From positions 872,501-936,500 of the forward strand of contig NC_019954.2 in assembly GCF_000328765.2 (NCBI RefSeq): 64,000 bases of DNA. The letters are read 5' to 3'. Positions 1 through 64,000 of the stretch are shown here, one piece after another. How positions within the stretch are numbered: the first letter of the stretch is position 1; each line of letters opens with the position of its first letter. The translations under genes and the position numbers were made by a program. This stretch comes from Tepidanaerobacter acetatoxydans Re1 (lineage in GTDB: Bacteria > Bacillota > Thermosediminibacteria > Thermosediminibacterales > Tepidanaerobacteraceae). The notes beneath the pieces are model-generated. The model did not search any database, had not been told where the DNA came from, and worked only from the letters and a program-made list of their open reading frames with translations.

Positions 1-17
1 ACAAAAACATTGAACAG

Positions 18-830
18 ATGAATATTGTTATTAAAGAAGAAGAGTGCAAACCCAAGACAAAATTGGTGAATAAAGCGATTATATTAAAAGTCCTGACTTT
101 TTTCTCCCCGTCGTTACTCTTGGTATTATGGGAGTTATTCGCGCGATGGGGGCTTATTGATGTTCGATTGTTTTCAAGCCCTGTAATGATTTTCAAAACT
201 ATGATTCCGATGCTTTATTCAGGGGAACTTTTGTATCATACCCTTATCAGTGCTCGAAGAATACTGCTGGGATTTATAGCCGGAGCCGTGCCTGGAGTAG
301 TCCTAGGTTTATCAATGGGACTTTTTCCACCGGTAAGGGCCAGTCTTATGCCTATGGTAGCAGTCACCTTCCCAATTCCAAAACTGGCGATTATGCCGCT
401 GATTCTTATTATTTTTGGCCTAGGTGAAACGTCGAAAATATTTACCATAGCCATTGGGGTGTTCTACCTAGTCTTAATAAATACCATGGCGGGTGTATTA
501 AATATTGATGAAATATATCTTGACATAGCAAAAAACTTTGGAGCAAGCCCTTTTCAGTTTTACACAACAGTGGCTTTTCCCGGAGCACTGCCCATGATAT
601 TCGCAGGCTTTAAGCTGGGTATGGGTACTGCCTTGCTGCTGATAGTAGCAGCAGAACTTTCGGCAGCAAAAGCGGGAGTTGGGTGGATGGTCTGGCGAGC
701 ATATGACATGTTCGATATTGAGAAAATGTTTGTAGCTCTTATAACAATGGCTTTCTTAGGATATATTTTCTCATGTCTTTTAGATATTGCGGAAAAAATT
801 GTTATACCTTGGGCAAACAACAGGAGGTGA
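18..830 (+). CDS. ABC transporter permease, SsuC/TauC type
   Basis: Inner-membrane permease of a nitrate/sulfonate/taurine-type ABC importer, about 270 residues, the usual length for this family. Several hydrophobic segments are visible (around residues 25-45, 70-90, 105-145, 190-215 and 235-255). An EAA-type loop lies near residues 165-200 (GASPFQFYTTVAFPGALP region), where the ATPase would dock. The last bases of this gene form the ribosome site of the ATPase gene that follows, so the two are translationally coupled. The substrate-binding protein is not in the window and may lie upstream. The reading frame stays open to the window edge, so the true start could be slightly upstream of the ATG used. 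Substrate unknown. Confidence 0.85.
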   Translation: MNIVIKEEECKPKTKLVNKAIILKVLTFFSPSLLLVLWELFARWGLIDVRLFSSPVMIFKTMIPMLYSGELLYHTLISARRILLGFIAGAVPGVVLGLSMGLFPPVRASLMPMVAVTFPIPKLAIMPLILIIFGLGETSKIFTIAIGVFYLVLINTMAGVLNIDEIYLDIAKNFGASPFQFYTTVAFPGALPMIFAGFKLGMGTALLLIVAAELSAAKAGVGWMVWRAYDMFDIEKMFVALITMAFLGYIFSCLLDIAEKIVIPWANNRR

Positions 831-835
831 GCTTA

Positions 836-1630
836 TTGTATCCCACCGAGGTTATACGCATAGAAAAACTAAATAAAGAGTTTTATACACGCAAGGAAAA
901 GGTTGTTGCGATTAAAGACTTAGATTTATCGGTAAGGGAAGGTGAATTTTTATGCATTTTGGGTCCTAGCGGCTGTGGCAAGACCACACTGCTTAGGATT
1001 TTGGCCGGTTTGGAAAAGCAAACCAAAGGAAAGGTGTTTATGAGGTCGAAAAATCCTGAAAAACCTTTGACATCAATGGTGTTTCAGGGCGATTCCGTAT
1101 TTCCATGGATGACGGTTGCGGAAAACGTAGCTTACAGTTTGAGAATTAGAGGTTTCCCAAGTGATAAAAGATTGAACATAGTCGAGCATTATTTAAAATT
1201 AATGGGTCTGGACAAATTTGCAAATGCCTTTCCTTATCAATTATCCGGTGGGATGAAACAGAGAATCAATGTTGCACGGGCTTTTGTAAGTGACCCTGAA
1301 ATTTTACTTATGGATGAGCCTTTTGGAGCTCTTGACGAACAAAATCGGCTGATTTTACAGCAAGAACTCTTAAAAATATGGGATGGCAGCGGCAAAACTT
1401 CTATTTTTATAACACACAGTATTGACGAAGCGCTTCTTTTGGCTGATAGGATAATGGTAATGACAGCACATCCCGGGAAAGTTAAAGCAATAGTTCCGGT
1501 GGATATTCCAAGACCGAGAGATATTCTATCATTACGTTCATCGCCCAGATTTGCAACATTATTTAGAGAGATATGGCAGCTGCTGCAAGAAGAAGTATTA
1601 AAAGCTAAAACCACAGAGTTTAAAGCATAA
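836..1630 (+). CDS. ABC transporter ATP-binding protein, SsuB/TauB type
   Basis: Cytoplasmic ATPase that powers the permease just upstream. Walker A (GPSGCGKTT) is near residues 43-51, the LSGGM signature near 136-140, and Walker B with DEPFGALDE near 158-167, followed by the switch histidine in ITHSIDEA. I place the start at TTG 836 because AGGAGGTGA (822-830) sits at ideal spacing. A longer frame opening at 773 would overlap the permease by about 57 bases and begins with residues unlike this family. The gene forms a two-gene operon tail with the permease. The family imports alkanesulfonates, taurine, nitrate or thiamine precursors, and nothing here identifies which. Confidence 0.88.
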   Translation: MYPTEVIRIEKLNKEFYTRKEKVVAIKDLDLSVREGEFLCILGPSGCGKTTLLRILAGLEKQTKGKVFMRSKNPEKPLTSMVFQGDSVFPWMTVAENVAYSLRIRGFPSDKRLNIVEHYLKLMGLDKFANAFPYQLSGGMKQRINVARAFVSDPEILLMDEPFGALDEQNRLILQQELLKIWDGSGKTSIFITHSIDEALLLADRIMVMTAHPGKVKAIVPVDIPRPRDILSLRSSPRFATLFREIWQLLQEEVLKAKTTEFKA

Positions 1631-1686
1631 ACCGGAACAACCAAAAAACAATGATGAATTCGCATAAATAAAAGGGGAGATGTCGA

Positions 1687-2313
1687 TTGAACATTTTTAC
1701 CGGAATCATACTTGCAATTGCAGTAAGTGTAGATGGTTTATCTGCCGGAATAATTTACGGAATGAAAGATATAAAAATTCCCTGGTTTTCACAACTGGTT
1801 ATAGTAGCGGCCACTTCCTGTGCATTTGTGACGGCTATGGTTTTTGGAAATATTGCAATAGGATTTTTTTATCCCATCGAAACCAAATTCATAGGGTCTA
1901 TACTGCTGTCGATTTTAGGTATCTGGTCGCTTTTAAAGACATACGCAAGAGAAAATAGCAGCATAAGCACAAAAACTATCGCCAGTTTTCAAATAAAGCC
2001 GCTGGGTCTTGTCATAAAAATATTAAGAGAACCGATTGCTGCCGATACAGATACTTCAGGGATTATTGATATCGGAGAAGCCTTACTGCTGGGAGCTGCC
2101 CTTGCCGTGGATTCCTTTGGAGCAGGCTTTGGTGCTGCAGCGGCAGGTTTTGGAATAATATGGACTACAACCTTGGTTAGCATAGCAAGTCTCATTTTTT
2201 TATCAATAGGCCTGTATATAGGTCGTAAAAAATTAGTATTTCTAAACCAAAAGCTAACAGAGTATCTGCCGGGAATCTTATTACTTGTTCTAGCCTTCAT
2301 AAAATCATCCTAA
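1687..2313 (+). CDS. ytaF: Sporulation membrane protein YtaF
   Basis: Polytopic membrane protein of about 208 residues, in the YtaF family and related to the MntP/LysE-like transporters. The repeated half-motifs LAIAVSVDGLSAG (near residues 8-20) and LGAALAVDSFGAGFG (near 135-150), each with an acidic residue in a helix, are the family hallmark. The start is TTG 1687 behind AGGGGAGATG. The gene is conserved in spore formers and is named from B. subtilis, where its molecular role is unclear; transport is an inference from fold similarity. It stands alone, 56 bases after the ABC ATPase gene, and is followed by a palindromic terminator-like repeat. Confidence 0.82.
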   Translation: MNIFTGIILAIAVSVDGLSAGIIYGMKDIKIPWFSQLVIVAATSCAFVTAMVFGNIAIGFFYPIETKFIGSILLSILGIWSLLKTYARENSSISTKTIASFQIKPLGLVIKILREPIAADTDTSGIIDIGEALLLGAALAVDSFGAGFGAAAAGFGIIWTTTLVSIASLIFLSIGLYIGRKKLVFLNQKLTEYLPGILLLVLAFIKSS

Positions 2314-2315
2314 AA

Positions 2316-2352
2316 GTAGGGGCGACCACTGGTCGCCCGCTCGCTCGCTTTT
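2316..2352 (+). terminator. Hairpin with T-run; member of an intergenic palindrome family
   Basis: GGGGCGACCA and TGGTCGCCC form a near-perfect stem, followed after a short CGCTCG stretch by TTTTTT. It can act as the terminator of ytaF. The sequence also belongs to a GTAGGGGCG-type palindromic repeat seen twice more in this window (near 16.5 and 30.7 kb, on the other strand). Confidence 0.6.
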
Positions 2353-2492
2353 TTATAGCAAAAACATTAATAAATACTTTTTACAACAAAACTGACTTTC
2401 TGCAGTGGAATCAACGATAGATTTTGGTATAATATTATTTAGTAAGGTTCTTTGAAACCAAACAACTCTCCTATCAGGAGGGAGATGAAAGC

Positions 2493-3803
2493 TTGTCCGT
2501 TAAAAGCTATTACAAGGAAATGCTGATAACCGCAGCCTTAGCAGCCCTGACAGGGGAGCTGTATTTTTATCCTTTTGGAACTAATTTCCGATTTACCGTG
2601 GGAGTTGTTACTTTATCTTTTTTGGTATTATATTTTGATTATATACCTGAAATGGTATTGGTTCCCTTTTCCGGGCTGGTTATTATGATTTTTCGCATAC
2701 TGTTGAGCTGCGTTATCGGCAAAAGCACTTTTATTTATGCAGTTAACCTTCACTATCCTGCCTTCTTTTTTTATGTAGCATATGGAATATTTTTAAGAAT
2801 AGGGAATATAAAAGCACTTTTGAAGATGCCTGTAAACTTTATTGCTGTAATGACCTTAGCAGATATCGGAGCTAATTTTGTCGAGCTTACCGCAAGAGGT
2901 GAAATGAATTTGATTTACTTTCAGGAAATATTCAATAGGGTGCTTGCCGTAGGCTTGATTCGCAGCATTATTACGTTTGCTGTCTATTGGATAATAGAGC
3001 GATACAGGCTTGTTATAATGCGTGAAGAACATGAAAAACGTTATGCCGAACTACTTAAACTGCTGTCGGATTTGAAGGCTGAGTTTTTTTATATAAAAAA
3101 ATCCTCAAAAGACTTAGAAGATGCGATGAGGGAAGGCTATGAAATATATCAATCTTTGGTTTTGGATATTGATGATAATGATGTTATAAGATTAAAGAAA
3201 AAAGCCTTGAATCTTGCCAAAGATATTCACGAAATAAAAAAGGATTACCTTAGAATTTTGGCAGGGGTAAAAGAACTGCTGCCCGAAGAAATAGGCGGTA
3301 TGCAGCTAACGGCCGTACTTGATATAATTAAATCAAATACACAGAGATTGATAAGCGCAATTGAAAAAGATGTAAAATTAAAAATCAATACAGTACCAAA
3401 TTTAGTTGTAATTAATTACTTTTCGATGTTCTCTATTTTCAACAACTTGGTTTCTAATGCACTGGATGCCATAGACGATAAAGGGGTTATTGAAATAAAC
3501 ATATGTTTAGACGAAGAAACGGTTATAATAACTGTTTCTGATGATGGGAAGGGAATCAATGCTAAAGACCTTCCCTATATCTTTGAACCGGGCTTTTCTA
3601 CGAAATACAACGAAGACGGCTTAATTTCTACAGGACTTGGTTTAGTTAATGTAAAAAATCTCGTGGAGGATATGAGCGGCAGCCTTTCAGTAACTTCAAC
3701 TCCTACTGAGGGCACAAAATTTGAAATACGCATGCCCTTAGAGGGAAATTTTACAACTGTGCAGGGGGATAAACATGAACTTTCGCGTGATGATAGTAGA
3801 TGA
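2493..3803 (+). CDS. Membrane sensor histidine kinase, GlnK (YcbA)-like
   Basis: Sensor kinase of about 436 residues. The first 170 residues hold five or six hydrophobic helices with no obvious extracellular domain. A coiled linker follows, then a non-canonical phosphoacceptor box IHEIKKDY with His246, then a HATPase domain with the N box (NNLVSNALDAI, near 320) and G box (DDGKGI, near 350). The IHEIKKDY box and the membrane architecture match the B. subtilis GlnK (YcbA) family rather than classical HisKA kinases. The start is TTG 2493 behind AGGAGGGAG. The 3' end overlaps the response-regulator gene by 29 bases, so the pair is co-translated. The ligand is not visible; glutamine is the known signal of the named homologue. 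Confidence 0.78.
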   Translation: MSVKSYYKEMLITAALAALTGELYFYPFGTNFRFTVGVVTLSFLVLYFDYIPEMVLVPFSGLVIMIFRILLSCVIGKSTFIYAVNLHYPAFFFYVAYGIFLRIGNIKALLKMPVNFIAVMTLADIGANFVELTARGEMNLIYFQEIFNRVLAVGLIRSIITFAVYWIIERYRLVIMREEHEKRYAELLKLLSDLKAEFFYIKKSSKDLEDAMREGYEIYQSLVLDIDDNDVIRLKKKALNLAKDIHEIKKDYLRILAGVKELLPEEIGGMQLTAVLDIIKSNTQRLISAIEKDVKLKINTVPNLVVINYFSMFSIFNNLVSNALDAIDDKGVIEINICLDEETVIITVSDDGKGINAKDLPYIFEPGFSTKYNEDGLISTGLGLVNVKNLVEDMSGSLSVTSTPTEGTKFEIRMPLEGNFTTVQGDKHELSRDDSR

Positions 3804-4644
3804 TGATAGAGCAGTAAGGCGAATTCTTTCGGGAATTATTGAAAACAACAATCTTGGAGACATTGTCGGGGACAGCGGAGACGGTGAAGAAGCTGAGAAA
3901 AAAATTTCCGTTTTGAAGCCGGATATAGTGCTTATGGATTTTCTTCTCCCAAGTAAAGACGGGCTGGAAATAATAAAGAGTCTGAAAAAAAGAGGTATTA
4001 ATACACATTTTATTATGATTTCACAAGTTGAGGACCAGGCAATGATTTCCCAGGCTTATCAGGCTGGAATAGAGTTTTTCATACATAAGCCAATCAATGC
4101 CATAGAAACCGTAAGCGTGATTTCCAAAGTACAGGAAATCATAAAACTAAAAGACACCGTTAATAAAATACGAACGACAGTAATTAATCTGGATGATATG
4201 CCGCTGCTTGAGGTGAATATAAAAAAGGGTCTAAACAAAGTAGGATTTTTTCTGGCAGACCTGGGAATACTTGGCGAAACCGGCAGTGAAGATATAAAGA
4301 TCATCATAGAAAACCATGAAAAGTTCTGGCAGAATATAAATAATTTACAGGATATATATCAGTACCTAAAACAATACTACGAAAATTATGATGAAAAAAA
4401 ATCCACCGATATAAAGGCTATTGAAATGAGAATACGCCGAGCTATAGATAAAGCGCTTAAGAATGTGGCATCAATGGGACTTGAAGATTATAACAATGAG
4501 CAATTTATAAGGTTTGCTTCTACGCTTTTCGATTTTACAGAAGTAAAAAAAGAGATGGATTTTTTACGCGGTAAAAGCCCAATTAGCGGTAAAATTAATA
4601 TAAAAAAATTCTTAGAAGGGAGTATTCTTCTATGTAAAACATAA
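3775..4644 (+). CDS. Response regulator, GlnL (YcbB)-like
   Basis: The N-terminal receiver domain (residues 1-120) has the acidic pair D9-D10, phosphoacceptor D55 in IVLMDFLLP, and K103 in HKPINAIE. The remaining 165 residues are helical with no classical HTH, which matches the YcbB-type output domain of GlnL. The ATG lies inside the 3' end of the kinase gene, as usual for this pair. It is convergent with the TRAP transporter operon. In B. subtilis GlnK-GlnL controls glutamine uptake and glutaminase, and some TAXI proteins bind glutamate or glutamine, so control of the neighbouring transporter is a reasonable but untested inference. Confidence 0.78.
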   Translation: MNFRVMIVDDDRAVRRILSGIIENNNLGDIVGDSGDGEEAEKKISVLKPDIVLMDFLLPSKDGLEIIKSLKKRGINTHFIMISQVEDQAMISQAYQAGIEFFIHKPINAIETVSVISKVQEIIKLKDTVNKIRTTVINLDDMPLLEVNIKKGLNKVGFFLADLGILGETGSEDIKIIIENHEKFWQNINNLQDIYQYLKQYYENYDEKKSTDIKAIEMRIRRAIDKALKNVASMGLEDYNNEQFIRFASTLFDFTEVKKEMDFLRGKSPISGKINIKKFLEGSILLCKT

Positions 4645-4815
4645 CATAATAAAAAATTGCTTATAAAAACGGCATAAAGACCGGATGTATTTTTTTATGT
4701 ATATAATTAAGGTCGTCAGGTTATGCCTTATGAAGGCAAATTGGTTTACCCAACGACCTTATGTAAAACGAATATTTCTATCCCTATAAATCATTTAAAT
4801 CATTCAGATTATATT
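4645..4815. other. Convergent intergenic region with a 54-bp inverted repeat
   Basis: Between the GlnL-like gene and the end of the TRAP permease gene. TAAGGTCGT (4708-4716) pairs exactly with ACGACCTTA (4753-4761), and an inner GCCTT/AAGGC stem (4725-4735) gives a cruciform-like element. No T-run follows either arm, so a simple intrinsic terminator is not certain. Confidence 0.5.
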
Positions 4816-6762
4816 TTAGTTTTCGCTATCATTTACCACATGTTTTGAGATTTTGCGCTGCTGCATAATATAGCCTAATATCAGTAGCACCAACCCGGCA
4901 AGGTCGGTTTTTAAGCCGGGCGTTACCAGCAGTATCCCGCCGATAAAAAAGATAATGCGTTCTATAAACGATTCATCAGTTATTAAGTAGCCTGCTACTG
5001 CGGAGCCCACGCCGATAATGCCGATTATGGAAGTGATGATAATTTGTATGATTCCCCATGCAGTTACATCTATTAAAAGCATGGATGGATTGTATACAAA
5101 GATATATGGTACCAGGAAAGCCGCAATGGCAAGCTTGGAAGCTTCAAGCCCTGTTTTTAAAGGGTTTGCCTTAGCTATGCCGGCACCGGCAAAAGCGGCT
5201 AATGCTACCGGAGGCGTAATATCAGCAATAATGCCGAAATAAAAGACGAACATATGAGCGGCAAGTACCGGTACATTCATCATTAAAAGCGCCGGTGCCG
5301 CTATTGTCGATGTAATAACATAGTTAGCCGTAGTAGGAACCCCCATGCCTAATATGATGGATGTTAGCATTGTAAAGAACAGTGTAAGTAACAGATTGCC
5401 TTTAGCAAGGCCTACTAAGGTAGAGCCCATTTTTAAACCAAGTCCTGTTTGAGTTACAACACCTATGATTATACCTGCACAGGCAGTGGCCGCAATAACG
5501 CCCAGAGCACTTCTGGCTCCTTGCTCAAGACCGTTTATGATATCTGCTAAACTTATTCTTGTATTTTTTCTAAGCAAGGAAGCTACTATTGATGAAATAA
5601 TAGCAAAAAGAGCAGCCTTCATTGGGGAAAATCCCTTTACTAAAAGATATATTATGGCTACAAGCGGCAGCAGCAAATGCCCTCTTTCCAAGAGAATTGT
5701 TTTAATTTTGGGGAGCTCATCCTTATTTAATCCTTTAAGTCCAAGACGCTTAGCTTCCAAGTGAACTCCGGTCCAAACTCCAAAATAATAGAGAAGAGCC
5801 GGAATAACCGCAGCACCGATTATTTTCACATAAGATATCTGAGTAAATTCGGACATGAGAAAAGCTGCAGCACCCATAATAGGGGGCATCAACTGACCGC
5901 CTGTAGATGCAGTTGCCTCTACAGCCCCTGCAAATTCAGGTTTATAGCCGAGCCTTTTCATCATCGGTATTGTGAAACTTCCGGTTCCAACCACATTAGC
6001 TACGGAACTGCCGGAAACGGTGCCCATAAGACCGCTGGAAAGCACCGCAACTTTAGCAGGGCCGCCAGATGCCCAGCCAGCCACGGCATTGGCTAAATCG
6101 ATAAAGAATTCTCCCATGCCGGTTTTTTCAAGAAAAGCTCCAAACAGTATAAAAAGAAATATAAAAGTGGAAGAAACCCCAATAGGTATTCCAAAAATGC
6201 CTTCAGTAGTATAAAAAAGATGCCCGACAAGACTGGGCAGAGCAATTCCTCGATGTGCCAGTTGACCGGGAATTTGACGCCCAAACAGTGCATATAAGAT
6301 GAATAAAGATGCGATAGTCACAATAGGCCAGCCAACCACGCGCCTGGCGGCCTCTAAGACCAATAGTATTGCAATAAGACCTACGACATAATCCATGGTT
6401 GTAACGGTTCCTGCACGCAAAACCAGATCCTGATAAAAAATTATTATATACATAGGTACCGCGGCGCCTAAAATAGCGAAAACTACATCTACCGGATGAA
6501 CTTTATTTCTAGGCCATTCTTTTCTGGCAGGATATAGTAAAAAGATTAAGCATAATCCGAAGGAAAGATGAATAGACCTTTGAATCATGGCATCCAGCAC
6601 TCCGCAAACAGCTGTATAAAGATGAAAAACAGAAAAAGCAATAGCAATAGCTGCTACTATTTTAGCGGAAAATCCTGAAAGTACTCGATAATCCGATTCT
6701 TTATCAAATTTTCTCAATATATCCTCATGATTTTGAGAAGTTTCCTGGTATTTATCACTCAT
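4816..6762 (-). CDS. TRAP transporter fused permease (DctQM type)
   Basis: Inner-membrane permease of about 648 residues, the length expected for a fused small (4-TM) plus large (12-TM) subunit of TAXI-type TRAP carriers. The N-terminal third carries the DctQ-like segment. The DctM part has the family's conserved glycine-rich stretches, such as ATASTGGQLMPPIMGAAAF and MGVPTTANYVITS. It overlaps the DUF1850 gene upstream by 8 bases, and the TAXI binding-protein gene is the first gene of the same operon. Substrate is carried by a sodium gradient in this family. It is probably a dicarboxylate or glutamate-like solute, but nothing in the permease fixes that. Confidence 0.9.
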   Translation of the reverse strand: MSDKYQETSQNHEDILRKFDKESDYRVLSGFSAKIVAAIAIAFSVFHLYTAVCGVLDAMIQRSIHLSFGLCLIFLLYPARKEWPRNKVHPVDVVFAILGAAVPMYIIIFYQDLVLRAGTVTTMDYVVGLIAILLVLEAARRVVGWPIVTIASLFILYALFGRQIPGQLAHRGIALPSLVGHLFYTTEGIFGIPIGVSSTFIFLFILFGAFLEKTGMGEFFIDLANAVAGWASGGPAKVAVLSSGLMGTVSGSSVANVVGTGSFTIPMMKRLGYKPEFAGAVEATASTGGQLMPPIMGAAAFLMSEFTQISYVKIIGAAVIPALLYYFGVWTGVHLEAKRLGLKGLNKDELPKIKTILLERGHLLLPLVAIIYLLVKGFSPMKAALFAIISSIVASLLRKNTRISLADIINGLEQGARSALGVIAATACAGIIIGVVTQTGLGLKMGSTLVGLAKGNLLLTLFFTMLTSIILGMGVPTTANYVITSTIAAPALLMMNVPVLAAHMFVFYFGIIADITPPVALAAFAGAGIAKANPLKTGLEASKLAIAAFLVPYIFVYNPSMLLIDVTAWGIIQIIITSIIGIIGVGSAVAGYLITDESFIERIIFFIGGILLVTPGLKTDLAGLVLLILGYIMQQRKISKHVVNDSEN

Positions 6763-7264
6763 TTTCCCTCTCCTTGTGTAATGTATTTTTTATTAGCAAC
6801 CTATCTTTTGCTCGTATGGTGAGCAGGCCCTCGGGTTCAACAAAATCAAGAAGGGGATAGTCTTTGCCGCCAACGGTTATAGAATGTTGCGGGATAGGTG
6901 AAACTCTTATAGGTATTGATTCAAATTCCCTGTGCATATTAAGGACGAATTCACCCTCTTCATTTAAAAATTCACCGTTTTCGTCTGAAAAAGGAAGACC
7001 GACTCCTAAAGAGTGGTAAGTAGTTTTTTCCAGAATAAGTTTATTATCATTGCTGATTAAAAAAAATTCATGTACTGGAGTTTTCTGCACAGAATGTATG
7101 AAGTTCAGTGCAAATCTTCTGTCTGGAACAGCTATAACCGTAACGGTCTTTTGTTGTTCATCCTCTAATATGAGAGTTTTTTCTTTAACTATCCGATAAT
7201 TGGAGAAAAATATAGCCATGCAAAAAATAATAAGAAATATAAAAATTTCTAACCGCAGTTTCAT
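6755..7264 (-). CDS. DUF1850 protein of a TRAP-TAXI operon
   Basis: Protein of about 169 residues with one N-terminal hydrophobic segment (residues 5-22), probably a membrane anchor or uncleaved signal. The rest is a compact beta-rich domain containing RFALNFIHSVQKTPVHEFF, the conserved start of DUF1850. DUF1850 genes are known to sit between TAXI binding proteins and fused TRAP permeases, exactly as here. Its role in transport is not established. The 8-base overlap with the permease gene indicates translational coupling. Confidence 0.75.
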   Translation of the reverse strand: MKLRLEIFIFLIIFCMAIFFSNYRIVKEKTLILEDEQQKTVTVIAVPDRRFALNFIHSVQKTPVHEFFLISNDNKLILEKTTYHSLGVGLPFSDENGEFLNEEGEFVLNMHREFESIPIRVSPIPQHSITVGGKDYPLLDFVEPEGLLTIRAKDRLLIKNTLHKERENE

Positions 7265-7314
7265 AAAATCTGAGCATTGGAGTTAATTTCCAATGCTCAG
7301 CATCCTCCCTGAAT

Positions 7315-8313
7315 TTATTTTCCTTCTTTAAAATATTTGTCAGCACCCGGATGAAGGTCGATTGACATACCATCACGACCTGTTTCAGCCTTGATTAAAG
7401 CACCCATCGAGTGGGCAGCTTTTAATCTGTCCGGGTTTTCATACATTGTCTTGAGTAAGTTGTAAGCAATTTCTTCGTCAAGATTTGAGCTTACTGCGAG
7501 CATTGACATGACGGAAACAGCTTTTACATCTTCTGCCATACCGTTGTAAGTATCGGCAGGTATGACTGTTTTGACGTAGAACGGATATTTTTCTATAAGT
7601 TTGTCTGCCAGTGCATCATCAACGGTCAGCAGTTTTACCTTATGCTGTGCGGCAATATCCTGGACGGCTGCTGTTGGAAATCCGGCAGTAACGAAGGCTG
7701 CATCGACATTGCCGTCCTTTAGATTATTTGCGGCTTCAGAAAAGGATAGGTACTGGACACTAATATCATCATAAGTAATTCCGGCAGCTTCCAGTATCTG
7801 CCGGGCATTAGCTTCGGTGCCGCTTCCTGCCGCACCTACGGCAACCTTTTTACCCTTTAAGTCTGCAAGTGAATCTATTTTTTTGCCTTCTAGAGTAATA
7901 ATTTGAATAGTTTCCGGGTAGAGAGTGGCAAGCCCCTTGATGTCTTCATACTTATTGTCCTGGAACATCTCGATGCCGTTAGCTGCATAATATGCGATAT
8001 CATTCTGAACAAAAATTACTTCCACTTCGCCATTTCGAAGGAGATTGACATTGGCTACCGATGCACCGGTTGTCTGTGCTGTTGAATTAACATTGCTGAT
8101 ATTATTTGTCCAAATGTCAGCAAGAGCTCCGCCGAGCGGGAAATAAGTTCCAGCTGTACCTCCTGTTGCAATTGTTACAAAAACCTTTTCAGTTTTTTGT
8201 TCCTTATCCTTGACAGGCTCGTTTGCATCACTGCCGGTTTTACCGCCGCAACCGGCTAAAAGCCCTATTAATAATAAAGCAGTTAACAAAACAGCAATAA
8301 GCTTTTTACTCAT
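7315..8313 (-). CDS. TAXI-family TRAP transporter solute-binding lipoprotein
   Basis: Extracytoplasmic solute receptor of about 332 residues. It starts with a lipoprotein signal whose lipobox is LLAGC, so it is anchored to the outer face of the membrane. Family signatures include TIATGGTAGTYFPLGGALAD (residues 48-67) and LKGKKVAVGAAGSGTEANA (near 150). It is the first gene of the TRAP operon, with its own upstream promoter-like hexamers. Some TAXI proteins bind glutamate or glutamine, and the GlnK/GlnL-like system encoded nearby fits that substrate; this is inference only. Confidence 0.9.
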   Translation of the reverse strand: MSKKLIAVLLTALLLIGLLAGCGGKTGSDANEPVKDKEQKTEKVFVTIATGGTAGTYFPLGGALADIWTNNISNVNSTAQTTGASVANVNLLRNGEVEVIFVQNDIAYYAANGIEMFQDNKYEDIKGLATLYPETIQIITLEGKKIDSLADLKGKKVAVGAAGSGTEANARQILEAAGITYDDISVQYLSFSEAANNLKDGNVDAAFVTAGFPTAAVQDIAAQHKVKLLTVDDALADKLIEKYPFYVKTVIPADTYNGMAEDVKAVSVMSMLAVSSNLDEEIAYNLLKTMYENPDRLKAAHSMGALIKAETGRDGMSIDLHPGADKYFKEGK

Positions 8314-8369
8314 CTTCTTCCCTCCAAGTTATATATTACAAATGTTTATATAGTATTTATTTTATCTGT

Positions 8370-8397
8370 ATTATATGTTTAATATAACTAAAACCAA
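8370..8397 (-). promoter_or_regulatory. Putative sigma-A promoter of the TAXI-TRAP operon
   Basis: Read on the minus strand: TTGGTT (8397-8392), a 16-base spacer, then TATAAT (8375-8370), about 57 bases before the TAXI start codon. Just upstream, at 8429-8443, lies the palindrome-like TACTTGTATACAGTA, a possible binding site for a regulator such as the GlnL-like protein. Confidence 0.5.
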
Positions 8398-8568
8398 CAG
8401 ATAACTACTGAATACAACAAAAAATAAATACTTGTATACAGTATAATACATTTACAAAATTCGGCAAATAAACATTTTACTATTTATTATAAATTATAAG
8501 GTGCTGTTTTTTCATAGATTTTCGTGTATAATATATAAGATACACATCGAACATGGGAGGGGACTTCA

Positions 8569-9147
8569 TTGAAAAACGTATTTAAAATAGTAATAGCCGT
8601 ACTATTAATAATCGCTATTTTGGTAATGCCTGTTTTTTTGACATACAACAGCTTGGTAGCAGCCGATGAGGCGGTTGACAGTGCATGGAGTCAAGTAGAA
8701 AATCAACTGCAAAGGCGGATGGATTTAATACCTAATTTAGTAAATACGGTAAAAGGTTATGCCGCACATGAAGAAAAAATATTAACAGAGGTTACTAGAG
8801 CCAGGGAGAAACTCATGGCCGCAGGTTCTGTAACTGAAAAGGCTGAGGCTGACAAGGAACTTACAACGGCTCTGTCAAGGCTCATTGCAATAGCGGAGAA
8901 CTATCCTGAACTGAAGGCCGATGCCAATTTTCGACAACTGGCAGATGAACTGGCAGGAACAGAGAATCGTATAGCAGTATCTCGCATGGATTATAATAAT
9001 GCTGTACAGGATTACAATACAAAAATAAGAAGATTTCCAACCGTAATTGTTGCAAAACTTTTTGGCTTTGAAAAGAAGGACTACTTTAAAGCTGCGGAAA
9101 ATGCGAAGGAAACTCCGATTGTAGATTTTAACGATGATAGTAAATAG
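8569..9147 (+). CDS. LemA family protein
   Basis: Membrane-anchored helical protein of about 192 residues. An N-terminal transmembrane helix (residues 5-27) is followed by the LemA signature: VDSAWSQVENQLQRRMDLIPNL (near 38-59), then long amphipathic helices. The C-terminal YNTKIRRFPTVIVAKLFGF motif is also characteristic. The start is TTG 8569 behind GGGAGGGG. The TPM-domain gene follows after 43 bases, and LemA and TPM/YgcG proteins form a common gene pair of unknown cell-envelope function. Confidence 0.9.
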   Translation: MKNVFKIVIAVLLIIAILVMPVFLTYNSLVAADEAVDSAWSQVENQLQRRMDLIPNLVNTVKGYAAHEEKILTEVTRAREKLMAAGSVTEKAEADKELTTALSRLIAIAENYPELKADANFRQLADELAGTENRIAVSRMDYNNAVQDYNTKIRRFPTVIVAKLFGFEKKDYFKAAENAKETPIVDFNDDSK

Positions 9148-9190
9148 CTGTAATTTGCAGGCTGATTGGTTGCGAAAGCGGTGACATAAA

Positions 9191-10045
9191 TTGATTAAAA
9201 AATTAAAATCTCATGAATTAAAAAAGCCCGTAAAAACCAAACCATTATCTTCTGTAGTTGCGGTTCTGGTTTTTAGCCTCATGCTTATAAACTCGGGTTT
9301 TGCTTCGGCTGAACCTGTGCCTGCTAAACCTGATACAAATATTTATGTATTTGATTATGCCAACCTTATAGATGAAGCTGACAAACTGGAAATGCAAAAA
9401 ATTGCAAAGACCCTAGATGATAAGACTGAGGCCGAAATAGTTGTTGTCACTGTAAATGACTTATCAAATATGGAGATAGAAGATTATGCCCTCAAATTAT
9501 TTAGGAGCTGGGGAATAGGCGATAAGGAAAAAAATAATGGTATATTAATCATTGTAAATAAAGAAAGTATCTTAAATAATCAAAGGGGACGCATTCGGAT
9601 AGAGGTAGGGTATGGCCTTGAAGGTGCAATAAATGACGGTAAGGCGGGGGCTATTCTTGACAATTTTGCACTGTCCGCTTTTGAAATAGGAGAATATTCC
9701 AAAGGAATCCGAGATACCTTTATGGCAGTTTGTTCTGAAGTTGCCAAGGAATATGGTTTGGATTTAGCAGATGAAGAATTATCAGACCTGCAAAATTATT
9801 CAGTTGCGGAAGACGATGACATAGCTTTTTGGGAAATACTTCTTGCCGTAATAATTTTCATAATTATCCTGATCTTGCTGACTAAAAAACACAGCCGCCG
9901 GTACTACCGCAGGAATCCCTTTAATGGTCCTTTTGGTGGCGGTTTTGGCGGCGGTGGTTTTAGAGGTGGAGGTTTTGGCGGAGGCGGCTTCGGTGGCGGA
10001 GGCTTTGGCGGCGGCAGCAGCGGCGGAGCAGGAGCAAGCCGATAG
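9191..10045 (+). CDS. TPM-domain (YgcG-like) membrane protein with glycine-rich tail
   Basis: About 284 residues. It has a long N-terminal region ending in a signal-type helix (residues 22-40), a TPM domain (about 52-190, starting YVFDYANLID) facing outside, a transmembrane helix near 213-232, and a low-complexity FGGGGFGGG tail of about 35 residues. The tail is encoded by near-tandem repeats at about 9942-10035. The start is TTG 9191 with only a modest ribosome site. It is paired with lemA upstream. TPM domains have been linked to photosystem repair in plants and phosphatase-like activity; the bacterial role is unknown. Confidence 0.85.
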   Translation: MIKKLKSHELKKPVKTKPLSSVVAVLVFSLMLINSGFASAEPVPAKPDTNIYVFDYANLIDEADKLEMQKIAKTLDDKTEAEIVVVTVNDLSNMEIEDYALKLFRSWGIGDKEKNNGILIIVNKESILNNQRGRIRIEVGYGLEGAINDGKAGAILDNFALSAFEIGEYSKGIRDTFMAVCSEVAKEYGLDLADEELSDLQNYSVAEDDDIAFWEILLAVIIFIIILILLTKKHSRRYYRRNPFNGPFGGGFGGGGFRGGGFGGGGFGGGGFGGGSSGGAGASR

Positions 10046-10103
10046 TTTCTTTATAGCTTGAAATGTGCTGCAATAAGAGTTTTTGCAGGAAAAGAGGTGT
10101 ACC

Positions 10104-11756
10104 ATGAATATAACTATCAAGGGTTTTGAAAATATAAGTATTGATAAGGCAATAAAGCTAGTGGAGATAGCAGAGGATTACCAGCATAATTTTAATTCTC
10201 CTATTATTGCTGCCATAGTTGATGGGAACCTTAGAGAACTGACATATGTGCTTGATAAAGATTGTGAAGTAGAGTTTATCGACATGTCGACAGAAACCGG
10301 GATGAAAATATATCTAAGGTCATTGATATTTTTATTTGTAAAGGCTTGCCATGATATCATACCGAACTGTCAGGTTCGTGTTGAACATTCTCTTGGCGAT
10401 GGACTGTATTCCGAGGTAATGGCTGAAGAACCGATAGATGAGGAAGAAGTAGCGGCCGTAGAGAATAGAATGCGGCAGTTGGTTGAAAAGGATGTTCCCA
10501 TTAAAAAAAATAAAATACCCATTGAAGATGCTCTGGATATGTTTGAAAAAGCCGGTATGCAAGATAAAGTAAGGCTGCTGAAGTATCGGAAAGAGGAATA
10601 TATCAATATATATGAACTGGACGGCATGAAAAACTACTTTTACGGATATATGGTGCCATCTACAGGTTATTTAAAATGGTTTAAACTAAAGTTCTATTTG
10701 CCGGGCATTATTTTGCAGCATCCAAGCAAAACAAATCCTACTTATATAGCGCCATATCGCGAGCAGCCAAAACTTTCTAGTATATTTAGAGAATCAAACA
10801 GGTGGGCACAGATTCTGGGGATTCCCGATGTAGGAGCTTTAAATGACTGCATAACATCAGGTAAAAGCGGTGAGGTCATAAGAATAGCCGAGGCCCTCCA
10901 TGAAAAAAAGATAGCCCAGATTGCAGATATTATTTATAAAGACAGCGAACAGTTAAGAATAATTCTTATAGCCGGACCTTCCTCATCGGGCAAAACTACT
11001 TTTGCTCAGAGGCTCATAGTGCAGCTTATGGTAAACGGCCTTAAACCAATTTCTATTTCTTTAGACGATTATTTTCTAGACAGAGATAAGACTCCGCCGG
11101 GTGAGAATGGAAAACCAAACTTTGAAGCATTAGAGGCTATTGATCTGAAGCTTTTTAATCAGCACTTGACAAGACTTATTCAGGGGAAGGAAGTTATTCT
11201 GCCAAAATTCAATTTCCAAACAGGGAAAAGAGAATATAGAAATTCTCCAATAAAAATTGAAAAAGACCAGCCCATTATTATTGAAGGTATTCACGGATTG
11301 AATGAGCATTTAACGGCATCAATTCCGAAAGAAAATAAATTTAAAATATATGTAAGTGCTTTGACTCAAATCAATCTTGACAATCACAACCGTATTTCTA
11401 CCACAGATACAAGATTATTAAGGCGCATTGTTCGCGACAACCGGTGTAGAGCAGCTGATGCCAAAAGAACTATATCTATATGGCCGTCTGTTATGAAAGG
11501 TGCACAAGAAAACATTTTTCCATATCAGGAAGAAGCAGATATAATGTTTAATTCCGCATTAGTCTATGAAATACCCGTACTAAAAAAATATGCGGTTCCA
11601 CTTTTGAAACAAATTAAAATTCAAGAACCGGAGTATATAAAAGCAAACCACCTCTTAAAATTTCTGGAGTATGTGGAACCGATTGATGATGAACGAGATA
11701 TTCCGCTTACATCTATTATACGGGAGTTTATAGGTGGTGGCTGCTTTCATGATTAG
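10104..11756 (+). CDS. Nucleoside kinase (uridine kinase-like) with TGS/threonyl-synthetase-like N-terminus
   Basis: About 550 residues. The N-terminal third resembles the TGS and second additional domains of threonyl-tRNA synthetase, including VEHSLGDGLYSE with the HxxxG-type pocket. The C-terminal half is a uridine-kinase-like P-loop domain with Walker A GPSSSGKTT near residue 291 and a DDYFLDRDKTP catalytic segment near 325. This composite architecture is common in Clostridia and Thermotogae, where it is annotated as nucleoside kinase. ATG 10104 is chosen because GAAAAGAGGTG precedes it; a longer frame from 10083 lacks a ribosome site. The true substrate is unproven. Confidence 0.82.
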   Translation: MNITIKGFENISIDKAIKLVEIAEDYQHNFNSPIIAAIVDGNLRELTYVLDKDCEVEFIDMSTETGMKIYLRSLIFLFVKACHDIIPNCQVRVEHSLGDGLYSEVMAEEPIDEEEVAAVENRMRQLVEKDVPIKKNKIPIEDALDMFEKAGMQDKVRLLKYRKEEYINIYELDGMKNYFYGYMVPSTGYLKWFKLKFYLPGIILQHPSKTNPTYIAPYREQPKLSSIFRESNRWAQILGIPDVGALNDCITSGKSGEVIRIAEALHEKKIAQIADIIYKDSEQLRIILIAGPSSSGKTTFAQRLIVQLMVNGLKPISISLDDYFLDRDKTPPGENGKPNFEALEAIDLKLFNQHLTRLIQGKEVILPKFNFQTGKREYRNSPIKIEKDQPIIIEGIHGLNEHLTASIPKENKFKIYVSALTQINLDNHNRISTTDTRLLRRIVRDNRCRAADAKRTISIWPSVMKGAQENIFPYQEEADIMFNSALVYEIPVLKKYAVPLLKQIKIQEPEYIKANHLLKFLEYVEPIDDERDIPLTSIIREFIGGGCFHD

Positions 11757-11795
11757 GAGTTGCTTAAAACCGAATATTTAAGTTGGAAGTTAAAT

Positions 11796-11824
11796 TTGAC
11801 TTTGTTTTTTGAGTGTGATATATT
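11796..11824 (+). promoter_or_regulatory. Sigma-A promoter of the cold-shock gene
   Basis: TTGACT at 11796-11801, a 17-base spacer, and TATATT at 11819-11824. Transcription would start near 11831, giving a leader of about 45 bases, shorter than the long cold-shock leaders of enteric bacteria. Confidence 0.7.
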
Positions 11825-11874
11825 GAAACCAGATAGACATATATTTTTATTGAGTTTTTAGGAGGAATGAATAA

Positions 11875-12075
11875 TTGCAAGGTAAAGTTAAGTGGTTTAA
11901 CCAAGAAAAAGGCTATGGTTTCATCGAAGTCGAAGGAGACAAAGATGTCTTTGTTCACTATTCGGCAATTCAGCAGGAAGGCTTTAAGACCTTAAAAGAA
12001 GGAGATAGCGTAGAATTTGACGTTGTCGAAGGCCAAAAAGGTCCTCAAGCCGAAAATGTAACATTGGTTCAATAG
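11875..12075 (+). CDS. Cold-shock protein (CSD)
   Basis: A 66-residue single cold-shock domain, the usual CspA/CspB length. It begins [19 protein letters not shown], with RNP1 (KGYGFIEV) and RNP2 (DVFVHYSAI) both intact. It binds single-stranded nucleic acid in the cytoplasm and acts as an RNA chaperone. The start is TTG 11875 with TTAGGAGGAATGA upstream. It is monocistronic, between a good promoter and a terminator, and is followed by the HPF gene. Confidence 0.95.
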
Positions 12076-12084
12076 CTGAAAATA

Positions 12085-12110
12085 AGCCTGGGCTATCCCC
12101 CAGGCTTTTT
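12085..12110 (+). terminator. Intrinsic terminator after the cold-shock gene
   Basis: AGCCTGGG pairs with CCCAGGCT across a short loop and is followed by a T-run. Confidence 0.85.
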
Positions 12111-12142
12111 ATGTTTTTACCGCTTGCTGGCGGAAATATAAT

Positions 12143-12171
12143 TTGAATAAACTCGAAATATTATATATAAT
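12143..12171 (+). promoter_or_regulatory. Sigma-A promoter of hpf
   Basis: TTGAAT at 12143-12148, a 17-base spacer, TATAAT at 12166-12171. The predicted leader is about 80 bases. Confidence 0.6.
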
Positions 12172-12203
12172 ATATTTACATATAGCAATAATTGCAATTT
12201 CGG

Positions 12204-12231
12204 ATAAAATGCATCAATCGATGCATTTTAT
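12204..12231 (+). promoter_or_regulatory. 12-bp perfect hairpin in the hpf leader
   Basis: ATAAAATGCATC (12204-12215) pairs exactly with GATGCATTTTAT (12220-12231) around an AATC loop, about 12 bases before the ribosome site. It is not followed by a T-run. A role in mRNA stability or translation control is an inference. Confidence 0.5.
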
Positions 12232-12260
12232 AAAAAATTCCCAGAAGGGAGTTGAGCTTT

Positions 12261-12788
12261 ATGAAATTAAACATCAGCGGTAAAAATTTTACTGTAACAA
12301 AAGCTTTAAAGGACTATGCAGAAAAGAAATTAGGAAAGCTCGAAAGATTCTTCGACAGTGAGGTAGAAGCTCAAGTAACATTAAGTGTCGAAAAAAATCG
12401 GCACATTGTGGAAGTGACTATGCCTATTAATGGCATGCTGCTGCGCGGTGAAACGGAAACCTATGACATGTATTCTTCCATCGACGCTGTAGTGGATAAA
12501 CTGGAAAAACAAATAGAAAAGTATAAGACTAAAACAGCTCGAAACATCAAAAAGAAGTCTTTTGACTACAGCGGAAATGGCAAGAAAGCATCAAATGAAA
12601 ATGAGCCCAGAATTGTAAGAATCAAGAAATTTGCCTTAAAACCCATGGATTTGGAAGAAGCCGTAATGCAGATGGATTTATTGGGTCATGACTTCTTTGT
12701 TTTTTCTAATGCTGAAACTGACGAAGTCAACGTGGTTTATAAGCGCCGCGACGGCAACTACGGTTTGATAGAGCCCGAACTTTTGTAA
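12261..12788 (+). CDS. hpf: Ribosome hibernation promoting factor, long form
   Basis: About 175 residues. The N-terminal HPF/RaiA domain (residues 1-95, starting MKLNISGKNFTVTKALKDY) binds the decoding centre. The C-terminal dimerisation domain (about 118-173, with VRIKKFALKPMDLEEAVMQM) joins two ribosomes into 100S particles. This is the standard long form of Firmicutes. ATG 12261 is preferred over an in-frame TTG at 12252 because the ribosome site AGAAGGGAG covers that TTG. The gene has its own promoter, a hairpin leader and a terminator, so it is monocistronic. Confidence 0.93.
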   Translation: MKLNISGKNFTVTKALKDYAEKKLGKLERFFDSEVEAQVTLSVEKNRHIVEVTMPINGMLLRGETETYDMYSSIDAVVDKLEKQIEKYKTKTARNIKKKSFDYSGNGKKASNENEPRIVRIKKFALKPMDLEEAVMQMDLLGHDFFVFSNAETDEVNVVYKRRDGNYGLIEPELL

Positions 12789-12805
12789 TACTTAAGAATG
12801 AATCA

Positions 12806-12832
12806 AAGCCCGCCTAAACAGCGGGCTTTTTA
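12806..12832 (+). terminator. Intrinsic terminator after hpf
   Basis: AAGCCCGC pairs with GCGGGCTT, followed by TTTT. Confidence 0.85.
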
Positions 12833-12927
12833 ATGTTTATTGATAATATTTTAATCATTATATTTACTATAGAAGGAATTGCCGAATAAAAGTCGAATTT
12901 AAAACATATTAAATGTGGGGTGATATC

Positions 12928-13572
12928 ATGGATTATTTTTCAGAGGAAACTATGCTTATTTCCCATTGCGAGGACCTGATAAAAAAAATAAAGGACATTG
13001 TTTCGGCGAAAATTATAACAGGCCCTGATGGCAAAATAGCGGAAATTCATGTCATATCAAAAACCGGCAGAAGCCCTAAGCAGATAGCAAGAGATGTGGA
13101 ATCAACACTGATAGCATTTCTGGGCTCTGAAATCGACCACAAAAAAATAAGTATTGCACAGATAAATGATGAAAAAAATGTGATGCAGCCGAGATTGAAA
13201 ATATCGAAAATCGCAACAAGCAAAACCCGTAATAATCTTGAAGTAAAGGTTTTACTTGCTGATCCCGAAGGAAAAATCTTAGAAGGATCAGCAACAGGTT
13301 TGACATCACTTCAAAATCGCATGAGAACCACAGCTTGTGCTGCGTTAAATGCTGTGCGGCTTTTTTTGGCTGAGGACTTTGCGCTTTCATTAGATGATGT
13401 ATATACATATAGAATTGGCAACTATCAAGCCGTATCTGTTCTTCTTTTCCTTTCAATGGACGAAAAAGAAGAATATCTTTTAGGCAGTGCTTTAATTAAA
13501 CACGACATCTATGAAGCTGTAGCAGCCGCAGTGCTAGGTGCTGTGAATAGAAGAATAGGCCTGCTGATTTAA
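12928..13572 (+). CDS. Conserved-looking hypothetical protein
   Basis: Protein of about 214 residues that I do not recognise with certainty. It is soluble, with no signal or membrane helix. Residues 15-75 ([15 protein letters not shown] followed by an RDVES helix) look like a small alpha-beta unit. The C-terminal half contains a second alpha-beta pattern ending [16 protein letters not shown] and LLGSALI. A two-repeat dsRNA-binding-like or nucleotide-binding fold is possible but not supported by a motif. ATG 12928 follows GTGGGGTGATATC. The gene is immediately followed by a QueA remnant, so its downstream context has been rearranged. Confidence 0.6.
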
Positions 13573-13776
13573 ATAACACCAACTACATATTTATCTATCC
13601 AGGCTATAACTTTAAAGCCGTAGACGGCCTTATAACCAACTTTCACCTTCCTAAATCTACCACTATAATGCTTGTCAGTGCTTTCGCGGGAAGTGAAAAG
13701 ATTTTAAACGCGTACAAAGAGGCAGTAAATAAGCGATATAAGTTTTTTAGTTTGGTGATGCAATGTTAATCGTTTA
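13573..13776 (+). pseudogene. queA: C-terminal fragment of QueA (tRNA ribosyltransferase-isomerase)
   Basis: Translating from 13575 gives about 65 residues that match the QueA end: [20 protein letters not shown], then [15 protein letters not shown], then KRYKFFS. The usual FGDAMLI ending is recovered only by adding one base near 13752, so even this tail carries a one-base deletion. The first 270 or so residues of the enzyme are absent and the fragment abuts the stop of the preceding gene. QueA makes epoxyqueuosine in tRNA, and this copy cannot work. A functional copy may exist elsewhere. Confidence 0.85.
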
Positions 13777-13778
13777 GT

Positions 13779-14717
13779 TTAGTATAAATCTGCAAGCTCA
13801 ATATTCAGCACATAGGTATTGCTGTTTGTTGTAAGATACACCATACCGCCTGATGCAGCGCTGATATTAGAGATATCCTGCTCTGCGGTAATTCCGAGTG
13901 AAGAACTTGCGGCATATGTGACAACAGCCGTTTGACTGGCCCTTATTTTGGTCAAAGTCTGTTCAATATTAAATTCCCCGCCGACTATTGCTGATATGCC
14001 GGCATCCGGAATGTAGATGACAGGGGCCACAATATTATCGATTTCAAGCGGCTTTTTATGTGTATTACTCCAAAGATACCTTACTTCTGTAGACATGTTG
14101 ACTTCGAATATTTTTTTATTACTGCGGATATCTCCAGCATGTTTGTCGACTGTCTTATATCTTATTTCTTCATCTGCAGGTCTACCTTTAAGTAATAAAG
14201 ACACTTCCGTATCATTTATTTTTTTTGCTTCTTCAAAAGTAATTCCCTTTTGCCTGGCAATACTTGCGATATACCGGTCTTTAGTATCCGGTGCATAATT
14301 AGTCGTAAACCATGGGGACGTACCCCTTGGTTCTGCATCCACTTGATGCGCCAAGGTCAAGGAAATGCCGTCAGGTGTAGTCTTCCACAACCTAAAATAC
14401 TTCAAGAATTCTTCACTGCCAATACTAATGGTCATATTCACCGGCTTTTTATATTTTTGAAAAACATAACCTTCACCATATCTGCCTCTGTATTTCCACC
14501 CCTTGTTTTCCACAAATGAAATCATTAAATCGGCACCGTCCTCATTTCTTGTGATATACCTTGCCGAATCAATAGGCACCACAATATCATTAGACAATGC
14601 GAGCCTTACGGTACCTTTAATTACTGGTATAGTACTGCCTTCACGAAATAAGGCAGGCGTCAATATTGCTAGGACAAGGGCTGCCGTGATGCAAATAAAT
14701 AAAAGCTTATTTTTCAT
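13779..14717 (-). CDS. Exported protein of unknown function containing a palindromic insert
   Basis: About 312 residues. An N-terminal hydrophobic segment (residues 3-20) suggests export or a membrane anchor; the rest is soluble, beta-rich and not recognised. The start is ATG 14717 behind GAGGAGGAATCAA, preferred to an upstream in-frame ATG. A REP-like palindrome at 14308-14349 is translated in frame as part of the sequence DAEPRGTSPWF and leaves the frame open. The C-terminal 80 residues (ITAEQDISNISAASGGMVYL region) look like a small beta domain. No partner is obvious, and the neighbouring genes are mostly broken. Confidence 0.6.
   Translation of the reverse strand: MKNKLLFICITAALVLAILTPALFREGSTIPVIKGTVRLALSNDIVVPIDSARYITRNEDGADLMISFVENKGWKYRGRYGEGYVFQKYKKPVNMTISIGSEEFLKYFRLWKTTPDGISLTLAHQVDAEPRGTSPWFTTNYAPDTKDRYIASIARQKGITFEEAKKINDTEVSLLLKGRPADEEIRYKTVDKHAGDIRSNKKIFEVNMSTEVRYLWSNTHKKPLEIDNIVAPVIYIPDAGISAIVGGEFNIEQTLTKIRASQTAVVTYAASSSLGITAEQDISNISAASGGMVYLTTNSNTYVLNIELADLY
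14308..14349. repeat. Palindromic element inside a coding region, copy 1
   Basis: AACCATGGGG-ACGTA-CCCCTTGGTT forms a hairpin with one mismatch and is followed by a second small hairpin GCATC/GATGC. A close copy lies at 14751-14795, outside the gene. This copy is in frame within an exported-protein gene. Confidence 0.75.
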
Positions 14718-14750
14718 TTGATTCCTCCTCACTTTATGAAGCTGTTTTAT

Positions 14751-14795
14751 AGAACCAAGGGGACGTACCCCCCTGGTTCTGCATCTCTTGGTGCA
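14751..14795. repeat. Palindromic element, copy 2 (intergenic)
   Basis: AGAACCAAGGGG-ACGTA-CCCCCCTGGTTCT plus a GCATC...GGTGC hairpin, homologous over about 45 bases to 14308-14349. It lies upstream of the exported-protein gene. A related hairpin with AACCAGAGGAACC and GGTTACC follows at about 14917-14940. Confidence 0.7.
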
Positions 14796-14983
14796 TACGT
14801 TTTGATTTTTATTCCATCTGAAGTAAAAAAATCAAGATTACGATTTGTAAAACTTTAACTATGCTTAAAGATTTTAAATGTAAAAGAAAGAAGTATATTT
14901 AACAAGCCTATAGTAACCAGAGGAACCATCCGGTTACCTAGCCATCCACCATTTGGTTTCGCCTTTATCCTTTTAAGCCTTTG

Positions 14984-15544
14984 TCAGAACACCAACGTGT
15001 TTAACCGCCAGCCAGTGCCTTTCTCATATACAAACTCCATTGTTTCCTCACTGTAGGATAGTATATCGTCATCATCCATGCTGTGGGGTACAGTTGCTTC
15101 AACCTTGCACCTATTTCTAAAAACAGTTATGTGATTGATTTTCGCATTTACATAATCAGCCAGGGTGCCCACATCACTTACCGGCCTGCGTATGCGGCCG
15201 TCTATTTCTTCAAAATTTAAATCCTTATAAATCTTTTCAGAAAGCTTGCTTGTGTACACTTCATTTAGCAGATTCAAAATTTTTTCTTTGGAGTTTATCC
15301 GCTCGCCCCTTACATACAGCCAATAGCTATCACCTTCCACTTTTAATTCCGGTGATTTACTGTTAAATGATGATTGAGCATTTACTAAAGATAGGTATAG
15401 GGATTATGATTTTGACATAAGTTCCTTAGCTTGTTCCTCGGAGATTTTATTCCTGCTTAAGGCAAAACCTCTATAAAGAACAAATCCCAGTATGAGAATG
15501 ATTAAGATAAATAAAAAAATAAAACGTTTTTTATATTCCATCAT
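14984..15544 (-). pseudogene. IseA-like exported protein gene with an internal TAA
   Basis: On the minus strand a 187-codon frame runs from ATG 15544 to 14984 with one in-frame TAA at 15406-15404 (codon 47). Before the stop there is a signal or anchor helix (FIFLFILIILILGFVLY) and ISEEQAKELMSKS; after it come the stretches SLYLSLVNAQSSF and KEKILNLLNEVYTSKLSEKI. The pattern of helix, WLYVRGERINSKEK and a dG-xxx-P segment resembles the IseA/YoeB family of DL-endopeptidase inhibitors, at moderate confidence. A GTG at 15340 could restart translation but would lack the signal. It is inactive unless the stop is a sequencing error. Confidence 0.6.
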
Positions 15545-15578
15545 TGATACCCCATTTATATTTATATTCATTAAATAA

Positions 15579-15860
15579 CTATGTCACTTCTTTATTATAT
15601 ACAATTACTCTTTGAATTGATTTTCCACTATAGTAAGACAAGCTGCGTTCCCTACCATTTAGAGCATCAATTATCGTAAAATCTTCTAGGGAACGACCAT
15701 CACCATATACTCCTTTTATTACTACGAAATGTGATTTGTACTTACCATTTTCATACCATTCAAACCCTATTATGACTGGATTTTTATCTTCAAGAGCACC
15801 TACTGCAGTGAATAAGCAGGAACCGAAAGTTAAGAAGTAGTTCCCCATCGCTGTAGACAT
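15579..15860 (-). pseudogene. C-terminal fragment of a C39-like cysteine peptidase, chimeric start
   Basis: The 93-residue frame ends with a segment typical of the C-terminal half of C39-like (papain-fold) proteins: SHFVVIKGVYGDG, FTIIDALNGRERSL and a final IQRVIVYN. The His and Asp of the triad are present, but the N-terminal half with the catalytic Cys is missing. The first codons (MSTAMGN) are read from the 98-bp duplicated segment 15840-15937, so the start is an artefact of recombination. A complete relative is encoded at 18081-18848, which ends with a similar ISRIVVY. Confidence 0.65.
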
Positions 15861-15937
15861 AAAATTTAGTCTTAAGCCTATAATCGTATCCTTGTTTTAC
15901 GTAATAGCTGCCGGAAATAGAGGCTGTAGAGGCATTT
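15840..15937. repeat. 98-bp direct duplication, copy 1
   Basis: It matches 19107-19204 with about 4 differences in 98 bases. On the minus strand it codes for the end of a small secreted-type domain (SGSYYVKQGYDYRLKTKFYV). Here it is fused to a C39-like fragment, while copy 2 is in a longer frame. Confidence 0.9.
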
Positions 15938-16447
15938 AGTATCGCTTTATACAAAGGTCATGATATAAATGAAATAGAACAAAACCAATTACAGACCCGA
16001 TAATGTTTGAAATAATATCATCTATATCGGTTATCCTGTATGTACCGATGATAAAAGATATAAAAAATTGGAGAAATTCCACAGTAAAAGATGAAATAAA
16101 ACCAACTAGAACTATCTCATGAAAAGCGGATATTTCTCTAAACAACAGCGGAGTTAAAAAACCCATTGAAACAAATAGAATAATATTGCCAAAGACTTGT
16201 CGAAAAAGATGATCTGGACTTGGGATTTCTTATTAGTTGAATAATACTTTTAAAAGGAACAAAATTATTTTTAGGGGAATTTGGGACAGCGTTATAAACA
16301 GAAAGCTGACTATATACACAAAAAATAAAAAAATCAAGATATGTTTTGACAGTGATATTTTCTTTTTAATCCCTAAATCAAAACGGCTATATAACCTATC
16401 GACGATATAAATTGAAACAATACAGAATTTATCGTTTGCAAATCCTC
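15936..16447 (-). pseudogene. VanZ-like membrane protein gene broken by tandem stops
   Basis: One minus-strand frame encodes a VanZ-type protein. It has an N-terminal helix, IYIVDRLYSRFDLGIKKK, a helix with IFLFFVYIVSFLFITL, then TAA TAA, then PDHLFRQVFGNIILFVSMGF, FTVEFLQFFISF, and the diagnostic RITDIDDIISNIIGSVIG. The RxxDIDDxxxNxxG motif is the VanZ hallmark. The 76-residue downstream part alone could start at an ATG, but it would lack the first helices. VanZ-like proteins confer teicoplanin resistance in some bacteria; most are of unknown function. Confidence 0.7.
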
Positions 16448-16477
16448 CAAGTCAAATAACCTTATATAAGATTACCG

Positions 16478-16512
16478 GGAGGCCTGCCCATCCGCATTAC
16501 GGATCGCCCCTA
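16478..16512 (-). repeat. Intergenic palindrome of the GTAGGGGCG family
   Basis: Read on the minus strand it begins CTAGGGGCGATCCGTAATGC and continues GGATGGGCAGG, with ATCCG and CGGAT arms forming a hairpin. It belongs to the same family as 2316-2352 and 30699-30729. Confidence 0.5.
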
Positions 16513-18000
16513 GTTGGGAATTTTATTTAATTCTTCATCGGTTAAAGGTTCAATATCATCTTCAGATACCATTTCATAATAAAAATATTTAAAGATTCTT
16601 GAAGAACTGCCATGCTCATCTGAAATCTGCTCTCCGGTTCCGATAAGGTATATGACTTTTTCCTTCGGATCGGTTTGAAATATGCGTGCGTGAATTTTTT
16701 CATCTATGATGATATCATGCGTATCGATCAAATTTCCATCTATGTCAAACTTTTTCAAGCCATCATCGGACCCGACGTAAATATAATCTCCATCCACTAA
16801 TATATTATCCTCACTCTTACGTGCCAATACTTCCATTGACATATTAACAGATCTGCCTTTTATAATATTTCCTTCATAATCAATAATAAATAAAAAGTAT
16901 GGAGACAATAAATTTTCCTCTTTTACATAGGTACTGCATATTGCTATTAGCCGTTTATGTGACGGATCCGGTTTAACTAATTCTATATTCACCTCGTTAG
17001 GTATTTCCAATATGCTTTTTTCGTTCCCGTTTGAATCCAGGAGTATTATAGAACCACCTATTATCGTATTTATCTTATCAAAGGGAGGATCCGGAGCGTT
17101 GGGATCAGCAGAGAACCATATATCACTTTGCTTGGGATCATTGGCTGCCAGTATGATATTGTTGAATCTATCTTTGGTTATATAAGAAACATATTTAAAC
17201 TTTGGATTTATATACTCCCATTTAATTTCCCCGGTGAGGGCATCTATCCCATATACTGGGTTATATTCGGTAAAGCTGCTGACCGCTATTATGAGACCTT
17301 CATCGTTTGAAATGCAGATTTCCGTCACCGGTTGGTTAGTGTTTGTTACTTTATTTTCTCCGATCAATACATTCCATATTATGTCGCCTTTTTCATTAAC
17401 ACAATAAACTTTTCCATCCTGACCGCCAAAATATGCAAAACTGTTTTTGGTAAAAACAAATTTCGGAACGGTCATTATAAAGTTTTCATTGTATTCGAAA
17501 GGAATAGTATACTCTAATTTGCCATTGGGATTTATTATCAAAACCTTAGAATTACCAAAATCATAGGCATATATGTTTCCGTTGGGATGTAATCCCAACT
17601 CAACTATTTCCACGGAATTTAGTCCCATGTCAAAAAACTTATATTCGCCGGCGACTTCTCCGCTTGAAGCATGGATGGCAGTTAAACCTTCTTCAAAATT
17701 TGTGGTATAGAGAATGTTCTTTTCGGAGTCTAATGCTATATTTGAATGCTGAGCAAGAGTGCGATGTATGTCCAATTCAGGAGGAAATACCCATTCAATT
17801 GATTTTGACAGATTTTGAGATTTTATTCTATCGGAATTATCATTTGTGGTATTTTTTGCACCGATTTCATTCGAGTGGCTTTTGTTATCATATGTAATCG
17901 GTAATGGGTTATCTTCTTTTATTTCGGCATTTTTGCATCCACTGATAAATAAAGATAACGCTATTAGCATTGTTACCAATAATATACATGCTTTTTTCAA
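16510..18000 (-). CDS. Lipoprotein with PQQ-like beta-propeller repeats
   Basis: About 496 residues. The lipobox LFISGC at residues 17-22 marks a membrane-anchored extracytoplasmic lipoprotein. Residues 70-480 carry repeated blades of the type 'GxIxWxxxxG' (such as GDIIWNVLIGENKV and GEIKWEYINPKF), indicating a beta-propeller related to PQQ-binding or BamB repeats. The final 17 residues (EDDIEPLTDEELNKIP) are nearly identical to an internal peptide of the C39-like protein upstream, through a 53-bp DNA duplication, so the original 3' end may have been replaced. The function is unknown; binding or scaffolding at the cell surface is an inference. Confidence 0.7.
   Translation of the reverse strand: MKKACILLVTMLIALSLFISGCKNAEIKEDNPLPITYDNKSHSNEIGAKNTTNDNSDRIKSQNLSKSIEWVFPPELDIHRTLAQHSNIALDSEKNILYTTNFEEGLTAIHASSGEVAGEYKFFDMGLNSVEIVELGLHPNGNIYAYDFGNSKVLIINPNGKLEYTIPFEYNENFIMTVPKFVFTKNSFAYFGGQDGKVYCVNEKGDIIWNVLIGENKVTNTNQPVTEICISNDEGLIIAVSSFTEYNPVYGIDALTGEIKWEYINPKFKYVSYITKDRFNNIILAANDPKQSDIWFSADPNAPDPPFDKINTIIGGSIILLDSNGNEKSILEIPNEVNIELVKPDPSHKRLIAICSTYVKEENLLSPYFLFIIDYEGNIIKGRSVNMSMEVLARKSEDNILVDGDYIYVGSDDGLKKFDIDGNLIDTHDIIIDEKIHARIFQTDPKEKVIYLIGTGEQISDEHGSSSRIFKYFYYEMVSEDDIEPLTDEELNKIPN
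16517..16569. repeat. 53-bp duplication, copy 1 (second copy 18232-18284)
   Basis: About 48 of 53 bases match 18232-18284. It encodes the peptide IEPLTDEELNKIP on the minus strand in two otherwise unrelated exported proteins. Confidence 0.8.
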
Positions 18001-18039
18001 ACGAAATCCTCCTATAAATTATATATTATATAGTAAAGA

Positions 18040-18066
18040 TTGTCTCTCATCTCAGAGGAGAGACAA
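18040..18066. terminator. Hairpin between the C39-like and lipoprotein genes
   Basis: TTGTCTCTC (18040-18048) pairs perfectly with GAGAGACAA (18058-18066). On the minus strand it follows the C39-like gene and is followed by an AT-rich tail, so it can act as a terminator. Confidence 0.6.
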
Positions 18067-18080
18067 TTCATGGATGATTG

Positions 18081-18848
18081 TTAATACACTACTATTCGAC
18101 TAATGTCTTCAAGTTCAGCGTCTTTAAGATTATCAGTGAAATTAATATTTTTCCCATTTTTCATTCCGGGATCATGAATATGGAAATATTTATCATAGCT
18201 GTTGGAACTAACACTATATTTGTTATTTTTAGGAATTTTGTTTAATTCTTCATCGGTTAAAGGTTCGATTTCATCTTCCGAGACTGTTTCATCATTAGAG
18301 AGTTTGTTATAAATATTTTGACTATGTATGCTTTCTGTACCTGGATGACCATGAACATTAGACTTGGTGAAGATTATAAAATGGCCCGGAATATTTGCTA
18401 TGGGATATGAACCATCATCAAGATAATCATCTAGCACTGCGGCGATATAATAATCTTCTTTGTTGCTAAGAGATTCTATTTTGGGTAGAGCGTTATCAAA
18501 TTTATTTGCAATGGTGTTCCAATTTGCATTATAACTATCACCATTTGCTCTATATGCTACGTATGGATCCGCTCTAGAATACTTTGTAACACCTGAATCA
18601 CCAGCCCTTTCGTCAAAGATTTTAGCCGATTTAGGATAAAGAGCCATTGCTGCACAACTTATGGCACAACCTTTTGATTTAATTTTTCTTAATGTATCGT
18701 TTGGAACACCTTCTCCCCAATAGCCACCTTCATAATCTCCCGCTGCTTGACAATAAAATCTTGGTGCAGCATTTACTACAGTTGTAAGGCTAGTGAAAAC
18801 AAAAATAAGCGAAAATGCAACTTTTAAGTAAAAATAAAATCTTTTCAT
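18081..18848 (-). CDS. Exported C39-like (papain-fold) peptidase-like protein
   Basis: About 255 residues. A signal peptide (residues 1-27, ending VVNA) precedes a papain-like fold. KSKGCAISCAAMALYPKSA near residue 60 holds the candidate nucleophile Cys. GHFIIFTKSN near 165 holds the His, and HIHDPGMKNG near 228 holds the Asp/Asn. This pattern matches C39-like peptidase-like secreted proteins. The peptide EDEIEPLTDEELNKIPK is inserted between the His and Asp motifs and is shared with the lipoprotein downstream. The catalytic role is inferred. It is near, but probably not in an operon with, the propeller lipoprotein. Confidence 0.65.
   Translation of the reverse strand: MKRFYFYLKVAFSLIFVFTSLTTVVNAAPRFYCQAAGDYEGGYWGEGVPNDTLRKIKSKGCAISCAAMALYPKSAKIFDERAGDSGVTKYSRADPYVAYRANGDSYNANWNTIANKFDNALPKIESLSNKEDYYIAAVLDDYLDDGSYPIANIPGHFIIFTKSNVHGHPGTESIHSQNIYNKLSNDETVSEDEIEPLTDEELNKIPKNNKYSVSSNSYDKYFHIHDPGMKNGKNINFTDNLKDAELEDISRIVVY
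18232..18284. repeat. 53-bp duplication, copy 2
   Basis: Partner of 16517-16569. Here it is internal to the C39-like gene. Confidence 0.8.
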
Positions 18849-19062
18849 TAAGAAAAACCTCCTTTAAATTAAAATTTAACTTAACATGTTGTATCTACTT
18901 GATATAAAGAATCCTATAATATTTCAATTACAGTCCAATTGAACTCACCCCTTTTTCATGGATTTTCCTTAATATAAAGGAATTTGAGAGCCCAAATCTA
19001 GCCCGTTTTAAAAAAGTTAAATTATTTGTTGATGTTCACATTCGGTCTTCTTCGTGCATTAT

Positions 19063-19299
19063 CTAAAAATGCCCGTAATCATATGTATTGTTTATAGTTT
19101 CCTTAAGTTCCCCATCGCTGTAGACATAAAATTTAGTCTTAAGCCTATAGTCGTATCCTTTTTTTACGTAATAGCTGCCGGAAACAGAGACTGTAGAGGC
19201 ATTTGCTATTTTAAACATAGATGCCTTATAATTCTTGTAAAGCAGTTCAAATTTGCTGCTGTCAGCATTGCTGCCGCACATTGTCAAATATATGAGCAT
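19063..19299 (-). pseudogene. C-terminal fragment of a small secreted protein
   Basis: The 78-residue frame has no signal peptide. Its C-terminal 45 residues (SGSYYVKKGYDYRLKTKFYV followed by SDGELKETINN) resemble the end of short secreted beta-sandwich proteins of Firmicutes (DUF6147-like, weak call). The last third is the 98-bp duplicated segment, whose other copy is fused to a C39-like fragment at 15.8 kb. It is most likely a remnant. Confidence 0.45.
19107..19204. repeat. 98-bp direct duplication, copy 2
   Basis: Partner of 15840-15937 at about 96 percent identity by eye. This copy keeps the reading frame into a natural-looking stop. Confidence 0.9.
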
Positions 19300-19858
19300 A
19301 TATACCAGTCCTCAATCATGCAGGTGAATCTAATATATTTTCGGACAATTAACTCTTGTTTTATTGTATCATCTGCATATGGTTTACTCAATGAAATTTC
19401 CATATGAGTTTTCAAAAAAATATTTACTGTTGATAGAAAAGGCCACGGCAAACGCATGTGAAACAAGATATTACCTATGTAGCATAGAACCTGATGCCAC
19501 AAAATTTGCAGTAAACATTCTTAAACTGGAAAAGTCAAAAAAGAGAAGAAGTTTGAAGGCTAAACGTTTTAAAGCATCAGGGAGTTTAAGTTACCTTGAA
19601 AAAGTATTGTCTTGTACCAGTGTTGATTAAATTTGGAGCACCACAAACATACTGCATCTCTAATACTTTTTGCCGCAATGGCATTTTTTTAAAAATCCTT
19701 TTAGGATTGTTATGTTAGGATATTTTTTCATGCGTTTGCCGTGTGTAAAAAGGCAGTATAAGATGACACAAACAATAAAATGTAATATAATTAATACTAT
19801 GATTCAACTATAAAAAGTCAATTTTGACCTATGCTTTTAAGCAGATTGAGGTGGTAGT
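19300..19858. other. Gene-poor stretch upstream of secA
   Basis: No convincing gene. An open frame from ATG 19391 to 19630 (plus strand, 79 codons, Lys-rich and helical) has no ribosome site and I do not recognise it. The last 100 bases are AT-rich and contain the secA ribosome site GAGGTGG. No hairpin terminator was seen. Confidence 0.4.
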
Positions 19859-22369
19859 ATGTTAAATATACTTAATAAAATATTAGGTAACGGCAATGAA
19901 AAGGAAATCAAAAAACTTCAAAAAACGGTTGACGTGATTAATGCTTTGGAACCTTCCATCGAAAAGCTTTCCGACAGTGAACTTCGCAGTAAAACCGATG
20001 AGTTTAAAGAACGGCTTTCCAAAGGGGAAACCCTGGATGACATTTTGCCGGAGGCATTTGCTGTGGTAAGAGAAGCATCCAAGAGAACGCTGAATATGAG
20101 GCCTTTTGACGTCCAGATTATGGGCGGCATTGTCCTCCATCAAGGTCGCATAGCCGAGATGAAGACAGGTGAAGGCAAAACATTAGTTGCTACAATGCCG
20201 GTGTATCTAAACGCTCTTACCGGGCAAGGCGTCCATATAGTTACAGTTAACGATTATCTGGCAAAAAGAGACAGTGAATGGATGGGCAAGATATATAATT
20301 TTTTAGGGCTTGAGGTGGGCCTGATAGTTCATGATTTGGATTTTGAGGAGCGTAAAAAAGCCTATAATGCTGACATAACTTACGGTACCAACAATGAATT
20401 CGGCTTTGACTATCTGAGAGATAATATGGTACTCTACAAAGAGCATATGGTTCAACGACCTTTAAACTATGCCATCGTTGATGAAGTTGACAGTATACTC
20501 ATTGACGAGGCTCGAACTCCGCTTATAATTTCAGGGCAGGCCGAAGAGTCTACGGATATATATTATAAATTTGCCCGATTTGTTCCCCGACTTGTGCCAG
20601 ATGAAGATTATACGGTGGACGAAAAAGCTCACAGCGTCATGCCGACGGAAAAGGGAATCAAAAAAGCTGAAAGTTTTCTAGGTGTTGAAAACCTGTATGA
20701 CGAAGAAAATATGGAATTATTACATCATCTACAACAAGCCTTGAAGGCACATGCGCTAATGAAATTAGACAGGGATTATGTTGTAAAAGACGGACAGGTA
20801 ATAATCGTTGACGAATTCACAGGCAGACTTATGTTCGGCCGAAGATACAGCGATGGTTTGCACCAAGCCATTGAAGCAAAGGAAGGCGTCAAAGTAGAAA
20901 ACGAGAGCAAGACATTAGCAACCATAACATTTCAGAATTATTTCCGCATGTATAAGAAACTTGCAGGCATGACAGGTACTGCAGCTACGGAGGAGGAAGA
21001 ATTCCGCGGGATTTACGGCCTTGACGTAGTAGTTATACCTACGAATAAACCTATGATAAGAACAGATTATCCTGATGCTGTCTATAAGACTGAAAAAGGT
21101 AAATTCAATGCTGTAGTGGAAGAAATTCAAGAGTGCCATCGAAAAGGGCGCCCGGTGCTTGTAGGCACAATTTCCATTGAGAAATCCGAACTTTTAAGCA
21201 GCATGCTGAAACGCAAAGGAATCCCACATCAGGTATTAAATGCCAAGTATCATGAAAAGGAAGCGCAAATAATAGCACAGGCAGGGCAAAAGGGTGCTGT
21301 GACTATTGCGACCAATATGGCCGGCAGAGGTACCGATATAGTATTGGGAGAAGGAGTGGCCGAGCTGGGAGGCCTTCACATAATAGGCACCGAAAGACAT
21401 GAATCCCGCAGAATTGATAACCAGCTTAGGGGTCGTTCGGGACGACAGGGAGATCCGGGTTCTTCAAGGTTTTATATATCTCTGGAAGATGATTTAATGC
21501 GGCTTTTCGGAGCAGATAATATAAAAGGCATAATGGATAAGTTAGGCTTAGAAGAGGATCAGCCTATTGAACATCCGCTTATAACAAAGTCTATCGAGAG
21601 TGCTCAAAAGAAGGTTGAAGCCCACAACTTTGATATAAGAAAACATGTTTTAGAATATGATGATGTGATGAATACCCAGCGTGAAGTCATATATTCCCAG
21701 AGGCGGCATGTGCTTGAAAGTGAAAACCTAAAAGACAGTATAATGGAAATGATTGCCCAAGTTGTAGGCCGATTGATGGATATATATGCTTCAAAGGAAA
21801 TTCATCCTGAGGAGTGGGATATAAGCGGTCTTTCAGAGTATTTGAAGGATATATTTCAAATAAGCTGCGACATTGATGAGAGTAAACTTGAGGATATATC
21901 GAGGGAGGATATTTGCAGGATACTCACCGAAAAGGCTCAAGCTGCTTATGAGAAAAAGGAAGCTGAGCTCGGCAGTGATAACATGCGTGAACTGGAACGG
22001 TATATTATGCTCAAGACCGTTGACCAGAAATGGATGGATCATATTGATGCTATGGATCAGTTGCGAGAAGGCATAGGCCTTAGAGCATACGGTCAAAGAG
22101 ATCCGGTGATAGAGTATAAATTCGAAGGTTATGAGATGTTTCAGGACATGATAAAAAATATACAGGAAGATACCTTGAGATATCTTTTCCGAGTTCGGAT
22201 AAAGGCAGCTCCGGAAAGACAGGAAAAGACTTACAATATGTCCTATTCTCATAGTGAAACCGGAGAAAAATCTCAACCGATAAGAAAACAAAAGAAAATA
22301 GGCCGTAATGATCCTTGCCCCTGCGGCAGCGGCAAGAAATATAAAAAATGCTGCGGCAGAACGGTTTAA
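19859..22369 (+). CDS. secA: Preprotein translocase ATPase SecA
   Basis: Motor ATPase of the Sec translocon, about 836 residues, the standard Firmicutes length. Walker [12 protein letters not shown] lies near residue 100, [14 protein letters not shown] near 208, and the motif VI region [18 protein letters not shown] near 520. The C-terminus is the SecB/ribosome-binding zinc finger [20 protein letters not shown] 19859 follows GAGGTGGTAGT. prfB follows after 35 bases, the conserved secA-prfB order of Firmicutes, which suggests one transcript. Confidence 0.98.
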
Positions 22370-22404
22370 AAGGAAAACAGATATTTAAGAAATGAGGGAT
22401 AAAC

Positions 22405-23503
22405 ATGCTTGATGAATATAGAATTGAGATAGAGGCGGCAAAGCCTGTTTTAACTGAACTGAGGGATTCACTTTGAAATCGATAAAATCAAATTTGAGAT
22501 AAATCAGTTAGAACAGAAGACATTTGCTGCAGATTTTTGGAACGATCAAGAATTGGCTCAGAAAACCTTGCAGCGGTTAAATGACCTCAAGGAAAAATTT
22601 GATAATTTCACATTACTTGAAAAAAAATATGATGATCTTTTGACCCTAATCGAGCTATGCACCGAAACCGATGATGAAGAACTTCGAACGGAACTGCTTA
22701 ATGAAATGAAGGACTTTAAAAAGCAGTTAGAAAAAATGAAATTACAAACCCTTCTTTCAGGCAAATATGATGGTAGAAATGCTATTCTTACTCTTCATGC
22801 GGGTGCGGGAGGTACCGAAGCCCAGGATTGGGTGAGTATGCTGCTTCGCATGTATACCCGGTGGGCTGAAGATAAGGGGTATAAGGTAAGCATACTTGAT
22901 ATGCTGCCGGGTGATGAAGCCGGAATAAAAAGTGCCGCCGTTTTAGTGGAGGGACCAAATGCTTACGGGTATTTAAAGTCGGAAAAGGGAGTGCACCGTT
23001 TAGTCAGGATTTCCCCATTTGATGCTGCTGGCAGGCGCCACACATCTTTTGCGTCGGTAGATGTTATGCCTGAAATTGATGATGATATTGAAATAGACAT
23101 TAAACCTGAAGACCTTAAAATAGATACTTTCCGATCAGGAGGAGCAGGAGGGCAGCATGTAAATAAAACCGAGTCGGCAGTCCGCATAACTCATATTCCA
23201 ACCGGAACAGTAGTATCGTGCCAAAATGAGCGATCACAGCAAAGCAACCGCAATACGGCAATGAAGATTTTGAGGGCGAAACTCTTTGACATTTATCAGG
23301 AAGAACAGCAAAAAGAACTTGATAAAATAAGGGGCAGCCAGAAAGAGATAGCATGGGGAAGTCAAATACGGTCATATATTTTTCATCCGTACAGCCTCGT
23401 CAAAGACCACAGAACCGATGTAGAAGTAGGCAATGTTCAAGCCGTAATGGACGGAGAACTGGATGAGTTTATAAACGCATATTTAAAATCAATAGCAAGG
23501 TAG
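22405..23503 (+). CDS. prfB: Peptide chain release factor 2, with programmed +1 frameshift
   Basis: The gene starts at ATG 22405 and meets TGA at codon 24 (22474-22476). A +1 slip on CTT continues in the next frame as EIDKIKFEINQLEQ and then the full RF2 body to 23503, as in most bacteria, where RF2 regulates itself by reading its own UGA. The GGQ catalytic motif is in RSGGAGGQHVNKTESAVR near residue 245, and the UGA-recognition region precedes it. It is the second gene after secA. The slippery site is CTT TGA A, with a shorter Shine-Dalgarno-like AGGG than usual. The part after the slip must not be annotated as a separate truncated gene. Confidence 0.96.
22461..22477 (+). promoter_or_regulatory. 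prfB +1 recoding site
   Basis: GAGGGATTCACTTTGAA: slippery CTT directly before TGA, with AGGG five bases upstream of CTT. The canonical site has AGGGGG three bases upstream and C after the stop, so this is a weak variant. Confidence 0.85.
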
Positions 23504-23520
23504 ATATACGCTTGTTTATC

Positions 23521-23567
23521 AGGGAGTATCACAGCTGCTTTAAAATAGCTGCGATACTCCCTAATTT
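23521..23567 (+). terminator. Intrinsic terminator after prfB
   Basis: AGGGAGTATC (23521-23530) pairs with GATACTCCCT (23553-23562), with an inner AGCTGC/GCAGCT stem, followed by AATTTTAATT. Confidence 0.75.
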
Positions 23568-23795
23568 TAATTGACAAGTAAAACCTATGCGTATAATATA
23601 AAACAGAGGCTAAAACCAAATTGATGTTTACCTTGAAAGTTTATTGTAGTAAAAATATTGGGCATTATATATGATATGATTGATAGTAATAGTCAAAATC
23701 AGGGTATATAATTTCTGTTAATGCAGGCAAAATTTTGGTATCATAAACATAATCATTAAAAGAGAATTAATTTTAAAAAGCAGGTGTTCTATTTT

Positions 23796-24539
23796 ATGGA
23801 AGTGTTAAACATTACATTAAAAGGAACTTTAGCTGGTGTATTTGGAACGGGTTTGGGCGGATTGCTGATTGTTTTACTCGGAAAGCCTAGAAAAACAGTT
23901 TTAAGCTCTGTTATTGCTTTATCCGGCGGGATAATGCTGTCAGTGGTGTTTTCTGATTTACTTCCTGAAGCCATTAAAATGGGAGGCCCTTTTTCCGCCT
24001 TCATAGGTTTATTGATGGGTGTTGTATTTCTTTTGCTTTTGGATTTATACTTACCTCACTGCCACTTTCAAAGCGGAACAGATGGCGACTGTAAACAGGC
24101 TCGCTATATGCGCGCAAGCATTCTCATAGGTTTAGGTATAGCGATGCACAACTTTCCTGAGGGTTTAGCCATAGGAGCAGGATATGCTGCATCAGAGGAG
24201 TTGGGTTTATCATTGACGTTTATTATAGGCTTACAAAACGTACCGGAAGGTATGGCTATGGCAGGGCCTATGAAGGCCGGATTTTTGAGTAATCTCAGCA
24301 TTTTACTGTGGACTGCATTAGCAGGTGTTCCTATGGGAATAGGAGCATTTTGCGGTGCCCTAGCAGGAGGAGTATCAAGCTTGATTCTATCTCTGTCTCT
24401 AGGCTTTGCGGCCGGGGCAATGCTTTATGTAGTTTTTGACGAGCTTCTGCCGGAAGCTGATGAATTATCCAAGGGGCATTCAGCTACATTCGGAGCTATT
24501 TTAGGTATAATTATAGGTCTTATGGTTTCACTGTTTTAA
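23796..24539 (+). CDS. ZIP-family divalent metal transporter (ZupT/GufA-like)
   Basis: About 247 residues, eight predicted membrane helices. Key metal-site motifs are HNFPEGLAIGAG in helix 4 and the following LQNVPEGMAMAGPM in helix 5, both diagnostic of ZIP transporters that import zinc or iron. A short His/Cys-containing loop (LPHCHFQSGTDGDC) lies between helices 3 and 4. ATG 23796 follows GCAGGTG at acceptable spacing; four extra upstream codons in frame lack support. It is monocistronic, with a hairpin downstream. Confidence 0.9.
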   Translation: MEVLNITLKGTLAGVFGTGLGGLLIVLLGKPRKTVLSSVIALSGGIMLSVVFSDLLPEAIKMGGPFSAFIGLLMGVVFLLLLDLYLPHCHFQSGTDGDCKQARYMRASILIGLGIAMHNFPEGLAIGAGYAASEELGLSLTFIIGLQNVPEGMAMAGPMKAGFLSNLSILLWTALAGVPMGIGAFCGALAGGVSSLILSLSLGFAAGAMLYVVFDELLPEADELSKGHSATFGAILGIIIGLMVSLF

Positions 24540-24579
24540 GATATTTTATGCCAAGTTGTATAATGTGATATAAGGCAAT

Positions 24580-24616
24580 GAAAGCGGGCGGTCGTTCGAT
24601 GACTTCTCGCTTTTGT
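24580..24616 (+). terminator. Possible terminator after the ZIP gene
   Basis: AAAGCG...CGCTTTT arms enclose an inner GTC/GAC hairpin, followed by a T-rich stretch. The rest of the 215-base gap to comFC shows nothing clear. Confidence 0.4.
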
Positions 24617-24754
24617 TGTTTGAGAGGGTATTTTTAAAATCAACTAAGAAGGAATCCGACAAAACACTGTAGAATTATAATTACATCTTAGTAAAAACAA
24701 CGCATGCGAGTATTTAAAGTCGAGTTTGCTGTATCTGCGAAATGAGTTGAGTTT

Positions 24755-25471
24755 ATGAGCGAAAAGGAAATCATAACAAATTTTTTTTTAGATATACTGT
24801 TTCCCCAAAAACCTTATTGCCTGCTATGCGGTAATAAACTTGCAAATACTGAGTCGATAATATGTGAAAATTGTAAGAGCAAGATTGAGCCGCTTACCGG
24901 GTCATTATGCGGTAAATGCGGAAAGCCTTTAAAAACCGGGCTTCTTTTCTGCAACGACTGCCAAAACGAGCATCATGCTTTTGTGCAAGCCCGCTCTTAT
25001 GGCCGATATGAAGGGACATTAAAACAATTGATTTATGAGTTTAAATATAATGGAAGGCAAGAACTGGCAGAAATTTTGGGTCAGATGATGTTTAGTCTTT
25101 TAAAGGAACTTTCATGGCCTGATTTTGACTACCTAGTTCCGCTTCCACTTCATGCAGCAAGACAGAGGGAAAGAGGTTTCAATCAAGCATATTTACTGAC
25201 GAAAGTTTTGGCTCGAAAAAGCAAGATACCGGTATTTAATGGCTTAAAAAGAGTAAAACCAACTGAACATCAGACCTTTCTTGATAAATCTTTCCGCAGG
25301 AAAAATCTTGAAGGGGCCTTTAAAGTTGTAAAAAATAATAAAATCCATGATAAGATTGTACTCTTGATAGATGATGTATATACTACAGGTGCTACTACCG
25401 GAGAATGTACCAAAAGCTTGCTTGAAGCCGGAGCCAAAGCTGTTTATGTAATGACTTGTGCGAGAGGATAA
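24755..25471 (+). CDS. comFC: ComF-family phosphoribosyltransferase-like protein
   Basis: About 238 residues. The N-terminal zinc-binding region has paired cysteines (CLLCGNKL, CENCKSK, CGKCGKPL, CNDCQNEH). The C-terminal type I PRTase domain has the PRPP-binding loop VLLIDDVYTTGATTGECTKS near residues 200-220. In B. subtilis ComFC takes part in DNA uptake for transformation. Here it heads the flagellar cluster as in other Firmicutes, where comF precedes yvyF-flgM. The ribosome site is weak. Confidence 0.88.
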   Translation: MSEKEIITNFFLDILFPQKPYCLLCGNKLANTESIICENCKSKIEPLTGSLCGKCGKPLKTGLLFCNDCQNEHHAFVQARSYGRYEGTLKQLIYEFKYNGRQELAEILGQMMFSLLKELSWPDFDYLVPLPLHAARQRERGFNQAYLLTKVLARKSKIPVFNGLKRVKPTEHQTFLDKSFRRKNLEGAFKVVKNNKIHDKIVLLIDDVYTTGATTGECTKSLLEAGAKAVYVMTCARG

Positions 25472-25528
25472 AAGACTAAAGAAAAAATACAAAGATTTCG
25501 AATATATATATAAAGGAGTGAAGCAAAT

Positions 25529-25951
25529 ATGGATCTTAGGAACTGCCCAGAGTGTGGGAAGCTTTTCGTCTATAATCATCGAAACTTATGTCCTGCATGT
25601 TTAAAGAAGGATGAAGAAGGTTTTGATCGTGTGAGAGATTTTCTTTACGACAATCCTCAAGCCACTTTAGAAGAAATATCTGAGGCTACCGGGGTGTCGA
25701 CTAAAAGTATCTTGGAGTATTTAAAAGAAGGCAGATTGATGCTGAGCAGCAAAAATGTCAATATTGTTTTAAGCTGTGAAACCTGTGGAGCGCCAATTTT
25801 ATATGGCAGATTTTGCGAAAAATGTACGGGCAAATTGAAAGGTGGTTTTACATCAGGGCAGCAATCAATATTCGTTGATGAAGATATGAAAGGGAAACTG
25901 CATTTGTCAAAACTGAGAAAAGATAAAAAAGGAGATAAATATAGCAAATAA
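25529..25951 (+). CDS. yvyF: Flagellar operon zinc-ribbon/HTH protein, YvyF-like
   Basis: About 140 residues with four CxxC pairs: CPEC and CPAC at the N-terminus, CETC and CEKC near residue 95. Between them lies a helix-turn-helix-like segment (ATLEEISEATGVSTKSILEY). This is the TIGR03826/YvyF architecture, always found next to flgM. The function is unknown, possibly regulatory. It precedes flgM by 133 bases. Confidence 0.82.
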   Translation: MDLRNCPECGKLFVYNHRNLCPACLKKDEEGFDRVRDFLYDNPQATLEEISEATGVSTKSILEYLKEGRLMLSSKNVNIVLSCETCGAPILYGRFCEKCTGKLKGGFTSGQQSIFVDEDMKGKLHLSKLRKDKKGDKYSK

Positions 25952-26008
25952 AGAGCGAAAAAGGAAGATAAATCCGCACAAGCGATTTATACGCTCGTTT
26001 TATAGACT

Positions 26009-26035
26009 TACATATATATCAAATCTATCCGAAAT
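26009..26035 (+). promoter_or_regulatory. Weak sigma-28-like promoter ahead of flgM
   Basis: TACA, 15 bases, then TCCGAAAT. It matches the TAAA-N15-GCCGATAA consensus at 3 of 4 and 5 of 8 positions. It is located about 50 bases before the flgM start, where a sigma-28 promoter is expected in this operon. Confidence 0.3.
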
Positions 26036-26084
26036 ATATTAATAAGAGCCTAGTTCAAGACTCTTAGAAGGGGGCTTTTTTAAC

Positions 26085-26384
26085 ATGAACATCTCAAAAA
26101 GTCAATTATTAGATGGGGTAATGAGAACCTACCTGAAAAATTCGGAGCAAATCAAAACCAAAGCTGATATAAAATCTAAAGAAATACAAGCTGATGAGTT
26201 GAGTATTTCTGCGGATGTGCAGGAATTTGCCAGGTTAGTTAAACTTGCCTCTAAGGCAGATGATATAAGAATTGAAAAAGTAAAAGAGTTAAAAACCATG
26301 ATAAATGCCGGAACCTACAATATAGATGGTAAATTGGTGGCAGATAAGATTATTGAAGAACATTTTACAGAGAAATTGATTTAA
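26085..26384 (+). CDS. flgM: Anti-sigma-28 factor FlgM
   Basis: About 99 residues, the usual size. Residues 40-95 hold the sigma-28-binding helices (ISADVQEFARLVKLASKADD and KVKELKTMINAGTYNIDG). It holds SigD inactive until the hook is finished and is then exported. It precedes flgN and flgK in the standard late flagellar order. The strong GGGGG ribosome site is 11 bases upstream. Confidence 0.9.
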   Translation: MNISKSQLLDGVMRTYLKNSEQIKTKADIKSKEIQADELSISADVQEFARLVKLASKADDIRIEKVKELKTMINAGTYNIDGKLVADKIIEEHFTEKLI

Positions 26385-26405
26385 GAGGCAATGGGGGCTT
26401 TGGAT

Positions 26406-26909
26406 ATGAAACAAGAGTTAGTCGGATCCATCCTTATAAATGTCATGCGAGAACAGCTTGAGATATATAAAGAATTATCGAATCTCGCTGAGGAAAAAAC
26501 AAATGTGCTTATTAAGGGCGATCTTGCACTGCTCAACGAAATAACTGAGATAGAACAGACGTTAATTTTCAAATTGGGTAAATTAGAAGAAGAAAGAGTT
26601 GAGTTGGTAAAACAGATTGCCGAAGTGCACGGCAAAGATACTTCTGAAATAAAAGCGGATTTTCTTAAAAGTATTTTTCCGGACCAGCAGGAAGCCGAAA
26701 CTTTTTCCGGTATTTATGGTGAGCTTAAATCGGTTTTACTCGAAGTTGACAAAAAAAATGAAACAAATGCAAAACTTATTGTAAGTGCTTTAGACTATAT
26801 TAATTTTTCAATCAAACTCTTAACTGATTCCGGAGAGATAAAAACTAATTACAGTCCTGATGGAGTCAATACCCAGAAAGCATTTCATTTTATTGATAAA
26901 AAAGCATAA
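26406..26909 (+). CDS. flgN: FlgN-family flagellar export chaperone
   Basis: About 167 residues, almost entirely helical coiled-coil, starting MKQELVGSILINVMREQLEI. FlgN keeps the hook-junction proteins FlgK and FlgL soluble and delivers them to the flagellar export gate. I use ATG 26406 because GGGGGC lies 8 bases upstream; ATG 26391 is a second possibility. It sits directly between flgM and flgK. Confidence 0.82.
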   Translation: MKQELVGSILINVMREQLEIYKELSNLAEEKTNVLIKGDLALLNEITEIEQTLIFKLGKLEEERVELVKQIAEVHGKDTSEIKADFLKSIFPDQQEAETFSGIYGELKSVLLEVDKKNETNAKLIVSALDYINFSIKLLTDSGEIKTNYSPDGVNTQKAFHFIDKKA

Positions 26910-26923
26910 GGCGGTGAAAGCTA

Positions 26924-28303
26924 TTGCAATCAAGTTTTTTAGGAATCGAAATCGCAAAAACGGCTCTGTTTGCCAATCAGCGAGCTCAACAAACCGTAGC
27001 TCATAACGTATCAAATGCCAACACTCCAGGCTATTCCCGACAAAGAGTAATTTTAGAGGCTACTCATACTGCTTATGGAATGGGAGCTAATTGGCAAATA
27101 GGAACAGGTGTAAAGGTATCCGATGTAGACCGCATACGCGATGAATTTACCGACAGACAGTATAGAAATGAAAACTCCAGTCTTGGGCAGTGGAATATTC
27201 AAAGTGATATTTTAAAACAGGTAGAGGCGGTTTTTAATGAACCGTCGGATATCGGTATAGCCTCGGTGCTAAATGAATTTTGGGCAGGGCTTGAAACACT
27301 TTCAAAAGATGCGGCTTCACAGGAAGCACGCGAAACGGTCAAAGAAAAAGGCATTACGCTGGCAAATACCATTAATCACGCCGTAACTCAGCTAAATGAT
27401 ATAGTAAGCGATATAAATTATAGGATTTCCATACAAGTAAACGAAGTCAACAGTATTGCCAACCAGATTGCTCAACTAAACCTTCAGATACGACAGGCTG
27501 AAACCGGCGGCGCTTCTGCTGCGGATTTAAAGGATAGTCGCGATCTCCTCTTAGATCAGCTGTCGAATCTAGTACAATTTGAATCCTACGAAGATGAGAA
27601 CGGAATTTTTTCGATAAATGTTGGCGGTGCTATTTTAGTAAAGGGACCGGATAGTGCAAATATGGAATTCGACACTTCGGTTGCCAATGGAACAATAAAA
27701 TGGAAAGAATATAGTTCGGATGTGCGGATTTTAAAAGGTGAACTTAAAGGCCTTATAGAATTAAGAGATGATAAACTTGAGAATTACTTAGACCAATTAG
27801 ATAAGTTTACGCAAACCTTTGCAGACGAATTTAATGCGATTCATGAAACAGGCTATAACTTAGATGGTGAAACAGGAATAAAATTTTTTGAATATGCCAA
27901 TGGGGTATTATCGGTAAACCCCGATATAGTTAGCAATCCTTCAAAAATAGCAGCCGCTGAAGAAGAAGACGGTATTCCCAGTGACAATCGTATTGCCTTG
28001 GAATTGGCAAATCTTAGATATAAGACTATAAGCATAGATGGCAGAAACTGCACTATTGACGACTACTATGGCACCATTATTGCAAAAATCGGGGTCGATT
28101 CACAGGAGGCTACCCGAGCAGCAGACAGTCAGGCTTTTATGGTAAGCCAACTGGACGAACGCAGGCAAATGACATCAAGTGTATCCTTGGATGAAGAAAT
28201 GACCAAGATGATCCAATATCTACATGGCTACAACGCGGCCAGTCGAATTGTAACCACAGTAGATGAAATGCTGGATACCATAATCAATCGTATGGGTGTA
28301 TAA
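26924..28303 (+). CDS. flgK: Flagellar hook-associated protein 1, FlgK
   Basis: About 459 residues, at the short end for FlgK, so the variable central region is small. The N-terminal D0 has the rod/hook motif (FLGIEIAKTALFANQRAQQT and NVSNANTPGYSRQRV). The C-terminal D0 ends DEEMTKMIQYLHGYNAASRI. It forms the first junction ring between hook and filament. TTG 26924 follows GGCGGTGAAAGCTA, the same spacing and style seen for other genes here. Confidence 0.95.
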   Translation: MQSSFLGIEIAKTALFANQRAQQTVAHNVSNANTPGYSRQRVILEATHTAYGMGANWQIGTGVKVSDVDRIRDEFTDRQYRNENSSLGQWNIQSDILKQVEAVFNEPSDIGIASVLNEFWAGLETLSKDAASQEARETVKEKGITLANTINHAVTQLNDIVSDINYRISIQVNEVNSIANQIAQLNLQIRQAETGGASAADLKDSRDLLLDQLSNLVQFESYEDENGIFSINVGGAILVKGPDSANMEFDTSVANGTIKWKEYSSDVRILKGELKGLIELRDDKLENYLDQLDKFTQTFADEFNAIHETGYNLDGETGIKFFEYANGVLSVNPDIVSNPSKIAAAEEEDGIPSDNRIALELANLRYKTISIDGRNCTIDDYYGTIIAKIGVDSQEATRAADSQAFMVSQLDERRQMTSSVSLDEEMTKMIQYLHGYNAASRIVTTVDEMLDTIINRMGV

Positions 28304-28323
28304 TTGGAAGGCGGGGATGAAAC

Positions 28324-29214
28324 ATGAGAGTAACTCAATCCATGATAAGTGAAAATTTTACGCGAAATCTTATGCAAAACTTAAAACGTTTAAGTGATGT
28401 TACTGATAAGATATTATCTGAAAAGAACATAAGACGTCCATCCGATGATCCGGTAGGTGTTGCCATGGCTATCAAACTTCGACGGCAGATTGCTGCTATA
28501 CAGCAGTATAACAGCAATGCCCAAGATGCTTTAACATGGATGAAAGATACGGAAACAGCGCTTACTAATACGGGTGATGTACTTCAGCGTTTAGATGAAC
28601 TTACGGTTCAAGTGGCCAACGGCACATTAACGCCCGATGACCGCGAAAAAATACTATATGAAGTTAAGGAATTAAAGGATCAGCTATTTCAAGAAGCAAA
28701 TTCGACAAGCCTTGATAGATATTTGTTTGGCGGATATTCTACGAATAAACCTCCGTTTATTAAAAATGATATTACGGGCGAAATAGAGAAAAATCCTGAT
28801 ACGTTTAATGGAGCTATTGAATATGACTTAGGTCAATCTGAACGCATATCTATAAATTTGACGGGCTATGACGTATTCAGCGATATATTCAAAGCGGTGG
28901 AAAACCTTGAAACTGCTATCGAAGCGGATGATACCGAAGCTCTTTCAGGTCAGGTTCTGGCAGATATAAAAAATGCGACGAGCACAGTCTTAAAATATCG
29001 TGCCCAGATAGGTGCACGCAGCAACCGCTTAGAGGCTACGGTCTTAAGACTCGATGCCAATGAAGTTGATTATAAAGCACAGCTTTCAAATATCGAAGAT
29101 ATTGATTTAGCTCAGATGATTACTGACTTAAAAATGGAAGAAAGCGTATACAGAGCATCCCTCTCAGTAGGGGCAAGAATCATTCAGCCAAGCCTAGTTG
29201 ATTTTCTAAGATAA
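28324..29214 (+). CDS. flgL: Flagellar hook-associated protein 3, FlgL
   Basis: About 296 residues with flagellin-like ends: MRVTQSMISENFTRNLMQN at the N-terminus and DIDLAQMITDLKMEESVYRA at the C-terminus. It is the second hook-filament junction protein. It lies 20 bases after flgK with GGCGGGGATGAAAC before the ATG. Confidence 0.95.
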   Translation: MRVTQSMISENFTRNLMQNLKRLSDVTDKILSEKNIRRPSDDPVGVAMAIKLRRQIAAIQQYNSNAQDALTWMKDTETALTNTGDVLQRLDELTVQVANGTLTPDDREKILYEVKELKDQLFQEANSTSLDRYLFGGYSTNKPPFIKNDITGEIEKNPDTFNGAIEYDLGQSERISINLTGYDVFSDIFKAVENLETAIEADDTEALSGQVLADIKNATSTVLKYRAQIGARSNRLEATVLRLDANEVDYKAQLSNIEDIDLAQMITDLKMEESVYRASLSVGARIIQPSLVDFLR

Positions 29215-29376
29215 CCGTATTCTAGCCTGCAATAATATCAAGCCTCTTTATAGGAAACGGTCTTGGATTACCCAGACATCACAGTTCTTGATGATAGTTT
29301 TATCGAATAATGTATGTTGTTTTATTAAAAATGGCGAAGATATTTTTTGCGCTTCTATCGGTTAGGGGGATTTGTA

Positions 29377-29961
29377 ATGCTCATATATGATCTTGATATC
29401 CAATTTAAGTTTGGGAAAATAGGCATTGATACCTATAATGCTTCTATAGACCCTAAAATGGATATTCAGCAGCAAGGTGTTGAAATAGAAACTCAGTCAT
29501 CAGAGTTCTCTGTTGAAAATACTTTCCCGATTATCGAAGACATTGATTGTTCCCGCTGCAGGACTGATATGGGTTATCCCCAGCCGCTTGTTGCATCTAC
29601 CATATGGAGGGATGAAGCTAAACAATATGTTATGGAATATCTGGGCAGCAAATCTGCCGGAGGCGATGCCTTAGGAGCAATCGAAAAGGGTATATCCATC
29701 GGCGATATAGTGGAAAGCGAGTCCTTTCAAGAACCGCCGGAAGTTAATGTAGATGCAGTACCGAAAACACCTCCGCGCATTACCTTTAGATATGGCGAAA
29801 TAAGATCACAGCTTCTGCCCGGCAATGTTAAAGTAAATGTTTCGGGAAAACCGGTTGTCATTGATTGCGAAAAGGCAAGAATTAATATTTTTATGGAAGA
29901 AAATCCATACATAGCCATTAAAGCAGTTCCGAAAGGTCAAAATATAGATAGCATCGCATAG
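29377..29961 (+). CDS. DUF6470 (YviE-like) flagellar operon protein
   Basis: About 194 residues. It begins LIYDLDIQFKFGKIGIDTYN and matches the YviE/DUF6470 proteins that lie between flgL and fliW in Bacillus and Clostridia. There is no signal peptide. The function is unknown. ATG 29377 follows TTAGGGGGATTTGTA; ten extra upstream codons in frame have no ribosome site. The preceding 130 bases show no clear promoter. Confidence 0.8.
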   Translation: MLIYDLDIQFKFGKIGIDTYNASIDPKMDIQQQGVEIETQSSEFSVENTFPIIEDIDCSRCRTDMGYPQPLVASTIWRDEAKQYVMEYLGSKSAGGDALGAIEKGISIGDIVESESFQEPPEVNVDAVPKTPPRITFRYGEIRSQLLPGNVKVNVSGKPVVIDCEKARINIFMEENPYIAIKAVPKGQNIDSIA

Positions 29962-29974
29962 GAGTTGTATTATT

Positions 29975-30430
29975 ATGACAGTAGATACCAACTTTGAGGA
30001 TTTGAAAACTGATGAAGAAAAGGTGATAACTTTTATAAACGGCATTATGGGCTTGGAACAGTATAAAAAATACTTATTGCTGAACCATCCTGGCAGTGAT
30101 ACTGTTAAATGGCTGCAGGCCTTAAATGAACCCGGAATTGCCTTACCCGTTGCAGACCCATCGCATTTTTATCCTGATTATGCACCTAAAATTTCAAGAG
30201 AAGAACTTCTCAAACTAGACATAACATCGCCCCAAGAGGCGATAGTTTTGTGTGTCCTTACAATTTCCAAAGAGGCAAAAAATATCACAATGAATCTTAA
30301 GGCGCCGATAGTTATAAATCCTGCCCAACGCTTAGCCGATCAGTTTATTGCCGAAAATCCCGAATACGATATACGCCAACCTATAAACATAACAAAAAAC
30401 TCCGATGATGGGCGGTGTAAATCTTGTTAG
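29975..30430 (+). CDS. fliW: Flagellar assembly factor FliW
   Basis: About 151 residues with the FliW signature VITFINGIMGLEQYKKYLLL. FliW binds free flagellin and, when flagellin is scarce, binds CsrA and blocks its RNA-binding activity. It overlaps csrA by 7 bases, the conserved coupling of this partner-switching pair. Confidence 0.95.
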   Translation: MTVDTNFEDLKTDEEKVITFINGIMGLEQYKKYLLLNHPGSDTVKWLQALNEPGIALPVADPSHFYPDYAPKISREELLKLDITSPQEAIVLCVLTISKEAKNITMNLKAPIVINPAQRLADQFIAENPEYDIRQPINITKNSDDGRCKSC

Positions 30431-30645
30431 TCCTTACAAGAAAAGCAGGAGAAGGCATATACATAGGCGAAGATGTCCTTATAAAAATCTTTGAAATCGA
30501 AGGCGATCGGGTAAAAATAGGCATCGAAGCCCCGAAAACCACAAAAGTTCTCAGACTGGAACTGTATGAAGATATCAGTGGAGAAAATATAAAAGCTGCT
30601 GGTGTCAGCAAAGATGCCATCGATGAGCTTTTCAAAGGCCTGTAA
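30424..30645 (+). CDS. csrA: Carbon storage regulator CsrA
   Basis: 73 residues starting MLVLTRKAGEGIYIGEDVLI, with the RNA-contacting residues of the first and last strands in place. In B. subtilis it represses hag translation by covering the ribosome site. A matching hairpin and GGA sites occur in the flagellin leader at 54.9 kb, 24 kb away. The TTG start overlaps fliW. Confidence 0.96.
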   Translation: MLVLTRKAGEGIYIGEDVLIKIFEIEGDRVKIGIEAPKTTKVLRLELYEDISGENIKAAGVSKDAIDELFKGL

Positions 30646-30662
30646 ATCAAAAGCCATTCAAC

Positions 30663-30684
30663 AACCGCATTGTTTGCGGTTTTA
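30663..30684 (+). terminator. Intrinsic terminator after csrA
   Basis: AACCGCA pairs with TGCGGTT, followed by TTTA. Confidence 0.65.
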
Positions 30685-30698
30685 TAATGTACCTTCAT

Positions 30699-30729
30699 GT
30701 CGGAGCTGGCGGTCGATGACCGCCCCTAC
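30699..30729 (-). repeat. Intergenic palindrome of the GTAGGGGCG family
   Basis: On the minus strand it reads TAGTAGGGGCGGTCATCGAC followed by CGCC, a hairpin of GGCGGTC and GACCGCC. It sits exactly at the junction where the defence island begins after csrA. Confidence 0.6.
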
Positions 30730-30762
30730 TAAAATAAAAAAACAGAATTTCGAGGTGTTAGA

Positions 30763-32022
30763 ATGTCCTTAAATTCCCGCGATGTAATCAGATACATAGA
30801 AAAATTTACTTTCAAGGATCAGAACATAAGCCTTTTTGATGATGACTCCTCCACAAAAGTTGAATATGTTGAAATAAATAAGATGAAGATACCGCGCTTT
30901 ATAAACGAATTCTGGACATCAAGGCAAAGGCAGGCATCCCCCTTGCATGAAGTATCCTACAGAGCGTGTTTTAAACCGCAATTGCCGCGATTTTTCATAA
31001 ACCTCCTTACAGAAGAAAAAGATACCGTTTATGACCCCTTTTCCGGGCGAGGGACTACAGTAATTGAAGCCGGAATTCTTGGGAGAAATATCATTTCAAA
31101 TGATATAAATCCCCTCAGCCGAATCCTAACAATGCCAAGATTTTTTGTTCCCGATATAGATGCCGTAATCGAAAGACTTGCTGAAATCCCATATGATAAA
31201 AGTGCTAGAGCGGATATAGACCTTTCCATGTTCTACCATATCGATACCGAAACAGAAATAGTATCACTGAAAAATTACCTAAAACAAAGAAGTTTTGAAG
31301 GAAAAGAAGATTCATTGGACTCATGGATTAGAATGGTGGCTACGAACCGTCTGACCGGGCACTCACCTGGCTTTTTTTCAGTGTACACCCTTCCGCCAAA
31401 CCAAGCAGTGACTCCTGACCGACAGCTGATAATAAATGCAAAAAGAAACCAAAAGCCGGAGTATAGAAACACCAAAAAACTCATCATCAAAAAATCAAAA
31501 AGCCTTATAAAGAACCTTGAAAAAGCTGAAATAAAGAATCTGCATAATGCCGGTAAGGCCGGCCTATTCCTTACAAAGGACGCAAGGAATACATCGGAAA
31601 TACCCGATGAATCCGTCAGCCTCACGGTAACATCACCGCCATTTTTGGATGTGGTCCAATACGACAAAGACAATTGGCTAAGATGCTGGTTCAATGATAT
31701 TGATGCCGAAGAAATCGCAAACAATATTACCATGTCAAGGACCATAGAAGAATGGTCGTCGGTCATGCTGGATGTATTTAAAGAGCTTTACCGAATAACA
31801 AAAAAAGGCGGTTGGGTTGCCTTTGAAGTAGGCGAGGTAAAAGGCGGTAAAATAAAGCTGGATGAATATGTGGTGCCACTGGGTATAAATGCAGGATTTA
31901 GCTGTGCAGGCATTTTAGTAAACCGGCAGGAATTCACAAAGACATCCAATATATGGGGAGTAAAAAACAACAAATCCGGGACAAATACCAATAGAATAGT
32001 ACTTTTCACTAAAGATTTTTAA
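30763..32022 (+). CDS. Orphan site-specific DNA methyltransferase (N4/N6 amino type)
   Basis: About 419 residues. AdoMet-binding motif I is DPFSGRGTT at residues 91-99, followed by SNDINPL, and the catalytic motif IV is TSPPF at 290-294. The order I then IV, with SPPF, fits alpha/gamma-like amino-methyltransferases. Middle residues 130-270 could hold target recognition. No cognate endonuclease is adjacent. It begins the defence island between csrA and flagellin and may be solitary, or a leftover of a lost system. Confidence 0.78.
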   Translation: MSLNSRDVIRYIEKFTFKDQNISLFDDDSSTKVEYVEINKMKIPRFINEFWTSRQRQASPLHEVSYRACFKPQLPRFFINLLTEEKDTVYDPFSGRGTTVIEAGILGRNIISNDINPLSRILTMPRFFVPDIDAVIERLAEIPYDKSARADIDLSMFYHIDTETEIVSLKNYLKQRSFEGKEDSLDSWIRMVATNRLTGHSPGFFSVYTLPPNQAVTPDRQLIINAKRNQKPEYRNTKKLIIKKSKSLIKNLEKAEIKNLHNAGKAGLFLTKDARNTSEIPDESVSLTVTSPPFLDVVQYDKDNWLRCWFNDIDAEEIANNITMSRTIEEWSSVMLDVFKELYRITKKGGWVAFEVGEVKGGKIKLDEYVVPLGINAGFSCAGILVNRQEFTKTSNIWGVKNNKSGTNTNRIVLFTKDF

Positions 32023-32101
32023 CCCATTCCTTTATTATGAAAAATATGATAAGCTATAATTGCTTTACTTGAATTTACAGTGGAGAATGAGGAGGGCCTT
32101 T

Positions 32102-32434
32102 ATGGACGATAGTCAGTTTAAAGAATTGGTATTGCAGCAATTAAAAATCTTAACTGATGGCCAAGGCAAAATGGAAACTCGTCTAACTAAACTAGAGCAA
32201 GGTCAAGCTCAATTAGTGGAAGGTCAGACTAAGTTGGAACAAAGCCAGATTGTGCTAGTGGAAAGTCAGACTAGGTTAGAACAAAGCCAGGCTAAACTGG
32301 AACAAGGTCAGGCTAGACTGGAGAAAGGCCAAAAAGCTATTCACAACGAATTGAAATACATATGGGACGACATAAAGAAACTGGACAATCGACTATGTGC
32401 CCAAGAAGAGAAACTTGCACGCCAAAGCAGGTGA
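32102..32434 (+). CDS. Coiled-coil heptad-repeat protein
   Basis: About 110 residues. Residues 25-80 are tandem 7-residue repeats of the type LEQGQAQLVEGQTKLEQSQ, encoded by degenerate 21-bp units at about 32188-32335. It is predicted to form a parallel coiled coil with no enzymatic motif. GGAGGG precedes ATG 32102. The role is unknown. Similar small repeat proteins occur beside mobile and defence genes, so a link to the adjacent methyltransferase is only positional. Confidence 0.55.
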   Translation: MDDSQFKELVLQQLKILTDGQGKMETRLTKLEQGQAQLVEGQTKLEQSQIVLVESQTRLEQSQAKLEQGQARLEKGQKAIHNELKYIWDDIKKLDNRLCAQEEKLARQSR

Positions 32435-32453
32435 AATAGAATACATAAGCTTT

Positions 32454-32483
32454 AGCCCCGGTGATTTCATCCGGGGCTTAAAT
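32454..32483 (+). terminator. Hairpin after the coiled-coil gene
   Basis: AGCCCCGG (32454-32461) and CCGGGGCT (32471-32478) form a perfect stem, with only a weak T-tail. Confidence 0.6.
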
Positions 32484-32561
32484 ATTAAATGAAGGAAAAA
32501 ACCATATATTTGTAGAATTATAAAATCTAAGAGTATATATAAACCACCTGAGGTGCTTCTT

Positions 32562-32859
32562 ATGGAAATAATTAACAATATCGAGAAATTACTCGGTGAT
32601 GATTTAAAGCATACCCTCAAAAGAGGTTCAAAAGTATCAATTGCTGCTTCATGTTTTTCCATATATGCCAATTCAAGGCTTTACTACAGTAGATTTGGGA
32701 TTTGAACGGGGGAATAATTTATCAAATATTGTCACTAAAATTGATGATTATTCTGCTACAAAAACTTACCTAGATTTGTTTGAACAGGTTTGGAACGATG
32801 ATGATAAAATGGAAGATATAACAGAAGAAGTGGTGGAATACATAAATTGGAGAAATTGA
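32562..32859 (+). pseudogene. Remnant of a PLD-domain/SNF2-type helicase
   Basis: From ATG 32562 the frame starts MEIINNIEKLLGDDLKHTLK and continues with VSIAASCFSIYA, the N-terminal phospholipase-D-like region of a helicase family found upstream of type III methyltransferases. It then shifts frame into ATKTYLDLFEQVWNDDDKME and EDITEEVVEYIN, which belongs to a later part of the same domain. The helicase motor is entirely missing. It precedes the type III mod gene, as the intact helicase does in related loci. Confidence 0.6.
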
Positions 32860-33140
32860 TAAATTTGACAGCTATGCATCCAAGGAAATTACGGCGTATA
32901 AAGAAATAGAGAATATCAACCTTGATGAAGATGATTGGCTCGATGAGGAATACAGTATTGGGGACAAAGTAAAAATCAACCTTTCGGATAGAGTTAAATC
33001 AAATCCGAGAACAATTAGAAAAAGAAATATCAAAGCTGGAAGGCAAAATAAAAAGGGAAAAACAATTTAATAAAAAAGTGGATTTAAACATACAGCTTCA
33101 AAAAAAGAAAAAAGAGTTGAAAGAACTTATAGGTGACTGA
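32860..33140 (+). pseudogene. Remnant ending in a DUF4391 C-terminus
   Basis: An open stretch (INLDEDDWLDEEYSIGDKVK) of unassigned origin shifts frame near 32990 into LNQIREQLEKEISKLEGKIK then REKQFNKKVDLN, ending at TGA 33138-33140. That tail is characteristic of DUF4391 proteins, which accompany type III restriction systems. It is directly upstream of mod. Most of the DUF4391 N-terminus is absent. Confidence 0.6.
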
Positions 33141-33151
33141 GGAGATTTCAG

Positions 33152-35065
33152 ATGAAAAAACTAAAAATGAAATCAAAGAATCTGACTAAAGAAAACATAG
33201 AAAGAATAGGTAAACTCTTTCCTAATGTAATCACAGAAATCAAAGATGAAGATGGCAATATAACCCATGCCATAGACTTTGAACTTTTGCAGCAGGAGTT
33301 AAGCGATGAAATAGTTGAAGGCAGCAAGGAGAGATATCAACTAACCTGGCCGGGGAAAAAGGAAGCTATTGTTAGAGCTAATACCCCAATAGATAAAACC
33401 CTAAGACCGGTAAAAGAAGACAGCGTAAGCTGGGAAGATACAGAGAATCTATATATAGAAGGAGACAACCTGGAAGTCCTAAAACTACTTCAAGAATCCT
33501 ACCTAAACAAGATAAAATGCATATACATAGACCCGCCCTACAATACCGGTAAAGATTTTATATATAAGGACAATTTTACCCAGGACAAAGATGAATACGC
33601 AGAAGAATCAGGCCAAGTAGATGAAGACGGCAACAGGCTCTTTCAAAACACCGAATACAACGGAAGATTCCACAGCGACTGGCTGACAATGATGTATCCA
33701 AGATTAAAACTTGCCCGAAACCTGCTATCCGAAGACGGAGTAATATTTGTATCAATAGACGACAATGAAGTGCATAATCTCAGGAAGATTTGCGATGAGA
33801 TATTTGGGGAGAGGAATTTTGTAAATGTTTTTGTTTGGCGAAAATCAAAAGGTTCTGGCAATGACTCTAAATACATTATAGTTGAAACAGAATATATTCT
33901 GCTTTATGCCAAAAATTTAGAAAATGTTAAATTTAACAATCAAATCAAAAGCATTGACGATAGCAAATTTAAGTATAAAGATGAATACTTCGAAGAAAGA
34001 GGCGGCTACAATTTAGAAAAGCTTGATAGAGGAAGCAAAGGATATGTTGAGAGTTTGGATTTTGGCATAGAGGCACCTGATGGAACTTTGGTTTTCCCCA
34101 ACAACCGCAACAGACAGTTTAATGACGGCTGGCGCTGGATGTGGAGCAAGGCGAAGGTAGAATGGGGAATAAAAAATGGATATATAGTAGTTAAGAAGGG
34201 TCAGGATGATAAGTGGAATGTATACAACAAAGTTTATGCAAAGGTAGATAATGAAGGTAATAAAATTATAAGAACCAAATTATATAGGAACCACATCGGA
34301 TTTGAAGAAAACATCTTAAACATCCAGGCAAATTTTGAAATGAAAAGGTTATTCGGTAATGCATATTTTTCTTTTCCAAAACCCACAACTTTATTAAAAC
34401 ACTTATTGAACATGTTTTACTTAAATGATGAAGTTATCCTCGACTTCTTCTCCGGCTCTGCCACCACTGCCCATGCAGTGATGGAGCTTAATGCAGAGGA
34501 TGGGGGAGGTCGCAAATACATCATGGTGCAGCTGCCTGAGCCTTGTGATGAAAAATCCGAGGCCTATAAAGCAGGCTTTAAAAACATCGCCGAAATAGGC
34601 AAAGAACGTATTCGCCGTGCAGGAAAGAAGATAAACGAAGAAACCGGTGCAGATATAGATTATGGTTTTAGGGTATACAGAGTAGATTCTTCAAACATGA
34701 AGGATGTATATTACAGGCCTGATGAACTTGACCAAAATCTTTTGGACCAATTAGAATCCAATATAAAAGAAGATAGAACCGGCTTGGATCTGCTAACGCA
34801 AGTAATGCTTGAGGCAGGCCTTGAGCTGTCGCTGCCAATTGAAACAAAAAAGATTTACGGCAAAGAAGTTCATTTTGTAGCAGGTGATTCCCTTGTGGCA
34901 TGTTTTGATGAAGATGTAGATGAAAAATTAGTTAAAGAGATAGCTAAAACCAAGCCGCTAAAGGTAGTATTTAGAGATAACTCCTTTAAATCCTGTCCTG
35001 ACAGAATAAACTTGGAAGAAATATTTAAAGCCATATCTCCCGGCACGGAGATTAAAGTTTTGTGA
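33152..35065 (+). CDS. mod: Type III restriction-modification methyltransferase (Mod)
   Basis: About 637 residues, N6-adenine methyltransferase of the beta class. Catalytic motif IV D127-PPYNTG comes before AdoMet motif I DFFSGSATT at 431-439. The region between them (about 225-420) holds the target recognition domain, which sets the recognition site. The C-terminus overlaps res by 4 bases if res uses an early GTG, or is 12 bases from its preferred ATG. Mod alone can protect DNA and gives specificity to Res. It looks intact. Its upstream partners (helicase, DUF4391) are decayed. Confidence 0.95.
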   Translation: MKKLKMKSKNLTKENIERIGKLFPNVITEIKDEDGNITHAIDFELLQQELSDEIVEGSKERYQLTWPGKKEAIVRANTPIDKTLRPVKEDSVSWEDTENLYIEGDNLEVLKLLQESYLNKIKCIYIDPPYNTGKDFIYKDNFTQDKDEYAEESGQVDEDGNRLFQNTEYNGRFHSDWLTMMYPRLKLARNLLSEDGVIFVSIDDNEVHNLRKICDEIFGERNFVNVFVWRKSKGSGNDSKYIIVETEYILLYAKNLENVKFNNQIKSIDDSKFKYKDEYFEERGGYNLEKLDRGSKGYVESLDFGIEAPDGTLVFPNNRNRQFNDGWRWMWSKAKVEWGIKNGYIVVKKGQDDKWNVYNKVYAKVDNEGNKIIRTKLYRNHIGFEENILNIQANFEMKRLFGNAYFSFPKPTTLLKHLLNMFYLNDEVILDFFSGSATTAHAVMELNAEDGGGRKYIMVQLPEPCDEKSEAYKAGFKNIAEIGKERIRRAGKKINEETGADIDYGFRVYRVDSSNMKDVYYRPDELDQNLLDQLESNIKEDRTGLDLLTQVMLEAGLELSLPIETKKIYGKEVHFVAGDSLVACFDEDVDEKLVKEIAKTKPLKVVFRDNSFKSCPDRINLEEIFKAISPGTEIKVL

Positions 35066-35076
35066 GGGGTGATTTG

Positions 35077-38000
35077 ATGAAGCTTAAATTTAAACAGCAG
35101 AAGTTTCAAATAGATGCGGTAAAATCTGTCGTGGATTGTTTTAGAGGACAGTCAAATCATGTTTCCCATTTTCAACTGGATACGGGCAGGGTAAAGGGAG
35201 AAATAGAAGGTCAAGGAAGTTTTTTAGATGAAATCGGTTTCAGGAACAATCCCATAGGATTGGCAGAAGATGATGTATTAAAAAACATCAGAAAAGTTCA
35301 ATTAAGAAATGGCCTAAAACCCTCGGACAGATTAGAGGGCAGATATAATCTGACAATTGAAATGGAAACAGGAACCGGAAAAACCTATACATATATTCGA
35401 ACTATGTATGAACTGTATCGAGCCTATAGTTGGAATAAATTCATAATAGTAGTGCCTTCTATTGCAATTAGAGAAGGAGTATATAAATCTTTTCAAATAA
35501 CTGAAGACCATTTTATGGATTTATATGGTACAAAAATCCGATATTTTATATATAATTCCAAACAACTTCATAAAATAGATCAATTTGCCTCTGATTCCGG
35601 TATCAATGCCATGATAATAAATTCCCAAGCCTTTAATGCACGGGGTAAAGATGCTCGAAGGATATATGAGGAACTGGATGATTTTGGCACCAGAAGACCC
35701 ATAGACGTTCTTGCCCAGACCAATCCCATCCTTATAATAGATGAGCCTCAGTCCGTAGAAGGCAAGAAAACCAAAGAAGCGTTAAAGCTTTTCAAGCCAT
35801 TATTTACCTTAAGATATTCGGCAACTCACAAGGAAGATTACAATAAGATATATAGATTAGATGCTCTGGATGCTTATAATATGAAACTCGTAAAGAAAAT
35901 CAAGGTGAAAGGAATTACAGTAAAAGGACTGACTGGAACCAATAGTTACATTTATTTTGAAGGAATAGATGTAAGCACCAAGAGCAAGCCGGTAGCCAGG
36001 ATAGAATTCGAAGTTAAACAAAAAAATGGAATTAAAAGAGTTGCCAGAAATGTAGATGAAGGATTTGATTTATATACTCATTCCAATTATATGGAACAAT
36101 ATAAGGGATACATCTTATCCGAGATAAACGGCTATAAAAACACAATAAGCTTTACAAACGGAGTTACGCTTAATGCCGGCGATGTCCAAGGCGACATCAG
36201 TGAAACCAATTTAAGAAGAATCCAGATTCGCGAAGCGATAAAGTCTCACTTTGAAAGGGAAAAATCACTCTATAACAAGGGAATAAAGGTGCTTACTCTC
36301 TTTTTTATAGATGAGGTGGCAAAATACAGGCAATATGATGAAAGTGGAAATCAAGTAAATGGGGAATATGGAGAAATTTTTGAAGAAGAATATATGAACG
36401 TACTAAATGAATACATAACCCTATTTGATGATCCATATGTAAAATACCTAAAATCCATTGATGTGGAAGATACTCATAAAGGATATTTTTCCATAGATAG
36501 CAAGGGGAGAATGGTGGACCCATCAGCTAAAGGCAAAGAGAAGATTTCCGAGGATGAGTCTGCCTATGATTTGATAATGAAGGATAAGGAAAGGCTGCTG
36601 AGCTTTGATGAACCAACCAGATTTATTTTTTCCCACTCTGCCTTAAGGGAAGGCTGGGACAATCCGAATGTATTTCAGATATGCACTTTAAAGCACAGCG
36701 ATTCTATCATAAGAAAAAGACAGGAAGTAGGGAGAGGCCTCAGGCTTTGTGTAGACCAAAATGGTAATAGGATAGACGGAGAAACTCCGGGAATAGATGT
36801 CCATGATATAAATGTACTTACAGTAATAGCCAGTGAATCTTATGAATCATTTGCAAAAAGCTTGCAGTCGGAAATTGCAGAAACCTTATCCGACAGACCT
36901 CAAAAGGCAAATGTAGAGTTTTTCTTAAACAATGTAGTTAAAAATGCCAGAGGAGAAGAATTATTTATAGATGAAAGCCTAGCGAATACCCTGCACCGCT
37001 CATTTATACGAAATATGTATGTAGATGATAATGATATTTTAACTGAAAAATACTATAAGGCTCTGGAAGAAAATAAGATAAATTTGCCGGAGGAAGTAAA
37101 TGATTTCAAGGAAGGGATTATTCAATTAGTAGGTAAAATATATAGTGAAGGCGTTACACCTCTTGTAGAAAATAGCAGAGCAGAAAATATTAAAGAACTA
37201 AAAGTCAATGAGAATTTTAAGAAAAGGGAATTTCAAGAACTGTGGAATAAGATAAATGTAAAAACTGCATATTATGTTGACTTTGATACGAAGGAATTGA
37301 TTAAAAACTGTATTATTGCATTAGACAGAGATTTAAAAGTATCTGATATAACCTATCAGGTAAAGACAGGGGAAATGGAATCTATATCCTCAAAAGAAGA
37401 GCTGGAAAGAGGAGAAGCATTCAAAGTCAAGGAAACAGCTATGGATAAAGATTATTCAGCAGTAACCACTGCTATAAGATATGATTTGGTAGGAAAACTG
37501 GTAGATGAAACCAAACTAACAAGAAATGCGATAGTTAACATTCTTAAAGGCATTAAGCCGATGACCTTTTACTTATTCCGGAAAAATCCCGAAGAATTTA
37601 TCATAAAAACTGCAAGGATTATAAATGAACAAAAGGCTGCCATGATAATACAGCATATTGCTTATAATCCAATAGATGAAGTTTTTGATACAACCATCTT
37701 CACTGAAAACACTTTAACCGGAACTATAGGCAAAAATGCTTGGGAAGTAAAAAAACACATTTACGATTATGTAGTCACTGATTCCGATGTTGAAAAACGA
37801 TTTGCCGAAGAACTGGACAGCAGTGCTGAGGTATGCGTATACGCCAAGCTTCCCAGAGGATTCTTCATACCAACTCCGGTAGGGAACTACAGTCCGGACT
37901 GGGCCATTGTATTCAATGAAGGCAAGGTAAGACATATATACTTTATCACCGAAACCAAAGGGAAGCTAGAATCATTAAAATTTGACACAAGAGGCATAGA

Positions 38001-38115
38001 AGAAGTCAAGATTCACTGTGCGGGAGAACATTTCAAAAAAATTAGCAACGATACAGTAAAATACGATGTGGTAGACAGCTACGAAATGCTGATGGATAAA
38101 GTTATGGGGAAATAA
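35077..38115 (+). CDS. res: Type III restriction endonuclease subunit (Res)
   Basis: About 1012 residues. The SF2 helicase core has Walker A METGTGKTYTY near 96-106, the family's DEPQ box at 222-225 and motif VI QEVGRGLRL near 550. The C-terminal nuclease is visible as PDWAIVF (D941) and ETKGK (E959, K961), a PD-(D/E)XK pattern. All key residues are present, so the Mod-Res system should be active. ATG 35077 follows GAGGGGTGATTTG. Translation is coupled to mod. Confidence 0.95.
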   Translation: MKLKFKQQKFQIDAVKSVVDCFRGQSNHVSHFQLDTGRVKGEIEGQGSFLDEIGFRNNPIGLAEDDVLKNIRKVQLRNGLKPSDRLEGRYNLTIEMETGTGKTYTYIRTMYELYRAYSWNKFIIVVPSIAIREGVYKSFQITEDHFMDLYGTKIRYFIYNSKQLHKIDQFASDSGINAMIINSQAFNARGKDARRIYEELDDFGTRRPIDVLAQTNPILIIDEPQSVEGKKTKEALKLFKPLFTLRYSATHKEDYNKIYRLDALDAYNMKLVKKIKVKGITVKGLTGTNSYIYFEGIDVSTKSKPVARIEFEVKQKNGIKRVARNVDEGFDLYTHSNYMEQYKGYILSEINGYKNTISFTNGVTLNAGDVQGDISETNLRRIQIREAIKSHFEREKSLYNKGIKVLTLFFIDEVAKYRQYDESGNQVNGEYGEIFEEEYMNVLNEYITLFDDPYVKYLKSIDVEDTHKGYFSIDSKGRMVDPSAKGKEKISEDESAYDLIMKDKERLLSFDEPTRFIFSHSALREGWDNPNVFQICTLKHSDSIIRKRQEVGRGLRLCVDQNGNRIDGETPGIDVHDINVLTVIASESYESFAKSLQSEIAETLSDRPQKANVEFFLNNVVKNARGEELFIDESLANTLHRSFIRNMYVDDNDILTEKYYKALEENKINLPEEVNDFKEGIIQLVGKIYSEGVTPLVENSRAENIKELKVNENFKKREFQELWNKINVKTAYYVDFDTKELIKNCIIALDRDLKVSDITYQVKTGEMESISSKEELERGEAFKVKETAMDKDYSAVTTAIRYDLVGKLVDETKLTRNAIVNILKGIKPMTFYLFRKNPEEFIIKTARIINEQKAAMIIQHIAYNPIDEVFDTTIFTENTLTGTIGKNAWEVKKHIYDYVVTDSDVEKRFAEELDSSAEVCVYAKLPRGFFIPTPVGNYSPDWAIVFNEGKVRHIYFITETKGKLESLKFDTRGIEEVKIHCAGEHFKKISNDTVKYDVVDSYEMLMDKVMGK

Positions 38116-38181
38116 ATTTATTGCAGAGAGGTCAATTAATTGCGATGGCGCAAAGCTTGTAATTGAGACTGCGGTATGAAA

Positions 38182-38232
38182 TCATGATTTTCTAAGTGCC
38201 TCATATGATGAAATAATAGTTAATTTACTCAT
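38182..38232 (-). pseudogene. hicA toxin stub
   Basis: On the minus strand an ATG overlaps the hicB stop as ATGA and encodes only MSKLTIISSYEALRKS before TGA. The start resembles HicA N-termini (KLP.ISgkE). The position and overlap fit a hicB-hicA pair whose toxin was lost. The evidence is modest. Confidence 0.35.
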
Positions 38233-38453
38233 ATAGAAACCTCTATCTGCTGAACGCCTATGAATTCATTTGTTGTAACTTCGCTGTTATTCACTTCTAG
38301 ATAAAGCTCTATAGCCTCTTTTATTCTTGGCAGCAATTCTTCAACGGTTTTAGCTTGTGTATGACATCCTCTCAATGCAGGCACTGATGCTATATATAAT
38401 CCATCTTCGTCCTTTTCTATAAGAATTGTGAAATTAAATTTCTTCAAATCCAT
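38229..38453 (-). CDS. HicB-like antitoxin (UPF0150)
   Basis: About 74 residues. The core matches the HicB fold: FTILIEKDEDGLYIASVPAL then RGCHTQAKTVEELLPRIKEA. The C-terminal extension is short with no HTH. ATG 38453 or TTG 38447 can be the start, with GAGAGGTG just upstream. HicB normally neutralises the mRNA-cleaving HicA; here only a stub of the toxin gene follows, so the antitoxin is probably orphaned. Confidence 0.75.
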   Translation of the reverse strand: MDLKKFNFTILIEKDEDGLYIASVPALRGCHTQAKTVEELLPRIKEAIELYLEVNNSEVTTNEFIGVQQIEVSI

Positions 38454-38632
38454 CACCTCTCAATTAGGAATAATTTAAACTATAAACTTCAAATGAAAGT
38501 ATACCTTTAATCTTATTATAACATTTTTTTCTTGGCTTTTTTTAATATTATTTCCGATACGAATCTACGATAAAACCAAAGAGAAACTAAAAAGTTTTTG
38601 CGACTTTCTTATAAACATGTAAAGAAACTCTT

Positions 38633-38655
38633 AACCGCACTGCTGCGGTTTTTTC
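38633..38655 (+). terminator. Intrinsic terminator-like hairpin
   Basis: AACCGCA/TGCGGTT followed by TTTTTCT. It is oriented for plus-strand transcripts coming from the restriction operon. Confidence 0.5.
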
Positions 38656-38721
38656 TCTTTCCAGGCACACGGTGCAAGGAAGCCTCTGAAAAAGTGAAAC
38701 AATATTACAAATAACAAAAAC

Positions 38722-38804
38722 TGTCATCCTGAGCGTCAGCGAAGGATCTTTCGTCGAAGCGGCTTTAAGATTCTTCATTCCGCCTCGTTTCATTCAGCAT
38801 GACA
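38722..38804. repeat. MITE-like imperfect palindrome
   Basis: Outer arms TGTCATCCTGA and TCAGCATGACA enclose an 80-bp element with GCGTCAGCGAAGGATCTT. A related element lies at 52368-52438. Such TGTCATCCTGAGCG repeats are widespread intergenic elements in many bacteria. Confidence 0.75.
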
Positions 38805-38849
38805 TAAACCCGAGATTTTCAGAGGCTTCCCTAGCATACACTTATTTAC

Positions 38850-40613
38850 TTATTGACCCATTGCTTCTAAAATTTTGTTGTATAACGCTTCCTTTCGCTT
38901 TTCGAAAAAGGTATTAAAATCATCAGACCGTATAGCGTCAACATCTATTAGGTGAGTTTCTAAAATTTTGTTTAAGGTATCAGCATCAATATTTTTTTCT
39001 TTTTCAATGAAATCCAGATAAATACTTGGTGGATTTCCTCCTATTGAGCGGTTTGTTAAAGCTGAAAGCGGTGATTTGTTAATTATAGAATTGTATAGAT
39101 CTTTAGGTATTCCCTGCTTAGCGCAATAAGCTGTAGGAAATATATGATGAATGTCTATACTGTCATTGTAGTATGTCTGAAGATCAATGGGAACGCCTGA
39201 TATAAAATCCCTACACCCTTCTCTCATTAAAAGAACATGCACACCTTTATATGCAGCACTGTTTCTAGTGCGCATAGTCAAAAGCCTGTCGGAATCGAAG
39301 GTTGCTTCACTTATCGTATCCGGCTTGCTTTTACCATCTAACCAATCTAAAACCTGTGGCAAGTCTTTTGCGAACCGAGTCTCAGTAGCAGCACCATACA
39401 ATTCACCAAAAACACCGCACCAATACCATTGTGCTAGTTTCTGCCTTGTTGTGTGATTGTGGGCTTTCGGTCCTAATTCAACTAAGATTGCAGTTAAAGG
39501 TATCATTTGTGAGGGATATGGTATATCTTGATGTGAGAAGATTTTTTGTTCCATTAAAAATTTAGCAGCCTCATAAAACCCTTCAGTAACTTTGTCGCTC
39601 CATGCCTTGTATTCTTCTACCGTTAAATTTAAAATATCTCTGCGCTTACAGCCTACTGCAGCTCCAGGATTATCTTTCTTTCTATTATAAGTTATTAATA
39701 GCGCAATAGTCTGCAGAAAATCTGTATTTTCTAATATCGATAAAATAGGATTATTCTTAAATGCTTTAACATCTTCACTATTGCTTGGATTGCCTTCATA
39801 TCTTAATTTCCAATCATCCCTTAGTGAAAAATTATCTGCTGCAAAAGAAGCTGTCAGTAATTCAAACACCGTCAAAGTTACACCGCCGGTGTTTACGTTT
39901 TCAAATACTTGGCATACAGCTTCTTTTGGTGTTGTATTCAAAAGTGTTATTACCGGTAATTGATAATTATTAAATGCTGAAAACGCCTCTGCCATGAACT
40001 TACTCCATCGCAAAGAGCGTTCTTGGGACATGTCAATGCTAAAATATTGATTTTGCCACTGTAAAAGTTTATCAGGTTTAAATAAATAATGTACTGGAAG
40101 CAGTCCTGCTTCACATTCTTTTTCCATAGTTGAAAAATCAGCTATTACTACATTGCCCTTGCCCCTTAATATTTTGTCCTCCGGCAGCGAAATTATAGCA
40201 TCATCCTTATCTGAATTTACATCTGTTGCCATATTTATATCTAAATAATACCATCTCTTGATTTCTTTTCCGCGAACATCAGTAGTTTTAACCGGCTCAT
40301 CTAAGTAAAGAGCTTGATACAAAGATGTTATGCGCTGCTGTCCATCTAATATAAGCCTTTGAGGTTCTGGCAGCTGCGGTAAGCAGACTCCCTCAACTAA
40401 GCGAGGCTTAAACCTTACATCAGGGTTTCCTGTTTCAAGCAGCATAACTGCTCCGATAGGAAACGACTTTAGAACACTTACAAGCAATTTGCGAATCCGT
40501 TCATTATCCCACACCCAACCCCTTTGAAAATCCGGAAGTTGTGTTCTTCCGTCTTGCACAGAATCAAGCAAACTTTTTAACATTTCCGATGTACTGTGAA
40601 ATATAGTCGGCAT
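38850..40613 (-). CDS. DUF262/DUF1524 fused protein (GmrSD-like type IV restriction)
   Basis: About 587 residues. The N-terminal DUF262 domain has LPDFQRGWVWDNERI (near 25-39) and the ParB-like nucleotide box LILDGQQRITSLYQAL (near 86-101). The C-terminus carries the DUF1524 His-Me nuclease motif DIHHIFP near residue 487. Fused GmrSD homologues cleave DNA with modified, for example glucosylated, cytosines. Here it lies in a defence island on the opposite strand to its neighbours. The ribosome site AGGGGG precedes ATG. The substrate modification is not predictable. Confidence 0.85.
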   Translation of the reverse strand: MPTIFHSTSEMLKSLLDSVQDGRTQLPDFQRGWVWDNERIRKLLVSVLKSFPIGAVMLLETGNPDVRFKPRLVEGVCLPQLPEPQRLILDGQQRITSLYQALYLDEPVKTTDVRGKEIKRWYYLDINMATDVNSDKDDAIISLPEDKILRGKGNVVIADFSTMEKECEAGLLPVHYLFKPDKLLQWQNQYFSIDMSQERSLRWSKFMAEAFSAFNNYQLPVITLLNTTPKEAVCQVFENVNTGGVTLTVFELLTASFAADNFSLRDDWKLRYEGNPSNSEDVKAFKNNPILSILENTDFLQTIALLITYNRKKDNPGAAVGCKRRDILNLTVEEYKAWSDKVTEGFYEAAKFLMEQKIFSHQDIPYPSQMIPLTAILVELGPKAHNHTTRQKLAQWYWCGVFGELYGAATETRFAKDLPQVLDWLDGKSKPDTISEATFDSDRLLTMRTRNSAAYKGVHVLLMREGCRDFISGVPIDLQTYYNDSIDIHHIFPTAYCAKQGIPKDLYNSIINKSPLSALTNRSIGGNPPSIYLDFIEKEKNIDADTLNKILETHLIDVDAIRSDDFNTFFEKRKEALYNKILEAMGQ

Positions 40614-41040
40614 TTGTTGAAACCCCCTGCTAATTATTTAGTAGCTTAGTTATAAATAAATTTTTTAAATTTTTACTTTAACTATAACTATATAAATTCG
40701 CCACCTTATGCGATTTTCCTTCTTACTTCTGCGGAGCACAGAGTCAGGCACTTGCTTATACACATGTAAAAACCTTTGCGAATTAAACTTTCTTCTTAAA
40801 ATGAAATATCCTAAGGTATTTGCTGCAATTAAAAAGCATTTAAAATAGATGCAATATCGGCGTAAGTAAGTGATTGGAAGAAGAAGGAAATATATAGTTA
40901 GTGTAGAAGTAATTTAGGGATAAGATAAAATAATAAAAGGATGGTGATAATTATAAAAACCTTCGGTCAAACTAAATCATTATGATATAGGTATAAATTG
41001 TAGAGATACGATATTTAAAATGTATAGGAGGAAAAATTCA
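40614..41040. other. Intergenic region upstream of the CRISPR effector locus
   Basis: 427 bases, AT-rich. I looked for CRISPR repeats of the 28-37 base type and found none. No confident promoter was found; TATGAT/TATAAA-like hexamers occur near 40978-41000. The end carries AGGAGG for the following reading frame. Confidence 0.5.
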
Positions 41041-41434
41041 TGGCTGTTTCAGAAACCTTTTATTTTGATGGTACAAGCAATAATGGGGCATTTTACAAAT
41101 GGAGCTATAAAGAATCCAATGAATTTAGCAATCTCTTTATACAAAAACGGAGAGTACCAGAGCAATACCAGAATCAATAGAAGTGATTATTAAATTTAGG
41201 GAAGAATTTGAACTGGAAATAATTAGAAATGAGAGAGATTTTACCGAAAATCCAGAATTAAAAGATAAGCCTATTATTAAGTATGTCAAGAGAGTAAGTT
41301 GCCATACAGATACTATTAGGTTCGATACATATAACAACTATAGACCGTTCAATATTACTTATATACCCAACTCGTTTCTTAAAGGCAATGAAGACGTCAA
41401 ACTTTTACAAGTTGTAGTCAAATGGAATCCTTAG
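41041..41434 (+). pseudogene. Frameshifted small gene of unknown function upstream of cmr1
   Basis: After a strong ribosome site (AGGAGGAAAAATTC), ATG 41041 opens a frame that starts MAVSETFYFDGTSNNGAFYK and stops at 41180. A second frame, 1 base back, continues from about 41143 through TESTRAIPESIEVIIKFREE and IIRNERDF to the stop at 41434. A -1 shift within the run of five A at 41143-41147 would join both parts into a protein of about 130 residues. It could be an inactivating deletion, a sequencing error, or transcriptional slippage. There is no recognised domain. It sits 57 bases before cmr1 on the same strand. Confidence 0.6.
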
Positions 41435-41490
41435 CTATAAACGTATAAAAGAGTGCATACTGCGGCGTGCAGCATAGGGAGGTGAAGTAT

Positions 41491-42561
41491 GTGAGAGTCA
41501 AGACATTGACTCCTTTGTGGACAGGTGGGGTTAATAGTAAGGTAGACCGCATTCATGAAACCGGATTATTAGGTAGTTTGCGCTGGTGGTATGAAACGTT
41601 GGTGCGAGGACTTGGAGGCAACGTTTGTAATGAAGAACACAAGTGTGATTTTGATACGCAAAAATACATAAGCTCTAAGGCGAACAGCGAAGCTGAACGT
41701 TTAAAAGAAGCTGGCTTGTGCGATGTATGCCAAGTATTTGGAGCTACGGGCTGGAAGCGGCGTTTTCGCCTATCTGTAGTAGAAGATAACATCCGAGATG
41801 CAAAAATTCAGCATCCCATTAAAGCCTATAAAAAGAAATATGTAAGTGGTGGAAAAGAATATGTTCCTACATGGTATTTTTCGGATCCATCAAAAACTAA
41901 TGTGAGTCCAGTGCCGCCAAATACACCTAAAATCGGCAATTTTGAAATTCTGCTCCAGAGCTTAGATTATGACTTTCAGATAGAAATAATCAAAGGGCTT
42001 ATCCAATTTATAGCAGACTGGGCAGGCTTGGGAGCTCGTAATCAGATGGGGTTTGGTATCATAGAGCCCATAGGCGAACGCGCAGATGCTAGCTACCTTT
42101 ATGAAAAGTTACTTACAAATGTCGGAAACTACCATTATGCAGAATTGCCATCTTTAAAGAATGTATTCTTAGTACAAATTAAGGTAGGTAATGCCGAAGA
42201 AGTGGAAACCTTTAATATAAAATGTGATCTGCGCCGATTGTTCTCTGACAACAAAGATGTACGTCATTTTGTCATGGGCACTGCCGGTGAGAAAAAGGAC
42301 AGCGCAAAGAAAATCGCTGCAAAAATAAAAATATCTCACCCTTATAATGATAACCTTATGCGCATCTGGGGTTGGATACCGGAAGAAGCTGATTGTTACA
42401 ACAAAAATTGGGACCGAGAAAAAATCGTCTCTGATATTTATAAATACTTAACTACCAACTATAATCTTGAAGTTTGGCGAGAGATAGACTCTAAGCGAGA
42501 TACCGTCACACCAAACATTACAAAACCTGAAAAGTTTTTACAAAGTCTTCTAGGTTTATAA
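41491..42561 (+). CDS. cmr1: Type III-B/C RAMP protein Cmr1
   Basis: About 356 residues. It starts with VKTLTPLWTGGVNSKVDRI, then TGLLGSLRWWYETLVRGLGG, the hallmark of Cmr1 (Cas7-group RAMP), which caps one end of the Cmr effector and contacts the target RNA. A Cys-rich segment (VCNEEHKCDF and LCDVCQVFGATGW) is normal for Cmr1. GTG 41491 follows AGGGAGGTGA. It is the first clear gene of a six-gene effector operon. Confidence 0.92.
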   Translation: MRVKTLTPLWTGGVNSKVDRIHETGLLGSLRWWYETLVRGLGGNVCNEEHKCDFDTQKYISSKANSEAERLKEAGLCDVCQVFGATGWKRRFRLSVVEDNIRDAKIQHPIKAYKKKYVSGGKEYVPTWYFSDPSKTNVSPVPPNTPKIGNFEILLQSLDYDFQIEIIKGLIQFIADWAGLGARNQMGFGIIEPIGERADASYLYEKLLTNVGNYHYAELPSLKNVFLVQIKVGNAEEVETFNIKCDLRRLFSDNKDVRHFVMGTAGEKKDSAKKIAAKIKISHPYNDNLMRIWGWIPEEADCYNKNWDREKIVSDIYKYLTTNYNLEVWREIDSKRDTVTPNITKPEKFLQSLLGL

Positions 42562-42572
42562 GGAGGGAAAAT

Positions 42573-43958
42573 GTGACACTTGATTATTATGCTTATCAAA
42601 ATCAGAAAAGTACTATAGATAGCGCTGCCTGCAGGGGACAGGAACTGCATATAGCTTATTTATTAAAAGAAGCGCGCGGTTTAAAAAATAAGGAAAAAAA
42701 CAAGATACGCGATTTTTGGCAAAAAAGTTTGTCTGTAAAAGATGATCCCTGGGAGGGAACCTCCTTTGATTTTTGCCAAATGCCAGATAGTCTTGCTTTT
42801 ACTTTAGATACATCTGCCATCGAGTGGTTGCCGCAGTTTAGTTTTGTATTGCAACTACCCTTTAAAATAGATAAACCTTATATCAGCAAAGATGAAAAAT
42901 CCATTTATATCTTAGAAAATCCGCTGCGCCGTGAAAAGATATTTAAAACACCTATGTTGGCTGCTGCCGGTTGGAAGGGTGCCTTACGGGCAGCCATGGT
43001 ACAAATGTTAGTTCAGTGGTGGAAACAACTGGACGAATCAGAAAAGAAAAAACGCAGTAATTGCAAGCAATTTGTTTCCTGGCGTCTACAATTGGTAAGA
43101 TTATTCGGCACAGAGCGAGGAGCAGACATGGACGATGAAAATTACAATAATTATTTGGATAAATTAGGAGGAAAATATCAGAGCAGTTGGTTTCGCCGTT
43201 ATCTAAGGAGATTTATCTCGCCAAGCGGCTCTATAGCTGGAAGGCTTCAGTTTTACCCCACTTTTTTTAAAGAAACAGCATTAGAAATAATTAATCCCCA
43301 CGACCGCAAAACAGGCACAAGCATGCGCGGACCGATTTTACTTGAATGCGTCCCGGAAAATACTGAAGGAATTTTTTCTATAGTATATGTGCCTTTTGGA
43401 CCCTTTGGCATGGATAAGAAAATTCACAAAGAAGCTGTAGTACAAGATTTAATATTTTTAGCAAAGGGAATAAGAGCCATGCTGACAGTGTACGGTTTTG
43501 GCGCTAAAACCAGCAGTGGCTTTGGAAAAGCTAAAGAAAGGTTTGCAGGGGAAGGCAGATTATTATTAAAATCAGCACTGTCTTTAAAGGATTTGGAAAG
43601 CGATGCTGAATCACAGCGATCTGAAGAATTGCCTCGCTATCTAGAAACAGCTGACAGATTGATTGAAGAACTACGCCGTTCGGATGGAACTTTAAAAGAA
43701 GAAGATGAATACCGCCAGTGGCTGGAAAACAATAAACTCAAATACAACAAGAAGCGAAAGCAGCTCTATAGTAAAGCTAAATTGTGGTGGGAGCGAAAGC
43801 AGCTTGAAGAAAACAGCTTGCAAGATGTAGCATCCGAACCTGAACCAAGCGCAAAAAAGGAGCCGCTTATAACTGAAATTACTTTTAATACTTTAGATGA
43901 ATTCTATAACCAGGTTCAACGGTTAGCTACTGCTTTGCGTAAGGGAGGTGCAATGTGA
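42573..43958 (+). CDS. cmr6: RAMP-superfamily CRISPR protein, Cmr6-like
   Basis: About 461 residues. RAMP features are AGWKGALRAAMVQ (near 131-143), VRLFGTERGADM, IAGRLQFYPTFF and the Cmr6-type NPHDRKTGTSMRGPI, then the glycine loop YGFGAKTSSGFGKAK near 307-321. It is longer than usual Cmr6, with a charged helical C-terminal extension of about 130 residues. GTG 42573 follows AAGGAGGG. It overlaps csx11 by 4 bases. I assign Cmr6 from the NPH and KGALR motifs; the exact subtype name is less certain than the RAMP call. Confidence 0.75.
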   Translation: MTLDYYAYQNQKSTIDSAACRGQELHIAYLLKEARGLKNKEKNKIRDFWQKSLSVKDDPWEGTSFDFCQMPDSLAFTLDTSAIEWLPQFSFVLQLPFKIDKPYISKDEKSIYILENPLRREKIFKTPMLAAAGWKGALRAAMVQMLVQWWKQLDESEKKKRSNCKQFVSWRLQLVRLFGTERGADMDDENYNNYLDKLGGKYQSSWFRRYLRRFISPSGSIAGRLQFYPTFFKETALEIINPHDRKTGTSMRGPILLECVPENTEGIFSIVYVPFGPFGMDKKIHKEAVVQDLIFLAKGIRAMLTVYGFGAKTSSGFGKAKERFAGEGRLLLKSALSLKDLESDAESQRSEELPRYLETADRLIEELRRSDGTLKEEDEYRQWLENNKLKYNKKRKQLYSKAKLWWERKQLEENSLQDVASEPEPSAKKEPLITEITFNTLDEFYNQVQRLATALRKGGAM

Positions 43959-46861
43959 ACAATCTGGATATATTGTCAAAGAACCGCAACAACTTACTAC
44001 TGGCAGAAGCTATAGGATGGCTGCATGATTATTTTAAATGCTCAGACGAGCACTTACTATTTGAGACAAATAATGAAGCAAAAGTAAAGAGTAAAACCGA
44101 TTTAGTAAACCTTATAATTAGCAATGAAAATTTATTAAAAAATACAACACTATCTTTTCAAATAGATGGCAAGACCATTAGTTCTAAAATTAATTTAATG
44201 CTGCATAATTTCTTCAGCAGCGCAGGAATTAATAAGATTTTTGGTAAACCGGTAAAAAAAGACAATAATGATTTTATCGAATACTTATCCCGCTGCCATT
44301 ATACGGCTCATTTTGATAAGCAAGAGCCACTTAAAGATCCGCGCCGAATCCAAACCTATTCCGGGATAAGAATCAGCTCTCCCTTTGGCTTTGAAAGAAA
44401 TGTTCCAACTAATTTGACTAAAAAATTAAAGTCTCTACCCTGGAACTATTTAATAAATTATTGCCCAAAGAAACGGGAAATATTGCGACGAGAAATAGAG
44501 GAGTTATTTTCTTGTGCTATAGCAGATACCCGCCGCCCTATCAATGAGGTGGACTTGTGGAGCTGGGGCTTATTGGTAGGCTCCTTGTATAAATCTGCTC
44601 TAGCAGGCGATTTGCTCAAAGGTGAGATTTTGCCAAAAGAAAAGCTTAAATGGCGGTTGTTAAGTGTAAGAGTAAAAGGCTTAGAATACATGTTAGGCGT
44701 AACTCGCATACCGGATTTACTAGCTCGTAAGCGGCTTTTAGAGGATGGATTTGATAGGGTAAAAAAACTATTAGAAGTAGAATATCCGTTAGGAAGTGAA
44801 ATCTATAGGGATGAGAACGGAAGCATCTATGTAGTTCCTGACTTGGATAATTTATTAGAGATATGTGATGCACAAGGCTATAGTCTGCGAGAATTAATCA
44901 CAACCGAATTCAAACGAGGAACTTTAAAAAATGATTCTAAGCTTCAAATCGGAGGCGAAATCAAGCCTGATATTCAACTAGAAGATGAAGGCTGGTGGGG
45001 TCAAGATCCTGAATTTAGGGAAAAAACTCAGTGGGAAAAGAGTAAAAAATATGGTCAACCTTTAGATGATAAACTACCAAAAATTTGCCCTATTATTTCC
45101 TCTACACCGATGTCAAAGCCTGATTTAGATGTTATTGAAGATAACCAGCAGTGGAAGGCAGATGTTTGCACTGTTTGCGGATTGAGACAGCAAGGACCTT
45201 CCAAAAAGTCTGCTGAACGATCAATGTGTAATATTTGTGAAAAACGGCGAAGCAATCGTTCTAAGGAATGGGTCACAGAACAGCCAGAAAAAACTATTTG
45301 GACAGAAGAAGTAGCCGATGCAAATGGGCGTTTAGCGCTGCTGATGGGTCAGTTTGACCTGACGCATTGGCTCGATGGAACATTCCTAGAGACTATTTTT
45401 GTAATTTCTCCCAAGGAATCTAATGACGTTGTTACTAAGACAGCGTCACCAAGCCGATTGCGGCGCATGTGGGAAACAACGCGCCTTTTTTGGCAAGAAG
45501 TACAAAAAGACATACCGGCAGAAGCGATCGGAAATGAATTTTCGCGGTTAAAAATTTGCATTGACGGTAAACCGGATTTAGGAGATTTTCATGTTTATTC
45601 TTTAGCGCTAGGTCCGACAGAACTGGATATAGTCTGGGTACCTTCACAAGATAAAACTACAGGCTATTTTATTACTGCTGCAAATCTTAGTTACATAGCG
45701 CACCAATTAGGGGCAAAAGAGCTAGAGTATAGTAAACCGTCTGATGCTGCTTGGTATGTAAAAAATTATCTTGAGAAGTTATTTATTCAAGAAAAACAAA
45801 GCCCAATATTGTCCAGTGCCGAAGAGGACTTAAGCCAAGGTAAGCAAAATCTTCTTGAAGGTAATTACATTACCGAAATTATATATCAAGAAGACAAATA
45901 CACTCCTGTGATACCTATTTTAGCAGAGCCCTCAACCTTTATGATGCTTGTGCCTGCTGATAAATCTTTACAAATGACGCATCTTATCAAAAATAAATAT
46001 GAAAGAGAAATGGCTAAGGTACGGGATCGTCTACCTATAAAATTAGGGATTATATATGCTGAACGACGTATGCCAATTCGTTCAATATTAGATGCTGGGC
46101 GGGCTATGCTATCTAGGGTATTTACACTGGAAACTTGGCAAGTTAAAGAAAACGACCTCAAAAGCACAAGTGAAGAAATTAAATTTTCTATAAAAAATAA
46201 GCAACTGCTAAAGCAGAAAGACTCAACTTTTGTATGGGGTATTCCCACGAAAATGGGAGATAAAATTACCGATGACTACTGGTATCCTTATTTCTCTGTA
46301 GAGTTAAAAGAAGGTGAAAAGAGAAACTCCACACTTTCCAACCAAGAAATAAAAGCGAAAATGCCACTTGGACAAGCAGAGAAAGAAGATTGCCAGATTG
46401 TCTATGCAGCCGACTTGAATCCAGGTGAAAGGATTAATCTTTTGCCATCAATTTTTGATTTTGAATTTCTAGATACTAATGCTAGGCGCTTCGAACTTTA
46501 CTATGATCAAGAAGGACGACGACCTTGCGCTACTAAACCCTATTATCTGGAAGATATAGACCGCTTTTTTGTTATGTGGCATGGATATTTAAAGCATTTA
46601 TCAAAAACCCAATGTAAACAACTCGTGACTACGATTGAAACTGTTAGAGAACAGTGGTTTGGTCAAGACGATAAAAGAATATCATTAAATGATGAGGTAT
46701 TCTTTCAATTTGTTGCAGATACCTTAGCAGGTGCTTTCTGGCCTGAAGAGATAAAGTGGAATGATATTCCTGAATATTGGCAGAGAGAGCTTATTAGGGC
46801 TGGAGTATGTGGCGAATTAACCGACTTGGTAGAATTGCATTTGGAGATATTGAAAGAGTAA
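43955..46861 (+). CDS. csx11: Csx11, the Cas10-like large subunit of a type III-C system
   Basis: About 968 residues, the size of Csx11 (MTH326-like) proteins that define subtype III-C. H24-D25 in IGWLHDYFKC is the HD-nuclease motif. A zinc ribbon has C405, C408 and C425, C428. The first palm is recognisable as GRLALLMGQFDLTHWLDG. The second palm aligns through MMLVPADKSLQMTHLI and RLPIKLGIIYAERRMPI, but the catalytic GGDD site reads EPST (658-661), so oligoadenylate synthesis should be absent. GTG 43955 overlaps the RAMP gene upstream. The most likely output is target-activated DNA cleavage by HD plus RNA cleavage by Cmr4. Confidence 0.88.
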   Translation: MNNLDILSKNRNNLLLAEAIGWLHDYFKCSDEHLLFETNNEAKVKSKTDLVNLIISNENLLKNTTLSFQIDGKTISSKINLMLHNFFSSAGINKIFGKPVKKDNNDFIEYLSRCHYTAHFDKQEPLKDPRRIQTYSGIRISSPFGFERNVPTNLTKKLKSLPWNYLINYCPKKREILRREIEELFSCAIADTRRPINEVDLWSWGLLVGSLYKSALAGDLLKGEILPKEKLKWRLLSVRVKGLEYMLGVTRIPDLLARKRLLEDGFDRVKKLLEVEYPLGSEIYRDENGSIYVVPDLDNLLEICDAQGYSLRELITTEFKRGTLKNDSKLQIGGEIKPDIQLEDEGWWGQDPEFREKTQWEKSKKYGQPLDDKLPKICPIISSTPMSKPDLDVIEDNQQWKADVCTVCGLRQQGPSKKSAERSMCNICEKRRSNRSKEWVTEQPEKTIWTEEVADANGRLALLMGQFDLTHWLDGTFLETIFVISPKESNDVVTKTASPSRLRRMWETTRLFWQEVQKDIPAEAIGNEFSRLKICIDGKPDLGDFHVYSLALGPTELDIVWVPSQDKTTGYFITAANLSYIAHQLGAKELEYSKPSDAAWYVKNYLEKLFIQEKQSPILSSAEEDLSQGKQNLLEGNYITEIIYQEDKYTPVIPILAEPSTFMMLVPADKSLQMTHLIKNKYEREMAKVRDRLPIKLGIIYAERRMPIRSILDAGRAMLSRVFTLETWQVKENDLKSTSEEIKFSIKNKQLLKQKDSTFVWGIPTKMGDKITDDYWYPYFSVELKEGEKRNSTLSNQEIKAKMPLGQAEKEDCQIVYAADLNPGERINLLPSIFDFEFLDTNARRFELYYDQEGRRPCATKPYYLEDIDRFFVMWHGYLKHLSKTQCKQLVTTIETVREQWFGQDDKRISLNDEVFFQFVADTLAGAFWPEEIKWNDIPEYWQRELIRAGVCGELTDLVELHLEILKE

Positions 46862-46878
46862 AAGGAGGAAAAATTATC

Positions 46879-47889
46879 ATGGCTACTTATAAGCGACAGC
46901 GCTATCTTTTTATGGTAACTGACCCTGTACATATAGGAACAGGTGGTTATCGACTGGGAAGGGTAGACAACAGCATTGTGCGTGAGCCGGGAACCCGCGT
47001 TCCTAAAATTCCCGGTACTAGTTTGCACGGAGCTGCAAGGGCTTACGCATCTCAGCTGTATGAAAATCCAGAAGCTGCCGGACAAAATCACAAGGATGTA
47101 AAAGATCCTGATCAAAATCCGATATGCTATACCTTTGGTTATATCAAATCTGATGACGAGGGCAATCAAACTAAAGCATACTCCGGAGTAGTCAATATTT
47201 TTGATGCTCATATATTAGCTTTTCCGGTATGTTCCATGGCAGGTCCGGTATGGGTAAGTTCTTATAAGCGTTTGAGTAAGGCGGGTTTTACTGTTAAAAA
47301 TAGCTCTTTTAGTAATGGCAAGGAAGAAGACAGAGCTTTCTTAGATAATTGGGAGCTTGATGAGATTTTTGTAAGCTGGCAACGCAGTGAACCTCTCAAT
47401 TTGGGTTGGCTTATGTTAAATGTTAGCGGCAGGGTAACTGTTATACCGCCAAAGAACTGGAATAAAGCAGCATGGAATGAGGCAGGTAATCACTTAGTTT
47501 TGGTGGAGGAAACTCTTTTTAGTCAAATAGTTAACAGCAATCTAGAAGTGCGCACGTCGGTGGCTATTGACCCTTGGCGCGGAGCCGCTGAAGAGAAAGC
47601 CTTATTTACCTATGAAGCAATTCCTCGTGCTACTTTCCTTACGGCTGATGTAGTGCTAGATGATTATCGTGAAGCTTGGCCCCTTACAAAACAAGATTGC
47701 ACAAAAACACTTAAAGGTAATGTATTACCCGGGAAGCCTTGGTTAGGACCCTTGTCAGTAGTGGAAGCTGGGTTGCATATGATTGAGTGGCTAGGGGTAG
47801 GTGGTATGGGCACTAGAGGTTTCGGTCGTATGGCAATGATAGGCGATCCAATAGAAGAGAGATACGGAAAGGGGTATAGCGGTGAATAA
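46879..47889 (+). CDS. cmr4: Type III Cas7 backbone subunit Cmr4
   Basis: About 336 residues. It begins with TDPVHIGTGGYRLGRVDNSI, then REPGTRVPKIPGTSLHGAAR, the Cmr4 signature. D30 in GRVDNSI lies where Cmr4 proteins have the Asp that cuts target RNA every six bases, so that activity is probably kept. A later ALFTYEAIPRATFL and the C-terminal GTRGFGRM loop are also typical. ATG 46879 follows AAAGGAGGAAAAATT. It overlaps cmr5 by 8 bases. Confidence 0.93.
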   Translation: MATYKRQRYLFMVTDPVHIGTGGYRLGRVDNSIVREPGTRVPKIPGTSLHGAARAYASQLYENPEAAGQNHKDVKDPDQNPICYTFGYIKSDDEGNQTKAYSGVVNIFDAHILAFPVCSMAGPVWVSSYKRLSKAGFTVKNSSFSNGKEEDRAFLDNWELDEIFVSWQRSEPLNLGWLMLNVSGRVTVIPPKNWNKAAWNEAGNHLVLVEETLFSQIVNSNLEVRTSVAIDPWRGAAEEKALFTYEAIPRATFLTADVVLDDYREAWPLTKQDCTKTLKGNVLPGKPWLGPLSVVEAGLHMIEWLGVGGMGTRGFGRMAMIGDPIEERYGKGYSGE

Positions 47890-48283
47890 CTCAGCACAAA
47901 TTCTTAACCTAGACAGATTAGCTGCCAGAAAAGGACAAGCTGTTGTGCAAAGACTGGTAGACAACAAAAAGATAAATCCGAATAGTGTAGACAATACTGT
48001 AACTAAAGCATTAGGGGTGCTGCAGGAAGACGGCGTTTATGCCTGTTTTCTCTACTTATTAGCTAAAGAGAAGGAAAATGGCAATATAGTTGTAGAAGAA
48101 ATGCTAGATTTACTGAAAAATCTCGGCTTTGAGTGGAACGGACGTGATGTAAAAAAATTAGATGATGTATTAAACTTTATAAATGACGAGGTAACAGCAA
48201 AACTTGAACCATTGCTTTTAGCAAAAGATACCCTGGAAAAGATGTTAATTTACGCCCGCTACGGAGCTAAAGCCAGAGCTTAA
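47882..48283 (+). CDS. cmr5: Small subunit Cmr5 (Cas11 group)
   Basis: About 133 residues, all helical, typical of Cmr5, which lines the inner filament of the effector. GTG 47882 overlaps cmr4. No catalytic function is expected. It lies between cmr4 and the last RAMP gene. Confidence 0.88.
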   Translation: MNNSAQILNLDRLAARKGQAVVQRLVDNKKINPNSVDNTVTKALGVLQEDGVYACFLYLLAKEKENGNIVVEEMLDLLKNLGFEWNGRDVKKLDDVLNFINDEVTAKLEPLLLAKDTLEKMLIYARYGAKARA

Positions 48284-48295
48284 GGAGTGAAGGTA

Positions 48296-49186
48296 ATGTC
48301 TTGGCAAATCTATAAAATTATCTTTCAAGTCTGCTCACCTGTGCATGTTGGATGGGGCAAAATCGGTAATCTGCAGCTCGCGCGCCCTTATTTAATTGGG
48401 CGGGTATTGTGGGGAGCCCTTACTATGCGTCTTACTCGATATATGGTAAAAAATGGAGTTGCTGCCCAAGACTCCTACCAGTATCAAGAGGTTGGCAAGG
48501 AAGTTCACCGCAATCTGGCTTTCACTTATTTTTATCCGGCACTTCGCAAAGATAACAGTTATCAGATATTTTGGTCTTGGGAAAATGAGGCTGCTTTTAG
48601 ATATCGGTTTTTGTCAAGTTACGCAGGCACTGCCCTTTCCTATCCTCAGCAGTCGGCATCTAGAGGTATGCTGTGGGAAACAGAGTTTCTTTCACCTAAC
48701 ACTATAGATACAGGAGAACCAGTATTTTTATTAGGCTACATCTTTGCAAAAGAAGGTTGTGATCTTGCCTGGCAAAAGGCTATGGAACATTTGCAGCTAG
48801 GCGGTGAGCGAGGATATGGGTGGGGAGATGTGAAGCTTATTTCAATATCTGAAAACGATGGCAATACATTATTTGGACAAGATATAAGATTTAAGGAGAA
48901 AGAAGAAAGACCTGTAGTATCTTTGCCCGATCATGCAAGGTTGCTTGCGCATACCATCGCTGATGGCTTAGATGCTAACGGTAAAATAGAGCCTTTAGTC
49001 GGTCGAAAATGGTGCTCAAATCAGCAAAATAACAGTTATGCCGGGCAATATATTGACTTTAATAATTTTTGTTTTGTTCCTGGAAGCATAATAAATAAAC
49101 CTACTGATTTTTACATCGGAAATTTTGGGATTTGGGAAAAATATAACAAATTAAATAGGACATACACTGTAGTAAATCGGCTATAA
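48296..49186 (+). CDS. cmr3: RAMP protein, Cmr3-like (Cas5 group)
   Basis: About 296 residues. QVCSPVHVGWGKIGNLQLAR and YLIGRVLWGALTMRLTRY give the Cas5-group entry, and LQLGGERGYGWGDVKL is the glycine-rich loop. In type III systems this subunit binds the crRNA 5' handle next to Cas10. ATG 48296 follows TAAGGAGTGAAGGTA. It is the last gene of the effector; no cas6, cas1, cas2 or array follows. The Cmr3 name is by group and not proven. Confidence 0.78.
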   Translation: MSWQIYKIIFQVCSPVHVGWGKIGNLQLARPYLIGRVLWGALTMRLTRYMVKNGVAAQDSYQYQEVGKEVHRNLAFTYFYPALRKDNSYQIFWSWENEAAFRYRFLSSYAGTALSYPQQSASRGMLWETEFLSPNTIDTGEPVFLLGYIFAKEGCDLAWQKAMEHLQLGGERGYGWGDVKLISISENDGNTLFGQDIRFKEKEERPVVSLPDHARLLAHTIADGLDANGKIEPLVGRKWCSNQQNNSYAGQYIDFNNFCFVPGSIINKPTDFYIGNFGIWEKYNKLNRTYTVVNRL

Positions 49187-49323
49187 CTACATGAAAAATC
49201 ATCATAATTTTACATAACCGTCTTACATCTTTAAATATGCATAAAACAATTTCTAAATATTCTTGGCTACATGCTAGAGACTGGCTAATAAAGCAATGCT
49301 TATGCAGCGGTTTAATACCCTGA

Positions 49324-49689
49324 AGAATAAAGGAGAAATTTGCGATAAAGAAAAAAATAAAGCGGTATCAGCACTATGTTCTGCTGCATACAATTTCCCA
49401 CCTATTAATTCGACAGTTGACCCTTCAATGCGGCTATTCTTCAGCTGCTCTTAAAGAACGCATATACAGCAGCTTTGATGACGAGCAGGAGAATATGGAA
49501 ATGGCAGGCATTTTGATATACACAGCTTCGCCTGACTCCGCAGGAAGCCTTTTCCTTAAATTACGCCGCATGTCACAGCTGCGCCCTTCTTCCAGAAACA
49601 AGCTGTGAAATTGCAAATTCATTTTTGGATAGGGCAGCTGTCATAGGAACCATTGAAGACAGAAACCTTGGGTTTTTGGGAGGGTTATA
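49324..49689 (+). pseudogene. C-terminal remnant of DrmB (DUF1998)
   Basis: One frame reads RYQHYVLLHTISHLLIRQLT, then CGYSSAALKERIYS and GILIYTASPDSAGSL. After a deletion, a second frame reads AACHSCALLPETSCEIANSF then LDRAAVIGT, ending at 49689. Both are diagnostic of the DUF1998 domain of DrmB, a core DISARM protein. The usual 50-60 residues between these blocks and all of the N-terminus are gone. No drmA, drmC or drmMI lies nearby. It shows that an additional defence system once stood here. Confidence 0.75.
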
Positions 49690-49771
49690 ACAAGGCGGTA
49701 GAAGTGTTACATCTGCCACATTATGTAGAAGATGAAAATACTCATTACTTGCGTGAAGATTTAATATAAAA

Positions 49772-49960
49772 ATGCTGTTAATTGAACCGGGAGATATTGA
49801 TTCCTTAGCGTATGGAATAATCGAATTAATCTCCAACGGAAAATTAAGAAAATTATTATCGGAACGAGGCAGGCAGACAGCACTGGATTTTGATGCAAAA
49901 ATTATAGCGAAGAAATGGGAAGAATACTTATATAATATTGTTGAAGCAAAGCAGATATAA
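49772..49960 (+). pseudogene. C-terminal fragment of a GT4-type glycosyltransferase
   Basis: About 62 residues with LIEPGDIDSLAYGIIELISN and LRKLLSERGRQTALDFD, the nucleotide-sugar-binding end of family GT4 enzymes. The N-terminal three quarters are absent. It may belong to a lost flagellin glycosylation cluster, which usually lies near flagellin. Confidence 0.65.
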
Positions 49961-49962
49961 CA

Positions 49963-50370
49963 ATGCTTTTAGATTACCTTTTAAAAAATCCTAATGATAA
50001 GTTCCAGCATGTCAATCTGGGGGTGGAATATTTCAATGCAGGTGAGTATAACGGAATGGCAAATACCACAGCAGGCACAGGAAGTTATAAAGCAAGATAT
50101 ATGATCGCTTTTTGTTATGAAAAATTGGGCCAACTGCATGATGCTGTACAAGAATACACCAAGTTACTTATAGCAAAACCCGGATATGGACAGGTCTTCA
50201 GGAAACTTTTTGAGATATTTGTTAAAAATGAAAAGCCTGGAACTGTAAGAGAATTTTTTGACAAGTATGTAGAAAAAACAAATCCGGCAAATCAAGAAAT
50301 ATGTCGGTTTATTACACATACTTATATTATTGTCCTACAACAACAAACAAAAAAACCAAGTTTTTTATAA
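49963..50370 (+). pseudogene. TPR fragment of a glycosyltransferase/TPR protein
   Basis: About 135 residues with TPR-like NDKFQHVNLGVEYFNAGEYN and KARYMIAFCYEKLGQLHDAV. This is the C-terminal part of GT2-TPR proteins common beside clostridial flagellin genes. It lacks a glycosyltransferase domain and starts at an ATG two bases after the previous fragment. Probably not functional. Confidence 0.5.
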
Positions 50371-50417
50371 GCACAAGCACCCTAAGCCAGGTATACCAAC
50401 GATTATAGAAGAGTATT

Positions 50418-51149
50418 TTATGCGGGAGTTTTTTCGGAGTGCATCTTATTTAAACTCGTTTCAGGGGACCAAACATTAAAACCTGACTGGTATCTATTGT
50501 TTCTCCTTTTTCTTTGAGTAACATTTTCTATCTCTTTAATAATTTCACCTGCAGGGACTACATCTGCCAAGGAACCCAGCGCATGTTCAACCAGAGAGGG
50601 ATAAATCTCCTCTAAATCTTTCCGGTTATTAAACATTATATCGGTTGCATACTCACACTGGTCTACACACCAATAATACCCCATACTAAAGGTATCCTGT
50701 ATAGTAGATAAATATGGATTTAGCTTTGAAACAATTGCATCCAGCCTGCCGGTAAGCTTAACTGATTCTATTTTATTGGCTATTTCCTGTGCTTTTTCTA
50801 TGTCTGAAATATATGTAAAACTGTTATCATATCGCCTGTATTCAATACCCTCTTTATCTAATTTTTTTGTCAGATACTCTCTGCCGTTTATATATACCTG
50901 AACCATAAATGGAAACCATGATTGTAGTTTAATATGCATGAAACCAAACTCTAGATCGAGAAAGTAGAAGTAGAAATATAAACATTTGCGGTTTACATTT
51001 CTTAGTTCCAATTTCTGAGTCTCTTTATTCGGTATTGCTTGAAGGGAAGAACACAACTCGACTGTTGCAATTGTACAAATTAAGCCTGATTCTATAGGAT
51101 TATCTTTAAGAGCTTTTAGCGCAGTAGCTTCCTTAGATATTTTAGATGA
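50418..51149 (-). pseudogene. Fragment of a conserved family of unknown function
   Basis: The last 240 residues of a long minus-strand frame contain ESGLICTIATVELCSSLQ, KCLYFYFYFLDLEFGFMHIK and SMGYYWCVDQCEYATDIMFN. I recognise this as the central part of a widespread uncharacterised protein family of about 450 residues, but no function is known. Both ends are lost: its frame is fused by chance to antisense sequence of a DUF4416 fragment and to YchF. Confidence 0.5.
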
Positions 51150-51212
51150 ATTTAAGTATATGTATGGCCGATTTACTAAAGATTGCTTTGCAGTCGGGGA
51201 GAGGGATGTGTT

Positions 51213-51416
51213 ATGGGAAAAGTAAGAACACCGGAACCGGCAACGCCCATTGTCAGTGTTTTCACCCCGGATGAAGGATTGTTTGAACCTGTGAGGCAGA
51301 CTCTGTCCGAACGGCTGGGATCGTGTATTTACGAAAGCTTGGTGCTGCCATTTAATCATACCGACTACTACACTGCCGAAATGGGTCATGACATAAAGCG
51401 ACGTATTTTTGCCTTC
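51213..51416 (+). pseudogene. N-terminal fragment of a DUF4416 protein
   Basis: 68 codons starting MGKVRTPEPATPIVSVFTPD and running to NHTDYYTAEMGHDIKRRIFA, the start of DUF4416 proteins, preceded by a good start context. It breaks off exactly where antisense YchF sequence begins (overlap of 9 bases), so a recombination joint lies near 51410. Confidence 0.7.
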
Positions 51417-52151
51417 AGAGCGCAGCAGCCCTTTTCCCCGCAAGGCCTGTTGACTGCCATGAGCCATTATAACATTATAATCCGCAACTTCGGCTCGGAT
51501 AAAGCCACGTTCAAAGTCAGTATGAATCTTACCGGCAGCTTGAGGTGCTTTAGTGCCCTTGCTAATAGTCCAGGCACGGACTTCCTTAGACTCTACAGTA
51601 AAGAAGGTTATAAGGCCCAAAAGTTTATAACCGGCTTTTATCAGCCTGTCAAGCCCCGGTTCTTCCAGACCGTATTCTGTAAGCAGTTCCTTCCTTTCTT
51701 CTTCAGCCAGTTCTGCAAGCTCTGCCTCTATTTTAGCGCAGATTGCTATAACCTCAGCACCTTCTTTAGCAGCATACTCTTCAACTTTTTTTACATATTC
51801 ATTCTCCTCGACTGACATTAAATCATCTTCAGAGACATTTGCCACATAAATCACAGGTTTTGATGTTAGCAAAAACATATGTTTTACGATTTCCTGCTCC
51901 TCAGGAGTAAATTCTAACGAATGTGCCGGCAAATTCCGTTCAAGAGCATCTTTTATTCGCTCAAGATTAATTATCTCTATATCCCTTATTGGGTCCACAT
52001 TTCCATCTACATGAACAACATTCGGGTCATCAAAACACCTAACAACATGGATAGTTGCATCAACCTCTCGAATATGTGAAAGAAACTTATTCCCAAGCCC
52101 CTCACCTCGATTGGCTCCCTTAACAAGGCCTGCTATATCAACGAATTCTAT
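51408..52151 (-). pseudogene. ychF: YchF (Obg-like ATPase) lacking both ends
   Basis: The minus-strand frame gives [20 protein letters not shown], the G4-like region and TDFERGFIRAEV, about 85 percent similar by eye to the middle of YchF. The P-loop N-terminus (about 60 residues with GLPNVGKST) and the final 20 residues are missing. In-frame sequence upstream ([10 protein letters not shown]) is unrelated. It cannot bind ATP, so it is a decayed extra copy or a displaced fragment of the genomic gene. Confidence 0.8.
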
Positions 52152-52190
52152 ACAAAAGAGTGTAGATAAAGCTGCATTACAGGGCAACAA

Positions 52191-52495
52191 GAAGGATACA
52201 AAGTAAACTTTATATATAAAAATGTATTTTTATGGTATAATATTCTCAGTAAGTACAGCTTCTTCTTAAAGAATTTATAAAAAGACGCCATTATAAAGGA
52301 TGGTGGCATAATTGCACTTTAGAATTTCCATGCAGTGTCCGTACCACGATAAATAAAAGCATTTTTCTGTCATTCCGAAGGAGCAAAGCGTCTGAGGAAT
52401 CTTAAACAAGATCCTTCAGGCAAAGCCTTCAGGATGACGAAGAAGCAGGGCTTTTATAGCAATGCCACCAAAGAGATTAACAGAGGGCGATTGTG
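52191..52495. other. Gap with a REP-like element, no gene
   Basis: AT-rich, with a TATAAT near 52231 and the palindrome at 52368-52438. AGAGGG near the end is the ribosome site of the next gene. Nothing else was seen. Confidence 0.5.
52368..52438. repeat. MITE-like imperfect palindrome, second copy type
   Basis: Arms TGTCATTCCGAAG and CTTCAGGATGAC. Related to 38722-38804. The two elements lie near the two ends of the island core. Confidence 0.7.
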
Positions 52496-52882
52496 ATGAA
52501 TAAAGATACAATTGTAGAAAAGTTAAAAGCATACACTTCATCTAAAGAAAGAATTGTTTTTGCTTTCCTTTTCGGATCCTTGGCAAGAGATAAAGCAAGA
52601 AACAATAGTGACATTGATTTGGGCATATATCTATCTCCTACCTGTGAAGAGGATTTCTTTAGATTGAAGATGAATTATAAAAGTGAACTGGAGCAGGCCC
52701 TAAAAATGCCTGTTGATATAGTAATCATGAACGATGCCCCACCGCTTTTAAATCATCAGATATTTACCGATGGCATACCTATAAAAAACAAAGATCAGAA
52801 AACCTTAACTAATTTTAGAGTGAGAAATTTTTATTTTTATCAAGACCAAAGGATTATTATGAATCAACAAAAAAAAGAATAA
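52496..52882 (+). CDS. MntA-type nucleotidyltransferase antitoxin, pair 1
   Basis: About 128 residues. The MNT motif GSLARDKARNNSDIDLGI (G-S-x14-D-x-D, near 29-47) and the later VDIVIMND Asp are intact. In type VII systems MntA AMPylates its HepT toxin partner. ATG 52496 follows AGAGGGCGATTGTG. It is followed after 15 bases by a hepT gene with an in-frame TGA. Confidence 0.85.
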   Translation: MNKDTIVEKLKAYTSSKERIVFAFLFGSLARDKARNNSDIDLGIYLSPTCEEDFFRLKMNYKSELEQALKMPVDIVIMNDAPPLLNHQIFTDGIPIKNKDQKTLTNFRVRNFYFYQDQRIIMNQQKKE

Positions 52883-52897
52883 ATGAAGAGTTGTTAA

Positions 52898-53290
52898 ATG
52901 GTAAATAGAGAGATTATTTCTAAAAAAGTAAATTTGATAAGATACCACATTGACAGAATTCTCCTAAAGAGCAATATATCATTAGATGAATTTTTAAGTG
53001 ATGATGATACGAAAGATATCGTTTGACATAATCTTTTCATACTATTGCAAAATACTATAGATACATGCTCACATATTATTTCTGACGAAGGCATGGAAGA
53101 ACCGGCAGTTTTTTCTGATATGGCAGACATTCTTACAAAAGAAAAAGTAATACGGGAAGATTTAAAACAGCCCTTGAAAAATATGATGGGTCTTAGAAAT
53201 ATAATAGCTCATCAATATGGCGATATAGATTTTAAAATAATATATAAAATTGTAAAAGATGATTTAAAGGATATCTATAGATTTTTATAG
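52898..53290 (+). pseudogene. HepT toxin gene interrupted by TGA, pair 1
   Basis: A single 131-codon frame runs from ATG 52898 to 53290 with one TGA at 53024-53026 (codon 43). The downstream half keeps the HEPN RNase motif RNIIAH, and the alignment MVNREIISKKVNLIRYHIDR to LLQNTIDTCSHIISDEG is that of HepT. If the stop is real, the toxin is probably inactivated. A shorter product from TTG/ATG downstream would miss the first helix. Readthrough cannot be excluded. Confidence 0.75.
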
Positions 53291-53416
53291 GATATAATCA
53301 ATTATTCGGGACTGTAGTGTAGATTCTTCATGGGAAGTATAAAAGTATATTCAATTGATGAAATTAATCAGAAAAACTGGAACCATAATATTTTCAAAAG
53401 AAATGAGGAGATGATA

Positions 53417-53779
53417 ATGACATCGGAAGAAATGATACAATATAAAGAACACCTAAAAAAGACCGTTGAAGTTAAAAAACAATATCTGGAGAAAAGATAT
53501 AAAAAAGCTTGGGGAATCGCCAAAAAAGCAGCTGCAATCCTTCATCAAAAATATAAAGCAGAAAAAGTATGGGTATTCGGTTCTCTTGCAAATAAAGAAA
53601 TGTTTAATTTATGGTCAGATATAGATATAGCTGTCAAAGGGATTCCACCTGAACTTTTCTATAAATCCGTGGGCGAAGTAACTTCTCTCGCATCGGATTT
53701 TAGTATAGACGTGGTAGATATTGAAGACTGCAGCTCTTCATTACGGGAGAATATTGAAAAGGGGGGTATTCTAGTATGA
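53417..53779 (+). CDS. MntA-type nucleotidyltransferase antitoxin, pair 2
   Basis: About 120 residues. The coiled N-terminus is followed by VWVFGSLANKEMFNLWSDID (GSxA...SDID motif) and SIDVVDIEDC. ATG 53417 follows GAGGAGATGATA; in-frame codons upstream to 53330 are poorly supported. The gene overlaps the HEPN gene by 4 bases. Confidence 0.85.
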   Translation: MTSEEMIQYKEHLKKTVEVKKQYLEKRYKKAWGIAKKAAAILHQKYKAEKVWVFGSLANKEMFNLWSDIDIAVKGIPPELFYKSVGEVTSLASDFSIDVVDIEDCSSSLRENIEKGGILV

Positions 53780-54246
53780 TTAACAGATATCTAACTCTTT
53801 CAGCTAGAATAAAGCAGGAAATGTCGGAGATCCACTCAAGCGTTGAACGTGCTAAAGCAGCATGGGAAAAAGCTTATAGTCAATCAGATTCCTTATTATT
53901 AGATAGTGCTGCTTTAAACCTCCATGATTTTTATGGCGGTCTAGAACGACTTTTCCAATTGATAGCAGAAAATATGGATGGCACAATACCGACTGGAGCT
54001 AGTTGGCACCAAGAATTACTACGGCAGATGACCGCAGATATTCCAAAAATAAGACCAGCAGTAATAGATGTTGATTTAAGAAGTAAATTGGATGATTATA
54101 GAGCATTTCGACATATAGTCAGAAATGTATATGCCCACAATTTTATTCCAGAGAAGATGAAACCATTAGTGGATAACTTAGATGATGTCTACAGCAAAAT
54201 CGAAGAGAAACTAAAAAGTTTTTGCACTTTCCTTGAAAGCATTTAA
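53776..54246 (+). CDS. HEPN toxin, HepT-like, pair 2
   Basis: About 156 residues, helical, with the HEPN catalytic motif RNVYAH (R-x4-H) near residues 117-122. HepT proteins are tRNA or mRNA endoribonucleases, silenced by MntA-driven AMPylation. It overlaps the antitoxin by 4 bases and is intact, unlike pair 1. The terminator is at 54257-54278. Confidence 0.85.
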   Translation: MINRYLTLSARIKQEMSEIHSSVERAKAAWEKAYSQSDSLLLDSAALNLHDFYGGLERLFQLIAENMDGTIPTGASWHQELLRQMTADIPKIRPAVIDVDLRSKLDDYRAFRHIVRNVYAHNFIPEKMKPLVDNLDDVYSKIEEKLKSFCTFLESI

Positions 54247-54256
54247 AAGAATTTTG

Positions 54257-54278
54257 AACCGCATTCTGCGGTTTTTTT
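54257..54278 (+). terminator. Intrinsic terminator after hepT pair 2
   Basis: AACCGCA ttc TGCGGTT then TTTTT. Confidence 0.85.
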
Positions 54279-54483
54279 GTTTTAGGAAGAAAATAACTGG
54301 TATCTAACAGGAGAAATAACTTAAGTCGAAAACATAACAAACGAAACGTCCTCATGTCATGAAAATAAATGCTAAGGTCTTGTTAGATATTTTTTAATTT
54401 TGACTATACTATTGATGAATGGTAATTAGGAGGTGAAACATTTTATCGTTTATATACTAAATTAACGAAAGGAGGTCTTGATT

Positions 54484-54813
54484 GTGATAATAAATTGGAT
54501 TAACGTAATCAAAATTTACTCGAGAGTTAACGGTGTTACCGTTTGTAAAGCATGGGACGTAATTTTTGAAGATAGTGAAGGTAATAAAATTTATTATCCA
54601 TTTGCAAAGAAAATAGCAGTCACATATCCCGAACATGATAGCGTAAGGTATAAATATCTGCATTGTGTTCCTTCAGGTAAAGGAGATAGTCAATGGCATA
54701 TTTTCAGTTCTGCGAATAAATTTATTGTTGTGCCTAAAAAAGTTGTCATAGAGCAACCTAAAAACAAGCCAAACTATGGACAAATTTCAAGATATATGCT
54801 AAAAAACGGCTAA
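54484..54813 (+). CDS. Small hypothetical protein upstream of flagellin
   Basis: About 109 residues, not recognised. It is soluble and beta-rich (INWINVIKIYSRVNGVTVCK at the N-terminus and HIFSSANKFIVVPKKVVIEQ near the end). AAGGAGGT at 54469-54476 is 7 bases before GTG 54484; TTG 54478 is too close. It lies between the defence island and the flagellin sigma-28 promoter, so either unit could own it. Confidence 0.5.
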   Translation: MIINWINVIKIYSRVNGVTVCKAWDVIFEDSEGNKIYYPFAKKIAVTYPEHDSVRYKYLHCVPSGKGDSQWHIFSSANKFIVVPKKVVIEQPKNKPNYGQISRYMLKNG

Positions 54814-54841
54814 AATCGGCATAAACCGAAGATTATGGGAT

Positions 54842-54868
54842 TAAAGGATTACACCTATATACCGATAA
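54842..54868 (+). promoter_or_regulatory. Sigma-28 (SigD) promoter of flagellin
   Basis: TAAA (54842-54845), 15 bases, ACCGATAA (54861-54868). It matches the TAAA-N15-GCCGATAA consensus at 11 of 12 positions. flgM in this window encodes the anti-sigma factor that would control it. Confidence 0.88.
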
Positions 54869-54882
54869 TAAGAGTGAATAGA

Positions 54883-54914
54883 CAATTTTCGATCCGGCCG
54901 GTCGAAAAAAATTG
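54883..54914 (+). promoter_or_regulatory. GC-core hairpin in the flagellin leader
   Basis: CAATTTTCGA and TCGAAAAAAATTG arms flank TCCGGCCGG. It lies directly upstream of the CsrA-like hairpin. A role in mRNA stability is inferred. Confidence 0.5.
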
Positions 54915-54953
54915 CCCGCAGGGATGCGGGAAAATAAAAATAATCAGGGAGGA
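54915..54953 (+). promoter_or_regulatory. Predicted CsrA-binding hairpin and ribosome site of flagellin
   Basis: CCCGC-AGGGAT-GCGGG (54915-54930) shows GGA in the loop, the favoured CsrA ligand. The ribosome site AGGGAGGA (54946-54953) gives the second GGA site. This is the two-site layout known for the B. subtilis hag leader. Confidence 0.8.
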
Positions 54954-54960
54954 ATAATTA

Positions 54961-56061
54961 ATGAGAATTAATAACAACATTATGGCGCTGAATACTCACC
55001 GCCAGCTTTCAATCAACAACACCAATGTCCAAAAATCGCTTGAGAAACTGTCATCTGGCTATAGAATCAACAGGGCTGGCGACGACGCTGCAGGACTTGC
55101 CATTTCCGAAAAGATGAGAGCACAGATTCGCGGCCTTAACATGGCATCAAAGAATGCTCAGGACGGTATCTCGCTTATTCAGACTGCAGAAGGTGCATTA
55201 ACTGAAGTACATTCAATTCTGCAGAGAATGAGAGAGCTTGCAGTTCAAGCAGCAAATGACACTAATGAAACGGTCGACAGAGATGCAGTTCAAGAAGAGC
55301 TAGCTCAGCTTCAAAGTGAAATAACAAGAATTGCGGATACTACTCAATTTAATCAAAAAAAGTTACTAAATGGCAGCTTGAACGCTAACGTAACAGATAT
55401 TGGAGCAAGTTTGACAGCAGCAAATGGTATTTCAAACATCAAGATAACTGGTGCAGCAGCAGGTGATTATAGTATTGAAGTTAACACAACTGATAGTACC
55501 ATTACACTAAGTGACGGAACTGATTCTCAGACAATTAATTATGGCAGTGTACCTTCAGATTTTGAAACAAAAGATGTAACTTTCGGTTCTTTGGGAATTA
55601 CGGTTACAATTAACAGCCAAATAGCTGATATAAGCGCTGATAATGAATTTACAGTCGATGCAACCGGTCAAATCAGTTTAATGATTGGCGCCAATGAGGG
55701 TGAAAATATGACTATAAGCATTGGCGACATGAGAGCAGATGCTTTTACAGGCTTGACATCAATAAGTGTATCTGATGCGACTGCAGCCGAGGCAGCAGTT
55801 ACCGTCATAAACGATGCTATTAGTAAAGTCTCAACAGAACGTTCCAAACTCGGTGCATACCAAAATCGTCTTGAGCATACTATTAATAATCTTGATACCT
55901 CCGCTGAGAACTTACAATCAGCCGAAAGTCGTATCCGCGATGTAGATATGGCCAAGGAAATGATGGAATTCACCAAGCAGAACATCTTGACTCAGGCTGC
56001 AACTGCTATGCTGGCTCAGGCCAATATGGCGCCCCAGACTGTGCTTAAGCTTTTAGGTTAA
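54961..56061 (+). CDS. hag: Flagellin
   Basis: About 366 residues. N-terminal D0/D1: MRINNNIMALNTHRQLSINN then LEKLSSGYRINRAGDDAAGL. C-terminal D1/D0: GAYQNRLEHTINNLDTSAEN and AAEVMLAQANMAPQ-like end. The central 130 residues (about 130-260) are Thr/Ser/Asp-rich and variable, likely surface-exposed domain D2. It is exported by the type III flagellar apparatus and builds the filament. ATG 54961 follows the CsrA-controlled site AGGGAGGA. Confidence 0.97.
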   Translation: MRINNNIMALNTHRQLSINNTNVQKSLEKLSSGYRINRAGDDAAGLAISEKMRAQIRGLNMASKNAQDGISLIQTAEGALTEVHSILQRMRELAVQAANDTNETVDRDAVQEELAQLQSEITRIADTTQFNQKKLLNGSLNANVTDIGASLTAANGISNIKITGAAAGDYSIEVNTTDSTITLSDGTDSQTINYGSVPSDFETKDVTFGSLGITVTINSQIADISADNEFTVDATGQISLMIGANEGENMTISIGDMRADAFTGLTSISVSDATAAEAAVTVINDAISKVSTERSKLGAYQNRLEHTINNLDTSAENLQSAESRIRDVDMAKEMMEFTKQNILTQAATAMLAQANMAPQTVLKLLG

Positions 56062-56088
56062 GCTTTAGCTCTTATTTAGATTTGGCAT

Positions 56089-56110
56089 GCCCGGCGGATT
56101 TCCGCCGGGC
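56089..56110 (+). terminator. Strong hairpin after flagellin
   Basis: GCCCGGCGGA pairs with TCCGCCGGGC, extended by GCATG/CATGC. There is no T-run, so partial termination or mRNA stabilisation rather than a full stop is possible. Confidence 0.6.
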
Positions 56111-56135
56111 TGCATGATATGCGGGGTGGTATGAT

Positions 56136-56504
56136 TTGAGGATAGATTTATCTTTTTCCGGTCATATGGATGTACATCCTATCGGCAAATCTCAGGGGAA
56201 TTCCGTAGAAAATGCTATCGGTTCTGCTGCTGCAGGAGAGGCAAACCCAACGGTAAAAGACTTTAAAATGGCTTTGAGCAAAGAGGATTCTGACCTGATC
56301 ATTGACAGCTTAAAGAGTATTCCGACAGAGCTTACGCCTACCCGCCTGGAGTTTAAAATACACGATGAAACCAAAAGGGTTATGGTCAGGATAGTCGACA
56401 GAGTAAGCCATGAGCTTATATCCGAAATCCCACCGGAAAAATTCTTGGACCTTATTGCAGGTCTTTGGAAGCAGGCAGGGTTGATAGTTGATGAGAAGGT
56501 GTAG
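56136..56504 (+). CDS. flaG: FlaG family protein
   Basis: About 122 residues. It ends in the conserved FlaG block: RLEFKIHDETKRVMVRIVDR then ISEIPPEKFLDLIAGLWKQ. It lies between flagellin and fliD as in Bacillus and Clostridia. FlaG tunes filament length. TTG 56136 follows GCGGGGTGGTATGAT. Confidence 0.9.
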   Translation: MRIDLSFSGHMDVHPIGKSQGNSVENAIGSAAAGEANPTVKDFKMALSKEDSDLIIDSLKSIPTELTPTRLEFKIHDETKRVMVRIVDRVSHELISEIPPEKFLDLIAGLWKQAGLIVDEKV

Positions 56505-56541
56505 GTTTGATTATATAAAACCATAGGGGAGGTGAAAAAGG

Positions 56542-58401
56542 ATGTCATACAGTCCCATGCGAATAGGCGGTTTGGTCTCGGGCATGGATATAGACCAGAT
56601 TGTATCTGATCTGATGAAAGCTGAACGGACGCGGGTAGACAAACTCTACCAGCAAAAGCAAATCATGGAATGGCAGAAGGCAGACTACCGCGACATCAAT
56701 CTAAAACTTCGGTCGCTGTACAATACCTCCTTTGATATGAAACTTTCGAGCTCTTATCTAAAATATAAGGCTGTAGGGACCATGAATGACGGTACGGACT
56801 TTAGCAAGTATTTTTCCGTATCACCGGGAGCAAGTGCGGTGCCGGGCGATTATAAGGTAGAGGTGCAGCAGATAGCAAGCTATGCAAGGCTTGAAAGCTC
56901 AAAGGCTGTCACAAAGCCTTTAACAGGAGCAGAACTTTCCGGCCAGATAGAAATCACCGGCGGCAGCAAGTTTTCTGTGACGATAGACGGTGTAAAAAAG
57001 ACGGTTGAATTAGATGCTGGAAATTATGATACATCAAATGCCGATGATTTAGAAGCTCTGGCGCAGGACCTCGAAAAGGCAATAAATACGGCCTTCGGCT
57101 GGCAGGGCGATGGCAACGGGGATACCATAAGCGGCATAAAGCGGGTGCAAGTAAATATCCAAAACAACAAGCTTACAATTCAGCCTGCCGAAAACTTTCA
57201 TAAGGTCCCCATAACATTAAATGCAGCAGAAGGCGACACTACGCTCTCAACACTGGGTTTTGCCGATGGGGCAGCTTACAGTCCCCTGAAGCTTAATACC
57301 TCTCTAAAATCTCAGATATCCGGCAGCATCGAAGGGAGTACCATATCTTTTAATATAAACGGTAAAGCATTTGAATTTGATTCTAATGCAAGCCTTCAGA
57401 CTATTCTTGATAAAATCAACAACACTGCAGATATAGGGGTAACGGCGCGCTATGATACACTTACAGATAAGGTGGTTCTGACATCAAAGGAAACAGGCCT
57501 TGGAGCAAAGATCGAAATAACCGAAGACAGCGGTCTGTTTAATGCACTGGGCTTTAATGCAGCTGAAGCAGTGGGCCAAAATGCCCGTATAGTCTTAAAT
57601 AATACCGTTGTTGAAAAATCTGCCAATGATTTTACTGTAAACGGCATGAGTTTCAGTTTGAAGGAAACCATGGAAGCCGGCAAAGCAGCAACCTTTAGGC
57701 TGGAAAACGATGCCGATGCGGCGGTAGAGAGCATCAAAAAGTATGTTGAACTTTACAATGAAACCATCGACATGATTAACGGAAAGCTTTCCGAGGAACG
57801 CTACAGAAAATTTCCTCCCCTTACCGATGAGCAGAAAAGTGCAATGAGTGAAAACGACATAAAGCTCTGGGAGGAGAAGGCAAAAAGCGGGCTTTTAAGG
57901 TCTGATTCGCTGCTTGACGGTATTGTGAGGAAACTTCGTTCAGCAGTATCAACTCCGGTGTCGGGCCTTGCAAAAGGAATGAATACCTTGTCTGCCATAG
58001 GTATTACTACCAATGATTGGAAAGAAAAAGGCAAGCTGTATATCGATGAGGAAAAACTTCGAGATGCCATTACAAAGGATCCGGAAGGGGTTATGAAGCT
58101 GTTTAATGCCTCCGGAGATGATTCCAGCTCTCAGGGTGTGGCAACCAGGTTTTACGACATACTTAAAGGCGGAATCCAAGATATTACCGAAAAAGCCGGC
58201 GGCGGAGAATATCAGATATATGATGACAGTATTCTCGGCAAGCAGATTCGGGACATGGAAGATCGCATTTTGAATTTGGAAGAAAAGCTGGTCCAAACCG
58301 AAGAACGCTACTGGCAAAAGTTTACCGCAATGGAACAGGCGATACAGTATGCCAATCAGCAGAGTATGTGGCTGAGCATGCAGTTTAGTAATTACAGTTA
58401 G
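56542..58401 (+). CDS. fliD: Flagellar filament cap protein FliD
   Basis: About 619 residues. It starts MRIGGLVSGMDIDQIVSDLM (cap N-terminal motif) and ends with the coiled region QTEERYWQKFTAMEQAIQYA. Middle repeats (YKVEVQQIAS, VTIDGVKKTVELDAGN) are usual. FliD forms the pentameric cap needed to fold flagellin. GGGAGGTGAAAAAGG precedes the ATG. Confidence 0.95.
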   Translation: MSYSPMRIGGLVSGMDIDQIVSDLMKAERTRVDKLYQQKQIMEWQKADYRDINLKLRSLYNTSFDMKLSSSYLKYKAVGTMNDGTDFSKYFSVSPGASAVPGDYKVEVQQIASYARLESSKAVTKPLTGAELSGQIEITGGSKFSVTIDGVKKTVELDAGNYDTSNADDLEALAQDLEKAINTAFGWQGDGNGDTISGIKRVQVNIQNNKLTIQPAENFHKVPITLNAAEGDTTLSTLGFADGAAYSPLKLNTSLKSQISGSIEGSTISFNINGKAFEFDSNASLQTILDKINNTADIGVTARYDTLTDKVVLTSKETGLGAKIEITEDSGLFNALGFNAAEAVGQNARIVLNNTVVEKSANDFTVNGMSFSLKETMEAGKAATFRLENDADAAVESIKKYVELYNETIDMINGKLSEERYRKFPPLTDEQKSAMSENDIKLWEEKAKSGLLRSDSLLDGIVRKLRSAVSTPVSGLAKGMNTLSAIGITTNDWKEKGKLYIDEEKLRDAITKDPEGVMKLFNASGDDSSSQGVATRFYDILKGGIQDITEKAGGGEYQIYDDSILGKQIRDMEDRILNLEEKLVQTEERYWQKFTAMEQAIQYANQQSMWLSMQFSNYS

Positions 58402-58430
58402 GTCTTTGCAGAGAAAAGGGGGCTTCTTTC

Positions 58431-58811
58431 TTGATAAATTCCAATGCTTATGAACAATACCGATATAATTCAATAATGTCAGCATCTCCTGAACGTTTGA
58501 TGATAATGCTCTTTGAAGGTGCGATAAAATTCGTCAAACTTGCCCGAAAAAATATTGCCGAAGATGATATAGCAAGTGCCAACTACAATATTTCAAGGGC
58601 ACAGGATATCATAGCCGAGCTTGAATGCAGCTTGGATATGAGCTATGATTTGTCGGAGAATCTCATGGAAATTTATGGTTTTTTATACGGGCAGTTGGTT
58701 GATGCAAACGTAAAAAAAGATATCAACACATTGGATATTGTCGAATCAATGCTATCCGAGCTAAAGGATACATGGGGCGAGGCCTGTTTAAAATTAAAGA
58801 AAAATGCGTGA
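58431..58811 (+). CDS. fliS: Flagellar export chaperone FliS
   Basis: About 126 residues, helical. NAYEQYRYNSIMSASPERLM and LFEGAIKFVKLARKNI match FliS, which keeps flagellin soluble until export. TTG 58431 follows AAAAGGGGGCTTC. Confidence 0.93.
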   Translation: MINSNAYEQYRYNSIMSASPERLMIMLFEGAIKFVKLARKNIAEDDIASANYNISRAQDIIAELECSLDMSYDLSENLMEIYGFLYGQLVDANVKKDINTLDIVESMLSELKDTWGEACLKLKKNA

Positions 58812-58837
58812 AAAATAATCCGGGGAGCAGCGAAATC

Positions 58838-59281
58838 ATGGATAATGATATAGCAGGGTTGCTGAAAAGCAAACTGGAGAAGCTTGAAACTTTATATAAA
58901 TATACTCAAAACATTTCCGATGCTCTTAAAAAAGATGACACCGAGGAGTTATTAAAAATTTTAAATTCACGGCAGCGGCTGATGGAAGAGGTTGACTCTC
59001 TGGACGGCCAACTGCTCTCGCTTTTTGAAGGAAATACTGATGCATTTAAGGAATATATCGCTGATGAGAGCAAAATGTTGAAAGCAGCTTATGATAATAT
59101 CGGAGTTTTTTTAAAAAAAATACAGCAGCTTGATACAGAAAACACCGCAGTTATGCAAAAACTATTTTCCAAACTCAAGGATGATATCAGTAATTTAAAG
59201 CAGGCCGAAAATGCTTTGAAAGGATATGGGATTATCGGCAAAAGTGCTCGGGACGGGGCTTTTATCGATACGAAAAAGTAA
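58838..59281 (+). CDS. FliT-like flagellar chaperone
   Basis: About 147 residues, helical coiled-coil (LEKLETLYKYTQNISDALKK). Its position after fliS matches FliT, the FliD chaperone, in other Firmicutes; the sequence alone is not decisive. ATG 58838 follows CGGGGAGCAG; a GTG at 58808 overlapping fliS is an alternative. Confidence 0.7.
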   Translation: MDNDIAGLLKSKLEKLETLYKYTQNISDALKKDDTEELLKILNSRQRLMEEVDSLDGQLLSLFEGNTDAFKEYIADESKMLKAAYDNIGVFLKKIQQLDTENTAVMQKLFSKLKDDISNLKQAENALKGYGIIGKSARDGAFIDTKK

Positions 59282-59349
59282 CCGCTGCTGCGCTTTTATA
59301 TATTAAAAAGTTTTGGCTAAATATTTTTTTGTGAAGTGATTTATTTTTC

Positions 59350-59378
59350 TTGCATTTTCTAACAAATGCGGTTATAAT
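59350..59378 (+). promoter_or_regulatory. Strong sigma-A promoter of the structured leader
   Basis: TTGCAT (59350-59355), 17-base spacer, TATAAT (59373-59378). Transcription should begin near 59385, at the edge of the structured region. Confidence 0.8.
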
Positions 59379-59387
59379 TAGTGGTAA

Positions 59388-59513
59388 GGCATAACTTAGG
59401 TCTGTGGTTGAAAGTCGATGCCAGGGCCGGAGGCGAAGCGACTCCCAGAGTGACTGTTTCACTCGGCGGTATACGGCGTTTTTGGGAAAAACCAGGTCAG
59501 CTAAGAAAATGCC
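59388..59513 (+). ncRNA. Structured leader RNA of the zinc-ribbon gene, class unknown
   Basis: GGCAT (59388-59392) pairs with ATGCC (59509-59513) and CTTAG (59395-59399) with CTAAG (59501-59505), closing a domain of about 125 bases. Inside are a GGAG/CTCC hairpin (59429-59445), AGTGA/TCACT (59458-59464 region) and GTTTTT/AAAAAC (59478-59492). No terminator-like T-run follows. I cannot assign it to a known riboswitch or RNA family. The promoter start coincides with the 5' end of this domain. Confidence 0.65.
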
Positions 59514-59545
59514 AATACAACTTTTTCAAAGTGAGGGGTTTTTTA

Positions 59546-59854
59546 ATGGCATTTCAGGACAAAACAATAGTGTGTAAAGAGTGTGGCAATGAGTTTGTCT
59601 TCACTGCAGGTGAGCAGGAGTTCTATGCTGAGAAGGGTTTTGAGAACGAACCCATCAGATGCAAGGACTGCCGCGATGCGCGTAAAAAAAGAATGAACGG
59701 CAACGGCCAGAGAAGGCAGAACAGACAAATGTATGACGCAGTTTGCGCCGACTGTGGAGCAACCACACAAGTTCCCTTTAAACCCAGAAATGATAGACCC
59801 GTATACTGCAGCGATTGTTATCAGAACCATCGTTCGGCCCAAAACGGATATTAA
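59546..59854 (+). CDS. CxxC-x-CxxC zinc-ribbon protein
   Basis: About 102 residues with two treble-cleft zinc sites: CKECGNEFVF with CKDC, and CADCGATTQ with CSDC. The linker is Arg/Asn-rich (KKRMNGNGQRRQNRQM), which hints at RNA binding. Such small zinc-ribbon proteins are widespread in Firmicutes and their role is unknown. ATG 59546 follows GTGAGGGG; an in-frame longer start at 59381 would translate the structured leader and is rejected. A terminator follows. Confidence 0.82.
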   Translation: MAFQDKTIVCKECGNEFVFTAGEQEFYAEKGFENEPIRCKDCRDARKKRMNGNGQRRQNRQMYDAVCADCGATTQVPFKPRNDRPVYCSDCYQNHRSAQNGY

Positions 59855-59869
59855 TAAAAGGGAAAAGCA

Positions 59870-59896
59870 AAGTCCGGTTTTTATACCGGACTTTTT
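59870..59896 (+). terminator. Intrinsic terminator after the zinc-ribbon gene
   Basis: AAGTCCGGT pairs with ACCGGACTT followed by TTT. Confidence 0.85.
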
Positions 59897-59940
59897 CTAT
59901 AAGATTGAAGATTGTATAATGAATTGGCGAGGTGAAAGCC

Positions 59941-61509
59941 TTGAATGGCGGTAGTATTCGGCTGAAAATATCAACGAAAGATAGAGTAGGTATGGTTTTG
60001 GATATTTTAAGATTGCTCTACCAATACAGGGTAAACCTCAAGGCTTTAGAGGTCAGCCCAGGCTTGATATGTATCAAAATTGACGGCAATTTTCAGATAC
60101 CTTTGTCTGATTTGCTGAATGAGTTAAGAGCGCAAAAGGATGTCATTGAAGTAAGCCGTGTAGAACTTTTGCCACAGGAAAAACGTGAAAAACACATAAA
60201 GGCTGTGCTGGATGCTACGGGTGAAGGTATAATCGCAATTGATGCCAAGGGTATAATCACTACTTTTAATCCGGCGGCGGAGAAGATATTAAAGGTCAGG
60301 GCAGAAGATGCTTTGGGTAAAAACATTGCAGACCTTATTTCCGCAGATATTCCCATGTTAAAGACAATAGTCACCGGGGAGAGCTATGATAATGAAGAGA
60401 TGATTATAAATACGGAGAAATTAAAGAGCCATTATATCACATCAGGCCGGCCCATACTTGACGAGGACGGCAACCCTATCGGCGCGGTGGCTTCGCTAAA
60501 GGATATTGAAAGTGTTATAGAACTTGTCCATACTTTTACACAGCCTCCCATGATAACCTTTGATGAAATTTTAGGGGAAAGCAAAGAAATTACTAAGGTA
60601 AAAGAACTTGCAAGGATTGTGGCCAAAGGGGATTCTACGGTGCTTATCAGAGGTGAGAGCGGAACGGGGAAAGAGCTTTTTGCAAGATCCATCCACATGG
60701 CAAGCCCGCGGAGAAATAAACCTTTTGTTGCGGTAAATTGTGCGGCACTGCCTGATACCCTTTTGGAAAGTGAACTTTTCGGATATGAGGAAGGAGCATT
60801 TACAGGTGCAAAAAAGGGCGGCAAACAGGGAATGTTTAAGTATGCCGACAAAGGCACGCTGTTTCTTGATGAGATAGGTGAGCTTTCGACACACCTGCAA
60901 GTGAAATTGCTCAGGGTTTTGCAGGAAAATAAAATCAGGAGGGTGGGTGCCAATGAGGAAATACCTATTGATGTAAGGATTATCGCGGCTACTAACAGAA
61001 ATCTGGAAGAATTGATGAAAAGCGGCCAGTTCCGCGATGATTTGTATTATCGACTTAATGTAATTCCTCTTATAATACCGCCTTTGAGAGAAAGAAAAGA
61101 AGATATTCCCATTCTGACACATGCATTTATCAAAAAACTGTCATATAAAATGAATAAAAAGGCACCGGATATCAGCGATGAGGCTATGCAGTGCCTGATG
61201 GATTATGATTGGCCGGGCAATATACGGGAGCTGTCCAATGTCATAGAAAGGGCAATGAATCTCTGCAATGGCAAAATAGAGTCTTATCATTTATTATTTC
61301 AGCATGATGATTTTAAAACCACAGCCATTATCGGCACGGCAGGTCAAAGAACCTTGAAGGAGATAGTGGCTGAGACCGAAAAACAGGCCATAATAAGCGC
61401 ACTGAGGCAGCATACAAGTATAAGAAAAGCCGCCAAGGCTTTGGGTGTATCTCATGCTACTGTAATCAACAAGATGAAACAATATCAAATAAATCAAGAA
61501 GACATTTAG
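59941..61509 (+). CDS. Sigma-54-dependent activator, TyrR-like (ACT-PAS-AAA-Fis)
   Basis: About 522 residues. The N-terminal ACT domain (1-75, GGSIRLKISTKDRVGMVLDI) can sense an amino acid. A PAS domain follows (about 80-190). The AAA+ domain has Walker A GESGTGKE at 238, the sigma-54-contacting GAFTGA at 285, and DEIGELS. A Fis-type HTH is at the C-terminus (RKAAKALGVSHATVINKMKQ). TTG 59941 follows GCGAGGTGAAAGCC. A -24/-12 promoter and three operator-like sites lie just downstream, so this activator probably controls methionine gamma-lyase. Confidence 0.92.
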   Translation: MNGGSIRLKISTKDRVGMVLDILRLLYQYRVNLKALEVSPGLICIKIDGNFQIPLSDLLNELRAQKDVIEVSRVELLPQEKREKHIKAVLDATGEGIIAIDAKGIITTFNPAAEKILKVRAEDALGKNIADLISADIPMLKTIVTGESYDNEEMIINTEKLKSHYITSGRPILDEDGNPIGAVASLKDIESVIELVHTFTQPPMITFDEILGESKEITKVKELARIVAKGDSTVLIRGESGTGKELFARSIHMASPRRNKPFVAVNCAALPDTLLESELFGYEEGAFTGAKKGGKQGMFKYADKGTLFLDEIGELSTHLQVKLLRVLQENKIRRVGANEEIPIDVRIIAATNRNLEELMKSGQFRDDLYYRLNVIPLIIPPLRERKEDIPILTHAFIKKLSYKMNKKAPDISDEAMQCLMDYDWPGNIRELSNVIERAMNLCNGKIESYHLLFQHDDFKTTAIIGTAGQRTLKEIVAETEKQAIISALRQHTSIRKAAKALGVSHATVINKMKQYQINQEDI

Positions 61510-61580
61510 TGGTAAATTTATTTTCCAATGGTAAAATAATTAACCACTAAATTTTCATTTTGTGGTTAAAATTCTTACCA
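61510..61580 (+). promoter_or_regulatory. Three repeated activator sites TGGT-N10-(A/T)CCA
   Basis: 18-base sites at 61510-61527 (TGGTAAATTTATTTTCCA), 61529-61546 (TGGTAAAATAATTAACCA) and 61563-61580 (TGGTTAAAATTCTTACCA). They precede the sigma-54 promoter by 30-100 bases, typical enhancer distance. The first follows directly on the regulator's stop codon. Confidence 0.7.
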
Positions 61581-61609
61581 GGTGGATATACACATGGCAT
61601 TTCTACCGT

Positions 61610-61624
61610 TGGCACATATCTTGC
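61610..61624 (+). promoter_or_regulatory. Sigma-54 promoter of the methionine gamma-lyase gene
   Basis: TGGCACATATCTTGC: GG at -24, GC at -12, identical to the TGGCAC-N5-TTGC consensus. A sigma-A-like TATAAT lies a few bases downstream but has no -35. Confidence 0.9.
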
Positions 61625-61671
61625 ATTATAATATAGTTGAAAGTATAAATCTATAATGGGAGGTTATATCT

Positions 61672-62871
61672 ATGGACGGTAAAGTGAAAGGTTTTAATAC
61701 AAAAGCTATTCATGCGGGACAAAAGCCCTGTCCTGTTACCGGAGCACATGTAACTCCGATTTATCAAACTTCTACCTTTGTGTTTAAGGATGTGGACCAA
61801 GGTGCACGCAGGTTTGCAGGCGAGGAGGAGGGCTATATCTACACAAGGCTCGGCAACCCTACTTTAACCGAGCTTGAGGCAAAAGTCGCCGCATTGGAAG
61901 GCGGAGAAGCAGCTATCGGCGCAGCTTCCGGCATGGCTGCAATCTCCACCGCACTTGTAACGCTTTTGAAGAAAGGCGATCATATTGTAGCAGGTGATGC
62001 CCTCTATGGATGTACCCACAGTTTTATAAGCGAGATTTTACCGCAATACGGTATTGAGGTAACCATGGTGGATACATCTAATTTGGAAAACATCGAAAAC
62101 GCAATGAAACCTAACACTAAAGTAATTTATGTAGAAACTCCGGCAAATCCCACAATGAAGCTTGTAGATTTGGAAGGTGCCTCCGACATAGCTCATAAAC
62201 ACGGTGCAATTATTATAGTTGACAACACATTTATGTCGCCTTATCTGCAGCGCCCCATCGAACACGGTGTTGACGTAGTTGTTCACAGTGCCACAAAATA
62301 TATAGGCGGGCATGGCGATGTGCTTGCAGGCCTGATAATCGGGCCCAAGGAACTGATAGATACTATGCGCATACCTTATTTAAAGGATTTTGGCGGAATT
62401 TTATCGCCTTTTGATGCATGGCTTTTACTGAGAGGACTTAAAACTCTAGGAGTTAGAATGGATCGGCACTGTGCCAATGCACAAAAGGTAGCGGAATACT
62501 TGGAAAAACATCCGTTGATTGATAAAGTTTACTATCCGGGCCTTCCATCACATCCGCAGTATGAACTGGCAAAGAAACAAATGGACGGTTTTGGCGGCAT
62601 GATGAGCTTCGAGCTGAAAGGCGGTCTTGAAGCAGGTAAAGTATTGATGAATAGCGTAAAAATGATAACACTTGCCGTAAGTCTGGGTTGTGTTGATTCG
62701 CTTATCCAGCATCCGGCTTCTATGACACATTCGCCGGTGCCGCGTGAGGAAAGGCTGAAGGCAGGCATTACCGATGGGCAGGTAAGACTTTCGGTCGGCA
62801 TCGAAGATGTGGAAGATATTATCGCAGACTTGGATCAGGCTTTAAAAGAAGTTGAAAAACAAACAATGTAA
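61672..62871 (+). CDS. megL: Methionine gamma-lyase / Cys-Met PLP enzyme
   Basis: About 399 residues, cystathionine-gamma-synthase family. PLP Lys209 is in [12 protein letters not shown]. Cys114 in ALYGCTHSF is the residue that marks methionine gamma-lyase activity. It converts L-methionine to methanethiol, ammonia and 2-oxobutyrate. ATG follows TGGGAGG. It is driven by the sigma-54 promoter and probably co-expressed with the antiporter that follows. Confidence 0.9.
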
Positions 62872-62935
62872 AATAATCTAAAGTTTTTGTGACGGGAATA
62901 TCAGGATTATGGTATAATTATCTTCAATACAGATT

Positions 62936-62973
62936 TTAGTTTGCCGGTCTGGTTAATTGGCCGGCAAACTAAA
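62936..62973. promoter_or_regulatory. Perfect hairpin between megL and the antiporter gene
   Basis: TTTAGTTTGCCGG (62936-62948) pairs exactly with CCGGCAAACTAAA (62961-62973). No T-run follows the 3' arm, and it sits 30 bases before the next start, so it is a leader element as well as a possible weak terminator. Confidence 0.6.
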
Positions 62974-63004
62974 TAAAAAATTAAATAAAAAAAGGAGGAT
63001 TTGA

Positions 63005-64000
63005 ATGAAAAAAGGTAATCCAGTTGCACTACTGCCGTTAGTAGTATTTTTAGCATTGTTTTTAGGCTCCGGAATCTATTTTAACGCAAAGGGTGTCGAC
63101 TTTGCATTTTATCAGCTGCCGGCTCCTGTTGCGGCTGTAGTCGGTATTATTGTGGCTTTTATGATAGGTAAAGGCAGTATGGATGAAAAGATGGACACTT
63201 TTGTAAGCGGTGTGGGCGAAAGCAATATCATCATAATGTGCATAATTTACCTTTTGGCCGGAGGTTTCTCGGCAGTGGCAAGTGCCATGGGCGGCGTTGA
63301 CTCAACTGTAAACTTCGGACTCTCAATTATACCGCCAAGTTTGATTTTGCCGGGACTTTTTGTAATTGCGGCATTTGTTGCTACAGCTATGGGAACTTCC
63401 ATGGGAACTATCAGTGCCGTAGCGCCAATTGCAGTAGATATGGCCATGAAAGCACAGCTTCCTTTAGCAGTAGCCGTTGGAGCAGTAGTAGGCGGAGCCA
63501 TGTTTGGCGACAACCTTTCAATGATTTCCGATACGACGATTGCAGCCACCCGTACCCAGGGATGCGAAATGAGAGATAAATTTATAATGAACTTCATGAT
63601 AGCACTGCCTGCTGCAATAATAACAATAATAGTAATGATAATCTTCGGCACCAGCGGACAGATTCCGGCAGAACTGGAATACAGCCTTATAAAGATTATT
63701 CCATATATTGCTGTCTTAGTTCTTGCATTAATGGGAATGAACGTTTTTTTAGTCCTCATAATAGGTATTGGTTTAGGTGGAATTATTGGCCTGATTGATG
63801 GCAGTTTTACCCTTATAGCATTTACTCAGACAATTTATGAAGGTTTTACTTCAATGCAGGAGATATTCATACTTTCACTTTTGATAGGCGGCCTTGCTGC
63901 TTTGATTTCTAAGGAAGGCGGGATTGATTATCTGTTAAATGCCATCAGCAGTAAAATCAAAAGCGCCAAGGGTGCTGAGCTTGGCATTGCAGCACTGGTA
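63005..64000 (+). CDS. NhaC-family Na+/H+ antiporter, cut by the window end
   Basis: 332 codons are visible, with no stop. Many membrane helices are present, with NhaC-type motifs TAMGTSMGTISAVAPIAVDM and GAMFGDNLSMISDTTIAATR. AAAGGAGGATTTGA precedes ATG 63005. It follows methionine gamma-lyase in the same direction; a role in sodium-coupled uptake or export of a sulfur amino acid is inferred only. Confidence 0.88.
   Translation, partial: MKKGNPVALLPLVVFLALFLGSGIYFNAKGVDFAFYQLPAPVAAVVGIIVAFMIGKGSMDEKMDTFVSGVGESNIIIMCIIYLLAGGFSAVASAMGGVDSTVNFGLSIIPPSLILPGLFVIAAFVATAMGTSMGTISAVAPIAVDMAMKAQLPLAVAVGAVVGGAMFGDNLSMISDTTIAATRTQGCEMRDKFIMNFMIALPAAIITIIVMIIFGTSGQIPAELEYSLIKIIPYIAVLVLALMGMNVFLVLIIGIGLGGIIGLIDGSFTLIAFTQTIYEGFTSMQEIFILSLLIGGLAALISKEGGIDYLLNAISSKIKSAKGAELGIAALV

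Follow-up and report, generated by a model that had tools for sequence, protein, structure and literature searches.

A compact raiA-derived leader RNA upstream of zf_Tbcl in Tepidanaerobacter acetatoxydans and its order Thermosediminibacterales

The window analysed here is a stretch of 64,000 nt from Tepidanaerobacter acetatoxydans Re1 (NC_019954.2), and all coordinates given without another locus name are positions in it. A compact RNA of the raiA/ModT type lies on the + strand at 59388..59513, between a fliT-like gene upstream and the zf_Tbcl gene (59546..59854, +), whose 102-aa product carries two treble-clef domains (PF13451, PF23477). The RNA is preceded by a promoter (59350..59378, +) composed of TTGCAT, 17 nt and TATAAT. 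Its -10 box (59373-59378) is perfect, but its -35 box (59350-59355) has only three of six consensus matches, which is why a consensus promoter scan remained silent here; the layout TTGC[AT]T, 16-17 nt and TATAAT is nonetheless kept in 17/17 readable relatives. The preliminary description, made from the sequence, had proposed a structured leader RNA under its own consensus sigma-A promoter ending about 30 bases before a zinc-ribbon gene. The structured leader with its own promoter is supported, and the promoter holds up in its TATAAT box and conserved arrangement, though not in its weak -35 box. We infer that transcription starts exactly at 59388, with 59384-59388 as the plausible range. The start codon at 59546 follows the last base of the RNA by 32 nt, as described, and the Shine-Dalgarno region AAAGUGAGGGG (59528..59538, +) is conserved at zf-linked loci of both the compact and the canonical type. 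The terminator scan found no terminator-like site between the RNA and the zf gene in the window. A stem followed by a U-rich tail (59869..59894, +; the same inverted repeat is listed on the - strand) lies 3' of the gene and is the likely end of the RNA-zf transcript, and because it comes after the zf gene, we regard promoter, RNA, zf gene and putative terminator as one unit. In genus g1 the zf frame stays open 5' through the whole RNA (59381-59854, +; 156-158 aa), probably by chance, since this is seen in that genus only and most other proteins have about 105 aa. The zf gene is followed by a gene for a sigma-54-dependent regulator with a PAS and ACT-like N-terminus (59932-61509, +) and then by one for a Cys/Met PLP enzyme.

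The raiA motif is the RNA known as ModT, an abundant RNA that acts in trans on sporulation and the growth transition; its architecture includes P6 in variant 1 and P6-P8 in variant 2. To our knowledge, the range of this poorly understood RNA exceeds 2,500 species. With E-value reporting, the Rfam model RF03072 (raiA) matches the leader at 59391-59509 with 44.8 bits and an E-value of 3.4e-10; the match spans model positions 1-209, and the homology over the full length of the model is thus statistically significant. At gathering thresholds, Rfam gave zero matches across the whole window, because the score lies below the RF03072 gathering score of 101.3 bits, so that a standard scan misses the leader. 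The Infernal search proposed in the preliminary description hence has a double outcome, significant by E-value and empty at the curated cut-off, and the leader, called uncharacterised there, is homologous to the raiA motif. In the whole genome, RF03072 has a single credible match (E 9.4e-10), the next one having an E-value of 5.3. Matches of SNORA16 and PsrR1 to the leader were rejected as chance (E 1.2 and 4.4). The blocks GGUCUGUGGUUGAAAGUCGA and ACCAGGUCAGCUAAG of the leader are identical to their counterparts in several canonical raiA RNAs. We conclude firmly that the leader is a divergent, compact, naturally shrunken and order-specific raiA motif (ModT) RNA, both in its homology and in its reduction. 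We name it a raiA-derived variant and not a full member, because it falls below the gathering score and lacks P6-P8 and the J4-1c element.

The RNA is closed by P1, whose outer and inner 5' strands GGCAU and CUUAG (59388..59399) pair with 59509-59513 and 59501-59505. These are exactly the long-range stems claimed before, GGCAU-aa-CUUAG with CUAAG-aaa-AUGCC (59501-59513), and the several inner hairpins reported inside the domain are present as well. The 5' strands of P1b and P1c, CUG and UGGUU (59402..59409), have the same sequence as in canonical raiA and pair with 59498-59500 and 59490-59494. They are followed by P3 (59414..59442), built of P3a (GUCG/CGAC), P3b (GCC/GGC), an A-rich internal loop and the loop AGGGCCGGA. 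The pk-1 half GCCG (59426..59429) has its partner CGGC at 59474-59477; pk-1 comprises 4-7 bp in all compact sequences and 4 bp in T. acetatoxydans Re1, where the fifth position, which relatives fill with C-G, U-A or U-G, is unpaired. The P4 strand CCCA (59444..59447) pairs with UGGG (59483-59486) and leads into the P5 hairpin GAGUGA-CUGUU-UCACUC (59448..59464).

This structure is conserved in 18 distinct homologues. Across these 18 sequences, 97.5% of cells pair, versus 92.5% after shuffling and 30-46% with the strands slid, and both sides change in 31 cells versus 12.4 in shuffled data (score 0.159 versus 0.076), these controls leaving relatedness in and the alignment having been fitted to the model. 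By element, there are four compensatory pairs in P5 (both-side changes in four of its six pairs), one in P4 (an A-U/U-A exchange between Tepidanaerobacteraceae and Thermosediminibacteraceae) and one in pk-1, at its fifth pair, so that the covariation analysis suggested earlier, in which an absence of covariation would have spoken against the leader, found compensatory changes in three elements. P1 and P3 hardly vary and are therefore backed by sequence conservation only. The fold of the single sequence 59385-59550 is thermodynamically unremarkable (z = -0.43); since this is not significant, folding energy is left out of the evidence and the case rests on the homologues.

Like raiA/ModT of C. 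acetobutylicum and C. difficile, the compact RNA has P1 with GUCUGUGGUUG...ACCAGGUCAG, P3 with GUCGA.GC and the A-rich loop, pk-1, P4 and P5, as well as TATAAT in its promoter. The conserved junction and internal-loop sequences of P1 and P3 are present, and the retained parts comprise P1 including the outer GGCAU/AUGCC extension, P3a, P3b and the P3 loop. Unlike canonical RNAs of about 165-308 nt, it measures 113-121 nt, and its core has 93-104 nt versus 150-291 nt. The signature CCUG...GCAGGC of P6-P8 is found in 0/18 compact versus 28/28 canonical sequences, the J4-1c element GGGG.CAAA in 0/18 versus 27/28, the pk-loop part UUAG..GGUAAG in 0/18 versus 22/28 and the P5-base GUAAGG in 0/18 versus 21/28. 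In C. acetobutylicum raiA, P5 and P8 make A-minor contacts to pk-1, a 7-bp pairing that joins the P3 loop and the pk-loop, while J4-1c forms half of pk-2 (PMC11751092). Because the conserved sequences of the P5-base, pk-loop and J4-1c are missing, pk-2 as described is not recognisable in the compact form.

One compact copy (113-121 nt, 38-59 bits and thus under the gathering score) occurs in 19 of the 22 Thermosediminibacterales genomes, one copy being 110 nt by its Rfam match; none of the 22 has a raiA RNA of normal length or a copy above the cut-off. Three further sampled members of the class with a match all have full-length copies. In the phylum sample, 48/399 genomes match, 36 above the cut-off, 11 with the compact form of Thermosediminibacterales and one (G193) with a long divergent copy, and no compact form was found outside Thermosediminibacterales among the 399. 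Full-length copies are present both elsewhere in the class and phylum-wide, so the compact form is most simply regarded as derived. A covariance model built from Tepidanaerobacteraceae alone recovers those of Thermosediminibacteraceae with 83-102 bits; in the 399 genomes it reaches at least 83 bits only within the order, its best match outside being a canonical RNA at 55 bits. The exact compact pattern occurs in 14 stretches of the genome contig collection, apparently all from Thermosediminibacterales. Two candidates for compact copies were rejected, G044 as a non-homologous sequence without the raiA core, and G193 because its raiA RNA is long and divergent (L158, 1450-1702, 50 bits, directly 5' of zf_Tbcl). 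In G014, a 74-nt relic of compact raiA lies between a fliT-like gene and zf_Tbcl (L084, 1681-1754, - strand). It has kept the promoter, the closing stem, a P3-like piece and the start hairpin and has lost the core GUCUGUGGUUG; its local alignment beats 99.7-99.8% of shuffles with two references and 98-99% with two others, and this genome (99% complete) has no Rfam raiA match.

PMC11706538, citing the 2024 PNAS raiA study, gives comFC and the raiA gene as the usual neighbours of raiA RNA. In T. acetatoxydans Re1, neither comFC nor raiA (hpf) adjoins the compact RNA, which differs from the canonical form in this respect too. An HPF/RaiA ribosome hibernation factor gene lies at 12252-12788 (+), 47 kb from the RNA, and in three genomes of the same class (G022, G023, G025) such a gene lies 2-6 kb downstream of the raiA RNA. 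Judged by the positions of RNA and zf_Tbcl matches, zf_Tbcl follows the RNA directly and in the same orientation in 28 or more of the 48 genomes with a raiA match (11 compact, 17 canonical). Across 33 zf-linked loci representing 10 families, 41-50 nt separate the CAG of the RNA from the zf ATG, and the Shine-Dalgarno context AAAG.GAGGG is shared. Full-length raiA RNAs outside the order (e.g., L005, L006, L007, L009 and L010) also lie 41-50 nt 5' of zf_Tbcl. FliS and FlgN/FliT-like chaperone genes precede the RNA in most zf-linked loci read, and canonical raiA 5' of zf_Tbcl (G022, G023, G025, G046) resembles the compact form in this fliS-fliT/zf_Tbcl order, in spacing and in Shine-Dalgarno context. 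The zf_Tbcl locus, usually behind fliS-fliT, is thus a second genomic setting of raiA RNA besides comFC. Among the papers covered by our search we found no report of this link; both the raiA study of 2024 (PNAS) and the motif study of 2017 may mention it, or short variants. Some canonical loci without zf have a terminator-like sequence directly 3' of the RNA. An obligate RNA-zf_Tbcl partnership was rejected, because zf_Tbcl occurs in 265/399 genomes and the RNA in 48/399; about a quarter of RNA-positive genomes are without zf_Tbcl.

The 3' strand of P1 can also take part in an alternative hairpin (59507..59554, +), in which 59507-59514 (AAAUGCCA, including the P1 3' strand) pairs with 59547-59554 (UGGCAUUU, including UG of the start codon). 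In the compact order, 6-9 contiguous pairs are predicted between the P1 3' strand and the zf start region (UG of AUG, codons 2-3), versus 5-6 pairs in the P1 outer stem. Part of this pairing is expected, because the P1 strand complements GGCAU and the gene happens to begin with AUGGCAUU. For the hairpin from CUAAG to codon 5, a region chosen post hoc and also constrained by P1 and by the protein, z lies between -2.9 and -4.8 in 12 of the 14 compact sequences; the hairpin is weaker in the window (z -1.6) and in L029 of G004 (z -0.7). In 15 canonical loci linked to zf it is not significant (z between -1.7 and +0.9), which sets them apart from the compact form. Forced folds favour the start hairpin over P1 by 0.3-7.0 kcal/mol, leaving uncounted the energy of pk-1 and tertiary contacts, which would favour P1. 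One hairpin pair exchanges A-U for G-C, matching the synonymous codon-3 base TTT/TTC, as a single difference between two families and thus one evolutionary event. Mutually exclusive structures at the start site are predicted and conserved in the order, although weaker in T. acetatoxydans Re1, and their competition suggests a translational switch. When P1, P3, pk-1, P4 and P5 are folded, AAUGCC would be sequestered in P1, leaving the zf start codon free; with an unfolded core, or with a ligand or protein partner absent or differently bound, AAUGCC would pair with UGGCAUU over the start region, and zf translation would be blocked. In translational riboswitches with a P1-strand switch, a strand of the closing stem pairs either in the domain or over the start site. 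The compact leader would resemble them in its predicted architecture.

With moderate confidence, we favour the reading that the compact raiA-derived RNA would serve as the 5' leader of a monocistronic transcript and control zf_Tbcl translation by the putative switch, probably turning it on and off. A leader function is also suggested by the tight spacing to zf and by the start-sequestering hairpin. These features are harder to reconcile with a ModT-like noncoding RNA that acts in trans and has merely been shortened, with read-through or processing accounting for the co-transcription of zf and the hairpin only setting a low basal translation. We hold this serious rival to be less likely, given the constant spacing across 10 families, the window without a terminator-like site between RNA and gene, and the start hairpin sharing the P1 strand, which is strong only in Thermosediminibacterales. 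In its favour, the canonical RNA is trans-acting and complements when placed at another locus; in C. difficile, ModT reaches very high levels, has a sigma-A promoter and comes in both short and long isoforms (PMC11706538). Every compact sequence also retains the ungapped core GUCUGUGGUUGAAAGUCGA and ACCAGGUCAG, the RNA stands alone in comFC-linked canonical loci, some with a terminator-like sequence directly after it, and canonical zf-linked loci do without a significant start hairpin.

It is improbable that the zf_Tbcl protein binds the raiA core, as a binding site or as partner in an RNP, and autoregulates its own translation. Direct linkage of RNA and gene in both forms, the small size of the protein with its two predicted zinc fingers and many basic residues, and in vivo probing suggesting that ModT is protein-bound (PMC11706538) would suit such a role; the uneven occurrence of zf_Tbcl and RNA, the RNA-positive genomes that lack the gene, and the lack of a close solved relative of zf_Tbcl speak against it. 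Half of the canonical RNA is lost, and the G014 relic has shrunk further, as would be expected if raiA were decaying here and its remnant persisted as nothing more than an ordinary 5' UTR. However, the compact core is nearly invariant in two families, and compensatory changes maintain P4, P5 and pk-1, which indicates that the RNA is under selection and leaves decay very improbable.

The miss of a whole order at the curated Rfam threshold means that surveys using it undercount the raiA family. The naturally halved raiA shows which parts are dispensable: it does without the contacts that P8 and the P5-base make to pk-1 and without the J4-1c half of pk-2, all of them highlighted in the cryo-EM structure (PMC11751092). 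The repeated and evenly spaced linkage singles out zf_Tbcl as a gene that raiA RNA may target directly or have as its partner. We propose only tentatively that, across a sizeable fraction of Bacillota, zf_Tbcl is genuinely regulated in cis by raiA RNA, which in Thermosediminibacterales would have been pared down to a minimal sensing core with a start-codon switch. If this is true, the signal and the direct target of raiA could be found by a simple reporter assay.
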